Part shown: positions 1-64,000 of the stretch, piece by piece | How positions within the stretch are numbered: position 1 is the first letter of the stretch | How the letters are laid out: each line of letters starts with the position of its first letter | Source: Marvania coccoides | Taxonomy: Eukaryota; Chlorophyta; Trebouxiophyceae; Chlorellales; Chlorellaceae | DNA length: 64,000 nt | Assembly: GCA_963854735.1 (NCBI GenBank) | Contig: OY978098.1 | Coordinates: forward strand, 826,001 to 890,000 | Direction of reading: 5' to 3' | The notes under the pieces: generated by a model | What the model saw: the letters and a program-made list of their open reading frames with translations, nothing else | Database searches by the model: none | Told to the model about the DNA's origin: nothing | Made by a program: the position numbers and the translations under genes

Positions 1-649
1 TCCGCCGCCCAGACCACGGCCACGAGAGGTTTTTGCCCCAAATTGCGTATGCTAGGCCTGCTGCGGCCAGCCCCACGACCCACCATCCCAGCGGCGAGGC
101 CTCAGCGCCCCGGGAGGTGCCGTAGTACGCCCCAGGGTCTGGCCGACCGCCAGACACGCTCACAGAGTATAAAGGCGCGTTTTCGCCGCGCACAGCACGC
201 TCCAACCTACGATATGCTGCCTCCGCCGACTTCTTTGCTTGGGAGAAGAGATCAGAGGGCTGCGCCTGCCTTCTCTGCTGCTGCTGCAACTGTTCCTGGG
301 CCTTGGCAGCTGCCTGGGAGGCCTCCTCTCTGGCATGGGCGCGCGCTTTGGCGCCGACCTCGAGAGCCTCGTCCCTGATGCGGCGGTGGTGGCGGCGAGG
401 GTGCCATTCTGCGTGCGCCGGCGGGGTGACAGCGGCGGCAAAGACGGCGGTGGCGATGACTGTGCGGCAGAGGAAAACGAGGGCCTCGGGGGGCACAGAC
501 GGGGGTGGCGATGGATTTTGGTGGCTGTTGGACGAGGATGAAGCGCGTGCAGCCAGGCTAGCGCGGGCTTGAGCTCGAGTCAATATACTGTGATTTAATG
601 GCAAAAAAATGCTCCGCCGGGAGGGAAGCCCGCTGATGAGCAGCGGCAT
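1..649 (-). CDS. Partial plastid (probably thylakoid) membrane protein, runs off left edge
   Basis: An open minus-strand frame runs from an ATG at 649 to the window edge (about 216 codons, no stop), so the C-terminus is missing. The first ~55 residues are rich in S, R and A like a plastid transit peptide. They are followed by a basic-hydrophobic stretch (RTVIATAVFAAAVTPPAHA) ending in an A-H-A motif, which looks like a thylakoid-transfer signal. Next comes a long Ala/Gln/Arg/Glu-rich region predicted to be helical. A hydrophobic segment (GWWVVGLAAAGLAYAIW) lies near residue 200. I infer a plastid membrane protein with a helical soluble part. I do not recognise the family. Overlapping reading frames in this stretch look like shadows, because only this frame shows ordered signal, helix and membrane segments. 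Confidence 0.55.
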   Translation of the reverse strand, partial: MPLLISGLPSRRSIFLPLNHSILTRAQARASLAARASSSSNSHQNPSPPPSVPPEALVFLCRTVIATAVFAAAVTPPAHAEWHPRRHHRRIRDEALEVGAKARAHAREEASQAAAKAQEQLQQQQRRQAQPSDLFSQAKKSAEAAYRRLERAVRGENAPLYSVSVSGGRPDPGAYYGTSRGAEASPLGWWVVGLAAAGLAYAIWGKNLSWPWSGRR

Positions 650-924
650 GATCTCTACTTTTGTTGAAGACCCACTTGTCACGGCAAGGCGTGCGACAAG
701 GTAAGCGAAACTTGAAATTGTTTTACTGATCAAATTCTTTTTATTTTGAGAGTGCGGGCCGCAGTGGGCGCTGTTTAATGATCAAAATAGCCTGTTAATG
801 AATTGAATTTATTTTCTAAATTTTAGTAATGCTGAAAATATGCCTCTTGGTCTTCACCTTCTCAGTGGGTGCCCGGCGGACAACGCCGGTAAAATAAAAA
901 ATAAAAGTGTTGCTTGTAGAGGCA

Positions 925-1062
925 GGAGTACTGTAGGGAAGCCCAATTCCAAACCAACCGCCTCTCTGAAGACTGCATTGCCTGCTGTGAGTTCTTCAAC
1001 CGGTTTTTCGAGCCGGACTCCGGTCGAGTTTGTTACCATAGGCAGCCTCAAGGCGACTATAC
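925..1062 (+). repeat. Dispersed repeat family A, copy 1
   Basis: The stretch CTGAAGACTGCATTGCCTGC, followed by an AACCGG...CGGACTCCGGTCG block, recurs in the same orientation at about 5381-5510 and 30192-30312. Copies differ mostly by C-to-T and G-to-A transitions. No coding content or terminal repeats were recognised, so it may be an old short interspersed element. Confidence 0.6.
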
Positions 1063-1126
1063 CGGTTGAGAGACAGAGCAGCACTTCAAAAACCTAACGA
1101 CACAACAAAACAAAACTACTTTGTTA

Positions 1127-1130
<4 letters not shown>

Positions 1131-1163
<33 letters not shown>

Positions 1164-1165
1164 TA
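1131..1165. repeat. (TA)n microsatellite
   Basis: About 30 bases of alternating TA, flanked by TTAATAT on both sides. Confidence 0.9.
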
Positions 1166-1260
1166 AAAAAAAGAAAACGCTGGGACCGAAACGAAAGTTG
1201 ACAATTCAAGTGCATTTGAAGTACTCAAGCCATCAATTCATTCAAATTTAATTTCAGCTT

Positions 1261-2591
1261 TTAAGCCAGCATCGCGGCAGCAGCCTCCAGCTCCCTGCGT
1301 CGATACGCGCCCGCTTCGCCCTGCTTGGCCACAATGCCGGCTTGCAGGCGGCTGCGGTCCATCACAAACGCATCCATGTTGCGCTGCACCCACTGCAGAC
1401 ACTCGTCCACGCCCTGGCGCATCTGTGCCACGTTCTCCATGCTCTTCCGCACCATCACCTGCGCAAAGTATCGATTTTTCAAATTCAAGAGCATTATTTA
1501 AATTGGTAGTGTTCCAAATTTATCGTTTTTCGGTTCTTTTCGCTTTCCTGTTGCGCCATATTCATCATGAAGCCAGGCGCCAGCAGCGTCATGAACACGC
1601 CAGCCTGGGCTGCCTGCAGGGCGGCTTCCTGCTGGTAAGGCAGCGCTGGCAGGATCTGCCGCGCCTGGGCAATGTCCTGTGCCGCTGATTTGACCAGATC
1701 GTTGGCTCTCCTCACCATCATCACCTCGCCCACGTCCTGCAAAGAAAGAAAATCTTATCGATATTAAGCCGTGGACAAAAATAAAAATAAAACTTTATGT
1801 GTATGGGTTAAGATAAATCACAATTGATATGTATCATCGAAAGCCCCAATCGGCCGGGTTATTTTATCTATCAAAGCATTGGCCAAAATTGAACAGAAAA
1901 TAAAAATTCCTTTCCAAGAAATGATCACTTGCCAGCATCATGCCGCCCATGCCTCCCCTACGTCCCCTCCCAGGCCTCATTCCGGCGCGCCCGGGCCTCA
2001 TCATATCCATCCCCATGCCGAACGCGCCAGACAGCTTGGTGCGGCGCAGCAGCTGCATGGACTCATCGATCTTGTGGCGAGAATGGGCAAGAGAGTCCTT
2101 GGCGCGGCCGTAGGTGCCGGCGTGCGTCCCCGCCTCTGCGGTTTTGGCCTCCATGTCTCTGATGGCGAACTGAATGGAAGAAAGGGTGGGGTCGGCGCCC
2201 CATGCGGGGTCGGCAAAAATTCGATCGACTAAGGCCGACTCTGCGGAACGGGCCTGTCCCAGCTCGTTCACCTAAATAATAATATCAAGGGGAAAGGGTT
2301 AGTGGGTTAGGAGATTGCAGAATAAAGGGGAAAAAATAAGTTTGTATTTGGATAAAATCAATATATTGTTTAAATATATAATAATTTGAAGATAAACACG
2401 ATACTCACCCTGCCCATTGCAATGTCTGCCTCTTGTTTGGCAGCAGCAACCTCAGCCATCGCCTGCTGCGCCTTGGCGGCAGCTGCGGCAGTGGCGGCCG
2501 CAGCCTTTTGCGCCTCGCCCTCACAGAGCTCTGCATCATAGTATAAAAAGATGGCAATGAAATTTAATTATAAAACGAAAGTAATAATTGG

Positions 2592-2655
<64 letters not shown>

Positions 2656-3467
2656 GCACTATTATACGCAGGTTGCTCACCGCGCTGGGCTTGCTTCTTG
2701 GCAGAGCTGGAACACATCGAGAAGCTGCGGCAGAGCGTTGGAAAGGAAAAAAAAGCGCGTATTAATAATTAAAATTAGATAACCACCTATGCATATTACA
2801 ATTAAGAGGGACTACTCACCATCCTCCTCCGCCTTCGAGGTTTTTCACGACCAAGTCAGCCTGCGCCTGGGCAGCTGACGCCCTGGCGGCCTCGTTTTTG
2901 GTGGCGGCCTGCGCGGCGGCGGCCTGGTCCAAGCGCGCACGGGCAGCCGCAGCGGCAGCCTCCACCTGCGCCGCCTCCATTTCCGCAATTTTCCCACGAA
3001 GTACTTTAAACTGAGACAGTTCTTCAGGCCGAATGGAGGGCTTCTGGAAAGCGGCGGCAGGGGCTTCGCGGGCAGCAGGCTGTGGGACCGCTGCCGGGGG
3101 TGCAGCAGGAGCAGCGATGGGCGGTGCCGGTGCAAAGACCACGCCGCTCTCCTCGAGCCCGCGACGAATTTTCTTGATCTGCACAAGTTCATATTCAAAT
3201 ATTTTAAATGATTTTTGGGGGGTTTCGAATTGCGAAAGAAGTCAAATTGAGCTAGCACGATGATGAGATGTGCCATCCATTTAAAAAAAAGCCTCGAACC
3301 TGAAGGTTTGTGCATTTTAAGTCAGAAGCAAGCTCTTCATCGGTGAGCCCCAGGAGATCTTTGCCATTTACGGCGTTGCGATTAAAGTCGTCGACCACCG
3401 CGTGCAGCCCTAAGCCATCCAAAAAATCCTCTACGTCCTTCACACTCCAATTAGCTACAGACGTCAT
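1261..3467 (-). CDS. SAM-domain coiled-coil protein
   Basis: Seven exons can be followed on the minus strand: 3300-3467, 2820-3178, about 2681-2724, 2409-2530, 1933-2271, about 1545-1736 and 1261-1458. Residues 1-56 form a sterile alpha motif (SVKDVEDFLDGLGL...LLGLTDEELASDLKC). A proline/alanine-rich linker follows, then a long Ala/Glu/Lys coiled coil through exons 2-4 and a helical C-terminal half containing a Gly/Met/Arg-rich patch (GMGMDMMRPGRAGMRPGR). SAM domains mediate protein or RNA binding and the coiled coil suggests a scaffold, but I cannot name a function. The fifth intron starts with GC (CTG|GCAAGT), the only donor that keeps frame. The donor after exon 6 is unresolved because no GT lies in the right place. 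Exon 3 has two possible acceptors. Confidence 0.7.
2592..2651. repeat. (TC)n(TA)n compound microsatellite in an intron
   Basis: About 12 TC units run directly into about 18 TA units inside an intron of the SAM-domain gene. Confidence 0.95.
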
Positions 3468-3588
3468 GGTGTTCAGTATTTTAATGAAAAATATAGTATA
3501 AGGATACGATCCGAAATTTACGGAGTACAAAGTGTTTACTCTTGGTTCGAATGAATGAAGCGAAGGAGAGGACGCGTGTGGTGTTAGG

Positions 3589-3640
3589 TATACCCAGATG
3601 TATAGATATACCCAGATGTATAGATATACCCAGATGTATT
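3589..3640. repeat. 18-bp tandem repeat, about 3 copies
   Basis: The unit TATACCCAGATGTATAGA is repeated almost perfectly about 2.9 times in the spacer between the SAM-domain gene and the hydroxylase gene. The rest of 3468-3820 holds no recognisable gene. Confidence 0.9.
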
Positions 3641-3820
3641 TCGCGCAGGTACCAGGGTCAAGTGAGGCGCGCGTGGTAACTTGCCCAAGTCTGGCAAGTT
3701 GCCACCGCGGGTCCCGTAGCTGCCGACAACTCCAGTGGCAGTGACCCAACATTTTCGAAGAAGAAAAAGTCATCAGTGGTATCCCACAGCAGCAGCAAAG
3801 CAAATCTAATAGCTCGTCAT

Positions 3821-6300
3821 TCATTTTTCCGGGCACACGATCCTGCCGCCCTCGTACTCACACACTTGCCCGGCCTTCAACAGCGTCCGCTCTTTGGGCG
3901 TCTCCGCCACGTCAATAACCAGGTGCACGCGCGGCGACGTCCCCGCGTTGTCCACGTAGTGCTCCAGCCGGTTGTTTAGCTCAAACACCAGCCCCTCCTC
4001 CACGTGGATGGGCACGCAGGTCTGCCCCTCGCACACGTGGAATGAAACGTGAGGGGAGGAGGCCACCACCAGGTGGATGCGGTGGCCGTCGGCAGAGTAC
4101 CCGCCCTTGTCGACGTGCCGCTTGATGTGCGTGCCGGGGGGCATGATGGCCAGCTGCAGCCGAATAATCTTGTTCACGTCTTCCCCCAACAGGCGGGTCA
4201 GCAACGGCTCCACCAGCGGCGCAAACCGAGACTTGTACCAGGGGAACTGAAACACCTGCTCGCCCGACTGGTCCGAGAAGATGAGGTGTATGGCTGCGGT
4301 GCCTGGTTTGAACTGCGCCAGGTTGGAAGCACGGCCTGCCAAAAAGGCGTTGTCGCGCTTGGCGCCCTCCTCCGTCCAGTCCTGCGGGGGCAGGTCCAGC
4401 ACGAACTCGCGCAGCGGGATGTGGTCCCACCGGAACAGCGGCAGCTGGGCCCCAGATTTCAGGCCGTGCGCATGGTCCTTGGTGGAAAGATTGAACCGAG
4501 GGAAGCCGCTGGCCCAGTGGCCGCCCAGGTCGGGAGGGAACGCCGCCAGCGGGTCACTGGACGGCATCGGCTCCAGCTCCAGCAGCGTCAGCCGTTTCAC
4601 CCCCACAGTTTGCCCGTTGGCGCCTTTGACGTACTCTTTGTGTGTGATCTCGTGGTGCGCGCTCTCCACCTGGTGATGCACGGCGGCCTGTCCGGCCGCC
4701 TGGCGCCCCAGGAACGCGCCTGAAGCGATCGCTTTGGCCGTCCGCAGCGCCCCGTGGTACTCAGCAGTGACCCGGTAGCCGTGGGCTGGGTTGCTCACCC
4801 ACACCGCCTGCGCCGTGCTTTCCACCTGCAGGTGAGGCGCCGCTAGCACGTTGAGCAGCCCCTGCGTGGGCAGCTGCCGCCGCCACAGCAGCACATTCTC
4901 ATTGAGATCAAACGCTGCGATCTCGCAGTTGAGATCAGTGCTGTCTCGGGCCTGGCGCTCCTGCGTCTCCGCGATGCCGAAGAACGCGATGTCGTCCACC
5001 ACGCACAGCCCCTTGAGATAGCGTTGGTTCTGCGGGGCTGTCCACAGGGCGGTCATTTTGCCAGAGTCTGGCTCTATTCTGCTGAGGGAGGCGCGGTCGG
5101 AGTCCAGAAGTATGAGAGATCCCCGCCACTGCACGGCGCCGTGCGACTTGAGGCCGATGTTGGCGAGGCGGCGCACCTCCTTGCCGGTGGCCAGGTCTAC
5201 CTCGGACAGGATGCTCTGCGATGTGAATTAGCAGTCGTTAGGGGGTAGTTTGGACGGTGGTGATGAGAATAAAAAGTGGATTTGAAGGTTTTAATAGTTA
5301 CTTATTTGAGAGGTGAAGTAAAAAGTAAAATTAACAGAAACTTATAATATAAAAAATAAAATAAAACACGGACACAACAGTTCTCGTCGCCAGAGCGATT
5401 GATAGAAAACATTTCAAACAATCCGTCTTCTCTAGAAGAAGACTAGGTTGCCTGCTATGAGTCCTTTAACCGGCTTTTAAGCTGAACTTCGGTCGGGTTT
5501 TGGTTTTCTTCCACAAAAACACAATTGATTAATCAATCGACACTCACCGGGCCCAGGTTATGCAGCACAGCCCACATGGTGCCCCTGCCGGTAGGGGACA
5601 GCGTGTTGACGTGCTCCTTCAGCGTGTACAGGTTCATGCGGCGCAACAGCTTCATGGAGGGAAATTCCAGCTCCAGCACGTGGCCCTCTCCGGTGTCGGC
5701 AGCGTACACTCGGTCCCCGGTTCTCACGGTGTCATGGGTGAACCGAGACGGCAGCGGCACGCGGCGCAGCACCTCTTTGGATGCCAGGTTCACCTCCATG
5801 AGCCACTCATTGGAGGTGGTGGGACGCCAGTTGTGGGGACGGGACACCACCCATACTGTTGCCGGAGAGCCACTGGCGTCCAGGTCCCTGCCTGGAAAAC
5901 CGCCGTAGTAGACGCCCTCCCCCTCGTGGATGACCTCAAACTCGTCGGTTGCGTAGTAGTACCACGCCAGCCGGCTGTGGGTGGCCACTAGGAGGCGGGC
6001 GGCGGTGGGGGTGGAGGGGAAGGTAGTGGCGTCCGATTTAACGGCCCGAAGGGAGAGGTCGGCCCCCAGGTGCGCGACCTCGATGGTCTTGGTCTGTTCC
6101 TTGAGGTCGCGCCGCCCCCGGGAGGGCTGCATTGAGGGCAGGTTGTCTGAATAGCGGGAGCTGCGTCGCCAGCCCAAAAAGCCGAGGAAGCAGCACACCA
6201 CGATCAGCAGCTTGCCATTCTTGCTGAACCATGATGCGTTCTTGTGGCGGGAGGGCCCCTTTCGCCGCCGCTTGTCGAAGGTTGTCGTGGGGAGCACCAT
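3821..6300 (-). CDS. Membrane-anchored beta-propeller / aspartyl-asparaginyl beta-hydroxylase fusion
   Basis: Two exons (5548-6300 and 3821-5215) encode 715 residues. A basic N-terminus precedes one hydrophobic segment at about residues 28-45 (LLIVVCCFLGFLGW), a type II signal anchor. Residues ~80-400 contain repeated strand patterns with H-x-D/T-R and G-x-V-x-W/Y turns, like an SMP-30/quinoprotein-type propeller. The last ~180 residues match the Asp_Arg_Hydrox (PF05118) 2-oxoglutarate/Fe(II) dioxygenase fold: THIKRHVDKGGY, RIHLVV, then LEHYVDN and PRVHLVIDV, which supply the metal His residues and the 2OG Arg. By family knowledge it would hydroxylate Asp/Asn side chains in lumenal proteins, and ER/Golgi is inferred from the anchor. 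The ATG at 6300 is the first in frame and precedes the basic anchor. The intron carries a copy of repeat family A. Confidence 0.75.
5381..5510 (+). repeat. Dispersed repeat family A, copy 2 (intronic)
   Basis: It starts with TTCTCGTCGCCAGAG and continues through GAAGACTAGGTTGCCTGC and an AACCGGC...CGGTCGGGTT block, matching 30192-30312 end to end with about 20 percent differences. It lies in the intron of the hydroxylase gene, antisense to it. Confidence 0.7.
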
Positions 6301-6796
6301 TTTATAAATTTGAATTTAATTTTATCTCAATCTTGTTCAACACATTAGAATGAAAGCATGGCCCGAGTCCTCTGCTTGCACCTGGTAATCAAACAATGTT
6401 TAAAATAACGTCGATCAATAGAACCAGGCTGGGTTTCTCCTCTATCCCCTTGAAGTTGGCGTGCAGGCACATATCATGCATGACGCGCACGGAACTGTCC
6501 TGCAGAATGTGCCTATTACCCCGTTTCAGAATGTGCTGCTTTAGAATGTACCCGTTCGCCAACTAAATAACGACACCAGATCGATCAGGGATGTCGTGTT
6601 TTTTACAAAATCATTTTTTTGAAAATGACCAGAGCAGAGCGCCCCACTACGGGGGCGTCTCAAAGACCGGTGAACGAGCTCCCTTTTCTCCTTTATTCTC
6701 AGATACCCAGTGTACTCCAGATAATTAAGCTCGTTGTCACCTCTGTGGGTTAAAGAGCTTCCTTTTCTGTCTTTCCCAGCAGCAACAGCCGCACCC
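6301..6796. other. Spacer with a repeat family B copy
   Basis: There is no gene between the hydroxylase start and the SET gene stop. The stretch CCCAGTGTACTCCAGATAAT (about 6706-6735, continuing TAAGCTCG) is repeat family B, also seen near 13604-13645 (inverted), 25872-25905 and 30903-30950 (inverted). Confidence 0.6.
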
Positions 6797-9700
6797 TCAC
6801 GCCACCGCCACGTGCCCGCCGCAGCTAGGAGCGCCGCAGCAGCACGCCAGCACCTCGTCGCCGTCCTTGAAGAAGTAGCGCGCACCTGAAATATACACAA
6901 AAAATGGGGTCGGCGGTGGCGTATCAATTATTAACGCATAACCTTCAATTGCCGAGTGTAAAATATGCATGGGGTTGAAGTAAAACATGGGTAGTACGCT
7001 GCTGTGCCCCGCACCGTAGTTGTAACACAGCTCTGTGCCAGCTTCAACGTCTCGCGAGGCCACAAAGGCGATGCGGTAGGCCAGGGCGCTGCACCCGCGT
7101 GTCAGCACGGGCTGCACGATCATGTTGGGCTCACAGGAGTGGTTAAAGAACCTCCCGATGTTGCTGCTCCTCTCCGCGTCCACCACCAAGTGTTCAACAT
7201 CGGCAGCGTCAGGCACAGCCAACCCGCGCGCAAACGCTGGCATGGGGGGCAGCGCCTCGTTCTGGTCGGCGTCGTGGTGCATCACGATGAAGTGGTCCAG
7301 ATCGAAGAGGTACGCGTTGTGGCTGCGGCGCTCTTCCTACGCAATTGTTATTTTGGGGGGAGAGGGGGGGGGGTTAGTAAAGGCCGAGAATAGATTTAAT
7401 TTTGCTTCATTTATTGAGATGTGTTAAATTGGAAGATGCCTTGTTTATTGTTTTATTCCCACTCACCGCTTCCATGTTGGTGATGAGCTCGCCTTCGTAC
7501 GTCGCCACCACTTGGCCAGCGCAGAGGTCTCGGGCGCAACGCACCCCCCACCCGCGCCCCACCGTGCGAAACACCTCCAGCGGCAGCGCCAGGCCGCGGG
7601 TCACCACGCTGTTGCCAGCGCAGGCCCCGCCGCCGCGGCAGGCTGCCCCGCCACAGCACTCCCACACCCCCGCTGCTTCGCTGGCCCTCAGCAGCCCCGT
7701 TTCGTTGTAGTACGCCCGCGCCTGATCCTGCCCCGCCTCAGGTGCGCCAGGCCGCACCACTGGCAGCCGTCTGGCATCGCCGCAGCACTGGCCGCTGCGA
7801 TGGCTTGCGCCTCCGCCGAGCCGTGCACCGCCGATTCCCGCACGTACCGCAGGTCCTCAGGCAGCATGGCACCGTCCCCCGTGGCGTTGAACACCGGAAT
7901 AGGCCAGGTTTCAGCGCCGTGGGTGATGTCTTCGCAGATCAACCCCGGCTTGGTGCGGGCCAACGCCGTGAAGGCCTCAGGCGTGAGATCCGGCTCTCGC
8001 GGGGCTGCAGGCGCCTTTCGCTTCTTGGACTTGCGGGAGGCGGAGGCGGAGGCGGCTGCGCGGCGGCGGGGGCGGGGCCCGCTTCCTGCCAGCTGCATGC
8101 TTTTGAAGCCGCGCAAGGACATGAAGGTGACCTTCTTGGAGGCCTTGTAGTGCCCCGGGAGCCCCACCAGCGTGAAGCGGCACACCTGGAAGCCCCTAAT
8201 GCCGGGCACCAGCTCGGCAGCCACCACTGGAAGAAAGAGGGAATTGAGGGATGAGTGAAATGACCTAAGGAAGAAAGGAAGGAAGAAAGACCACCGATTG
8301 CACCCGGAGAGGGGTGAATAACGAGCTTCGGGCGAGCTGCGTCGTTCTCAGGGAGGAGCAGATGCAGCTGAGCGGTCGAGAAAATAAAATCGCTGCAACA
8401 ACAATAAAATTGAAATTTAAACTCACCAACGTACAGCCCGTCGTAGGTGTAGCTGAACTCCTTGGTGTCCGCGTTCTCCTGCCCCCGCATCACCCTCACA
8501 GGCACCCCCATCTCGCAGTTGCGCTGCAGCGCCGCGTTGTTGTCGTCCTTGAAGCTCTGGTCCTGGGCCTGCTCAACCCCGCCCACCCTGCCCCCCACGC
8601 CAGTGTAATACAGCCAGTCCCCGTGATCATCATCGTCCTGGTACTTCCCGCTGAGCACGATGGCGTAAGCAGGCTTGCCTTTAATGGAGTCTATTCCCCG
8701 GAAGTATTGATGGTGGGCCCCCGCCAGCCACAGCTCCGCCCGCCCCCCAAACGGTCACCCGGCACCACCCCAGGCGGGTGTCCGTGCTGCTTGTCCCACG
8801 TGGGCCACTCCTCGTTGCGCTCTTGCAGTGCCTTCACAGCCTTCATGTCAGGCTTGGCGCGCACGATCTTCTTCTGCCGCTCCAGCTCCGCGCGGAACAG
8901 CGCCAGCCGCCCCTGCGCCTCCTCCGCGTCCTCCGCCGACACCTGCGCCTGCCCGGCGTAGTCTGCCAGCGTGTGCGAGGGGAGTCTTGCGCGCAGCTGC
9001 TGCAGTACGATCAGCGGGTTAGGAGCGGCGGCAGTAGGGGCGGCGGCGGGGGTAGAGGCGGCGCCTGAGGGCCCAGCGGCGGCGTTTTTGAGGGAATCCA
9101 GCATCTCCTCCATGACAACAGCAACGGGGGTGGCGGGAAAAGCGTTATTGCGCTCCTCTTCTGCTGCTGCTGCTGTTGGAAGGAGCGCAGGGTCGGCTGC
9201 AGTGGCAGCGTCTCGCATGGGACCATCATCTTCTCCTCGAAGTGGTTCTGCGGCGGGGGTTTCCGCCGCCGTTTCTGCCTCGTCTTCTTTTTTATCCATG
9301 GCAGCTTCTTGCAGCAGCGGCTCTGGCGAGGGAGGGCTTGCCGCTTCCTCGTTTTCCTCCCCCACCTCCGTAGGAGCAGCTGCTGCCTCTGAGGGCGGCT
9401 CGGCAGGGCCCCTTTGAGGGTCGGTTGGCATCTCCAGCTGCCCAGCAGCAGCTGCTGCTGCTGCATTTGTCAGGTGCTCTCTAGAGCTCGAGACGAAGAG
9501 AGCGAGATCCAGCACTGTGGCCGCCTCCGGAACAGCCGCAGCTGCAGCAGCGTTCTCACCCCCGCCGTCGATGTGGCCAGCTGCGCCAGCTGCCGCCCCG
9601 GCCGCAGGGCTATGAGCAGTAGTGCCACCCTCCATGGGTAGTAACGCCTGGTACAGATCGAAGAAAGGCGGCCCCATGGGCGCCGCTGAGGGCTCCATGA

Positions 9701-10141
9701 AGTGTTGCTGCTGGAGGTGGTGGTGGTGGTAGTCAGCGCCAACAGCGGTGTCATCGTGCAAAGCGGCCCCCAGGTACTCGAATTGGTCAAAACGAGGCTC
9801 AGGATTGCCAGGGGTCTGCTGTGCAGCGGAAGAAACGGCAGCATGCTGAGCAGCGCCTCCAAAGAAGAAGGGATTGAAGCCTGAGCCAGCCGCTGCAGCC
9901 TGCGTACCGCTGGCATCGCCAGAAGGGGTGTTAAGGGGCGTCCAGAAGGGGTGTTAAGGGGCGTCCAGAAGGCGTCAGCCTGGGGTTTGCAGGGCCCAGA
10001 CCCTGCTGCAGTTGAAGAAGGCGTGAAATGGGCCTCCTGGGTGGCTGCAGTTGAAGCGCTGGGCGGAAGGGGCGGCGGAGGGAAGGGCGGATCGGCAGTG
10101 ACGGGAGCCGAAGGGGGATCCGAGGGCTGAGATGTGTTCAT
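6797..10141 (-). CDS. SRA-SET histone H3K9 methyltransferase (SUVH-like), with frame breaks
   Basis: Domain order is that of plant SUVH proteins: a long Pro/Ala/Gln-rich N-terminus from ATG 10141; an SRA (YDG) domain (GVVPGDRL...AELWLAGAHHQY...YDGLYV, about 8790-8080); a pre-SET part (PIPVFN...DLRYV); a SET domain (GRGWGVRC, YEGELI, NHSCEPN, ELCYNYG); and post-SET Cys (CCCGAPSCGG) before the TGA at 6797. Introns are 8426-8227, 7466-7337 and 7014-6886. The family binds methylated DNA through SRA and methylates H3 Lys9. The frame breaks three times: a 23-bp tandem duplication (9920-9965), a run of six G where seven would restore AELWLAG (about 8750), and a shift near 7745-7755 inside pre-SET. 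The pre-SET Cys cluster also looks thin. Either the assembly has errors or the gene is decaying. Confidence 0.8.
9920..9965. repeat. 23-bp perfect tandem duplication that shifts frame
   Basis: Two identical 23-bp units lie head to tail (9920-9942 and 9943-9965) in the N-terminal coding part of the SRA-SET gene. 23 is not a multiple of 3. Counting only one unit joins the upstream frame (ADAFWTPLNTPSG) to the downstream frame (DASGTQAAAAGSGFNPFFF). Confidence 0.9.
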
Positions 10142-10476
10142 CTCAAGCGCTCTGAAGATCAGTTGATTTAAAAAAAAAAAAATGCGTGCGCCGCACAAAG
10201 TGGGCTAAGCGCCGGCCGTATAATCGAAACAGTTCAATTATTTTTTCTAGAATTTAATTAAAGGCAAAGATGCGGTTTTCGATCGTTTTTTGCGTGGACA
10301 TTCATTTCCATGAGGCGAAGAAAAATTGGAATTTTTGTATGGTTAGAGCTTTCAGATAAACCACATTCAGTTACCCAATACTCTCACGACGCCCGGCTAT
10401 CCCTCGCCCAGGAGCATTGGACTATAGAATTAAACAGGCTTTGCTTGATTTTTGAGCCACACAAAGTTGGAGAAAA

Positions 10477-13173
10477 ATGCAGCGATGCAGCAGCCCTGCG
10501 GCGGCAGCGAAGCTGCACGCACTGCACATCAATTTGCCTCGCGCCCAGAGGCCAAGACCCCCCTTCCAAGCCAGGCATCCGCCTAGAAAAGGAGCAGCAC
10601 TGTCGCCGCCGGCCCCACGACCCCTACTACCTTTCAAAGCAGCTGCAGCGGCGGTGCAGGGCGCCATAGAGAGCGGCGGTGAAGAACAGGAGGTCGCTCA
10701 GGTGGCTGCCTCCCTGTCTCTGCGCGATTTGTGGGCGTTGTTGCGGCCTGACTGGTTCCTGGTGGCCGGATGCTTTGCCGCCACCTTTGTCAGCGTCGCC
10801 AGCTTTGTGTGTGTGGCGCCGTGCCTGGGCAAGGTCATCGACGTCATTTCCGCCCCTGGATCGACGGTGCAGCAGCTGGTGGTGGCAACGGCAACGCTGG
10901 GGGGCGTCTACATCTGCAGCAACCTGGCGCTGGCCCTGCAGGTGGCGCTGGCCATGGACGTGGGCGAGAGCCTGGGGGCCAGGCTGCGGCGCCGTCTGTT
11001 TCGCGCGCTGTTGGGCCACTCTGCCGAGTTTTACGACACCGGTAGGTTGAGAGGGAGGAAGTTTATTGGTTTTTAGTAGAGGTGGTTTCCTTTCTTCTTT
11101 TCCTGCATGTTTGAGGTTGCTCCTTCTATGGTACGGGAGCATTTAGGATGTGTAGACTTTGACTGTCTCTCTGTGAAAAGAGAAATCATTCTGCTCATTC
11201 TTTCTTATTCATTCCAAACACTTTAATTAAGCCATTGACCATTTTTCTCTCTCTCTCTGCCTCGCCCTTTTTGCAGCCAGGACTGGGGCGATGACTTCGT
11301 GGCTGGGCCAGGACGTTGAGGTGCTGCAGGCTACGGTGACCAAGCTGCTGGGGGCCAGGGGGATGCGCGCGGTGCTGGAGACGGTGGGCATAATCTCCGT
11401 GCTGTTTTACTTGTGAGGCCGATGTTTTTGTGGATAAATTGATGTATGAGATCTGCAGGCTTTGCCCCGTTGCTGTTTGAATGTTTTTATGGCGCTAGGC
11501 GAGATGCAACTGTTTGGCCAGCGAAAGAGAACAACCATTCTATCTAGCCCATGCATCCATGAATTGCCTTGGAATGATTTCTAATTGATTTCTAATGTTC
11601 AACTAAAATATTCTTTTGTCATTCACTCCCCCCCCTCTCCTCTCTCCAGGTCCCCTCCTCTAGCAGCAGCCCTGCTGCTGGCGGCGCCGCTGGTAGGCCC
11701 CGTGGTCGCCGCCGCCACCCGCAACATTCGCGGCGCCTCCCAGGGCGCTGAAGAGACCGCCTCCGCTGCTGCCGCCGCCGCAGACGAGGTGGTCGAAAAC
11801 ATCCGCATCGTGCGCGCGTTCAGCGCCGAGCAGCGGCAGATTCGGCGCTACCAGGGCCTGGTGGACGCCGCCCACGCTGCTGCCATCAAAGTGGTGAAGC
11901 TGCAGACGCTGCTGGACGTGTCGGGGCGGGCGCGCAACACCCTGTGCGTGATGCTCACCCTCTCCATGGGGGCCCACTTGGCGCTGGCGGGGCGAGTCAC
12001 CATCGGCGTGTGTTACTCGTTCTTTGTGTACTCATTTTCCTTTGCTTTCGCGCTTTCCAACGTGACCAACACCATGGGCGACCTCAGTCGCGCGGCAGGC
12101 ACGGTGGCCCGCACGCTGTGGGTGCTGCGGCGGTGCGAGGCCGAGGACGCCAGAAGCAGCGAGAGGAGCGGCCGCCGCCGCATCGATGCCGCCGCGTTCC
12201 GGGGCGAAATCGAGTTCAGAAACGTGTGCTTCAGTCACCCCGGCGGGTGGTCCATGCGAAACGTGAGCTTTTTGGCGCCAGCTGGGTCAACTTTGGCGCT
12301 GGTGGGTCCCTCGGGCGGCGGCAAGTCCACCATCGCGGCGCTGCTGCTGGGGCTGTACACCCCCGAAAGCGGCGAGATTCTGATCGACGGCGTGCCGCTG
12401 CGGGAGCTAGACCTCAATTGGTGGCGGCGACAGGTTTGTTGAAATACTGATTTGTTTTCGTTTTGTTTCGCGCCGGTACGATACTTTACGCAGCTAACAC
12501 ATTTTGTGTGTCTTTCCCAACGTGATTACCTTCAATTCAGGTGGGCGTGGTGGAGCAGGCGCCAGGGCTTCTCACCGGCGCCCTTGAGGGCGTTGTGCGG
12601 TACGGCAAGCCAGAGGCCACCCCAGCAGAGATATCCAGCGCACTGGCAGACGCCCAGGCCACCGGCTTCGTGGCTGGCCTCCCGGCTGGCGCTGAAACCA
12701 CGCTGGGACCTGGTGGCGTTGAGTTGAGCGGGGGGCAGCGGCAGCGGCTGGCGCTGGCACGCGCTTTGCTGCCTCGCCCCGGGGTGCTGGTGCTGGACGA
12801 GGCGACCTCCGCGCTGGACGTGGGCACCGAGAGCGCCGTGGCCGACGCGTTGCAGCGGCGGGGCGGGGCCAGGAGCGACAACAGCGGCGCGGCCACTATG
12901 GTTGTGATTGCGCACCGGCTGAGCACCGTGCGGCGGGCGGACCGCATCGTGGTGGTGGCTGGCGGAGGGGTGGTAGAGGCAGGGCCCCCCAGGGAGCTGG
13001 AGGCGATGGAGGGCGGGGTGTACGCTCGAATGCTGAGGAGAGCAGAGGAGGAGAGAGGAGGGGACAGCGTGAGCGGGGAGTGGGGTGAGGTGTTGAACGT
13101 GGAGGAGGGGAGGGAGGAGGAGGGCGAGGGCGCGAGGAGAGCGGCAGCAGCGGCAACAGCGGCAACAGCATAA
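10477..13173 (+). CDS. Half-size ABC transporter, ABCB/TAP type, probably plastid
   Basis: Four exons (10477-11041, 11277-11412, 11650-12433, 12541-13173) encode 705 residues. The first ~65 residues are Arg/Ala/Pro-rich with no acidic residues until position ~68, like an organelle transit peptide. A transmembrane domain of about six helices follows (e.g. WFLVAGCFAATFVSVASFVC; ISVLFYLSPPLAAALLLAAP). The nucleotide-binding domain has Walker A GPSGGGKST, signature ELSGGQRQR, Walker B VLVLDEATSALD and the H-loop IAHRLST. One membrane plus one ATPase domain makes a half-transporter that must dimerise. TAP/ABCB half-transporters export peptides, lipids or metal-thiol compounds; the substrate here is unknown. 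The C-terminal tail is acidic then Ala-rich. Confidence 0.88.
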
Positions 13174-13191
13174 AATGCCATTATATTTACA

Positions 13192-13215
13192 TTGTTGTTG
13201 TTGTTGTTGTTGTTG
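13192..13215. repeat. (GTT)n microsatellite
   Basis: Eight GTT units just downstream of the ABC transporter stop codon, in its presumed 3' UTR. Confidence 0.85.
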
Positions 13216-13380
13216 ATTTCTTCTTGTTTGAATGCAAGCGAAACGGGGGGATGAGTAATTTGATGATAATAAGCTTATAAAAACATTGAAATCTTGAACC
13301 TTACTCATTTGTTGTCCGGGTTGGGTTTCAAAATTTCATGTGTTGCCAATCCGCCCAGCGAGGCGGCAGCTTTAGCCGAC

Positions 13381-13777
13381 ATGGACGCGCGCAGCGAACG
13401 CGAGCTGGCCCCCCGCCAGCTGGGCGCGGCGCAGCGGGAGAGTGTGCTAACTGCAACGGCGGCTTCTGGCACGACGTCATCATGGCGGAAGAAGTGCATC
13501 GGTAAGACAGTTTGGCCGTGTATAAAACTTGGTGGCAATCTGCATTAGCTAGAGGATTAATTTGTTGTGTCTTTAAATCTTATTTTTGTTGAGAAATAAG
13601 ACTGAGCTTAATTATCCTCGGTTCTTATTGGGCCATATGAATTCATTCATTTTTTTCTTCAGGTGGTGGTGCGGCACCCCGCCCTGGGAGTGCTGTGCCC
13701 CAGACAAGCTGCACCGGTCTTTCCCGCTTCTGGAGCAGCAGTGGGCCCTGGACTTGACGAGGGCGTCAGAGAAATGA
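13381..13777 (+). pseudogene. Short Cys-rich two-exon fragment, uncertain
   Basis: Two GC-rich blocks flank an AT-rich stretch with GT-AG ends (donor after 13500, acceptor near 13662). One reading gives GECANCNGGFWHDVIMAEEVH joined to WWCGTPPWECCAPDKL and a stop at 13777, but no ATG opens that frame nearby. A different frame opens with ATG at 13381. Cys and Trp content suggests a remnant of a small zinc-binding or transposon-derived protein. It could also be a shadow, and I do not recognise it. Confidence 0.25.
13604..13645 (+). repeat. Repeat family B copy (inverted relative to 6706)
   Basis: GAGCTTAATTATCCTCGG followed by CCATATGAATTC matches the complement of the 25872-25905 copy. It lies inside the AT-rich intron-like stretch of the fragment above. 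Confidence 0.5.
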
Positions 13778-13860
13778 GAGTGTGTGGCGGAACGAAGCAC
13801 ACTTGGTTCTGCGAATTTCTTTATGTATCTACATTATAGTGCCACAGACTGCGTATTCGT

Positions 13861-13950
13861 GCGTTACATGGCATCAACCGAGTTTCAGGTTTGCACACTC
13901 CCCTCTTGGGAGCGCATGAAATAATTTAGATTAGATTAGAGTATTACAGC
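13861..13950 (+). repeat. Left 90-bp inverted repeat of the 6.5-kb segment
   Basis: Begins GCGTTACATGGCATCAACCG and ends TAGAGTATTACAGC. It is base-for-base identical to the reverse complement of 20240-20329. No target-site duplication is visible next to either copy. Confidence 0.95.
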
Positions 13951-14002
13951 GTACTCTCAGCTGAGAGCCTGGCTACTAAAATATTTATGGGAAAAGGTAA
14001 AC

Positions 14003-15261
14003 CCTTATGGCACTGTTTTCAGTCCATGAAATAATTTATAAGCAGCAGCAAAAAAACATGCTTTCTTTTTGCAACCTTGTCGACCCCTAATAGCGCTGCT
14101 TCTTTTTAGAATTTAAATTCATTAATGTTAATTTTAATTTAGTTTTCATTTAAACTAAGGCGCCGAAGAAGTAATACACAGGTAAGGCATAATCCCTTCT
14201 CCATGAGAGCAGCAGGGCCATTTGCCCCCAAAACTCTTAGTTTTTTTCTCCCTCTTCTCGTTTCTGCGGCGCTGTGCGCTGAATGCCACTCCCCTGGTTG
14301 CCCGCACTCCGCTGGCCCTGGCTGCCTTCTCCTGTTTGCTGTTGCCCTCCAACATATTCTGATCTATTTTTTTTAAACTTTTTTTGCATGTTTCCCCCCG
14401 CTCTCTAACAGCCCGCTAATCATGCTCAATTTAACCTTGTATTCTGTTATTGACTTGCAGGCGCCAGTTTGAACACCATGCCGAAGGTGAATGGCCGGCC
14501 AGTGTTTTGTTGCTGTGAAAACCTGCTATTTCTCCTCCCCCATGGCTGCGAGAGGAGCAGTTTCTATTCCATAACAAATAGCGTATGTAATCTCTTTGCT
14601 TGGGAGCTAACCCGTTCACGCATTCTTCTTGCAGGTTGCCCCGCCCAAGGGCTTTAAGACCAAGTCAATCCACAATTTCATGATAAAGAGCTCGGTATGG
14701 TCAGCAAGCCACGCACATGCCCATTCTCACTTCGTTCTTTGTTTGCTTCTCGCTCTGAGCCGTTGATGGCGTCCCTCGTTCAAAATATTTCACCAACCGC
14801 CTGCACCGCTCTCTCAGCCTCATCCCCTTTTGGTATTCCCTTCTTCCTCATCGCAGGCTGGAGCATCGTTAAACCAAGACCCGGCACCCAAGACCGAGGC
14901 AGCGGCCGCTGGGCCGTCGCAGCCGAAGCGGCAGGGGCCCGAGCCTGCCCCCGCCGCTCTCCCCGCTGCCAACCAAATCGAGGTGAGTTCTACTTGCTAG
15001 GTCCAGAAAGTTCACCCCTTGGCACATTCCACATTTTGTTTGAGAATAATTCTCTCTGCCTTTTTTATTTTCCTGGAGTGCTCTCAAAAAGAAAGCATTC
15101 AACGCTCGCTCTCTGGGGCCAGCCCTAAAATAAATTCGGTTGTTTGAATCGGTCTGCAGGACGCCGGCGCGGCAGTCGCTCTTCCCGCCCCTCCCCTCGC
15201 CCCCTCCACCACCGAGGACGAGATCGGCACCCTGCCCCTGTTGGTGGACGGCGACGACGAC
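14003..15261 (+). repeat. Direct repeat module, copy 1
   Basis: About 1.26 kb covering upstream region, first exons and introns of the gene at 14478. It is repeated with few differences at 18025-19304. Introns are as well conserved as exons, so the duplication is recent or kept alike by gene conversion. Confidence 0.85.
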
Positions 15262-16967
15262 AAGCACCGCCACAAGGCCGAGGACCTCCTCAAGCTGTGC
15301 CTCATCGAGGTGAGTTGCATCGAATGGTGTGTTTATATTTTTTGCAACGCTCCGCTTCACCTCACACAACAAACCGATTTTGCGCCGTGCAGCGGGGACG
15401 TGAGGTCGGCATCACCCTGAAGACGGCCCCCGACGGCGCCATCGCAGACCTCATCTGTGAGTTTGCTTTTCATTTTTACACATTAGTCCGTTCAGCGCCC
15501 GTATATGTTTTTTTTTCTTCATATGTTTTAAATTAAAAACCTTGCTTCCAACGTGATCTTGTAGTGGAGCACCAGGAGGATGGGCGCCCCCTTCCCCGGT
15601 ACATGCGGCTGCAGCTCAAGACCTGCTCGGTTTTGAGCGCCAGCGGCAGCGGTGGCGTGGGGTTTAAAAAGGACCGGGTCCGCGGCGTCCACCTGCCATG
15701 GTCAGCGGTCTACCCCAAGACGCTGATGGTGTTCTACTCACCACTGCTGGACAACGCCATCGTGTGCCCCAGCACCGCGATGGAGGGCATCACCCCCTGT
15801 AAGTGGTCTGTACACCCCCCCGCGTGTTTTCACTTTCTCAAAGATCGTTTTATTTTTATGAACTAACATCGAATACGTCACTTTCTTCTCTTTTTATTTC
15901 GTAGCGCACTACGCCCCGGTCCACCAAACCAAGCTACACGTGGCAGGGTCTGCCTACAGGACCCTGGCCAACCATCACGCCTACCCCACCGGCGACGACC
16001 CCATCGGTGCCATCATCGAGGCCGTGCGGGACGCGCGCGACAACCCCCCCAGCGCCTTCTGCGACGACCTCGCAGAGGCTGTTGCGTCCCACTCAGAGGC
16101 AAACACCGCTGAGGGGCGCAACATGCTGGCGGTCCAGCGATACTTGGCGCCATACGGGGTCAGCGTGGAGGGGGCTCACTTCGCATGTGAGCTCTACGAC
16201 TCGCTGTTCACCTTTGAACGCGGCTCCTCTCCAGGTACGCATTTTGTTGCTATCGTCTCGCCCATGCCAGCAGAAATGTGTTGATGTTACTTGTTGCTGC
16301 TGTTGGTTGGAGAAACAAAATGTGTTTGGCCGTTAGTATGAATTTCCTGACTACTTTGTATCTGGGCATCATGACAAAAAGTTTCTAATTAATTCTTTTT
16401 TTCTTTCCTTCGTTTTTCCCCCTTGCTGCAGGTATTTCCCACCCCATCCAGGAGAAGGTGGCAGGCATGAAGCTCGACAATTCAAGATGTCGCCTCATGG
16501 TGATGCTGGTGGGGTCAGAGAACGGCGCCCCAAGGCCGTACATCTACGGCAGCGAGCGCGGGGCGGCGGCGGTGGTCGTCCACCTGGTGCACCACGTGAG
16601 CAAGCAGCACACTGGTGTCGCCTTGGTGATCCCCAGCCAAGTGCTGAAGGCGGCCAAGCTCATGCGGAGGACCCCGGATGACGATTCCGCATCCAGCGGG
16701 GCCGTTCACATCCGGTTCGCCCCCGCGGACGGCGCCAATGCCGACCTGCAGGGCATGGGAAACAACGCCCTTGACTTCGTGCTCCCCTTTGACCTCGCCA
16801 ACTTGGAGGAGAAGGAGCGCAGGTGGGTGATGTTGGAGCTGGAGCAGCGCATGGCTGGCCGCGGGGTCCGCATCCCGTGTGCCGAGTGGCTGTGCAAGTA
16901 CAAGCTGGCAGCCGCTGCCGCTGTCCCGGACAGCATCGTCGACTGGACCTTTTTGAAGCGCGGATGA
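14478..16967 (+). CDS. Predicted PD-(D/E)XK nuclease-domain protein of the inverted-repeat segment
   Basis: Eight exons keep frame: 14478-14501, 14635-14694, 14857-14982, 15160-15309, 15393-15456, 15565-15798, 15905-16234 and 16432-16967 (507 residues). Residues 1-120 are low complexity (Pro/Ala, then acidic). Exons 5-6 read ERGREVGITLKTAPDGAIAD, then LIL and, after a short loop, MRLQLKTCS. An Asp (139) followed about 20 residues later by Q-x-K (158-160) fits the PD-(D/E)XK pattern of restriction-like and Vsr/archaeal resolvase-type nucleases. Residues ~220-330 and ~330-507 form two further alpha/beta regions that I do not recognise. The nuclease call rests on a short motif and order of elements only. 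Exons 1-4 are shared with the next gene (18512-20148). Confidence 0.6.
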
Positions 16968-18024
16968 GAATGTGGTCTTTTCCTAAAATGAGTTTTCCCC
17001 TTTTGGCTTGGGCAGCTTAATTCTCCCCCCCCCCCCCCCTCCTGGCCCCTTTTTTTACAAGACCCATTACACTTGTTTGTTTACTTTCCTCGTCTGCACC
17101 ACCTCGCACCACCTTGCACCTCTCATTCTCATTTCATGTCGGCGGAGCATACTTTCTTTCGTTACTTTTACAAATAGTTTGATTTTGCACCTCTCAATTC
17201 GTACCAGTAAAAGTAAAAGTATTTTATCAAATAGCAATCTTGTAACTCGCACAAACTAGCAGAGAACCTAGCCTCTAGCCCCTTCCAGCAGCATCTACAG
17301 ATATTCAGGGAACTCTATCTCGTGCGCTCAGCAGCATGCACGCCTTTATATTTCTGGGGGAAACGGAGGCGGAGAGGGCCTTCTGCCACGCACCAAAGGC
17401 GCAAGATAAAAACCGTTTGCAAATGACAATTGCAGTCATTTCAGCTAAAATTCAGATTTCACGCACCTTTAAAAAAAAGTTAGTTTTTTGCACCCTCAAA
17501 TATAAAAAGCTGGGGCTTCACAGGAACTCAAGAGGAGAAAAATGGTCGTCCTCCAGCGCGCCATCACCCCTCTCTCCCCCCCCCGCAGCCCTGGAAGCCT
17601 GCTGGCTGGGCAGTGGCGGCGGTTGACGTCAAAAGCCAGCATGCTGCCACAGCAAGAGGGCCTGCATAGCCTCCAATCCAGCCAACTCTTCCCGCGTCCT
17701 CCCGCAATTTAATTTCGTCAAAGCAGCCCAAAACCACCTCCGGACAGGAAACTCGGGCTCAAAATATGCTGTCCGGTACACGCTTTCTTTTTTACAAACG
17801 TTCTTTCCAGCACTTGCAGTACCATACTGCGCACTGGCGGGCGGCCGGAGCCCGCCCTTCTTTTTGTTTTGTGGGAAGAAAGTACTATAGAGCTGCTGCC
17901 TCCATTTTCTGCAGTAGTGAAGGTGGCTGCTGTGAAAAGCAGTACAACGCCGCGTCGGCGCATTTCTTTCTTCCAGTAAGAGTGAAAAGAAAGGTGGGCA
18001 GAGCGCTCCTTGGCTGTCATTTCA
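16968..18024. other. Spacer inside the inverted-repeat segment, no gene seen
   Basis: About 1.06 kb between the nuclease gene and the second copy of the 5' module. It has a C/T-rich stretch (17022-17041) and scattered short frames without coding character. It is not repeated elsewhere in the window. Confidence 0.5.
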
Positions 18025-19304
18025 CTTATGGCACTGTTTTCAGCCCATGAAATAATTTATCAGCAGCAGCAAAAAAACATGCTTTCTTATGAAAAAATTT
18101 CTTTTGCAACCTTGTCGACCCCTAATAGCGCTACTTCTTTTTAGAATTTAAATTCATTAATGTTAATTTTAATTTAGTTTTCATTTAAACTAAGGCGCCG
18201 AAGAAGTAATACACAGGTAAGGCATAATCCCTTCTCCATGAGAGCAGCAGGGCCTTTTGCCCCCAAAACTCTTAGTTTTTTTCTCCCTCTTCTCGTTTCT
18301 GCGGCGCTGTGCGCTGAATGCCACTCCCCTGGTTGCCCGCACTCCGCTGGCCCTGGCTGCCTTCTCCTGTTTGCTGTTGCCCTCCAAAATATGCTGATCT
18401 AATATTTTTTTTGCATGGTTTCTGCTCTCCAAGTCCGCTGCTGCTGCTTTAACTAACCTTGTATTCCATTATTGACCTGCAGGCACCAGTTTAAATCCAG
18501 TTTGAGACATCATGCCGAAGGTGAATGGCCAGTGTTTTGTTGTGAACACCTGCTCCTCTTTCTCCCCCCCCCCCCCCATGGCTGTGAGATGGCAGATTCT
18601 ATTCCATCAAAAAACACCCTCTGTAATCTCTTTGCTTGGGAGCTAACTCGTTCACGCATCGCAAACCTTCTTGCAGGTTTTCCCGCCCAAGGGCTTCAAG
18701 ACCAAGGCAATCAACGTGTTCATGGCCAATAACTCGGTATGTTCAGCTAGCCACAAATGTGCCCCCTCTCACCTCGTTTTTTTGTTTGCTTCTCGCTCTG
18801 AGCCGTTAATGGTACCCCCATTTAAAAAGTTTCGCCAACCGCCTCCACAACTCAGCCTCACCCCCCTTTTTGTGTTTCCCCCTTCTTCCTCATCGCAGGC
18901 TGGAGCATCGTTAAACCAAGACCCGGCACCCCAGACCGAGGCAACTGCCGCTGGGCCGTCGCAGCCGAAGCGTCAGAGGCCCGAGCCTGCCCCCGCCGCT
19001 CTCCCCGCTGCCCCCCAAATCGAGGTGAGTTCTACTTGCTAGGCCCAGAAAGTTCACCCCTTGGCACATTCCACATTTTGTTTGAGAATAATTCTCTCTG
19101 CCTTTTTTATTTTCCTAGAGTGCTCTCAAAAAGAAAGCATTCAACGCTCGCTCTCCGGGGTCAGCCCTAAAATAAATTCGGTTGTTTGAATCGGTCTGCA
19201 GGACGCCGGCGCGGCAGTCGCTCTTCCCGCCCCTCCCCTCGCCCCCTCCACCACCGAGGACGAGATCGGCACCCTGCCCCTGTTGGTGGACGGCGACGAC
19301 GACG
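18025..19304 (+). repeat. Direct repeat module, copy 2
   Basis: Second copy of 14003-15261. Identity ends abruptly at the GACGACGAC codons of exon 4, after which the two genes are unrelated. Confidence 0.85.
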
Positions 19305-20148
19305 AGCCCATGACCGATGCCGAGGTAAGGGCACAGCTTTGAACGCAAGGCTGCGCTGCTGTCGCGGCTCCTTGATGTGGAGAGCATCTTGTTGACCACC
19401 CACACCCGATCAAAATCCTTCTGCTTTTTATTATGTTTGATACACCCTCCCCCAAATATGAAAAACCCTCCTCCATTTTTAACAAATACTCAAACGCATG
19501 CCCCCCTTTTCTCTCCTTTTCTCACCCGCCCACGCCTCCCCCTTAATATTTGTGCAGGTCATGGAAGTACTGGGCCCAATGACGAAGGAATTCGCCGACA
19601 TATTCACCCCCGAGTCGCTGGCCATCGCCGAGAGGCAGGCCGCCGCCGTGCACGCGCACGAGACGGTCGATCTCCCCCAGCGCTTCAAGGATCACTGCGC
19701 GACGGCCCTGGCCAACGCCGGGGGCAAGGTGGTCGACCTGGGCGAAGCCCTGCGGAGGAGGGACGAGTGCGGCGCGTGCCGTGTTTGCGTGGGGAAACTA
19801 AGCGGCAGGTACTCGAATAGCCGGTGCCTTCGGCTGAAAGCACATTTCCCTCTGAGGAGGAACACCGTCGCCGTCACCATGCCTCCCATCCCCACCTGGC
19901 TGCCTCAGGACGTGGCTGCGCTGGAGATGGCGCTGGCTGGGCCGCGGGGGGACCACTCGCGGCTGGAGTACGACAGGGGGGTTTTGGCGGCGCTGCTAGA
20001 CGACTGCAAGCGCCGCTGCGGCTGGTATGAAATGCCCAACCACAAAGCAGTGGCAGATTACTTCCAAGCCCGTGTGGTGGCGGCAGGGTGCGGGGGCGGG
20101 CATGATTACACGAGACGGATCCAAACGAAACTGGGACGGAAGCTATGA
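18512..20148 (+). CDS. Paralogue with shared N-terminal module and a Cys-motif C-terminus
   Basis: Exons 18677-18736, 18899-19024, 19202-19324 and 19558-20148 keep frame. The first exon at 18512 (MPKVNG) is less sure, because relative to copy 1 it lacks four bases (GGCC), so a different donor or start must be used. The N-terminal ~110 residues match the nuclease gene. The last 196 residues are unrelated to it: MEVLGPMTKEFADIFTPES..., then a Cys cluster DECGACRVC...RCLRLKA resembling half a CXXC zinc finger, then a helical end (GGGHDYTRRIQTKLGRKL). CXXC half-repeats occur in plant and algal DNA-binding proteins, so DNA binding is inferred weakly. The downstream inverted repeat starts 91 bp after the stop. 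Confidence 0.5.
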
Positions 20149-20239
20149 ATAAGAAGCGCGATTGAGCTGTGCCAGGAGGCTCAGCCCTCTTGAAACTTGT
20201 CTATTTCATGTCTGCCTTTTGCATTCAATGCATACAGCG

Positions 20240-20329
20240 GCTGTAATACTCTAATCTAATCTAAATTATTTCATGCGCTCCCAAGAGGGGAGTGTGCAAA
20301 CCTGAAACTCGGTTGATGCCATGTAACGC
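20240..20329 (-). repeat. Right 90-bp inverted repeat of the 6.5-kb segment
   Basis: Perfect reverse complement of 13861-13950, ending ...GGTTGATGCCATGTAACGC. Confidence 0.95.
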
Positions 20330-20420
20330 TGCCCAGGGGGGAGTGCCCTTGGGAGATCGTGTAAAGGCGGGCATATGAAAAAAGGCGGCGGGGTGGTCGT
20401 GGGAATTCTCAAAAACGCTC

Positions 20421-20536
20421 CCTAAGAATTTCTTAGGAAAAACCTTACTGTCACAGGTTGCGGGGAACTTGTTGCATTCCACTAAGAAATTATTTCTTAG
20501 GAAACAGAGTTTCCTAAGGTAACTTTCTTAGGAAAA
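20421..20536. repeat. Cluster of TTCTTAGG palindromes
   Basis: CCTAAGAA-T-TTCTTAGG (20421-20437), CTAAGAAA-TTA-TTTCTTAG (about 20483-20501) and TTTCCTAAG...CTTAGGAAA (about 20510-20535) are three hairpin-forming palindromes of one motif within 120 bp. Possibly MITE-like remnants. Confidence 0.7.
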
Positions 20537-20604
20537 CGGCGTTGAGGCGGCGGTAGTGGACCCTGCTTTAAACAAAGTAATCATCCAACTTCCTACCTGG
20601 AAAA

Positions 20605-20691
20605 TCGTGCTTCATTCTGAGCGCAGGTTCGAGTCCTGTCACCTGTACAAAAGTGCAGGTGTGGCCGAGCGGTTAAGGCGGCACGTTCAGG
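20605..20691 (+). tRNA. Circularly permuted tRNA-Leu(CAG) gene
   Basis: The 3' half comes first (20605-20647) and the 5' half second (20655-20691), with a 7-base linker between. Joining 20691 to 20605 gives a complete class II tRNA: acceptor GCAGGTG/CACCTGT, D-arm GCC/GGC, anticodon stem GCACG/CGTGC, loop with CAG, variable arm TCA-TTC-TGA, T-arm GCAGG/CCTGT with loop TTCGAGT, and discriminator A73 as expected for Leu. The internal promoter boxes are therefore in reverse order: B box GGTTCGAGTCC at 20626-20636 before A box TGGCCGAGCGG at 20662-20672. The junction lies at 37/38, the nuclear tRNA intron site. CAGGT (20688-20692) can pair with ACCTG (20595-20599), giving a bulge-helix-bulge-like splice site. 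Processing would need tRNA endonuclease and ligase, making a circular intermediate. Confidence 0.88.
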
Positions 20692-20699
20692 TCATTATA

Positions 20700-20705
20700 T
20701 TTTTT
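20700..20705 (+). terminator. RNA polymerase III terminator of the permuted tRNA gene
   Basis: Six T residues eight bases after the end of the 5' half, where a pol III stop is expected. Confidence 0.75.
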
Positions 20706-20729
20706 GCTACTTTTAACTTTTTTTTTTAA

Positions 20730-20798
20730 AGTTCAAGTCCTGTCACCTGTACAATTTAAGCGCAGGTGTGGCCGAGCGGTTAAGGCGGCACGTTCAGG
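20730..20798 (+). pseudogene. Degenerate second copy of the permuted tRNA-Leu
   Basis: The same order recurs: T-arm remnant AGTTCAAGTCCTGT, acceptor CACCTGT and A (20730-20751), linker, then an intact 5' half (20762-20798) ending at TTCAGG. The 3' half has lost the anticodon-stem strand CGTGC and the variable arm, which are replaced by T/A-rich sequence, and its T-stem no longer pairs. T5 at 20804-20808 could stop pol III. It is unlikely to give a working tRNA alone. Confidence 0.7.
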
Positions 20799-21054
20799 TC
20801 AACTTTTTGCTACTTTTAAACTTCAGCGCCTGCCCCCCTTGACCTTCTCCTCGCTCCAACATGTTGTTCAACATACGTTTGCTCGTTTGCCAATCGTCAG
20901 GCAGCAGATGGGCTGCATTTTTCGGTCGTGATGTTGGAATCTAAAATCCAATCGCAAGATTTCGAGCAAAACGCGAATTTGTATGCGCACGATGAACTTG
21001 TTCGGCACATTTCCAGAGGTTGTGGCTTGTTTTCCGCCTTAGATCCCATCCAAA

Positions 21055-22062
21055 ATGCGAGACGCGCTGATGTCAAAGCAGGTAGAAAGTCACTTTCAAA
21101 GTGTACTTCTGCTCGATGTCCAACTTTTTTTTCTGTTTTTGAAAAGTAGGCAAAACTACAAACGTTTGGCTGCCACTACCAGTAAAACACTGAATAGAAT
21201 TTTCTCAGATGACACCACCCTGGCCACCACCCACTCCACCGGTCTAGACAGGCACTCCCTCATGCTTACAAACACCTCAATCCCGCAACGCTTAAAAAGC
21301 TTGACCTGCAAAATCCGACTCAATCGCTTATTTACACGCGCTCGATTGCACATATTAAAACCGCTAACAGTGGCCGCTTCATGCCCTCTTTGCACCCACG
21401 GAAATGAAACCCAGGGACATGTACTAGGCGGATGCCAACACACAATTATTCATGGCATGGTCTGCAAAAGACACGGCAAAGCAGTTGCAATCATTGCAAA
21501 AGCCATACAAAAAGGCCCCAATGGTAACTTCCAACTATTTATGGATGCTGAAACAGTAGAACACTCCCTACCAGCCCTCCCACAATGGTTCCCCTCTGCC
21601 CCCACGGAAGTCCGGACAAAGCCTGACATCATATTCTTCCCGGCAATCCCTTCCGAATTCCTGTGCACAGAAACTGATCAACTCGCCCAAGATAAAAAAG
21701 TGGTATGGTTCATAGAAGTTGGATTCACAGGGGATGGATATATATACGACAAAATGACAACAAAATCTCAACAGCACGCCCCATATGCAGCATGGTTGCA
21801 TACCCAAGGATACAGACAGTTCGCACTTACACAATCCTCATTACCTACTCTGGCTGCATCACACACCCTGACGACAAAGCTGCTTACAGACTGTGGCCTC
21901 AACCACACAGAAATTTCATCCACAGTACGTAAAATCCACAGCCTCACAGCCAACTACAATAGCAGCTTAATATCCACTCGAAGACACCTGACCTCTCGCC
22001 TCCCTCATGCCCCCCTACTTCCACCTCCACCCCCACCTGCCCCAGCATCAGGGATCGGCTAA
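21055..22062 (+). mobile_element. 3' end of a non-LTR retrotransposon: zinc knuckle plus restriction-like endonuclease
   Basis: The open frame to 22062 has a C-x2-C-x9-H-x4-C knuckle (CPLCTHGNETQGHVLGGC) followed by KRHGKAVAIIAKAI, typical of the region just after reverse transcriptase in R2-like and related elements. It is followed by a nuclease pattern: KPDIIFF, then VVWFIEVGFTGD, then Lys and an HAPYAAW helix, as in restriction-like endonuclease domains. The reverse transcriptase itself is absent, so the element is 5'-truncated around 21140, as is common for non-LTR elements. Coding is A/C-rich with low GC, unlike neighbouring host genes. It lies about 330 bp after the tRNA-Leu repeats. 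Confidence 0.7.
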
Positions 22063-22084
22063 AACTTCACCCCCCCTTTCTATA

Positions 22085-22102
22085 GGGGCAATTTGTTGCC
22101 CC
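22085..22102. repeat. Hairpin after the retrotransposon ORF
   Basis: GGGGCAA-TTTG-TTGCCCC, a perfect 7-bp stem 22 bases after the stop. It may belong to the element's 3' UTR, which RLE-type elements use for template recognition. Confidence 0.5.
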
Positions 22103-23031
22103 TTGAGTCATCCCCCTTGGGGTCTTTGTTTTGTTTTTTTGTTTCGACGGTGATGCGGCTGGTGACCGGCGTTGATGATAAACGATTCAGTACCACCCCA
22201 GATGTGCGTGAACGTGATTTCTGCTGGCTATCCTGACTGGAGTGTGATTCCGATACCATGCCCTGGGCTAGAACAGGCTCTGCTGGCGGTGTGGTGCCGG
22301 CCGACTTCCGCTGAGGACCTGCCGCAGATGTTCAGAAGGCTAGAGAGTGACGTGTCCGACATCCATGCCCAACATCCGCAAATCGACGCGCCGCCTTGCC
22401 ACAGTAAGACAGTTCCCCTCCCATCCGTGGGTTCACCCTCAGATACTGTGGACCACGCTGTTTCTTTTGGCGGTTGGGTTTTCTATCATTTCAACATAAA
22501 CACATTAATTTATTATTTCTGCTTGCACTTCGGTGCCAGTCTGCTATGGGGCATTATTTGCCCTTTTGTGCTGACTTGAAACCATGTAATGCATGCTGTA
22601 TGCATGCCGCTGCCGGGTATCTTAAAAAGGTTTAATGCAGGCATATTAAAAACTTGGGAATGAAAAATATAGCATGAATGCATTTGCTTCAATGGATGGA
22701 AAACTAGCTTGCAGTGCATTCAACCCCACTAAGAGTAATCAGGGTTTTGCCGAAAATTTATCGACAATGAAAAAAAAACATTTAGAAGGGGGGAACGCCG
22801 ACTGAAATGCCGACCAAGGGAGAACAAAAACTATATTTTATTGCGGCAATTGTGAGATGCTGAAGGAAAAAGGTGAATAGTTCAAAATAAAGAAGTAAAT
22901 TTTCCAATACATAAAAAGATGAAAAGCTCCATGTTTAAGTAGGTTTCTTCGTTTCTTTTAATATACTCTATTATTTATTAGCAGTGTGCCAGCTAATTCC
23001 TTAAGCGCTGGCAACCAAGAAGCGAAGCAGC
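22103..23031. other. Spacer, no supported gene
   Basis: A frame at 22172-22579 has a GC-rich first half (to about 22400) but no recognisable domain and ends in AT-rich sequence. The right half is AT-rich. The retrotransposon's 3' end may lie in here. Confidence 0.4.
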
Positions 23032-25443
23032 TCAGCACATTTTATCGCCCGAGGTCGGCACTGCCAGCGAGTTTCCCTCCTCGTCGAACCCTGCGACGAG
23101 CATGAACTCGGTGAGCAGATCCAGCGTGTCCCGAGCGATGAGGTCCAGGGGGAGGTCGTTGTAGTCGCTGCCAAAGGGCATTTCTACCTCCACGGCCGAC
23201 TCCTCGACGCCCATCACGCCGTAACCCACAAACAGGCACAGAATCATCGAGTACCTGCGAAAAAACGTTTGTGGCAATGGGAGTTAACACTCAGCTTCCT
23301 CACCCACACCATCCTCCGGAAGAAGATTATACGTGGTTTGGTAAACAAAATACAGCCCTTTGCTCTCCTCAAGAACAACATGCTTCTTACCAGCCGTAGC
23401 TCGCGACAAAGGTCCAGGGCAGCAGCGCCAGCCAGATGAAGAGGAAAGACCTCAGGTGAGAAAGGTACTGCAAGGAAGAAAAAGAGAAGAGGAGTAAGAA
23501 AAGTCGTCAGGATTCGAGAGTTGACTCCGCACAGAAGGGAAGGGGAGGAAGAGGCAACAAAAAACCACACAGTAGAGAAGCAAGCTTTGGGACTGTGAAA
23601 CATGTATGAACGCTTCAATCTTTGTAGCGTTTGAAAATCTCGCAAGAATAACAACACAAGTGCCCAAAAGTTGTGTTCACGCTCAGAAGTGCAAGTTGAA
23701 GATTCCCTCAAAAAGGTCCTGCCGCCCGCCGTACAAAATGCCCGCCGCGTACAAATTGGATCCTCAAACTTTCGCATTGTATCATCTTCTTTCCAGCCGC
23801 CCGCAGACAGGTATCCTTTGAAAATTATCCCGCCAAACCCTCATTTGAGAAAACAAAACCCTGTAAATTTTAATAAATGGCCAACTCACGGCGAAAGGCA
23901 TGGGCGTCCGCATTATCCTCCAGCATGCCGTGTAGGAGTTCAAGATGCCGTAGACCGCTGCGCACAGAAAAACAGCCATTCTTGTTTAGTTAATGGTCGC
24001 CAAATAAAGTGGTTATAGCCCAAACAAATGATTTGCAAATAATATAAATAAATGCTTAAACAGTACAATTTCCCGCTGACCGACCTTTCATCACTTCTTC
24101 GCAGGCCTTGGTCGCCGTTTTGCCGGTCTGGTCGATCTTCACAGCCAGCTTGTTGTACCGGTACAGGCACCACTGGAACTTGTCGTGCCTGTCGGCAATT
24201 TCGACCCACAGCTCCGTCGGCATGACTCGCTCAAGCAGGGTGAAATCCTGCAGCGCAAAAGCAAAGGGGCAGCGATTGAGGAAGCGGTATGAAAACCTGT
24301 CATTGTAATCCCCCCGTGGTTGATAACAATCCAATAAAAAAACTCAGTAGATATGCCCCAAGATTGGAAGCAAACCAACAACCGACTCAAAAGCCGGCTG
24401 AAGAACAGACAACGTTGGCTTCGTAAAAGACGGGATTGTCTGAAATATTCTCAATCACTCTGGCCTGGCGAAGAGAGCAGACCGGAAAGAAGCTAAACAC
24501 AAAAGGCATGAAAGATGGTATCAACAGCAGCATCCATTTTTCCTGCTAACCCCCTGGCCAAAACTTAGCGTTGCATGTGTGGATAGCAACACATCAATGA
24601 AAGGAAACCCTAGCTGGGAATATCACTCTCTGATAGTACTAATTACGCTTTTTTCTAGGACAAAAAAATTTGACAACTCTTCCCTTTCGTACTCAAAAGA
24701 AAAAAACTTGCCGCGACTCTGCGAGAGGCGCGCAACTGCTGCTTGGCGGTGAACATGGCTGCAAACAGCCACCACAGCAGCTCCATCGCATGGGGCATGG
24801 GCGTGACTGAAGCCACCTGGCGGGCAGCGTTGCTCACAAACCCACACAGGTCGTAAAATTTGGTGGCTCCATCGTACCTGCACACCGACAGGTAAATATA
24901 TAATTCACGGTGTCAACAAAATTTATTAGGCGCGAAAAGAATGCATCAAAATAAAATTTGTATTTGGGACAACTAGTTAACTTGCCACCGCTGGTAACTG
25001 GCGTTGTTCCTAAACGTGAGCACCAGGAAGACGGCGAGGCCCAGCACCTGCGACACGTCTTTGAGCTCCGGCTTCATCGTCTTCAGGCTGTCCAGGTCGC
25101 CGGCGTCGGCCATGTACTCTGTTCCGAAAACGATGACAGCGGAGCAGTACACGGCGTAGAAAATGAGGGGGAGGAGGGGGAAAGGTCGGCCTTTCATCGA
25201 CAGCAAGGTGTAGAGCCAGTAGGCGGAGATGTTGGAGAAAAAGCCCGGGTCCTTGGCCCTTCTCAGGCGCAACGCCTCTGTTGCCTCGCCGCCGACGTTA
25301 GTGTTTAGCAGCTCGTTCATGAACTTGGTCATCTCCCGACGGTGGACCTCCAGATCGCTCTGGCTCTCCTTGAGCGCGCGGGAGCCCCCAGGGGTGCCGT
25401 CTTGCTGCGGGTGATCATTGGAGGAAGATGTTTTCTCCGACAT
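23032..25443 (-). CDS. Bestrophin-like anion channel
   Basis: Six exons (24989-25443, 24712-24877, 24085-24247, 23890-23957, 23391-23467, 23032-23254) give 383 residues. Bestrophin/UPF0187 features are present: LTFRNNASYQRY after the first membrane pair, a mid helix FTAKQQLRASRRVA, and the C-terminal MGVEESAVEVEMPFGSDYND with LPLD. Hydrophobic segments include FPLLPLIFYAVYCSAVIVFG, VLGLAVFLVLTF and SFLFIWLALLPWTFVASYGW. Family members are pentameric chloride/bicarbonate channels; in algae and plants several act at the thylakoid membrane. No clear transit peptide is seen from ATG 25443, and another in-frame start at 25491 would lengthen it by 16 residues. Intron 2 has a GC donor (GTCGCG|GCAAGT), the only one that keeps frame. 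Confidence 0.87.
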
Positions 25444-26519
25444 GGCTGAAATGGCTGTTTGCGCGACTCCGTGCGTTATTAATACGTCCAAAGTGTTGCC
25501 GAAAGCTCTAATTCCTCAAAAAGTCTCAAGGATTGCGTTAGTTAAAGCAATTCTGCGATACAACCACTACGCAACGCCGCCAAGATAAGCTGAGCCGAGC
25601 CGACGGCAGGCCCGCACCGTAGACAATTGATTCTAGATTTGAAACAAAGAGAAAAAATAGCTTTTTCTGCAGCTGCCGATCGCCATCTGCGGCTAAATTT
25701 CTTCATATATTTTCAAGGAAAGAAAATGGTGGCGCCTTTGACTTTCTTTTTAACTGTCTTTATGATTTATTTGAAGGATTCTCGAGGGAATCAAGCGGCA
25801 TGGCAAATTCTCTTCAAGGGCTTCAGGGGTCGCGCAGGGCCTGCGCGTTTGCGTAGTTTTTTTTCTTTCCATGTGCCCAGTGCACTCCGAGGATAATTAA
25901 GCTCGTCTTGTTTTTCGAAAATCAAAGAGTTCACAGGGGAAGTTATTATAGTTAAAGAGTTCACAGGGGAAGTCTCAAATTGGATCCCCAAACCCTCGCA
26001 TTGTATCAGCTGTCCCGCCGGCCCCGAGCATGTCTCTCTCTGATACAGCCTATAGCGTTCAGAGAACACCCTACCGCCTTCACTTCCAAATCAAAAGATA
26101 ATATCTAACGGGCAAAAGTCAAACTATGCAATCAAATCGAACCTTCCGGCCCCTAGCAAAAAAATGCCCGTAAGAAAAAGGAAAAACACTATGTCTGCCA
26201 GGGAGTAAAAGTATTCGCATTTCTTCCAGCTGGATAGCGATGCTTTTAGACCGAGAGGTCGGCTTTTTCTCTACTGAATACTTGTCGCAGCAATAAAGCT
26301 GAGCCTCGCGTGCGTCCCAGTTGCTGCATGCCCTTTCTTTCCTACGCAGCCCCTACAGATGTCTTGGTCCTTACTGATAAGCTGGTTATGAAGAATGCGA
26401 CGATGTTAATTTGCAAGTGCAAGTATTAAATCCTCGCACCGCCAAGCAAAGGTCTTCGCATCAGAGAGGCAGGTAACTCTTTCTGCAATGGATCAGAAAA
26501 CCGCATGCCCTGCCCTCCG
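25444..26519. other. Spacer with repeats
   Basis: No gene was recognised. It has a family B repeat (25872-25905), a 20-bp direct repeat AAAGAGTTCACAGGGGAAGT twice (about 25924-25972), and a 36-bp stretch from CAAATTGGATCC (25976) that recurs with few changes at about 23745 in a bestrophin intron. Confidence 0.55.
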
Positions 26520-27829
26520 TCAGCTACTCCCCTCCGCCATAATCTCCACCAACTCTGCCGCTACCTGCTTAAAGGGGTCTGCACATGGCAACACATATGG
26601 AAATTTAATAATTTAAATGAAAAATACAAAACCAATACAGTAATAAACAGGCAGCGTGTCTCACCATCGTGCTGCAGGCGGGGAGGACGTGCTGCACCTG
26701 ACGCTGCTCCTGCTGCTGCCTTTTTTCCTCCTCCTTCTCCCGCCTCTACCACTTTAGCTTGCCCCTTCCCCTTCCCCTTCCCATCCTGCCGCTTCCTCCC
26801 CTTCGCATCGGCGGATTTAGGACGCTCCAGAAAGGTATAGTGCGCGGCAGCCATGCTGGGGCATACCCTGATGCGCGACTGCTCCTGCTGTGCCGCTGCC
26901 GCCAGCGCAGCACCGCCACCCTGCGGACGCTCGGACGCCGTGGCCGCCATCGCCTCCACCATCGCCTCCGCCTCTCCCCTCTCCCTTCCACCCGCTGCCA
27001 TTTCTTCCAAGGCAGCTCCCCCACTGCCGCTCGCCCAGCCCCCGCCGCCCACTCCTTCCTCCTCCATCAACACCCGCCTCCCCAACAAATCCACAGTCAC
27101 CGTCAACCGCCGCCGCGCTGCCTCCGCTGCCGCCTCCTCCGCCGCCTGCCGCGCCTTCAGCTCAGCGCGCTCTTCGTCAGACAGCCAGGCGTTAGAGTCG
27201 ATCGCAAAGTAGTCGCTCTGGTCGTCCAACACAGTGGTGCGCTTGGCAGAGTGCCGGTCAAACTGCACCAGGCGGTCTCGCAGCGCCACGGCCGCCGCCG
27301 CCGCCGCGTCCAGCTCCCCTTCTGGCCGCGCGTCCCGCCGCAGACGCACCTGCAGCCCGCAAAAGGTGCAGACGCCGCCTGATGCCAAGAACGCCAGCGC
27401 ATCCCTCCCTGGCTGGCGGCAGTCGTAGACCTTGCCGCAGGCCAGGCAATTCACCACAGGACGATCTGCTTGAGAGGCCCTGCCGTCCGGCTGCTGCTGC
27501 TGCTTTTGCTTATTGCGCTTCACGGTGATCTTGACGTTGTCTCCCATGTAGAGCGCGGCATTGAGGTCGGCATCGCTGGGACCAGGCTGCTGCTGTTCTT
27601 GTGGCGGCGCAACTGCTGCTGCCGGCTGCGCGGGGAACTTTGTCGTGGCGTAGGCCTCGATGGCCTTGCGGGCGTCCACATTGGAGGTCTCGATGAAGTC
27701 CTTGACGATGCCGTCAACCTCTGCGCGGGATTTTGCGCCAGCAATGGCTCCCACAACGCCGTCAACGACGGAAGCGTCCCAGTCCGGCAGCAGCGAGGAC
27801 AGCTGGGAGCGCAGCCTCTGCTCCGTCAT
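26520..27829 (-). CDS. TRIP4: TRIP4/ASC-1-like zinc-finger protein
   Basis: The main exon 26665-27829 and probably a short last exon (26520-26560) encode about 401 residues. The C2HC5 zinc finger VNCLACGKVYDCRQPG...GGVCTFCG (residues ~127-160) and the following FDRHSAKRTTVLDDQSDYFA...NAWLSDEERAELKAR are diagnostic of activating signal cointegrator 1 (TRIP4; yeast Rqt4). The N-terminal ~75 residues form a helical CUE/UBA-like region. In animals and yeast the protein belongs to the ASC-1/ribosome-quality-trigger complex that splits collided ribosomes. The C-terminal half here is Gly/Ala/Glu-rich with Lys-Gly stretches. I see no ASCH domain, which human TRIP4 has, so this is either a short form like fungal Rqt4 or further exons were missed. 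The choice of last acceptor is uncertain. Confidence 0.82.
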
Positions 27830-28202
27830 GCTGCCAAGAAATGCCGATGCAATGGGCGTAAGAAATCAAGGAGCAGCAAGCCAGAAGCCCGCGCCAAAGG
27901 ATTGAAATAATTTCGAGATTAGTTTGGGTACCTCATGACGCAAAAGCGAGCTCATTGTAGGCATAGAATTCACGGTGCGCGATTCGTGTTTATTGTAACG
28001 CGTCCCTTTTCGTTCTTTGCCCCCAAAACTACTCGTCCGGAGAAGAAAACGGCTGCTTTAAAAAAACGATCCACTCAATTCTTGATGAACACAGCTGTTA
28101 ATTAATAATATAAATTAATTGTTAAAACCGTGCAGCGGGGGACTAGCGTGCCGCCCGTCATCTTGTCGTTGGGAGAAGGGTAAACATTTTGAGGAAGTAG
28201 AG
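27830..28202. promoter_or_regulatory. Bidirectional spacer between TRIP4-like and KH genes
   Basis: 373 bp separates two divergent start codons, so it should carry both promoters. AT-rich parts occur at 28060-28110. No specific element could be assigned. Confidence 0.4.
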
Positions 28203-29478
28203 ATGGAGGGAACAAGCGACGACATCGTCAATGGCGGTGTCGGCGATGTGCCGATGGATGGAGAAGAGAGAAATGAGGCTGTCCAGCAGCCAGAGGAGCC
28301 GCAGTCTGATGGCGAAGAGGCGGAGGCTGGGGCAGATGAGAACCAAGCGAGCGTCCACCAGGAGCGAGTCGTGGTAAGTGCATGGGGCTGTGCAGCACGA
28401 CATCGACACTGCACTCATTTCAGGGCTCTCAACCATCACACCGCTCCTCCAATTTTGACCAATTCGCAGGTCAAGTTTTTGATCCCAAATGTGGCTGCCG
28501 GCAGCATTATCGGCAAAGGGGGCGCCAACATCACGGAAATTCAGACCCAATCAGGGGCCCGGATGCAGGTGCGCGCCGCAATGCCCCCTCCAGCCATTAC
28601 CAGCCCATTTTTCGCTCCATACATCTTCCCCTCGCTCACTGTGTTCCTCCTCCAAACAAACCCTCGTGCAGCTCTCCAAGGCGGGTGAATACTACCCCGG
28701 CACCACCGACTCTCAGGACCGCATCCTGCTCGTGTCGGGCACCGTGGACCAGCTCCTCACAGCGCTGCACCTGGTGCTGAGCAAGCTCATGAGCGAGGCG
28801 TCCGCCCTGCGTGCCGTCCAAGCCAAGGAGGGCGACAAGCTGCAGCTGCGCATGCTGGTGCACACCCGGCTGTGCGGCACGCTCATCGGCAAGGGCGGCG
28901 CCACCATCCGCTCTTTCAACGAAGACAGCCACGCCGCGTTCAACATCTCGCCGCCGCCAACCATCTCGGGGCTCACCGAGCGGGTGGTGAAAATCTCGGG
29001 AGACCTGGACGGTCTCATGCGCGCGGTAGCTCTGGTAGTGACCAAGCTGTCAGAGAACCCTGACTACCACCTCCTCACAGATGCCAACTTGAGCTACTCT
29101 TCTCGAGTTGGCGGCGGTGGCAGCGGCATGGCGGCGATCGGCAGCAACGGCGGCAGCAACGGGGGAGGGGGAGGGGGGTACGGCGGCGGGGACCGACACA
29201 CAGCGCAGCAGCAGCACGGCGGTGGCGGCGGCGGGTATGGCGCTCATCACACATCGGTGACGCTGGCCATCCCTGAGGCGCGGGTGGGGACGGTGATTGG
29301 AAAGAACGGGGCTGTGGTGAACCAGATCAAGGACCTGGTGAAGGTGACGATCAAGATCAGCAGGCGGGGGGAGCATTTGCCGGGGACAACCGACCGGGCG
29401 TGCGAGATCACGGGGGCGCCAGAGTCGGTGGAGCTGGCGCAGCGGCTCATCATGCAGAAGATGGAGGGAGGGAGCTGA
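28203..29478 (+). CDS. Triple-KH RNA-binding protein (PCBP/Nova-like)
   Basis: Three exons (28203-28373, 28470-28568, 28672-29478) encode 358 residues. An acidic 57-residue N-terminus is followed by three KH domains with canonical loops: SIIGKGGANITEIQ (residues ~69-82), GTLIGKGGATIRSF (~160) and GTVIGKNGAVVNQIK (~285). Between KH2 and KH3 lies a Gly-rich linker with GGGGGGYGGGD repeats. KH1 ends with the PGTTDSQDRILLVSG pattern and KH3 with PGTTDRACEITG, typical of poly(C)-binding/Nova proteins. Family members bind pyrimidine-rich RNA and act in splicing or mRNA stability. Intron phases agree with all three joins. Confidence 0.9.
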
Positions 29479-30191
29479 GATGAGAGCGGAAAAAAAATTT
29501 GCTGAAGAGGGAGAGAGCGCGCGCGAGTTCAATAACAGTTTCAAACAAAACAAACAATTTATGTTTTCTGTCTGTTTCCTGTCTTTTCTATTTTGATTTT
29601 TTTAGCTGTGGGGGGGTGTGGCTCCCTGACTCCAGGCCCGTCTTTCCCAGCTACGCAACAAACAATAAAGGACTTAAATTTTCCTTTTCTTTTTATCTTT
29701 ATTTACTATTTTTTTCGGGCCTGGTTTTCTTTTATCGTGCACTCCTAAAGCCAATCCCGTCACGTGCCCCTTGTTTGTTTCTTCATAAGAAATAAACGCC
29801 CGTTAAGGCCCCATCAGCCTTGTCTTTAGGGGGTGTCTCTGTATTCATCCAAGGTTTTCGTCCTGCCGCCGACGGACAGCCGTTTTTTCATCCTTCCTTT
29901 TGGAGGTGTACTAGACACGATTGTCCAAACAGTCCGGCATTTCAATTTATTCGCCCCTTATTCACTGCTGCTGCCCCCTGCTGATGTTCATCGGCAGCGT
30001 GAGGGCGGCCTCTGCTGCTAATGTTTTAGTGAGAACGGAGCACAAAGATAAGATGGCTCTGGGTGCAACTGGAGGCGTGGGGGCATGAGCACGTTCGTGT
30101 TTAAAAAAAAGAAAGAAATTATGAAGGGAAAAAAACAGAGGAGACAACGCCAGATCTTTGGTGCCTTTCATGATACGCTTCTTTAAACGGG

Positions 30192-30312
30192 CTGTTCTCG
30201 TCGCCAGGCCAGAGTGATCGAACATTTTCCAAACCAAACGTTTTCTCTGAAGACTACGTTGCCTGCCGTGTTTCTTCAACCGGCTTTTTGAGTCGGACTC
30301 CGATCGGGTTTG
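30192..30312 (+). repeat. Dispersed repeat family A, copy 3
   Basis: TTCTCGTCGCCAGGCCAGAG ... CTGAAGACTACGTTGCCTGC ... CGGACTCCGATCGGGTTTGC, colinear with 5381-5510 and, from its middle on, with 925-1062. Confidence 0.7.
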
Positions 30313-30586
30313 CTTGATGGAAAGCTTCAAACGCTGGAAATCTGTCTCACTGAGTGGACAAGCCATGAAGAGTTTGGTTAAGAAATGAGATTGCCAGGGG
30401 CCAGCAGCATATGCCAGGTGTTTTTGCACAGGCTGTCAGCCCCAGACTGATTATTCCCTTCTGCCCCATCATTTTAGGCGTTGGTGTTTCTTCCCAAGAA
30501 GCCTCTTTGATAGAGCAGGTGAGAATATGGGGTGGGGTGGGTGGGCAGCCTTTTTTTGAGGCCACCGCTACTTGTCCACTGTGATT

Positions 30587-30808
30587 CTACTTTTGTTTCG
30601 AGGTGCTGTTTAAGGCTTTCCCAGGCCTTCTCTCCGACGCTGCACTTCTGGTCTTTCCAACCAGGGAGTTTCCAAACGCCAGGACGTCCTTACACAGCTT
30701 CACCTCAAAGTCCTCCATCGTCTCCTGAACTGCCAACCGCGCTTCTTCAGAGCACCTCAACGGCTCAGGTCCCGCGTCGTTTCCGATCTCCTTAATGATG
30801 CGGCGCAT
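30587..30808 (-). pseudogene. Histone-fold fragment resembling histone H3 C-terminal half
   Basis: A 73-residue frame begins MRRIIKEIGND, continues with LRCSEEARLAVQETMEDFEV and KLCKDVLAFG. This follows the order of the H3 fold, where the family has RLVREIAQD, then LRF...A..ALQEA.EA, then a D-rich loop. The H3 N-terminal tail and the RKS...P segment are absent, and the end (RSAASERRPGK) is not H3-like. GC-rich composition fits coding sequence. It may be a decayed divergent H3 (cenH3-like) or a separate short histone-fold protein. The similarity is by eye and weak. Confidence 0.35.
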
Positions 30809-30902
30809 GGCTCAGTGCGTGCGTCATGGACGATCAAACCAGCGAGTAGTGACAGGCACCGAGGCTGGCGTCCTCCCCCTGGGACTCTTTGCTTAAAAAC
30901 AA

Positions 30903-30950
30903 GGCGAGCTTAATTAATTATCCTCTGAGTACACTGGGCATATGAATAAT
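30903..30950 (+). repeat. Repeat family B copy
   Basis: GGCGAGCTTAATTAATTATC followed by CTCTGAGTACACTGGGCATA, the inverse of the copies near 6706 and 25872. Confidence 0.6.
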
Positions 30951-31696
30951 GACTCCACGACCACAGAGAATTTTATCTGGGCCTGCCTCACCCGCTTTCG
31001 CAGGCGCTGCAACCAACATGGCCCAGCATGTTTGTTTCTTCGCCCATCCCCGAACCCTGCTCTAAGCTAACTAACTAGCTACCTTCTTTGTTAAATTATC
31101 GAAGAAAAACCCTCTAGTTGTTACACCACCTCCAATATATTCCCATGCTCCTTAATAATGTACCAACAAAAAACCTGCCCTTCATATACTTTAGCCCCTT
31201 CCAAATACCGACAAATAGAAAATCTACGTTTAAAATGAACCATTGATTGGCGCAATACGTTGTCTAAACAATTTTATTATGTGTGTGTGTGTTTGTGGCG
31301 CACCTGCGGGGGTGTCAGAACGCACAGAAGAATCAAGAATGCTGGATTGACGAGTACATTGCCACGCCAAAAAAAAACCGATGAAAAACAGGGTGTGAGC
31401 AGCAACGTGTTGGAAGAAAAGTTGGAAGAAGGAAGTATGGGACCATTCGTTCATTCGTTCATTGGAATAGATGTTGTTGTGGTTGACGTTCCTATGCTGA
31501 CTGGTCGTGTTCAAGTGAGTAAGGCCGCGCCAAGGCGGCAAAAATGAGAGTGGGAAAAAGAGATAGTGTTCGGTGTATATGAGTATTTGCCACACTCAAT
31601 GGTGGGCCATGGGGGGGGGGGGGGATGTTTGTGTGGTGTAGTGAAGCACACCGTGCCGCTCAAAAATGAAAACCCCCGAGTTCAGTTATTTGATGA

Positions 31697-32943
31697 TCAT
31701 CGGTTCTCCGGCATGCCAACGAAATCTTCGGCGCTGTCGGCGTAGGGAGTGGCGCGGAAGGCGTCCCCGCTGCGCACAGCGTCCACCGCTTCGCGGACCG
31801 CCTCCTCGCTGGCGGCGGCCCCGCCTCCCACCCCTGCCATCGCACTGATGGCCCGGGCACGGTCCACCGCCGCTGCCGACCGAGCAGGCTGCTGCCGGGA
31901 GGCGCCGGCGGGCGTGTGCTGGGGGGTGTCAACCTGGGGGTCGTGCCCCAGCAGGCGCAGGTCCTCGTAGCCGTGCGCAAACGTGCATGAGGCGCCGCGA
32001 GCACAGTACCCGGTCTGCATGTATCGAATGCACAGCCGCGTCTTGAAGTACACCTGAGACTTGTTGCGCTGGTCGCCTGCCTGCTGCTGGTCTTGCTCCT
32101 GCAGCAGCTGCTGCTGTTGGTGTTGTTGCTGGAGCTGCATCGTGTGCTGCGGTTGCTGTTGCTGTTGCTGCTGCTGCTGCTGGTGTTCCCCCATTGCCGC
32201 CACCTCTTCTTTGCCGCCGTTTGCTTGGCGGCCTGGAGAGGGCGAGGGCGTCGGTTTCTGCAGCTGCTCCTGCACGCGCTGCTCCCTCTCCAGCTGTGCG
32301 AGCAGCTCTGGCGGGATGTAGCGCAGCTCGTGCTGGCCGTGAGCGTAGGTGCACTTGTCGCCAAAGGGGCAGTTGCCACCCCGCCATCTGCAGAGAAACA
32401 CACGAAAATGGTCAGAAACTGTTAAAAAGAAAAGGTTCTGAATACGGCCCTCTTTGTAGCACGGCCTAATGATGCAGCTCCCTCTCACTTGTTGCACAGC
32501 CTGGTCTTGAAAAACACGTTGCTGCCTCGGCCGCCGCGCGCTGACTCTGCCAGCATCTGCGTCAGCTGCGGCGTCATGCCCATGGGGGGCGGCGGCGGCA
32601 CTGGGACCATCGACGGCCCCTGCGCCATCATCATTCCGGGGTAGAGGCCGTACTGGGGTTGCATCATCATCTGCGGCATCATTCCCTGTATTCAAGAAGA
32701 GCGAGCGCGGATCTATTAGTACGTACATTTTAGGCTGCAGCAAGATCGAATCGAAAATTCTCATCGCGGGCCCGGACGGGTGGTACTGTGACAGCACAGC
32801 GTTCCGACACAGAGGATTTGATGTACCAGTGAGAATGCACGCAATAAAGGACTCGCCTGCGCCATCTCCGGCAGCCCAGGTGGAGGCATCATGAAAGGCC
32901 CGCCCGGGGGTAGCGGGAAGACCCGCTGCTGCTGTCGATCCAT
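31697..32943 (-). CDS. Tandem CCCH zinc-finger RNA-binding protein
   Basis: Three exons (32857-32943, 32489-32685, 31697-32387) encode 324 residues. Two CCCH fingers are each preceded by FKTRLC: residues ~88-112 (CNKWRGGNCPFGDKCTYAH, spacing 7-5-3) and ~220-245 (CIRYMQTGYCARGASCTFAH, spacing 8-5-3). The paired [F/Y]FKTRLC leads recall TIS11/TTP-type proteins, which bind AU-rich elements and promote mRNA decay. The fingers are far apart, with a Gln-rich linker (CAG/CAA-coded) between them. The N-terminus is Met/Pro/Gln-rich. The first intron begins GC (ATGGCGCAG|GCGAGT); a GT donor would not restore QGMMPQMMM. The last exon splits finger 1 within K-W. Confidence 0.85.
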
Positions 32944-33150
32944 GTGCCAGGTTTTGTAGAGCACAGGGTGTAAATATTGGCAAGGGTGGGGCCCGAAAAT
33001 TTCAGCAAATGAGGAAAATAAGCGCCACCTCGTGTGCTTTCTTTTGCGACGAAATCTGCTTGCGATCGGCATGTTTTCTGACACAGCGGGAGGAAGCGCA
33101 CAAACTTACCACGTCTCTTCACTCAACACCCGAATCAAAACTCAGGCAGG

Positions 33151-33901
33151 ATGCAGTCGACTCTCACCAGCACCCGCGCTTTCGTCGCAAAGGTAGGGGT
33201 AAATAACGACGCTTTCGGCGACGCTGATTGCATTTCAACCCCAAATCGGGCGTGATAACCCCACCCACGGGGAATTTGCGTCGGATACTAGCTGCGCGGC
33301 CTCGCAGCTCAACACAATTCGACTCGACAATGTTTTGTTTCCCACTATAAACCCTCCCCTCATTTCGGAGTCCCGTCACTTCAACGATCGCATGGTTCCT
33401 TCCTTGACTGCAGCCCGCGTCCGTGGCCAGGCCCGTCGCCCGCACCCGCATGGTGACCAAGGCCCTGTCCGACGTCAACTTGGTAGTGGGTGGAGCCACC
33501 GTGGCTGCGCTCGCCCTGGGCCGCTTCGTGGTGCTGCCCTACCACCGCGCCCAGCTTGCCAAGGCCGGCAAGCCCACCCAGAACGGCGTGACCCACTTTG
33601 AGGCGGGAGACCGGCTGGCGGAGGAGGTGACTTTCTTCACCAACTCCAACGACCCCGCTGGCTTCTCGATCATCGACGTCATGGCCTGGGGTGCGCTCGG
33701 CCATGCCGCCGGCTTCTACATCCTCGTGAGTGTTGGCACCATTTGTCTGGATTTGTGTTTGAATAATAAGAATGGCGTGACTTGGGAAGCGATTGGTTTA
33801 TCTATTAAAAGCATGGCTGAGTACTAACTCGGTTTTTTTTTTTTCCCGCCTCTTTCTTGCAGGCCACCGCCAGCCTGGACAAGGCCCCCATCCCCTTTTA
33901 A
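33151..33901 (+). CDS. psaG: Photosystem I reaction centre subunit V (PsaG), plastid precursor
   Basis: Three exons (33151-33192, 33414-33725, 33863-33901) encode 130 residues. A short transit peptide (MQSTLTSTRAFVAK...RPVARTRMV) precedes the mature protein. Family blocks include GRFVVLPYHRAQLAKAG, NGVTHFEAGDRLAEE, NSNDPAGFSIIDVMAWGALG and GFYILATASLDKAPIPF. Two hydrophobic helices flank the NGVTHFEAGD loop. PsaG rather than its relative PsaK is indicated by that loop. The subunit sits at the edge of photosystem I and helps bind light-harvesting complex I. Its nuclear location and introns make this a host gene of a green-lineage phototroph, the clearest taxonomic marker here. Confidence 0.95.
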
Positions 33902-34199
33902 ATGCTTTAGCTTGCGAATGATGAGAAGAATAATTTTCCTTTTTGTATCAACATATTGTTGCACTTTTTAAACTGCGGTGTCTTGATGGTGGTATCTGAG
34001 GCAGCATCTATGCGCTGATTCTGGTGTAAAAAACATATATAAGAAAACGACAGTAATGCCAGCAGCAAGAAAGAAGGGGAGAAACAGTATTAAGCAAATC
34101 GCGTAATATTAAATGTATGTCTGGGGTTGCATTCATCCTACCAATTAATTTATCAACCAAATGATTAAGAGACCATTTTATACCAGTATACATGTTTCA

Positions 34200-35720
34200 T
34201 CAGTTGAACTTTGACGCGCGAATCCACCGCGTGGCAATCCACTTCTCCCCTTCCAGGACGGGGCACCCGCTGTGGTACGCCCCCTCCACCGGCGCCGCCG
34301 TGGGGTCCGCCGTGCCGTCTTCAAACGACCCCGTGCCGCTGCCGTCGACCGGCGCATAATCCCAAAACATCGTCATGTCGCCAGGATTGGGCGCTACGCC
34401 CAGCACCGGCATGTCCTCTTCGCAGTACCACGTGTGCCCGCCGTCGCCCTGCAGCCCCGCCGCTGCCATCGCCTCTCGCGTCTGCGCCGCCTCGGGAAAC
34501 ACCGTGCGCCCCCCTCGCTGGGGCGTCGCCAAATGGAGGATGACCGTCGCGATGCGGTCGCCGCAAGATGAACCGCCACCCGCGAGGCCGCACCCTGGTC
34601 CCCCGGAGCGCTTGAGAAATCCTAGGCAACCCTCGTCGACCTCAGTAGGGAGGTAACCATTTTCTAGGTCCACGCAGTTGTCAGCGTGCCTGCGTCCAAA
34701 TTTTAAAGAGAGGAATTGATCAGAATTTGTTTCCCTCTTTCATGAGATAAGATTTCCGCCAATTCATTCAAAAACCAGTGCTTTTACCACCGAACCCCAA
34801 GAATGACTCACGACTCGTAGCGCTGGCCGATCTGGTAGTTCAGGACGTGAAAGTCTTCCCCAAACTCCTTTGGTATGCGCATCAGGCGGTGGACGCGCTG
34901 CGCGATGCGCTCAAACACGTCGTCATTAGGCGGCCAGGCCCCGTAAGAAGTGCGAGCATCGTCGACCAGCTCCTCCCCCTCGTCCAGCTCAGACACCACC
35001 TGAGAGCGCTGAAGCATGCCGCGGGCCACCGCGATGATGTGGCCCACCTCTTGGGGGGTGAGGAACGAGCGGAACACGGCGGCACGGGGCTCGTCCCAGC
35101 TGACCACTCTGGCTGACGGGTGCTGCACCGCGAAGTCATAGACCGCATCGCTGAGGTTCCACCCGCCCTGGAAAAAGTTTAAGAGAGAAGAAAAAATGTT
35201 AAAAATCTCATTCTACAGTCAGGAAATAAAACATCATTTTTGAAGAGTTTTATATTACCTTGAGCTCGGCTTGGGTGAGTCGCTTCAAAGGGGGGATGCG
35301 GGCGTAGGTCTTGTGGATGTCTGTGTCGAAGTGCGGCGTGGCCAGCGCCACTGCTTCCATGTCCAGCTCAACTTTGCTGCCGGGGAGTGGCGGGGGGGCC
35401 TTTGCTCGCTCTTCCTCCTCATTTTCCTCTTCCTCCAAAAGACCGCGCGAGGAGGCTGCATCCCCCCTTCGAAACTGGGGCTGCTGAGTACCCCGCCTGT
35501 CCAGCCCCTCTCCTAATGCCTCTGGTCCCCCCGCTGCCACCTGGCGATCGCCTTCCAAGCTGCGGTGGCGTGTTAAAAGGGCAACCGTAAGCGCCAACAG
35601 CAGCACGATGATCACGCCCCATGAATTGTCGCTGCCAGAAGGCCTTGGCTTTCGCTTTCCCGTCGAGTCTTCTTCAAACTCATCGCTGTCATAAGAGGCC
35701 GCTTGTCCTCGTCGCAGCAT
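34200..35720 (-). CDS. Prolyl 4-hydroxylase, type II membrane protein
   Basis: Three exons (35259-35720, 34812-35167, 34200-34689) encode 435 residues. A cytosolic tail (~30 residues) precedes one anchor (WGVIIVLLLALTVALL), then a Glu-rich stem and the dioxygenase domain. The joined exons read YESHADNC, giving the His-x-Asp iron ligands. The distal His is in AYHSGCPVLEGEKW, with the 2-oxoglutarate lysine in EKWIATRWIRASKF. Conserved P4H blocks RTSYGAW and GDRIATVILHL are present. These enzymes hydroxylate proline in the ER/Golgi, in algae mainly on Hyp-rich wall glycoproteins. A second family member lies 9 kb away (43772-45259) with matching blocks, so the pair may be an old local duplication split by other genes. 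Confidence 0.9.
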
Positions 35721-35897
35721 ACTGGACCCGCCCTCCTGCTGCAGATCCAGTGGTGGGTTTCAATTCTAATGCATTGACCGAGCCCAAAGTGACCGGGAAT
35801 GCACGTCTCATAGCGTTTCTTGCACCGCAGCAAAGAAGATAGAGATTTTTTTGCATGTCCACAACGTTTCGATTGATGGTTTACAAAATTTTGAAAA

Positions 35898-37232
35898 ATG
35901 CCTGTATACGCCAAGGTGCCCGCTTTTCGGGCCCAGGCCCCTTTCACCTCGAGAAAATGCATGATCTCAAGGCCTCGGGTCTCAACATCAGCGATGATTG
36001 CAGAGACGGGCATCTCATCGGTGCAGGGCACATCCCGCAAGCAGAATGAGGACAGATATGGCATCGATGTGAGAAATATTTGCTGCTCTGTGGAAGAAAT
36101 TATCGTTAACCTTATTTTCAAACACACCTCAATTCTATATGCAGCTTGAGGGGGAGTCGAGCTCAGTGCCATACGCAGCGGTGTACGACGGGCATGGTGA
36201 GGAATTTTCGTGATTTAAAAAAAAAAAACCAGCTGAACAACAATATTTTTTTCTTGTTCTCCGTTGGAATCTATCTCACCATGCTGTATTGCCCCGGTGC
36301 AGGCGGATTTGCTTGCGCTGACTGGCTGTCCCTTAACTTCCCCGCCTACATCAGCAAGTTTTGGGAGGGCGGGACAGCGCCGGAGGCTGCCATCACGCAG
36401 GCCTTCCTGGCTGCAGACCGCAAAGTGCTGGCACCCAAAGCAGGATTCTTTGGCGCCATGGGAGAGCGCGGCATTGGGGGCAGCAAGTGCGGCGCCACAG
36501 GCGCAGTTGCCCTGTTCTTCAAGGTAATGGAAAAAACGTTTTAATAATTATAATAATAATTATTATTATTATAAACTTTTTTGTTTTCTGTACCTCTTGC
36601 CTGAATTTAAAATACAACCAAACCATTTCCCCCCAAACTTCCCTCATCTTCTTCCGATCCCACTACAACAGGACAAGTCTGGGGCACTGAAGCTGCTGGC
36701 TGCCAACGCCGGCGACGCCCGCGTGGTGCTCGGCCGCAAAGACGGCACCACCGTGCAGCTCACCGTGGACCACGTGCCCGACAGCGAGAACGAACGAAAG
36801 CGCATCGAGGGACAGAACCCCAACCCCAGCCTCCCTCTGGTTCGCTACGTGGGGGGCACCTGGCGCGTGGGCGGCCTTTTGGCACTGTCCCGCGCTTTCG
36901 GCGACGCCTACCTCAAAGGAACCGGGCAGTTTGAGGGCATCCAGGCTGGTGGTGACAACTACAGCTCTGGCTTCGGCGTTGTCGCCGAGCCTGACGTCAC
37001 GGTGACGGAGTTGAAGCCGGAGGATCTGTGGGTGGTCATTTCGTCGGATGGGCTGTTTGAAAACGTGGAGCGCGGCGGCGGAGGTGGGCTTTCCAATGAA
37101 GAGGTGATTGGCGTGTGCAACAAGCTGGCTGGAAAGTCCTGCAAGGAGATTGCGGCGACGTTGGCGGAGGGGGCGCAGGAGGCGGGCAGCACGGACGACG
37201 TCACCGTGGTGGTGCTGAGGCTGCAGATTTGA
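35898..37232 (+). CDS. PP2C-family serine/threonine phosphatase
   Basis: Four exons (35898-36068, 36145-36196, 36303-36523, 36672-37232) give 334 residues. PP2C motifs in order: SSVQGTSRKQNEDRYG, YAAVYDGHGG, a core Thr-Gly (KCGATGAVALFF), NAGDARVVL, LLALSRAFGD, VVISSDGLFE and TDDVTVVVL. These carry the Asp residues for the Mn/Mg centre. The N-terminal ~45 residues are basic with few acids (YAKVPAFRAQAPFTSRKC), compatible with an organelle transit peptide. Substrate is unknown; plastid PP2Cs include state-transition phosphatases, but nothing here singles one out. An 18-base intergenic TAA/TAT-rich tract lies in intron 3. Confidence 0.9.
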
Positions 37233-37556
37233 TTGTTTATTCTTTCATTATGTTGTTTCATTTTTTTAAAAGAGTGTTTGATGCATTGTAAAACGTTATT
37301 TGAGGTGGTGGTGAGGCGACGGGCGGTTGGAAAATGAGAGAGTTTGGGGCGCTGCACCTTGCTTCTGCCATAGAACCAGTCACGGCCCTCGCTCGTGCGG
37401 GTGTCTATACTAGAGGGAGGCATTCAGGCAGCTTGCTGCAGTAGTGGGCAGATGGCTCAGGCCTTCTTCGAGCCCAAAATTGAAATTTTAAGTTGTATGC
37501 ACATTTTTTAATTATTTTTAAATTCCAAGGAAACCCATTGGGACGGTTGGGTCAGG

Positions 37557-39742
37557 ATGGCCTCGAGCGGAGGCTCTGAGGGCAAAGTTTCAACAGTAAA
37601 AATTCGAATTTCAGATGTTCATATTCCCGATATTTTGCCCGTCCTTGGCATTCCCATTCTCTCTGCCCCGCCGCGCAGCGCCCATGAAGTCGAATCAGTG
37701 AATGGCGCGGCGCTGGAGAAGCCTTCTGCCGCTACTTTGGAGACTGTGATCAAGATGCTCAACGAGGCAGACATCAAGCAGCTGTGAGTTTCAATGGCTC
37801 GCCTAACGCTGAATTTATGCACTAACACCCGATCGTTGGCTTCGTGCAGGCGCCCGCTGGAGCAGCCCAAGCTACGGCCAGACTCAGCGACCCCGCTGAT
37901 ACTGCAGGTGCAGGCCCAAGCCCCTGGCGCACTGGTGCTCAAGACAGGCGGTGCGTGTGTCATTGGTTACGCATTTATGATCTAACCCCCAAAACCAGCT
38001 GAAGAACCCCTGTTGACCCCATTTTGTTTCTCTCTCTCTCTAAATATTTGTCACCGCAGACTTGCAGCCCCGCCGGTCCGTGAAGCGCAGCTCTGAGGCG
38101 ATGGCGCAAGCCACCCCTCCCCATGACACCCCTCCTTCAGCCGACCAGGCCAGAGTGCCAGCCACTGCCTCTGCCGAGCGCGCCAACAAGCGCCCCCGCG
38201 CGTCCCTCAAACTCACCATCGCCACAGCAGACAAGGCAACGCTGGCGCCCACCCTGGCGGAGGAGACCGCCACTCTGGCCAAGGCGCTCGTCGACGCCCT
38301 GAAAGAATTTTGCAGAAGCCACCCCGACCTGCTGGCCGCCCAGCAAGGCGAGTTTTTTTTTTTTTTTTTTTAATCCACATTTTCCGCATTATATTTCTGC
38401 TATAAAAAATTAATTTGAATATAATACCCCTCTTCTAATTTTGTATGCAATAGGCGAGGCTGAGGACATGGAGCAGGATGAGCCAGAGGAGGGGGCTGCG
38501 GCAGGTGAAGAAGATGGAAATGAGGAAGAAGACGGAGGAGGGAAGAAGCCCAAGGACGCAGGCGCACACCAGAGCTCTGCAGAGCACCGCCTGCTGGCCG
38601 ACGTGCGTCGCGTGAGCGATGTTGCCGTCCGTGCATGCGGCGTGGCGGCAGCGATGCGCCAAGTCCCCCGGGAGACGCTGTCGCGGGCGCTACGCGCGCT
38701 GCGCGCCGCCACCGACCGCGGGAGGCACGTGCTGCTGGAAGAAGGCGACGTGGAAGAGAGCAGCCACGTGGTGGTGGCGATGGTGGCGCTGGAGGCAGCG
38801 GTGGTGGTGCTGCGGTTCAGCGTAGGGGCTGCCGCGGTGGCTGACGCTCACGTGGTGTCGGAGGAGGCGGTGCAGGCTGCCATTGAGGCCTCTCGCTTCC
38901 AGCTGCAGCACAACATTTTGCCGTTTAATGATGCCCGACTACGGTCTGCTACTCGGCCACAGCTAGGGGCCGCGCCACCCAGCGATGAGGAGGAAGAGAA
39001 CGCTAACGCAGCAGGGCCTAGTACCAAGCCGGCCGAAGGGCGTGGAGGCAAGGGCGGTCGCGGAAAGAGCAGCGGCGGCGGCCGCGGCGGAGGCAAAGCG
39101 GTGCAGAAAGTCGGCTTGCAGTGAGTTTCAACTATCTTGAATCCGTAATTATTTTTATTTTATTTGTTTATTTATATTGGAAACAATGTTACCTTAGTAG
39201 TACATCATTCTATATAATCCCCCCCCCTCATTTCTGTCACTTCCCCCCACAGGATCCCTCGTGCGGTGCTTGCCATCTCGGACCGAGTCCAGGCCGTGCT
39301 GAGCCTGCTGTGCGATCTCCTCCCCGCCGTCAAGGTTCCCGCCGCCATGTTGATCCCGTTGCTGCGCTCTGCCGTGGCCACCCTCACCGTGCGCTCCCTC
39401 GCGTCCCTGCAAGTCAAGAGCGTCTCCCTCATGGCAGCGGCTTTCCGGACCCACGCAGACCTGCGCCGCACCATCCTGGACGACCTGTTCACCCACGCAG
39501 CGCCCTTTTTGGGGTCTGGTCACTCGCTGCGCCGTGAGTTTGCGCTGGGCGGCGGCTCCTCTGCCGGCATCCAGATGTTCACCGCGGCGGTGATGCAGAT
39601 GGTGCAGGGCGCGGCGGACATGCCCCGCGGTGACGCCACCCCCGCCGAGGTCATCGCTGCGTATGGCACCGCCATGAAAGCAGCCGATTATTTTTGGAGC
39701 CAGTGCCTCGAAAAGTGAGAGAAAAAGAAGAAAGAGCCATTT

Positions 39743-39789
<47 letters not shown>

Positions 39790-42465
39790 GTCTGCATTTC
39801 TATTACTACACTGTGGACCTAAAATGTGAATTATCAACTCCGTTTTCACTCATTTACCCTCGCACCGTTCTTCGATGTTTTTCAGGCTGCCTTCTGCGCG
39901 TGCCATCAAGGCGGAGACGGATCAGGACTTAGTGGGATTGGTGCATGGCGTGGTGGCCGACCTGCTGGAGGCCTCAGCCCTTCCCGAGTGGCCCGCTGCC
40001 AGTGCCATGCTGCTCCGTCTTGCCGGCTCGATCAACTCGCAGCGTGGCCTGCAGCACACCGACCCAGCGGTGCGCCAGTTCTGCGTAGAGCTGCTGGGGC
40101 GGCTGCTGAGCTCGATTCACGCTGTGAAAGCGGCGGCGCGGGCGGACGCAGAGTGGCTGGAGGGCGTGGCAGCAGACAACGGTGAGAGCGAGAGGGAGCG
40201 AGAGAGAGAAATTGTCATTGCATTAGGGAATAGAATTTGCCGTTGATTCTTACACTGTTCGATAACTACCTACTTCGGATTACTTAAATAATATATTTAG
40301 ATTTTTTTCATTTTCTTCCCTTGTTGTGTGTTCTTTTCTCGGCAGGCTTCGGAGATGTGCAGCACGCTGCCGAGGAGCTGCTTCTCAAGTACCTCGCAGA
40401 CCGGCAGCATGCTGCCACCCCGGCCTCAGCCCTGGCGCGCCGCTTCTGGATCGTGCGCACGCTGTCTGAGACCGCCGCTGCCGCCGCCACCGCCGTGGAC
40501 TTAGAAGGACCATCAGCAGCCGAGCAGGAGCAGATGTCCGCCGCATTGATGGAGGCCCGGAAAAAGTCCGACGAGCTGGACGCTTCCGTGGTGGAAACGG
40601 GGCTGGACGCGGATGAGGCGACCCGGCTGATGCGCCCGCTGCTCCACGCGGCGTTCGAGCCTGCTGCGCCTGCTATGCTGTCCTGGCTGCTGGAAATGCT
40701 GGACCCCAGGGCGCAGGCGCCCACCACGCGCGCCAAAACTGTCAAGGCGCTGGCTGATGTGGCTTCTACCGACTCTGCCGTGCTGTCGATGCCTTCTGTC
40801 CAGGCAGCGGTGGAGAGGTCGCTGGGGGACGAGGCCATCAGCGTGAGGGACGCGGCGTTGACGCTGCTGGGGCGCCACATGGTGGACGACCCTGAGCTGG
40901 CGCTGCAGCTGCTGGACACAGTCATCAAGGCAGTGGACGGCAAGTTTTAATTATTATTGGTTTTATTATTTAATTATACCTGACAAAAAGACATTTCCCT
41001 CTTTTCTTTCTTCATTATGTGGGGACAAATGCTTTTTTATAATAGCTGTTTAAACCTCTTTTATTCATTTTTCTCATGCAGACCCGGGGGCCTCTGTGCG
41101 CAAGGCGGCCATCAAGATCCTTCGGGACGCTGCCATCATCGTGCCAGGCTTCCCCCGCGCCACCGACGCCGCGTGTGCGCTGCTCCCCAAAGCCTCAGAC
41201 TCGGAAGAAAGCGTCCAAAACGCCGTGGCCAAGGTTTTCCACTCGTTGTGGTTTGGCGACGGCGGCGCCACAGCAGAGCGCGCACAGCAGCTCGCTGACG
41301 TGGCGGAAGCCACCTACGACGCCGGCGGCGCCTCCATCCACCTCCCGCTCGACTCGCAGCACCCGCTGGTGAGCGTGCTGCGTGCTGCGCTGGCCCATGA
41401 AGCGCGTGGAGACCTCACAACTGAGTGGCGGGCGGGGCGGCAGGTCGCAGAGGCCCTGCTGGAGTCCATCCTCTCCCATCAGCAGCAACAGCAGCCCCAA
41501 AACGCACACAATGGTGGTGCAGCAGACGGCAGCGATGACAACGCCTCTCGCCCCGCCCTGCTGGCCCTCCATGCTCTGGCAGTGACTGATGCTGATTTTT
41601 GCCTGCCAGAGACGGATCCGCAGCGCTTTTTGCGCGCGTTGGCGCCCTACCTCAAGGCCACCCCCGACTCTAAAGATGCGCCCGAGATGGACCGCCGCTG
41701 CGCCGCAGAGCGCATGCTGTGTGTGCTGAGTGTGGTGGAAAGCGTGCTGAGCCAAATTTCCCACCTGGACGACTCCCTGGGTGCGCTGAACGACGTCCCT
41801 GGCGACCTTGTGGACCTCATCAACAAACACAGGTACACCCAGGTGGTGGCGGCTGCTTCCAAGTGCCTGGCGGCGCTGGCAGAGAGGAGCCCCGCTGCCG
41901 GCACTCGCCTGGTGCAGGTGGCCCAGGTGTACTGGGGATGGCTGCAGAACCCCGTGGGACACAGCCTCGGCAATCTCCCCCGCTTCCTGTTCATCCTGGG
42001 GCAGCTGTGCCGCCACGGAGCGGACATCATTCAGCGGGCGGCGGCGGCAGCGGCTGCCGGGGGGGGCCCTCCCCCGGGGACGACCCGCATTACGGTGCCG
42101 CAGTGCCTGCAGCTGTTCACCAAGTACTGGAAGTTCTCTGGGGGCACGCAGCAGCTGCGGGAGCTCGTGCAGAAGTGTGCCCTGGAAGCCACCGGGCAGC
42201 TGGCCATCGCCCGCCCGCTGACAATGGTGGAGGCTGGATCAGACGCCAGGGCGATGTGGGACAGGGCGCTGAAGAGCTACGCGTCTCCAGCCTTTAAGAT
42301 CGCGGCCTTGGGGTCTCTCACTGAGCTGCTGCAGGCCGACGCTGAAAATTTGGAGCACCGTCAAAAGGCGCAGATGCAGGCCGCTACTACCACCCCCACA
42401 AAGAGGCGTGGCAAAAGCGGCGGCGCAGCAGGAGGGACTACCTTAAAAAAGGGCCCCCCTGCTGC

Positions 42466-42498
<33 letters not shown>

Positions 42499-43546
42499 GG
42501 CTGTGGCGACTGAGAACGGCGAAGGCGATTCGCTGTCCCAGAGCAGCGCGGTGCTGCAGCAGCACTGGGAGGCGGTGCTGGAGCTGGCCACGGACCCGGG
42601 CGCGCGGTCCGTGGCCGACGGTTTGGCGGTGCGGCGGCGGGTGATGGCGCTGATAGACGTTGTGGTTAGGGACGGCCTGGTGGGGCCCTGGACGGCTGTT
42701 CCCGCGCTGGTGGCACTGGCCAGTGACGTGCACGTCGACGTGTCGAAGCGTGCGCTGCGCGTGCTGGCGGAGCTGGCTGAGAAGTTCCCCCAGTACGTGG
42801 ACGCTGGGCGGCTGATTGCCGGGCTAGAGCAGGCCTCGCTGCTGCACAGCGGCGGCGGTGGGGGTGGAGGAGTAAGCCCCCAGAAGCAAGTCCAGCGGCT
42901 CAAAGGTGGGGCTCCGCCCCCTGCTGCAGCGTTGGCCGCACTGGGAAATATGTATGCGAGGCTGGTGTGGCCCTCCCGCCCCCGCCGCAACGAGTTCCTG
43001 CGCGCGCTGCTGCGCCAGTTCCGCGCCCCGCTGGCGGGCAGGGCCGCCAATAGCCGCCCCCCCCCGCTGCGGCTGATGAACTTCACCGCCGCGGTGGCGG
43101 CCTCGCTGCCGCTGCGCCGCGCTGAGGAGGCATGCGTGCTGATCCAGGAGGCAGCGGGGGTGTGCGCCTCGCACTCTCACGCTGTACTGGTGGAGCTGCA
43201 GGCCTTGCTGGGGGATGAAGACGATGATGATCGACAAGGGCCGGCTGCAGCTGCGGCGAACAACCCCGCTGCGCTGGAGGCGCCCTGCCTGGCGGCCGCC
43301 GCGCTGTGCATGCTGCACCGCCTGCGCACCCGCCTGGAGCTGTGCTACGGCATCTCTGCGGAGCGCGCTGCAGCGTTTGCTGCTGCCGGGAAGAAGAAAA
43401 CTGCAGAAGAAAGCACCAACATCGTGGCAGATCCCTCTGCCCCGCCGCTGAAGCTGGAGGACTTGGACGTGGTGGGGGCGGTGAGCGAGGCTGTGGCCCG
43501 TCGGCTATATCGGGAGCTGGAGGAGCTGCATGGCTGCGGCGACTGA
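37557..43546 (+). CDS. SCC2: Cohesin loader SCC2/NIPBL
   Basis: Eight exons (37557-37783, 37850-37950, 38060-38347, 38454-39120, 39253-39714, 39886-40181, 40346-40939, 41082-43546) encode 1699 residues. The N-terminal third is disordered (acidic EDMEQDEPEEG, Gly-Lys-Arg-rich patch). The rest is HEAT-repeat helical. The signature is the block SVRDAALTLLGRHMVDDPEL...DPGASVRKAAIKILRDAA...FPRATDAACALL, followed by VAKVFHSLWF, the Nipped-B/SCC2 HEAT core. The family loads cohesin onto chromosomes together with SCC4. Introns 3 (CAAG|GCGAGT) and 7 (GACG|GCAAGT) start with GC, and both are required for frame. Length is near plant SCC2 proteins. Exon 8 alone covers 821 codons. Confidence 0.88.
39740..39789. 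repeat. (CTTT)n microsatellite in SCC2 intron 5
   Basis: About 12 CTTT units between exons 5 and 6. Confidence 0.95.
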
Positions 43547-43771
43547 TGTTCAACAGATAATGAAAACTGACTGACCATATTCCTTGACAACAGAGACCGG
43601 TTAACAGATTAAGTGACAGTTAAATTTGAGCGTGCACTGAACCCCAATTTCAACCTGCCCAGACAGCAAGTCGAACAGAAAGCACAGAAGAAAGGGTTTT
43701 GAAAAATGAGAGATTTGAGGCCGAAATGAACCTTGAAAGCTTAAACATTAATTTTAATTTGCCCGGCAAAA

Positions 43772-45259
43772 ATGGCAGTTTATACACCAAGGCGCTATAA
43801 GCGCATGCACAAGGACTTGGCCCCAACAATAGCTTCCTCAGGGAACACAAATATATGGTTGCTCCTCCTGTTGCTCTGCGGCATTGCATGGCTCTCAATA
43901 TCTCTGATTTTCGCTACCAATAAATTGTCCGGGGTGAAGGAGCTGCGAAAGAGTGGGGGAGGCATTTGAAGTTTCTGCAACAGCATGCAACCTAGCTCCT
44001 TGTTTACGCCTCCGAAATGCTCCTCCCTACCTCATTCATCCATGGTCTTGCAGGGGAGAGCCTGAGCAGGCGCCAACTAGGCAGCCAAGGCTCAGTTTCA
44101 ACTTCTCAGCCCAACGACAGCCCTGCGCAGACCAAATCAGCAGCTGCTGTTGCAGTGAGGAGAGTCTCAGGGCTGGGGCCCACCCTCCGCCCCAACATTC
44201 TCCACGGGGGGTGGCAGTTTACTCGCGACATCTACGACCACCCTCGCCTTCACCCCAACGCCACCGTCATTTCTGAGGAGGCGCCCAGGGTGGTGCTCGT
44301 CAAGCAGCTGCTGAGCCCCGAGGAAGTGCAGCACTTTATCCAGCTGGCGGAGCCCAGTTTTGAGCGGAGCGAGGTGGTCAGCGATGACCAGGCAGTGTCC
44401 AACGTCCGAACGTCATACGGGACCTGGTGAGAAGAAGAATACGGGGAGGCCATCAAATCCAGATTTTATCTGCTTCTACGCACGATATCAAGCCCCTCTT
44501 CTATTTAAAAATTAAAATTTGTGGATTTTGCAGGTTGAACGGCGCCCGCCGAAGCCAAACCGTGCTCAACGTGCAACACCGCATCGCCGAGCTGACGGGC
44601 ATCCCCGAGGAGTTTGGGGAGTCGCTGTACGTGCTGCGGTACCGCCAGGGCGAGCTGTACGAGGCGCACACCGACCATTGCCACCACTCCAGCTCAGAGC
44701 CGCTCACCGACTCGTGCAGGCAGTTTCTGCAGAGGGCGGGGGGGCCAGGGTGCGGGCCAGGTGGGGGCGTGACGTGCGGCGATCGCCTGGCCACCGTGGT
44801 CATTTATTTGGTACGCGAAGTGTGTCGTGATTTTGTGCGTGTCAGCACGGTTTGCCATGAAAGAAATAATGCTGTGTATTCATTTTCGGGGGGGCTGCTA
44901 CTCATTTGCAGAGGACCCCCGAGCGAGGTGGGGCCACCGTGTTTCCCTACGCAAAGAGGGGGCCAGCAAGCGCCATGAGGAGGGCTCTCTCCGATGGCGA
45001 GGGTGACAATGTGAATGCCGCCTCCTCTTCGAAGGCTGTCGGTAACAGTGATATGGCGTGGTACTGTCGGGAGGACGCCGAAGTGCTTAAGGTGCTGCCC
45101 GTCAGCGGCGACGCTGCGCTGTTCTTCGATTATCGACCTGCTGACGGAGCGGGGGGTCTGGCAGTGGCAGACCCAGCATCGTCGCATGCGGGCTGCCCGC
45201 CGCTGGAGGGTACCAAGCTGATCGCCACGCGCTGGATCCGCGCCTCCCAATTTGCTTAA
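43772..45259 (+). CDS. Second prolyl 4-hydroxylase, membrane-anchored
   Basis: An N-terminal exon from ATG 43772 encodes a basic tail (YTPRRYKRMHK) and an anchor (WLLLLLLCGIAWLSISLIF). Later exons are 44054-44426, 44534-44810 and 44912-45259. The catalytic part has NVRTSYGTW, YEAHTDHC (His-x-Asp), GDRLATVVIYL, GGATVFPYAKRG, and the distal SSHAGCPPLEGTKLIATRWIRASQF with His, Lys and Arg. The first intron's donor is unclear: a GC donor at GGAG|GCATTT keeps frame, no GT does. Function as for the P4H at 34200. The ending RWIRAS-x-F and the order of blocks are shared with it, so the two are paralogues. Confidence 0.85.
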
Positions 45260-45400
45260 GAAGCGCAAATACCCAGCCAGCGCATGCTATGCTACGTGCC
45301 GGTCTGAGGGGCAGCAAGTCTTTTTGGAGGACTGGGCAGGAAGACACTTAGAGACGAAATAAAATGGAGCAAAATTGGAATTTAATTTTTTTAAGATGAC

Positions 45401-46636
45401 ATGAAACACCTCTCGAAACAAGCACGGCGCAGCCGTGCGCGAGTAATCTTCGTGCTCTTGGCAATTTTAGGAGTGGGGATCATTGGCATTTTGCAGCCCA
45501 AAGAGTGCATTGATCCAGATGGAAGTCCCAACATCAACATCGTCACGGGAGGGGCCATTCCACGTGTGGAGGCCGACTTCCACCCCTCCATCAAGCGCGA
45601 CTTTGCCCCCTGGGGCGAGATTGGAATCAAAGAGCCCACGAGCAAGCTGTGCGAGCTGATCATCATTCGATACAACACCTCCATCCTGTACCTTCGCGAT
45701 GACATCCTGCCGCCCAGCCTGGACAACAAAGCGCGAGCACTAGACACGCAGCTGGCATGGGTGTCTGCTCGCATCCACCCTGCCACGCGCACCACCTCGC
45801 AGTGCTTCAAGCTAGGTTCCACGCCGGTGCTGCCCAGCCACCGGCACGCCGACCACCCCGTGTACTCGCTGGCCAAGAGCGACCGGCACCTTGACATTGT
45901 GTACCCCAACATGTACTTTGGGTATGGGGGCTCGCTGGACGCGTGGACCGAGTTCCAGGACGAGCTGCGGCGCAGCATGGTGCGACGCCCCTTTGAGCAG
46001 CGCTACAATAAGGCCTTTTGGCGCGGCACCTGCGGCGAGTACAAGTACAACCAGGCGCGGGTGGCGGTGGTGCTGGCCAGCAACTCCACCGTGCTGCTGG
46101 ATGTGGGGTTCAAGAACAGGTGCCCCACCTCTGCCGACCCCGCCGTCAACAAAATCATCGACCGGGTCAACATGCAGCCGCTGCAGAACTTTTTGCGCCC
46201 CACCGACATGACGCAGTACAAGTACCTGCTCAGCCTGCCTGGGTCTTCAAAGGGCAGCTACTCGCGGCACATGCAGACGGCGCTGTGCTGCAACGCCACC
46301 ACGTTCCTGTGGGACAACGAGTATTACGAGTACTACTACTCGATGCTGAAGCCGTGGGTGCACTTCGTGCCGGTGAACAACGACAACTTCATGGAGAGGA
46401 TAAAGTGGGCAGAGGAGCACCCGGAGGACGCGATGCGCATCGCGATGCAGGGGTACGAGTTCTGCGTGTCGCAGCTGAGCACGCCGGCTTTCCTGGTGTA
46501 CTGGATGCAGCTGTTTGCGATGCACGGCAAGCTGCAGCAGTATGAGGTGGAGGTGACGGATGCGATGTGCACGTGTGAGACCACGAGCCCGATTGAAGGC
46601 AGGGTGTTCAGAAGATGCAGGTTCTGTGAAGGGTGA
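45401..46636 (+). CDS. GT90 (CAP10/rumi-like) glycosyltransferase
   Basis: A single exon of 411 residues. A basic N-terminus is followed by an anchor (VIFVLLAILGVGIIGIL), giving Golgi/ER type II topology. Family blocks: FGYGGSLDAW, KAFWRGTCGEYKYNQAR, TDMTQYKYLLSLPGSSKGSY, SRHMQTALCCNATTFLW and LKPWVHFVPVNNDN. These match the CAP10 domain of fungal capsule xylosyltransferases, animal POGLUT and plant DUF821 proteins, which transfer xylose or glucose. The C-terminus is Cys-rich (MCTCETT...RRCRFCEG). It lies 141 bp after the second P4H on the same strand, both likely acting on secreted glycoproteins, though co-regulation is only suggested by proximity. Confidence 0.85.
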   Translation: MKHLSKQARRSRARVIFVLLAILGVGIIGILQPKECIDPDGSPNINIVTGGAIPRVEADFHPSIKRDFAPWGEIGIKEPTSKLCELIIIRYNTSILYLRDDILPPSLDNKARALDTQLAWVSARIHPATRTTSQCFKLGSTPVLPSHRHADHPVYSLAKSDRHLDIVYPNMYFGYGGSLDAWTEFQDELRRSMVRRPFEQRYNKAFWRGTCGEYKYNQARVAVVLASNSTVLLDVGFKNRCPTSADPAVNKIIDRVNMQPLQNFLRPTDMTQYKYLLSLPGSSKGSYSRHMQTALCCNATTFLWDNEYYEYYYSMLKPWVHFVPVNNDNFMERIKWAEEHPEDAMRIAMQGYEFCVSQLSTPAFLVYWMQLFAMHGKLQQYEVEVTDAMCTCETTSPIEGRVFRRCRFCEG

Positions 46637-47056
46637 ACGCACATCCACGAATGGGGAGCGCAATTTTTGGGTATTTGTGAGTGAGTGAGCTTTCGACTGG
46701 TTAAATTATTAAAGAACCCGTGTTTTCTTATACCCTGCTTGCACTTGTTGCTGTTTGGTGCGTCCCTCCATGGCTGAAAGATGCAAAGCAACGGCAGGCG
46801 TTGTCCTTTTCCGCTTCCTTTGTCTTCTTTCACGCCTTTGCTGCTCGCCCGCTTTTCTGTTTTCATCACCCACCGCGCTCGATGCTTATCAGAACGAATA
46901 AAGAAGCTATTACATAATACCTTCCCTCTTTTTACTTTTCGCTTACTTTTTTAAAGACCATCCCTTATTACTTTATCTAACTATAAATCGGCAGGAGGAT
47001 CCAACCCTCCATTTTTTTTTAATTATAAAGCTTGCAGACTTGTTTCATTACCTAGC

Positions 47057-47086
47057 TTTAAAGCATCCCAAAGAAAGGATTCACCA
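47057..47086. repeat. 30-bp copy of a gene tail
   Basis: TAAAGCATCCCAAAGAAAGG plus ATTCACCAGC is identical to 47931-47960, the last codons (VNPFFGML) and stop of the UBA-PUB gene. Confidence 0.85.
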
Positions 47087-47387
47087 GCATAGAAAATTTT
47101 CTATATAATTTAAATCTTTAACAAGACGGTTTCTTTAAAAGTATACAACTTTGTCAACCTGCTCAGCGTTTGCTCGTTGCCACATTCTGTGGCAACCGTC
47201 CGCCGCCGCCACGGACGGGTCTTGCACTCTGCAGACCAGGTGTTGCCCGCCACCATCTTGAGCAAACTGAGCGGGAGCAAGGATCGTCAAATGAACTGCC
47301 ACCGTCTACATAATTCTGAAGCCCAAACCAATTCGCTCCTACTCACGATAACCTCGTACCTCACTGCCCTTCTCCTGGTCTACAAGG

Positions 47388-47441
47388 TTTTAAATCCCAC
47401 CCTCCTCAATTCTATTTTAAATCCCACCCTCCTCAATTCTA
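47388..47441. repeat. 27-bp perfect tandem duplication
   Basis: TTTTAAATCCCACCCTCCTC followed by AATTCTA, twice in a row. Confidence 0.9.
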
Positions 47442-47928
47442 TTCTACCTTCCACTCCGCCTTTTTTGGTTGAGCCCAAATGTCAGTGTCTCTACACAATT
47501 CACCGTTGTTGCCCATTTTCTCTTTTCCAGCGTCTTGCCACCAAGTTCTTTCCACCCTCTGTCCGCCACTTTGCATTCTCTTTCCATGCGTGGACAGCGT
47601 CGCCGTTGTATGAAGACCATTTTGATAGTTTGGGCCTTTACTCATTTGATACACTCCACTGAGTTATAGTGTTATTTGGGCCTATGCCTGGGCTAGATGA
47701 TTTGACTGCTCCATTATATTAAGTTATCCACTCCATTCAATTTTTCCTTGCCTCTGAATTATTTTGGCGCCCGATTCGGGCGTTGGTATAAGAAACCTGA
47801 ATGATGAACTTTAAATGTAGAAACTGAATTTTAAATGTTTCAGTTTTTCAACTTTAATGTGGTCTACTTGTACTGTTCCTCCCCAGCCTAATTCCATGAG
47901 CACTGTTACAAACTTGATTCTAGCAATA

Positions 47929-49323
47929 TTAAAGCATCCCAAAGAAAGGATTCACCAGCGCTGAGTTTAGATTCTCACCAGCTGCCTCCAGCACCAGCCG
48001 GTCGACCCCTCCCTCTGGGATCTCCAGCGTCTCACCCGCCGTGTCTTTGTGGAAGCCGCACACCTCCAGGAACTCCACAGCGCCCTTAAACGCTGCCACC
48101 CGCTTTTGAATGGCAGGATTTGTCAGCCGCACCTTCCTAAACCTTTCTTCCCCTGGGTTAGTAGCCACGTTACCGATGAGTTTGAGCAGCGTCTGCCAAG
48201 CGGTCTTGAGCGCCTCGTCTTGGTCGGGGTGGGCTTTTTTCATGGCCACGAGCAGCTCGCGCATGCGCTCCGCCTTGGCGACGGGTTTCACAGGCAGCCG
48301 GCGCTTGGCTTCCGCCTCTGCCTTTTCCTGCTCTTTCTTGCGCTCAGCTTCCTTCTCCTCCTCGGTCAGCTCCTCGGGGAGGCCAGCAGCGCGGCGACGG
48401 GCACGCCTGTCCTCCTCTGCATGGAACGAATGTCATCAAACCGTCATCTATGAAAGCACAGGTAACTAATTCACCATCCGTCCCCCGTACCGAGTTTCTT
48501 CTTGACCTTCTCCCGTGCCCGTGCCTCTTCCTCTTTTTCCCGCTGCCTCTCCTCCACGATGCGGCGCAGGCGGGCCTCCTCCTCCAAGCGAGCCATCGCC
48601 GCCATCTCCTTGCCCATGCGGATCTGCGCCATGCAGATTGTCGTCAATTAGAAAGAACATAAAACTTATAAATGACCCTCCATCACTCACCCTCTCCTGC
48701 TCCCTCAGCCGCTCCGTCTCCCTCTCCTCCGCCAGACGCCGCTCCTTCACCTTGCGCAGCAGCTCCGCAGCCTGCTCCTTGGCCTCATCGGGGCTCAGTT
48801 TCCGCTTGGCGGTGGCCGCAGGCACCAGCAGCGGCTCGTCCAGGTCGGCGTCGCCCTCGTGCTCAGCCAACCACCCCACCGCCGCGTCCACCGCCTCCCC
48901 CCCGGAGTTGTAAATGGCACGCACGGAGCGGTTGCGTTCGAACCCCATGTCCAGCATCAGCTGCAGCAGCGCCTCAGACACGTCGGCAGCCACAAGAGCC
49001 TCTTCGGCGGGCTTTTCGCCACCAAGGCCCTCGGGTTTGTCGTCCTCCTTCAGCTCCGCGCGTGCTTCCGCCATCTGGGCTTCGGTGTTGAGCGACCCCT
49101 CCCCAGTCTTCTCCTCGAACATGGCGTGCCCCGTGAAGCGTGTGTGCTGGTCTTTCTCAATGTAGGAGCGGCACACCTTGCCGCACTCGGTGCACACCAG
49201 GCGCAGGATGGCGGCGGTGGACTCTTCAAAATTGGTGTGCCCCGTGGCGTCGGCGTGCGCCTGGGCCTCCTTGACAGAGCGCAACAGCGTGTCGCAGTCC
49301 CTGCACACCAACGACTGCGCCAT
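47929..49323 (-). CDS. Zinc-finger/UBA/PUB-domain protein, putative Cdc48 cofactor
   Basis: Three exons (48691-49323, 48491-48623, 47929-48416) encode 417 residues. The N-terminus has two C2H2-like fingers (CRDCDTLLRSVKEAQAHADA..GH and CTECGKVCRSYIEKDQHTRF..GH). A UBA domain follows at ~125-165 (ALLQLMLDMGFERNRSVRAI, ending AVGWLAEHE), then a long charged coiled coil, and a C-terminal PUB domain (KTAWQTLLKLIGNVATNPGE, with RKVRLTNPAIQKRV and FLEVCGFHKD). Plants have proteins of this order. PUB binds the p97/Cdc48 C-terminus and UBA binds ubiquitin, so a shuttle role in ubiquitin-dependent extraction is inferred. ATG 49323 starts immediately before the first finger. Confidence 0.85.
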
Positions 49324-49794
49324 TGCTACACGCTGCAAGCGTTGGCTGCTTCCTAGGTTCGGTCGTTTGTTCAAATACTCGAGAATTTTCGATCTGGTCG
49401 AATTCGAAATTTCCCAAATTTATATTGAGATTTTGAACAGCAGCCTTTTTGGACACCAACGGGGTGCTTGGGATTCTCAACAGAGTGCATTTAATTTCAA
49501 AATGGCGTCAGGAGGGGTTCAGCTTTTCTTTTTGCCTTTAGTCTCAAACTCAGTTTTCTTAGACATGGAGAAAACTCAGTTTGATGCATTGGGTGAGTTT
49601 TTAAATGTAGAAAACTCGGTTTTCTACAATGGATGAGTATTCTCCATGTAGAAAACTCAGTTTTTCCTTTTGAGTGGAAATTCGAGGGGAATGGAGACCT
49701 GCCCCGGTCCATAGATTGAGCAGCTGCCATTCAATTTTGACACCAAATTCTTTTATATTACAAAGCATGAGCATGAAATGGAAACGCACAGCAG
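49324..49794. other. Spacer with GAAAACTCAGTTTTC-type repeats
   Basis: Between 49545 and 49672 the words AAACTCAGTTTTCT, GAAAACTCAGTTTGATGCAT, GAAAACTCGGTTTTCTAC and GAAAACTCAGTTTTTCC recur. Each is a near-palindrome around ACT(C/-)AGT. No gene was seen. Confidence 0.6.
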
Positions 49795-51110
49795 CTACAG
49801 CACCGCCCCGTTGCTGCGCTTGTCCACCCCACCGCCATTCGCAGCTGCTGCCCCATGCCTGCCGCCACCCTGCCACAGCCACGTCTCGTACGGATGCAGG
49901 TACTTTGTGAAGTGGCTCTTCACCAGGTACCCCGCCTGCTTGATCCTTCTGTCTTGGTCCACCTCCAGAAGCCGTGCCACCTTGGCCCACTTCTTGCCAG
50001 CAGTCACCGCCTCGCTGCCGCCCTCCCGCCGCACCAGCTCCCACAGCTCCAGCGCCTGCAGCTCCTTCCCGCCGATCACTGGCGCCCCGGACCGCCCCAG
50101 CATCTCCCACGGCACCTGGCGGCGGGCGGTGACACACTCGTGCAGCTCAACCATCAGGGGGTTGCTGAAATCGGGGGGGCCAGACTCCACGAGGCGAGCA
50201 GCTGCTGCTGCCGCCGCCCCTAGCCCCGACTGAGCCCCTGGCCGGTCGGCCCTGCCCTGCTGCCCTGTGAAGTGGCCGATGCGGCGGCCGGGCGGAATGC
50301 CAGGAGGCTCTGGCAGCAGCGCAGTGAACACGTCTGTGCGCTCCGTTGACTTGGCCACGGCAATGAGCTGCGCTTGAGTGCATTCTGACAGCCGGATGAC
50401 CTCCGCGTGCTCTGGGATGGGGCGCAGCGGCAGCGGCAGCTCGTCTGGAAGATCAGTGACGGTGGGGTCGCTGGGACGCAGCCCAAGGGGTCTGAATAGA
50501 GAGAGAGCGGTGTTAAGATATAAATGTGCTATAAAAAAAAGGGGGCGGGGGGGGGGGAGAAATTTGAACCTTGTAAATTTATAACTCACAGCTGCTCCAG
50601 ATGCGCCTGCATGGTCTCCATGGCCGCCAGGGCCACCACCCCCCGCGACCCCAGCGGCCGCGACAGGTGCTGCGGCGCCTCTGCCAGCTCCCCAGCCATG
50701 TGGGATTTGGGCCGAGCGGGGCGCTTTGCACGCTGCGATGCGCGCACCTGGGCGGAAAAAGGCACGGCGGAGGACGCCCCAGGAGCCGGCGGTGCCGGCT
50801 GGGAGGGCCCTGCTGCAGGCTGCTGCTGAGGCGGCGGCTCAGCATGCCCAGCGTCTTCAATATCCATAGGTTCCGCTTGCTGTAGCTGTTCCTGCTGCTG
50901 CTGTTGCTGTGGAGGCTGGAAGCCGTCCACCACAGGGCCTGGTTCGGCTTTGACAGGAACGCCATTGCCAGGCTGCTGCGCTCTGTCGCTACCTGTGAGG
51001 AGGCAGGCAAAGGCAGTCGCAGTGGCGCCCAGCAAGTTCGCTCGAGCAGCGCTGGGGTTGTGGTCTCCGCTGTCGTCGCTGCATTGTGTGAGGTCTATGA
51101 CTTCAGCCAT
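49795..51110 (-). CDS. ARID-domain DNA-binding protein
   Basis: Two exons (50590-51110, 49795-50491) encode 405 residues. Residues 3-12 (EVIDLTQCSDD) look like a SUMO-interacting motif, an acidic-flanked VIDL. A Gln/Pro-rich stretch and a basic patch (RASQRAKRPARPKSH) follow. Near the C-terminus is an ARID/BRIGHT domain: LQALELWELVRREGGSEAVT, then KKWAKVARLLEV, a helix ending KSHFTKYLHPYETWL. ARID proteins bind AT-rich DNA and work in chromatin remodelling. No second domain (HMG, ELM2, SAND) is seen. The join CT|A restores Leu across the intron. Confidence 0.8.
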
Positions 51111-51354
51111 CGCTCAAGGGGGCCGTGAAAAAAAGAGAGAAATGGCCAGGCAATCTCCAAAAGTGGTGTGTGAACGTGGAGCCTCCGCTGCCGCTTAGAA
51201 TCGGATATTTCGCGTTATTTAACTTAAAAATAAGAAACAAACGAATAAATAACCCAGCTGGAAAATTCCGAATGCTCAAATTGAGCGTGTTCCCTTTCTC
51301 TCTTTTTTACTAAAAAATTACACTCTTGGAAACGTGAAATTATTTATATATGTG

Positions 51355-52144
51355 ATGCAGAACCAGTCCAACCAGTCCAACGCTGCCGTCTCCAGCGTTG
51401 AAGTCTTTGGCTTCCTGGGGTGGATCACTTCAATCCTTGTTTATGGTGTGTGACTCGTGCTCCTGAAACCCCAGGCATTCAAAATCTCCAGACGATTTTA
51501 TCCCATTTTTTCCGACTCCCTGCAGTTGCAGTTATCCTCTGGGCCTTCACCCCTGCCTCCGTCCTTGCCGGCCACGGCATCACCTACTACCCCAGCAAGT
51601 ACTGGGCGGTGGCAGTGCCAACATGGCTGTGCGTGACCGTCATCTTTGTGTACTGGGTCTACGAGAGGTCAGCAAACCCCCTTCGGTTCATGCCTAAAAA
51701 ATCTTGTTTTATTTTTGCAGCGCTTGACCCTCCCTCCACTTCTCTTTCAAAAACGTGCTGCAGCCTTAACATGATAGCTAAGCTGCCTTCGTCTGGCGAA
51801 GCTGAAGTTGAAGCCGAGGTTGAGCTTGCGGCGGTGGATAAAAAGCTTTTCAGCGACGTTGGCGATGGGTCACTACCGATGTTATTGTTGCCGGCAGCGG
51901 TGGTGCGCATGGTGCTGCAAGAAGGAGTGCCACCTAAAGGTGCGACATCGGTGCTGAAACGAAATATGATGCACAGAGAATAACGGCGCTTTTTCTTCCA
52001 CCTGTTGCAGTGGCGGAAGAGCTGTGGAAGACAGAGATGGTGGCAAGAAGTACTGAGGGAAAAGGGGAGGAGGGCGATGGTGTATCCAAGACGTCTCCAG
52101 CACGTCGAAGAAAAGCACCAGTGAATAGACATTCGACTTTGTAA
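51355..52144 (+). CDS. PIGP: GPI N-acetylglucosaminyltransferase subunit P
   Basis: Four exons (51355-51445, 51526-51667, 51764-51939, 52011-52144) encode 180 residues. The PIG-P domain is plain: EVFGFLGWITSILVYGV, ILWAFTPASVLAGHGITYYP, SKYWAVAVPTWLCVTVIFVY and WVYESLN. Two membrane helices form a hairpin at the ER. The subunit belongs to the GPI-GnT complex that starts glycosylphosphatidylinositol anchor synthesis. A first acceptor in intron 2 (TTTTTGCAG at about 51719) would give an early stop; the later CTGCAG at 51763 gives the conserved YESLN. The C-terminal ~100 residues are Glu/Lys-rich and not part of the usual domain. Confidence 0.9.
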
Positions 52145-52589
52145 GCAGTAAAGTGTGACGTTTCACAAGGTTGCAGCCTGTTCCTGTTTCTCACTGAAAC
52201 GGCGCTCAAAATATATTTAACAGGCATTCCAGTTTGTATATCATAACTCGAGACTCCACGCGGCTGCCCCGAGCCGGGCTCGACAAAGTGAAAATATCAC
52301 GAAAATCAACTTGTGATTGAAGATTTAATCTTCTCTTTACTTGAGGTGAATCTTTAAGCCTACTGAATATACTCAAGCAGCTTTGGCACCGCTTCTATCG
52401 AGCCTGCCCTCGTCATACATATGATCTGACACTGTGCCTCTCTCCCTCGATGCATTTTCTGTGCAGCCCGCACTTCCATCTATCCACAAGGTTTTCTACC
52501 ACCACGTGCAACCCCGATCAACCCTAACAACGTCGCAAACACTCGTCATTAAAGCCTCACCACCGCCAGCAGCACAAAAACAATCAATA

Positions 52590-53461
52590 ATGAGGCTTCC
52601 GTTCATGGGAGGAGGCGCCTCTGATAACAACGCCTCACAATCCAACGGGAGACCGCAGACAGGGCACGACATGAGGACGCACCCTCTGCACCACCAGCCT
52701 TCCAACCCGGTGCCGCCGCCGCCACCGCCCAGCACCCACCAGACAGCCTCCCCTCCCCAGCCTCTGCCCAACCCCAGCCAGTTCCCTGAGCTGGCAGCAA
52801 TGTCGGTTGGAGAGATGGAAAAGGCGTTGCTGGACCCCGCAGCTTTCACGCGGCTCGTCGCTAAAATTGCAGCAGACCCCCGCAACGGCGGCAGCAGCGC
52901 GGTGGCGGAGGTCGCGGAGCTGCGGCGCAGCAATATGGAGCTGGCCAAGGCCAATCTTGCGAGGGAGGGCGAGATTGAGGAGGTCAGGCGACAGATTGCG
53001 ATAGTGAGGTCTGGCGACTATGAGACAGCAAAGGCGGCGTTCGAAGAGAAATTTAAGCGGCAAGAGGCGGTCAGGGAACACATCGCGCCAGAGGTGGGCT
53101 GCCGAGAAGTAGAAATAACGCTTTTTTATTTCGTTGTTCTACTTGAAGCCCCCCTATTTTGAACGGGGGACTTTTTTCTTTGTCTTCTGGCTACTGCTAA
53201 ACCTTTATTTTCTCCCTCCGTAACCATTTTTTGATACTGCAGAGGTTGATTGAGGGGCTCTCCAGAGCGGCGGAGGAAGCGGAGGCCCAGGCTGACGCTT
53301 TGGAGCGCAGTTTCCGCGCTGGCGAGCTGAAAGTTGACGAGTTTGTCGACCAGTACGTTGCGGTTAGAACAAAGTATCACACCAGAGACGTAAAGTACCA
53401 CGCAGCGCTGCAAACCATCCCAACGTCGCTGCCGCCAGGCGCAGCAGGAGGGCGCCATTGA
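52590..53461 (+). CDS. VPS37: ESCRT-I subunit VPS37
   Basis: Two exons (52590-53093, 53243-53461) encode 240 residues. A Pro/Gln/His-rich N-terminus precedes the Mod(r)/VPS37 helical domain: MSVGEMEKALLDPAAFTRLV, RRSNMELAKANLAREGEIEE, then in exon 2 LERSFRAGELKVDEFVDQYV with the family ending RTKYHTRDVKYHAAL. VPS37 joins TSG101/VPS23 and VPS28 in ESCRT-I for sorting ubiquitinated cargo at endosomes. The frame stays open upstream to 52434 but only with a GTG, so ATG 52590 is taken as the start. Confidence 0.85.
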
Positions 53462-53466
53462 GCTTT

Positions 53467-53492
53467 TGTGTGTGTGTGTGTGTGTGTGTGTG
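53467..53492. repeat. (GT)n microsatellite after VPS37
   Basis: 13 GT units directly downstream of the VPS37 stop codon. Confidence 0.95.
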
Positions 53493-53841
53493 GATTTACC
53501 CCTCCTTTTAAATGTTTTGTATATACGCCCTTCGTCAATCATTCTGTTTTTATGTTTTTACAAACACTTCTTTCTTTATCTCAACGTGTCCTTCAAGGAA
53601 CTCCTCTAGTGTGCTGACAGCTACGCCGTGCAGCGATAAAATATGTAAAGAATACAGATCGGCCGTCATAAAATCACTAGCAAAATGTGGGAGTGGTTTC
53701 GCTGGGAAAAAACAACGCCAGTTCTTTTGGAAGGGGGCGAGGGGGCAAATTCATTGATGCATTTGTATGCTTTCTCTGGCCTTCAGTTCGTTTTGGTAGC
53801 TAAAATAATAATAAAAATAGAGCCCTTTCCTTTCCATTCAT

Positions 53842-54795
53842 TCATTCGACGTCTTCCATGGGGTACCCGTTGTAGCGCCAGTCCGACAGCCCTCCTGACA
53901 GGTGCACAACGTCGGTGAACCCAGCCCGCATCAACTCATAGCAAGCCTTCAGGGAGCGCGTCTCCCGACCGAAAGAGCGGTCCTTGTCGGTGGCGGTAGA
54001 CTTTCCGGTGCTCTTGACCTGCGGTAAATCAACGCACGAACAACAGAATGAGCAATGATATTGTGAACGCCTTTAAACTGCTCTTCTCTTCTTCTTCGTG
54101 TTTCCCCCTTACTCACCCGCACAATCGTGTCCAGCGTGCCGCCCACTGAGCACATGACGATGATCTTCTTGCGCTTGTTGCCCTTCATGGCGGCAGTGAC
54201 GTTGGCCACAAAGTCGGGGTCACGCTCGGTGGGCCGCATGAACAGCCCAGCCATGACCACCCGCTTGATTTTATCCCACGTCTCATTGCCAGCTGTGATG
54301 CGGAACAGCGGAACGCTGACGGCACCAGCAGCGTGGCTCTTCTCAAAATCCATCCCCAGGCGCACATCCAACAGGGTGGCGCCCTTCTTCATCAGCGCAA
54401 GGGCATCATCCTTCTCCACGCTCTTGAGATTCTTGCTAGTCAGGTAAGCGAACATCACCGGCCACACGGTGTACTCTCCGCCAGACAAAGGCTTCACGGT
54501 CATCATCAGCTTGTCAGCCTTGACGTGAGGCGCCCGGACCCATCTCTGCGTGCGTCGAAGAAATATGCTGGGATATTGAAAGGGATTATTTAGGGGGGAG
54601 ATTTAATTATCAGATGCGTGCCTGCATGCTGGGATCGAATCTGAACCCCGTGATGCTTTCAGTGTCATCCGCTTTCTCTTTCAGGCCGAAAAGGGCCTGC
54701 ACTTTGGGCACGGTGCGTGAATTTGCCCGACGAAGGCCTGCAAGAGGCCTGGCCGTCGGCAGCCAGGGCGAGGAGGCTCGAAGCTGGGTATGCAT
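53842..54795 (-). CDS. Plastid rhodanese-like protein
   Basis: Three exons (54622-54795, 54117-54545, 53842-54018) encode 259 residues. The first ~35 residues are Ser/Arg/Ala-rich (HTQLRASSPWLPTARPLAGL), a likely plastid transit peptide. The rhodanese fold has KKGATLLDVRLGMDFEKSHA, an active-site loop VMCSVGGTLDT with the catalytic-position Cys, and the closing GFTDVVHLSGGLSDW. The loop lacks the Arg of classic CX5R thiosulfate sulfurtransferases, as in plant plastid STR proteins with a C-x-[I/V]-G-G-T-L loop. Activity is uncertain. Intron 1 seems to use a GC donor (AGCATGCAG|GCACGC). The insertion between exons 2 and 3 (KSTGKSTATDKDRSFGRETR) carries the usual R-S-L-x-A helix. Confidence 0.8.
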
Positions 54796-56111
54796 GATTA
54801 AACAATGCAATAAAACGTTGTCGTCTGGCTGTTTTTGGCTTACATATCTCTTATCTGTTTTAAAATCTCCAGAGCTGTCAGTCCTTCCCCACCCCACCCC
54901 TTTCGTTTGTGTGGCCCGCAACAAGCTTGAATTTAGGATCGAGAATCAGTATTGTTACACAAGCGACGGGTTATACTTCAAATTAAAATTGTGGACTTTC
55001 ACGTAGCGCAGCAAGGCCACCATCTATGTTGCCACCATCTATCTATGTTGCCGTCTTGAAAAATATAAAATAAAAAACAAAATATTTCTAAAAAACATTT
55101 CAACTCATTCTCTCGGAGAATGGACTCGTCGGGACGTAAAACACAAGACGTTAACACGAATCTAACCGTAAAGGGGAACATTTAAATGCCAATGTTGGAC
55201 TGACGAAAGCTAGCCCGAATCCCATCCCAATAAAAAAATACATACAAAAGTCAACGTTTTACAGGAATGAGGAAAGCCAACTCGAATCTCGAAAAGTAGC
55301 TGCGGGCGGGTCCACCACAGGTGCAGGAGGTTCCGTTCTTTTGGTAAACCGGTCACCCTTGCATTTGTGCTCCCGAGCATTGCTCGCATATGCATATTTA
55401 TTTCACCTAAAGCAAGGATGGGTTTTCTCTCAAAACGTGGTCCAGGTCGCCGAACTGCGCGCACCGGAGTACTCACTCGTAAACGTTGGGGAATCTGTTA
55501 CTGTCAATGATGAGAAATTTGCAGTCTTTGCAAAATTTGTATTCTTTCCCAGCTTCAAATTCAGTTTTGGCGGAGCAATCAACCGGGGGTGAGCTGCGCA
55601 AGATTTGACGCCGAAGCTGGTATTCATAACGCCGCCGAGCGAGGTCTTGGAAACATGGATCGCGCACATATGAAGGCGTTCATTTCATTCAGCTATATTC
55701 TAAAAATTCTATTCTTATTCAAACGTTATGTTTGAGACCAACGAATGGCTGTTTCGCGCTATTTAATACTAAAACAAAAGACACCTGTGAACAAGCAACA
55801 TGCCCTGAAGACGGAGGCATTGTTTTATCTTCGCGAGGGGCACAACGGGCACCCTGTAATGTATGTAGCAAAAAAATAAAAATGTCCAAATTTGTGAACT
55901 TCTGGACGCCAAGGGCAAACCTTTATTTCAAGCTGAAATGGCCTTTTACGATTGCGATTAGGCTCGGCATAGTATTCATTGCGCACCATTACAGCCCTGC
56001 TAATCTCTCAGTTTTTTCAATTTCTTTCATCATCTTCAAAAAAGTAGTTTCATTTTAAATTATTGCCCACTGATCATCAATTGTCGCACCAGCTTCATTC
56101 TGAAAGGCGGA
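54796..56111. other. Spacer, no gene recognised
   Basis: 1.3 kb of low-GC sequence with short frames that lack domain character. The transcription starts of the rhodanese (left) and pfkB kinase (right) genes should lie here. Confidence 0.5.
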
Positions 56112-57621
56112 ATGAACCGAGCAGTGGCTCCCGCATCAGTGCCAGCGAGGCCTTTGTCGTCGTCGTCCCGCCCCAGGACGACTTTGGCTCCTATGCATGT
56201 GAGTAAAAATAAAATCGCACATAAATGCGAACTAACTAATTCGCATTAAATAGTATTTCTTTGTTTCCTTGTCCTTTCACCTCATTCTCGTTCCATATGC
56301 TCCCCATCAAACTCAGAGTTCTAACAGTTCTACTGTCACCGCCGCCAATTTGGCTGTCTCTCCCACCCCCATCGCCCCAATCAAAGTGGTCGGCATGGGC
56401 AGCGCGGGGGTGGACTACCTCGCTCAGGTTGCGGCCTACCCCCACCCCGACGAAAAGATCCGCACCGAGCGCCTGGAGGTGCAAGGCGGCGGCAACTGCG
56501 GCAACGCGCTCACGGCCGCTGCCCGCCTCGGCCTGGCGCCCTGCCTGGTCACCAAGATCGGCGGAGACGTGCTGGGGGACGGCATCGTCGCGGAGTTTGA
56601 GGCTGAGGGCGTCAGCACCGCTGGCGTGCTGCGAGCGGCAGGTGCTCCTTCCCCTTTTACCTACATCATTGTCGACAGAGAAGGCAACACTCGCACCTGC
56701 ATTCACACCCCCGGAGAGGCGTTCACGCCCGCAGAGCTCACCCCAGAGCTGGCGAAAACCGTCCTGGCTGGCGCCCGGCTCGTCTACTTTGACGGCCGGC
56801 TGACTGAAGCGGCGCTGCTGCTGGCGGCGGCGGCGCGACGGCGTGCCGTGCCGGTGCTGGTGGAGGCGGAGCGGCTGCGCCCGGGCCTGGAGGAGCTGCT
56901 GCAGCTGGCGGACTTCGTAGTGACCTCTGCGCACTTTCCTCAGGGCTGGACAGGTGAGCAGCTGTTGGGAGATGCGCTGGCGGTGATGCTGGCGAGGCTG
57001 CCACGCGCGCAGTGGGTGATCACCACGCTGGGTAAGAGAGGCAGCGTGTTGCTGGAGAGATCCAAAGGCGGTTTGCCCGAGAATGAGGAGGTTTTGGAGG
57101 ACCTGGTTATGCTGCTATTCGACCAAGCAGGGGCAGCAGGAGAAGAAAGTTCGTCTGCGGTGGTGTGCCGCAGCGAAAACGGAGTGGAGATCAGGCTTGG
57201 CGGGATGAACGCCGCTCCCGCCCCTGCGCGGCTCCTTTTGAAGCGTAGCGAGGCGGAGGGGGCCGCAGCGGCTGCCTCCGCCGCTGCTGCCGCCCGCGCT
57301 GAGGCTAAAGCGAATGCAGACGCGGGGAATGCGACCGGATATGAGGCCTCGGGTACCTTTTCCGAAGCAAACTCCTCGTTTCAGCCTCCTCAGGCGCTGG
57401 TGACTGTGGCACAGGCTGCCCGACTGCCAGCGGAGGCTGTTCTTGACACCACAGGGGCTGGAGACGCCTTTATAGGCTCAGTGCTGTACTGCGTGGCGAC
57501 AGGGCGACCTCCAGTGCATGCGCTACGCCTGGGGGCGGTTGTGGCGGCCTGCAAGTGCACAGCGCTGGGGGCCAGACCTGGGCTGCCGGCCCGAAATGAC
57601 TTGGCTGAAGACTTGCTTTGA
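56112..57621 (+). CDS. PfkB-family sugar/nucleoside kinase, probably plastid
   Basis: Two exons (56112-56198, 56317-57621) encode 463 residues. Exon 1 (NRAVAPASVPARPLSSSSRP) looks like a transit peptide. Ribokinase-family blocks follow: VVGMGSAGVDYLAQV, QGGGNCGNALTAAARLG (signature 1), WVITTLGKRGSVLL and the C-terminal DTTGAGDAFIGSVLY (signature 2, anion hole and catalytic Asp). An insertion of about 110 residues rich in Ala/Glu lies between the ATP-binding part and signature 2, as in some plant pfkB proteins. Substrate cannot be told from sequence; candidates are ribose, fructose or a nucleoside. Confidence 0.88.
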
Positions 57622-57962
57622 GTCTTTGCAGTACTTCTACATTACTTTGTATCCATTTTGTTTCATTCCTTGTAAATTGGGGCAGTGAATGCACGTAAAG
57701 AAAGAAATGCCAAGAGAAAACCGCAGAATATGAACGGGGGATATGGAGTATCAAACGGGGCGCCTCCTTGAAAAAATGAATGCAGGTGTAGAAACCGAGA
57801 GTAAGGTAGATACGTGAAAGGTCCGGGCCGAGAAAAAACCGGCATTGAATGCTGCTGCTACCGAGTCATACAAGCTTAAGCTGGTTTTGTGTGTTGTTTT
57901 TCAACTCTAAAACTACGAAGCGTTTTTGTTTAAATGCACACGCGCTCTATTTTGCTGTCCTA

Positions 57963-60900
57963 TCAGAAGAAGGCTAGCGACTGCGAGCTCGTGCGGCCAC
58001 GCGGCGGCGTGGGGGGCCTCTCCTCGTTGACTGCCGCCATCCAGGTGTCCACAATGTTGAGCCCTGGGTGGGGCGTGGGCGGCTCCTCCTCGATGCCCTC
58101 TCCGTTGAGCGGCGCGGGGCTGCCGCGCGGCGTGGCGGGTGGCAGCGGGTGGATGAGCTTGGGCACCATCACCAGGTCCCTCCCCAGCACCAGAATGGCG
58201 CCAGCATTGTTGGCAGTGCCGCAGTAGTTGGTGGCGGAGAACAGCGTGATCAGGTGGCCCTGCGCGAAGCGCTCGAAGCCGTCCATCACGCACTCGTGCG
58301 CGCGCACGATCATCTGCAGCCCGTTGGCGCGGCAGAACTCCATCACGCGGTCAGGCCCAAAGGTCACCAGCCCCGGCCCCCGGGGCGACGGCTGCACCCC
58401 TTCCACGGCATCGTTCACGGTAGGATCGCTCCACAGCAGGTCCATCAGCACCAGGCCGCCGTCCTCCATCGTCACAGGCCGCTGCAGCGCCTCGATCTGC
58501 TCGATGGATGTGATGGAGCGGCCGATGCCGCCGTGCATGCACATCACGCGCTCCTCAATCACAGCAGCCAGGGGCAGCCAGTTGAACAGCTCGTTCAGCC
58601 TCTGCCAAGCCTTCACGCCCGCCGCGTCGCCCAGCCGTTCGATGCACTCCAGCCTGAAGCCGAACAGGGCGTTGATATCGGCTGCTTCGTGGTTGCCGCG
58701 GATGAGGTGCACGTGCGCGGGGTGCTCCACCTTGAGGGCCAGCAGCAGGCAGATGGTCTCCAGGGAGTGCGCCCCCCTGTCTACGTAGTCCCCCAGGAAG
58801 AGGTAGTCGATGTAGGTGATGTCGCCGGCGGTGGAAGGGGCGCCGTACTCCTCAAACAGACGCATCAGGTCGCCAAACTGGCCGTGCAGGTCGCCGAAGA
58901 TCTTGACGGGGGCTATGGAGGGGGGTGGGGGTGGGGGTGGGGGTGGGGTGGGGTGAGAAATGCAGAGGGTGAGAGCGTGAAAATAAACAAGAAATTATTA
59001 AATAAGCCTTCTTCTTTTTACACCAACTGTTTTTCTTCCTCACCCTTCAGCTTCAGCACGCTGGGCTCCCGCTGGAACACGTCCTCCGCCTTGTCGCACA
59101 GCGCTGCGATCTCATCGTAAGAAAAGGAAAAGTCCCGGTCCTCAGGCGGGCGCCACGCGCGCGGCTGCAGCAGCGTGAGGAACGACTTCTGGATGCTGGG
59201 CTCCAGGGCGGTGCGCTCAAGCAGCGGGGTCTTGGCGCGGGCGGTGGTTGCCTCCGAGGCCATGCTCACCCGCCGCCCCTCGTTTTCAAACTGGTCAATT
59301 GACAACTGGCGCACCATGCCTCGCAGCTGCCCGCTGATGTCTTGCGCCACAACCACGGCGCGGTGGTACAGCCGCACGTCGGGGGTGGGCATGTCGCGCC
59401 CCACAGGGAACTCCCCGCGGCTGCGCTGCGCCAGGGACACAGAGCGGGGGGAACCAAGCCCGCCGCCCATGCCAACCCCCATAGACAGCCCATTTAGACC
59501 AGGCAGCTCGTCCTCCAGGCACCGCAAGTCCTCGGCGTTGCCCACCCGGCGCATGTTGAGCGCCGCCGCCGCCGCCGCCTCCTCTGCAGCGGCGGAGGCC
59601 AGCGCTGCCGCCGCCTCTGCGCCGTGCTCCTCGCTGACCCACTGCTGCCAGGCAGGGGCCCGCGGGTCGAACACTGCCAGCTCCCCTCCGCCCTCGGAGT
59701 CGTCGGCCAGCAGCAGGTCGTCCAGCAGGACGCTTCCCTTCAGGCCGCCGTGCACAAAGATGTAGGGCCCCACCGCCGCCACCGCATGCCTGCACCGCCG
59801 CATTGAGTCCCCCGTCTCCGCAGCATTCTCCTGGTTCACCCACTGCCCCGCAGACGTGTCCAGCGCCACCACAGAGTTGGCTTCCTCCATCATGCGCCCC
59901 CCGCCCACAGCGCCCCCAAGAACGTGCAGCCGCGCGCCGACAAACACCGCACCGTGCTGATACCGCGCGGCAGGCATGTCCCCTGGCGCAGCCGCCCACT
60001 CCCACCGCCCATCCCGATGCCGCGCCAGCCCGAAAGCGTCTGCCAGCGGAGCCCCAGAGGCGTCCCGTCCGCCGCACAGCAGCAGCAGCCCGTCCGAGCG
60101 GGCAGAGGCGGTGGCGTACATCCGCGCCGCGGGCTCCTCTCCGCAGTCTGAGATGCGCCGCCACTGGTAGGGTTTCTCCGAGGTGTCTAGCGCCCAAGCA
60201 TCGCTCAGCGTCTGCTTGCCATCGTTGCCGCCGATGGCCACCAAAAAGCGGTTAGCCACCAGGGATAGCGCGTGTGCGTACCGCGCAGATGGGCCCGCCC
60301 CAGACACCATCACCCTGTGCCACCTGGGCCGCCCAAAGTCGGTAAAGTCTAGGACATGAAGGTCCTCGGTGGCGAGGCCTGCCGGGCCGATGCCGCCTTG
60401 AATGACCACCATATTGCCAACGGCAGCGGCGGCGTGTGCGGCGCGCGGGGAGGGTGCCTCCCCCTGCGGCACCACCTTCTCCCACCGGCCCGACCGCACG
60501 TCCATAATGTGAACGTCATTGGTGGCGCCAGCGAGGCGGATGCCGGTGGAGGAGGGTCCAGGTGAGGGAGGGGCATCGGAGGTGCCGCGCTGGCCTTCCA
60601 ACGCAGTGGCACCGCCTGAAACGAGGGAGAGAAGGGCGAGAGTGGAGGAGTGATAATGGAGGAGGGCGGCGAGGCAAGAGTAGTGTACAAAACGCGTCCG
60701 AGCATTTCTCACCGAATAACACGAGCTTGGCGGTGCCCAGATCACCCTCTGGACCCAAAATGGCGGTCAGCGTGTGGCCACAGCTGCAAACAACAGTTGA
60801 ACTTTTTCAATCAAATTGAAACACAAGGAGCAGGTTGTCGGGAGGCGTATTCACTGCATGCGCCTCACCGTGGGCCTGGATTTGCCCCAATGATAGGAAA

Positions 60901-60975
60901 AAGAGAGGGGGGGGGGGCCGGAAGCACCGGCTCCGAAGGTTCACTGCTATCGGATGCTTGGACAGGGGTGTCCAT
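57963..60975 (-). CDS. BSL: BSU1-like (BSL) kelch-repeat protein phosphatase
   Basis: Four exons (60869-60975, 60713-60783, 59044-60615, 57963-58912) encode 899 residues. Residues ~38-400 are kelch repeats (CGHTLTAILGPEGD, LVLFGGATALEG, RAAHAAAAVGNMVVIQGGIG, RYAHALSLVANRFLVAIGGN, LHVLGGAVGGG, YIFVHGGLKGS). A Ser/Ala-rich linker follows. The C-terminal third is a PPP catalytic domain with IFGDLHGQ, FLGDYVDRG, IRGNHE, CMHGGIG and ATNYCGTANNAG. This kelch-PP1-like fusion is the BSU1/BSL family, known from plants (brassinosteroid signalling) and green algae, where the role is unclear. The stop precedes a TP-rich tail (PPTPPRGRTSSQSLAFF). The first exon was found by the R|CGHT join. A GGGGGT microsatellite lies in intron 3. 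Confidence 0.9.
58921..58955. repeat. G-rich (GGGGGT)n repeat in BSL intron 3
   Basis: Five to six GGGGGT units on the plus strand, right at the splice acceptor side of the gene. The plus strand could form a G-quadruplex. Confidence 0.9.
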
Positions 60976-63900
60976 ACTGCCTTGGCTACAGAGTCTGCTG
61001 TGCCAAACAGGGGCTCCACCTTAAATATAGGCTGATTTAAAACAACCTGCTTCTTTTTTAAATGATTGAATTATCAAGTTCTTATGGGGAGGAGAGCTCA
61101 AAGCACTCAGTTATCTAAGTATTAATGGCATTTCTATCCACACCAATTTGTTTTGAAGCATTTACCGCCGTCAAAATTTCAAAAAAGCCAGCTTGCTAGA
61201 AGGTCAGCTTCAAGCTGACCAAACTCTCCCTGGTAACATTGTGAGCTCCGCTCCACACACGAGCTAGTATAGCTCGTTTACTGCTGTACACCCCAAAAAT
61301 CCATGCCGCCAGAGTGCTTCTCCTGGCCATTCCAAATGAATTTCTACCCCGCCTCCTGCTCCCCCACCGGCAGCGCGAGCTGCGTCACTCAGACTGTTTC
61401 AAGCTCCTTTAGGCGACGCTCTAATATTTATATTATTGTTGAACTGAAACGAACAGCCGCTCAGCAGCAGATTACCATTGCAGGCGCCACTACACCGTTA
61501 TCGACGGAAGACGGACAAAAATCGCTCAGTGACACCCCCGCGACCCGTGCAGCTCCCCCTGCAGCCAAATCCAGTACGGGAGCCACCCATTGATTTTTTC
61601 AGTGCTTCCGCTGCACAAAATCAGATTGAGAAGCATTGCGCCGCACACAGCTTGTGGTGATATTCATGTTGAAATAACAAACATCCGCTTATGAAAAAAT
61701 ATGAAAAAATCCGCTCTATCCCACTCCTCTCCTCCAAACGTTTTAATCATCGGCCGCAAAGAAGACAAAATTCCTTGCATGCGATGTCACAAGCCATGTT
61801 CTAGCTGGTCATTCGGAAACTTGAGAGGTCCCAGATCCGACCTCAGGAAACCTGGCACCCCCGACGCTGGTGCCACTGCCACTGCCAAGCGCCAAAAATA
61901 CTGAATCCAGCCTCCCATATCGTCGTTAATGCGTTTAGAGCGTTAATTAAACGCCTAAAATGGGGCGCTTGCGTGCAGCTGCAATGAAAAGGTGTCGACA
62001 GTCGTTATAAGGCTCTTTAAGAATGTTGGGCTGCTGGGCATGACCTGAGCATAAAAAATCAGAATGCAATTGAAATCAGTTGTGATAACAAATAAACGTG
62101 GCTGCCTTACCTAATGCTGCTCTGGAGTTCGGCAGGGTTCCATTATGTTGCAAAATTCACTGGACCGCCGACTAGATGAACACCTCCAAGCCGCCGGGGA
62201 TGGAACACTTCCGATTTTGGGCGATGAACTCCAGCTAAATGACCAATTGGCCCGTTCTTTCCAGCCATCCAGGTAGAATGGAGTCCCCCGCAGCCCAGCA
62301 CAGCGCCCTACCTCTGCATCTGTTTCACTTTTAACCTCGTGGCAAACTCCTCGTCTGGGTCCTCATATACGGCCTCTAATGGCAGAAAAATATTATCGGT
62401 GCCTTCCTTCCATATCTTGATCGGATCTCCGCTTTCTTCCTGTCGGCATCGGGCCAGCCACGGGCGAGTGCTGCGGCCGCCACTTTGGACTCTGTTGCTC
62501 AGCCCTCTAGTGCCGACCTGGAAAATTGCATCTGAAAAGATTCTTAGCTGCTTTCAAGGGTAAAGAAGGGCATCCTCGTGCCCCCCGGTCTGCTGCCGTT
62601 GGAAAAAAAAAACGAAACACGCCAGCCGTTCAACGATAACACCCCTCTTGCTATCTTTCGCTGCCAAATTGCACAGTTAAAACCAAAGCGCTGCTATCCT
62701 GCCGCCGTCAGGGTGTGAATAACGTGCTTCCCAACGTACTGTTCGCTGCTATTTCGGCTGCCAAACCTCCAGCGGCAGAGCTCCCCAGCAGCCTCTCCCC
62801 CCTGCAAAAGGTGGCCCTAGGATTTCAACGCTCCAATAGCACACGTTGGCGATGCTGCAGCAGCGTGTACCACACCCCCTGATTCAGTTCTGGAGGAGCT
62901 GCAGTGCGGCCCCGGGGCGGCCGCTATTCCCCGTCTGCCGCCAGCTGCACTGTGAGAACCGCCGAGATTAGGCCGCAAATCCAGCCATGCGCACTCATTT
63001 TATACCGCTTGTGGAGTGTCGTGCGGGCTTGTCAGCGCCATTCAGCCGGGTTCTTCACCGACATGATCGCGAATAAATGGACCTCGTTGATTGAAAAAGT
63101 TGAGTGGCTGGCAGCTTTAACATGCTCATCTTGCACATAAAAATAAATTTCGAGGTAAAATGTGAGCACTCGGGCTTCGAAAGACATTATTTCATTTGCA
63201 TCGGCCTGGCACCCAGTATGTGCTCCTCATGCAACCAAGAGGCACCCAAGCGCTACACCAGAATCCTCTTCTGGGGGTCAACATCATCTTGCTGCCTCCG
63301 AAACATTGCCCCCTCTCTCCCGCTGCGGCCACACTGCACGGCGCTTCCGGTGGCGCTGACGGCGTACATAAAAATAAAATTGCCGGAATGGGCTCCTTTT
63401 CAGCTGTAATATTGAACAACGACACGTCACTGTCGTTTGCGGGGGCTGTGAAGGCCTCAATAGTGCCAAAATCGGGTGGTTGGCTGATGCGCCCCAGAAT
63501 TGCACCAAGGGCCTCGGACCTGCCCGTGTGACAAGATAAAACTCGAGGGTGATGAGTCCCTGGAATTGAAGTGCAAACCTCGCTGCTGAATGTCCTGGCG
63601 GGCAGGGGACGGAGCAGCCATCTATGAGGGGAGGAGGGAAGCGGCGAGGAGTGAAGAAGGGCTTGAACCTGAACCACTCCCGGCCGAAGAGCTCCTCTGC
63701 TCCGGCGACTGGGCCGGTGATGCCCCCTGGTGCGGACTGCCTTCGGGCTTTCCCCAGGGCAGCTTAATGGGAAGACCACGGGCGGGTAGTAGGCTTTTAG
63801 GCCCCGGTGCGGACTGCTTTCGAGCTCTCCCCGGGGCCTGCGGCCGAGCGCCCTCGAATTCGACCTCTTATGTTGAGTGTATTACTGGAAAACTCTAGTA

Positions 63901-64000
63901 GCTGATGAGTGACAGTGGGACGTGGCGGGCTGGGCCCGGCGGTTGCGTGCGACCGCCTTGCCCTTCCCCCCTCGTTGTCTCTCAATGGTGGCTTCGGCCT
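60976..64000. other. Right-end region, no gene recognised
   Basis: About 3 kb without a supported gene. Frames at 61303-61593 and 63192-63779 (minus) have no recognisable domain. The last 400 bases are GC-rich, with two related blocks (CGGACTGCCTTCGGGCTTTC near 63735 and CGGACTGCTTTCGAGCTCTC near 63811) bracketed by CCCC...GGGG that can form hairpins. This may be the edge of a gene or repeat outside the window. Confidence 0.4.

Follow-up and report, generated by a model that had tools for sequence, protein, structure and literature searches.

The nuclear genome of Marvania coccoides CCAP 251/1B (Trebouxiophyceae; assembly ucMarCocc1.1, GCA_963854735.1) very probably contains a functional type II (37/38) circularly permuted tRNA-Leu(CAG) gene, a reading to which we assign a probability of roughly 0.88. 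The gene was located in a 64,000-nucleotide stretch of chromosome 2, termed the window. As the original prediction had stated, the 3' half precedes the 5' half, and a 7-base linker lies between them (Table 1). At least 15 well-formed permuted tRNA genes were found in the genome, against 17 in ordinary order, in a partial survey directed at 37/38 joints. Permuted tRNA genes are already known; what is new here is the species and the extent.

Table 1. Features of the tRNA-Leu(CAG) locus; positions are those of the window.
Feature	Position	Strand	Evidence
3' half of tRNA-Leu(CAG), positions 38-73, discriminator A at 20647	20605..20647	+	Sequence, ARAGORN, rule-based finder
7-nt linker CAAAAGT between the halves	20648..20654	+	Sequence
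5' half of tRNA-Leu(CAG), positions 1-37, anticodon CAG at 20688-20690	20655..20691	+	Sequence, ARAGORN, rule-based finder
B box (T arm), upstream of the A box	20626..20636	+	Pattern match G000:C2:846626-846636
A box (D arm), downstream of the B box	20662..20673	+	Pattern match G000:C2:846662-846673
Leader ACCTGGA, can pair with TTCAGGT (20686-20692) across the junction	20595..20601	+	Duplex −8.7 kcal/mol
T6 run then GC, likely Pol III terminator, begins at the ninth base past the 5' half	20700..20705	+	Sequence; T-run count over the permuted set
Second, truncated copy of the permuted Leu(CAG) unit	20731..20801	+	Repeat comparison, covariance model R1
T5 run of the second copy, within 16 nt that exactly match the first terminator region	20804..20808	+	Repeat comparison

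Joining of the outer ends of the two halves gave a tRNA-Leu(CAG) of 80 nt, which was accepted by ARAGORN with a score of 120.4. A tRNA finder run on the rearranged sequence, one of the checks proposed with the original prediction, thus returned the predicted class II leucine tRNA with a CAG anticodon and discriminator A. The acceptor stem of the rejoined molecule comprised 7/7 pairs (including a G1.U72 wobble), the anticodon stem 5/5 and the T stem 5/5; the D stem comprised three pairs with the fourth position unpaired, and the variable region was 12 nt long. The joint was consistent with the predicted break at 37/38; T occupies both +1 and position 38, which leaves the exact cut uncertain by one base. 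The B box stands ahead of the A box, so the boxes are reversed as predicted. Without rearrangement, ARAGORN reported 0 genes in the window, with and without introns, and 0 matches to Rfam were obtained at gathering thresholds. In the order of its halves, its completeness on rejoining, its 37/38 junction and the placement of its T-stretch, the locus corresponds to a type II permuted gene. When folded as a circle, the linker can add two pairs, giving a 9-bp acceptor hairpin with an AAAA loop.

Chance matches were assessed by a circle scan, in which the window was divided into 106,501 overlapping segments of five lengths at a step of 3, and each segment was closed as a circle and submitted to ARAGORN. 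Fifteen segments gave a tRNA, and every one of these starts between 20500 and 20699. The label was Leu(CAG) in 5/15; the other 10 carried different labels, as would be expected of circles closed at a wrong place. Two Markov-generated controls gave 3 false matches each per 106,501 segments.

Two covariance models were also used. R1, which included the Leu(CAG) copy, scored this gene at 55.4 bits. R2 was built from eight other permuted genes with Leu(CAG) left out. Rejection by covariance models had been named beforehand as evidence against the gene; R2 still found it, at 42.4 bits (E 5e-11), in an alignment that begins at 20612 and, beside the long variable arm, puts the 3' strand of the anticodon stem in the wrong place. 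R2 also matched tRNA-dense organellar DNA, where 22 loci, some overlapping, gave 67 matches at E <= 1; the highest score, 38.8 bits, fell on two plastid tRNAs in tandem (L012). An R2 match alone is therefore no proof of permutation. Permutation at Leu(CAG) is shown by the missing outer halves together with the pairing of the two halves that are present. A weak R1 match at 25542-25630(−), 13.3 bits, and an A-box match at 7507-7518(−) were read by eye and rejected as containing no tRNA.

The genome searched comprised 22.46 Mb in 15 contigs, with a plastid contig of 99,873 bp and a mitochondrial contig of 49,038 bp. Its plastid atpA shares 99% identity with that of Marvania geminata. Searching with RF00005 gave at least 62 matches, of which 9 were nuclear and all in ordinary order, with 63 of 454 candidates scored; this scoring overlooked at least one nuclear gene without an intron, Ala-AGC, which was detected afterwards. 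As so few candidates had been scored, T-arm (B-box) sites were searched instead. The pattern GGTTCRANYCC gave 86 nuclear sites among the 100 matches listed of 132, and these 86 were covered in full, 6 as ordinary genes already known and the other 80 as loci. AGTTCRANYCT gave 98 nuclear sites among the 100 matches listed of 105; of these, 3 belonged to genes already known and 61 were fetched, while the other 34 (31 having C at position 59 and 3 being subtelomeric) were left out. In the window and loci L048-L127 (81 sources), 37/38 joints were sought with a rule-based finder that required at least 6/7 acceptor pairs and at least 4/5 anticodon-stem pairs and was followed by an ARAGORN check, by which one finder row (L121, minus strand) was rejected and left out. 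Loci L128-L187 were assessed by R1, ARAGORN and reading by eye. R1, R2 and the finder detect 37/38 joints only, T-loop joints would break the B-box pattern, and matches to other box patterns were counted only; the permuted total is thus a lower bound.

The finder returned 14 distinct permuted genes: Leu-CAG, Gly-GCC, Thr-CGT, Glu-CTC, Arg-TCG, Arg-CCT, Ser-GCT, Asn-GTT, Phe-GAA, Ala-CGC, Thr-TGT, Arg-CCG, Ile-AAT and Arg-TCT. The fifteenth, Ala-TGC at L158, was read by eye and its join checked. Linkers in the 15 genes were 6, 6, 6, 6, 7, 8, 8, 16, 21, 43, 51, 54, 56, 85 and 111 nt long. The acceptor stem was paired 7/7 in 15/15 and the anticodon stem 5/5 in 14/15. Stem pairs averaged 11.9 of 12, compared with 5.6 for halves exchanged between genes, and this high pairing is partly due to selection, because the finder thresholds required it. 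Three further loci scored as permuted, L066 1487-1569 (+), L110 242-316 (−) and L146 103-185 (−), at 45.7, 32.9 and 26.4 bits, respectively. A full cloverleaf could not be written for these and they were excluded from the 15; perhaps they contain an extra intron or have decayed.

The genes in ordinary order were the nine from RF00005 (Val-TAC, Gln-CTG, Met-CAT, Gly-TCC, Glu-TTC, Cys-GCA, Asp-GTC, Lys-CTT and Thr-AGT) and Arg-ACG, Ser-TGA, Ser-CGA, Ile-TAT, Pro-TGG, Ala-AGC, His-GTG and Pro-CGG. Introns were present in 10/17. Anticodons that this survey recovered in neither order include iMet, Trp, Tyr, further Leu anticodons, Val-AAC/CAC, Lys-TTT, Gln-TTG and Ser-AGA. Seven loci in ordinary order (L080, L105, L111, L115, L132, L179 and L187) have introns 9-95 nt long in the anticodon loop. 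Three of these, L080, L111 and L115, were first labelled Thr-tgt, Gly-ccc and Ser-tga by ARAGORN; with introns removed following a reading by eye, they were labelled Ser-TGA, Ser-CGA and Ile-TAT, respectively, and one of two intron cuts at L080 gave no clear anticodon. No resolved anticodon was common to the 15 permuted and 17 ordinary genes of this partial survey, and under the first ARAGORN label for L080, Thr-TGT would stand in both sets. An ordinary tRNA-Leu(CAG), whose presence the original prediction had proposed to check, was found neither among the 17 ordinary genes nor by a BLAST search of the M. coccoides genome with the permuted gene, which returned only the gene itself and the truncated copy. 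As the genome survey was incomplete, the description of Leu(CAG) as the only copy rests on this one BLAST search and the patterns searched.

The predicted pol III T-run follows the 5' half, and the linker contains no T-run. T4+ was found within 20 nt past the 5' half in 14/14 readable permuted genes, against 9% of window 20-mers, and T4+G in 13/14 permuted trailers against 3% of background; 13/16 ordinary genes had T4+ (Pro-CGG was left out of this count). Ala(TGC), which has no readable trailer, stands outside the terminator, leader/trailer and remnant counts. T-runs played no part in the selection of permuted genes, and their occurrence past the 5' half in every readable case therefore indicates that the swapped order is the transcription unit. 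In 1/15 genes, permuted Thr-TGT, the linker has TTTT at its end, where transcription might stop early. As a separate observation, T4+ followed by G was common to both sets of genes, with T4+GC in 8/14 permuted genes and in 10/16 ordinary ones, compared with 0.9% of 20-mers from the window.

Upstream promoter sequences were tested as TATAWA and TATA strings. Within 60 nt upstream, TATAWA was found in 0/15 permuted genes (2.4% background) and TATA in 3/15 (7.8% background). No convincing 6-mer was shared among the upstream regions of the permuted genes. For some green algal permuted genes, the upstream element is described in a 2014 review as ambiguous AT-richness only (PMC3978253), and for this reason a TATA-like element was not taken as defining. 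Protein family searches of the genome gave one match to the TFIIIC B-block subunit family (PF04182), two tRNA-intron endonuclease loci (PF01974) and three matching pieces of the RtcB ligase family at one place.

Pairing of leader and trailer, from which a bulge-helix-bulge had been predicted, is possible in the Leu(CAG) sequence. There the two can form a 7-bp helix with the energy given in Table 1 and without a second bulge. Over 14 genes, the mean for own leader/trailer pairs was −5.3 kcal/mol against −4.6 kcal/mol for mismatched pairs, a difference without significance (p = 0.11), so that the bulge-helix-bulge step is weakly supported across the set.

The second copy was defined by the repeat pairs 20627-20650 / 20731-20754, 20651-20694 / 20758-20801 and 20701-20716 / 20804-20819. 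Similarity begins at the T loop, and the 5' half at 20762-20798 is identical to the first. In the R1 alignment, non-standard pairs make up 3/5 of the T stem and 2/5 of the anticodon stem, and the remaining pairs use the T-run; both stems are largely broken. A comparable arrangement was found at L100 (G000:C6:846828-847428), where permuted Ala(CGC) is followed head-to-tail by a second 5' half with a T-run, 63/65 nt identical. Since the Leu(CAG) and Ala(CGC) repeats extend past the T-run, we infer tandem duplication at the DNA level and not copying of a terminated transcript. A general trace of lost outer halves, as a tandem-duplication origin of permutation would leave, was sought over 14 genes and not found. 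Comparison of the leader with the gene's own 5' half gave p = 0.34, of the trailer with its own 3' half p = 0.66 and of the leader with its own 3' half p = 0.61 (no signal); the value for the trailer and its own 5' half (p = 0.025) was due to Ala(CGC) alone.

An ORF of 335 aa lies at 21055-22062 (+), 0.25 kb downstream of the second copy, and has a weak zf-RVT match (PF13966, E 4e-5, below the curated cut-off); it is perhaps a truncated LINE remnant. Near the fetched loci, a LINE-like ORF was found only in the window and in loci overlapping it. Just upstream of the tRNA gene, at 20421-20535, several CTTAGGAAA / TTTCCTAAG words were seen by eye in both orientations. A repeat search over 20380-20900 found no pair of inverted repeats of 14 nt or longer.

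Three other explanations of the locus were considered. The swapped halves could belong to a dead, unexpressed pseudogene, rearranged by local duplication and deletion. Such debris does exist locally, since the neighbouring copy at 20731-20801 is plainly broken, but the first copy retains intact stems and is followed by a T-run, and the same build recurs in 14 other genes with different anticodons; we therefore consider a pseudogene unlikely. A split tRNA is harder still to accept. In that case, the halves would be used in trans, either with each other or with the 5' half of the second copy, and cis circularisation would not occur. The identical second 5' half at 20762-20798 and the likewise placed second 5' half downstream of Ala(CGC) are what trans use might require. 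However, no T-run is present in the linker and just 7 nt separate the halves, and among 14 genes only Leu(CAG) and Ala(CGC) have a spare half-like piece within 60 nt either side, so that the other 12 would need one elsewhere. We judge trans use very unlikely.

That two adjacent ordinary tRNA genes, or their remnants, mimic a permutation is an extremely improbable reading and was largely refuted. R2 scores tandem plastid tRNAs at up to 38.8 bits and the model alone cannot separate the two arrangements, but ARAGORN, with introns of up to 3000 nt allowed, found 0 ordinary tRNAs in the window and hence no outer halves, and the two halves that are present pair mutually (7/7 and 5/5). A functional permuted gene remains the preferred explanation.

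By analogy with other algae, the pathway known for permuted tRNAs would most likely be the mechanism for this gene. Pol III would produce a linear RNA comprising leader, 3' half, linker, 5' half and trailer, ending at the T-run. Leader and trailer would then meet at the anticodon loop and be removed by the tRNA splicing endonuclease, and RtcB or another ligase would join 20691 to 20605 to form a circle. RNase P and tRNase Z would open the circle in the acceptor loop with removal of the linker, and CCA would be added last. The resulting tRNA-Leu(CAG) would serve CUG. In three window ORFs this codon accounts for 105/165 leucine codons, more than any other, and tRNA-Leu(CAG) is thus one that the alga should need.

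The 2014 review lists 34 permuted tRNA genes in six algae and one archaeon, with a maximum of 11 per species (PMC3978253). According to the same review, 11/43 tRNA genes of Cyanidioschyzon merolae are permuted and four joint positions occur among them; most of these permuted genes are preceded by a TATA-like element, and TFC1/TFC3 homologues were not identified. The C. merolae Leu(CAG) gene is the same isoacceptor with a 37/38 joint, a similar linker (9 bp) and a downstream T-stretch (PMC3978253). Unlike the genes of this red alga, those of M. coccoides, in a survey limited to 37/38 joints, lack an upstream TATAWA, and the genome has a TFIIIC B-block match. Ostreococcus, Micromonas and chlorarachniophyte nucleomorphs are reported to have 2 to 6 permuted genes per genome with linkers of 5-64 (PMC3978253, PMC4494063). 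They share with M. coccoides the green lineage and joints that are nearly all 37/38, whereas M. coccoides has at least 15 genes with linkers of 6-111. Ostreococcus lucimarinus Cys(GCA) has an extra 5' half downstream (PMC3978253), like Ala(CGC) and Leu(CAG) of M. coccoides.

The hosts named with the original prediction, C. merolae and the green lineages above, omitted two others. Thermofilum pendens, an archaeon, has permuted tRNAs with swapped halves but differs in its 59/60 joint and encoded CCA (PMC3978253). A 2025 report gives one sentence and a supplementary figure to permuted tRNA genes of Auxenochlorella UTEX 250-A, like M. coccoides a Chlorella-related trebouxiophyte; there, the tRNAscan-SE set was incomplete and the permuted genes were found afterwards (PMC12636532, PMC12633428). 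We found no literature report of permuted tRNA genes in the genus Marvania. The main text of the M. coccoides assembly paper (PMC11833223), as available, does not contain the word tRNA, and in PMC13353863 the word permuted occurs in the reference list only.

Permuted genes had been described as rare; in this genome they are common. The count of at least 15 exceeds the 11 of C. merolae, the largest published number found, with the Auxenochlorella number outside this comparison. M. coccoides is thus an unusually rich genome for studying permuted tRNA genes. The TFIIIC B-block gene and the lack of upstream TATAWA make Pol III use of reversed A and B boxes testable, and the tandem copies at Leu(CAG) and Ala(CGC) are material on how permuted loci change. 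If the permuted Phe and Asn genes are sole copies, the circular pathway would be essential. A wider proposal, which we offer tentatively and regard as rather doubtful, is that about half of the nuclear tRNA genes of M. coccoides are permuted, each the sole gene for its anticodon, and transcribed without TATA from an internal promoter with reversed B and A boxes and TFIIIC retained. If about half are indeed permuted, permutation would be the normal state in this lineage and not a curiosity.
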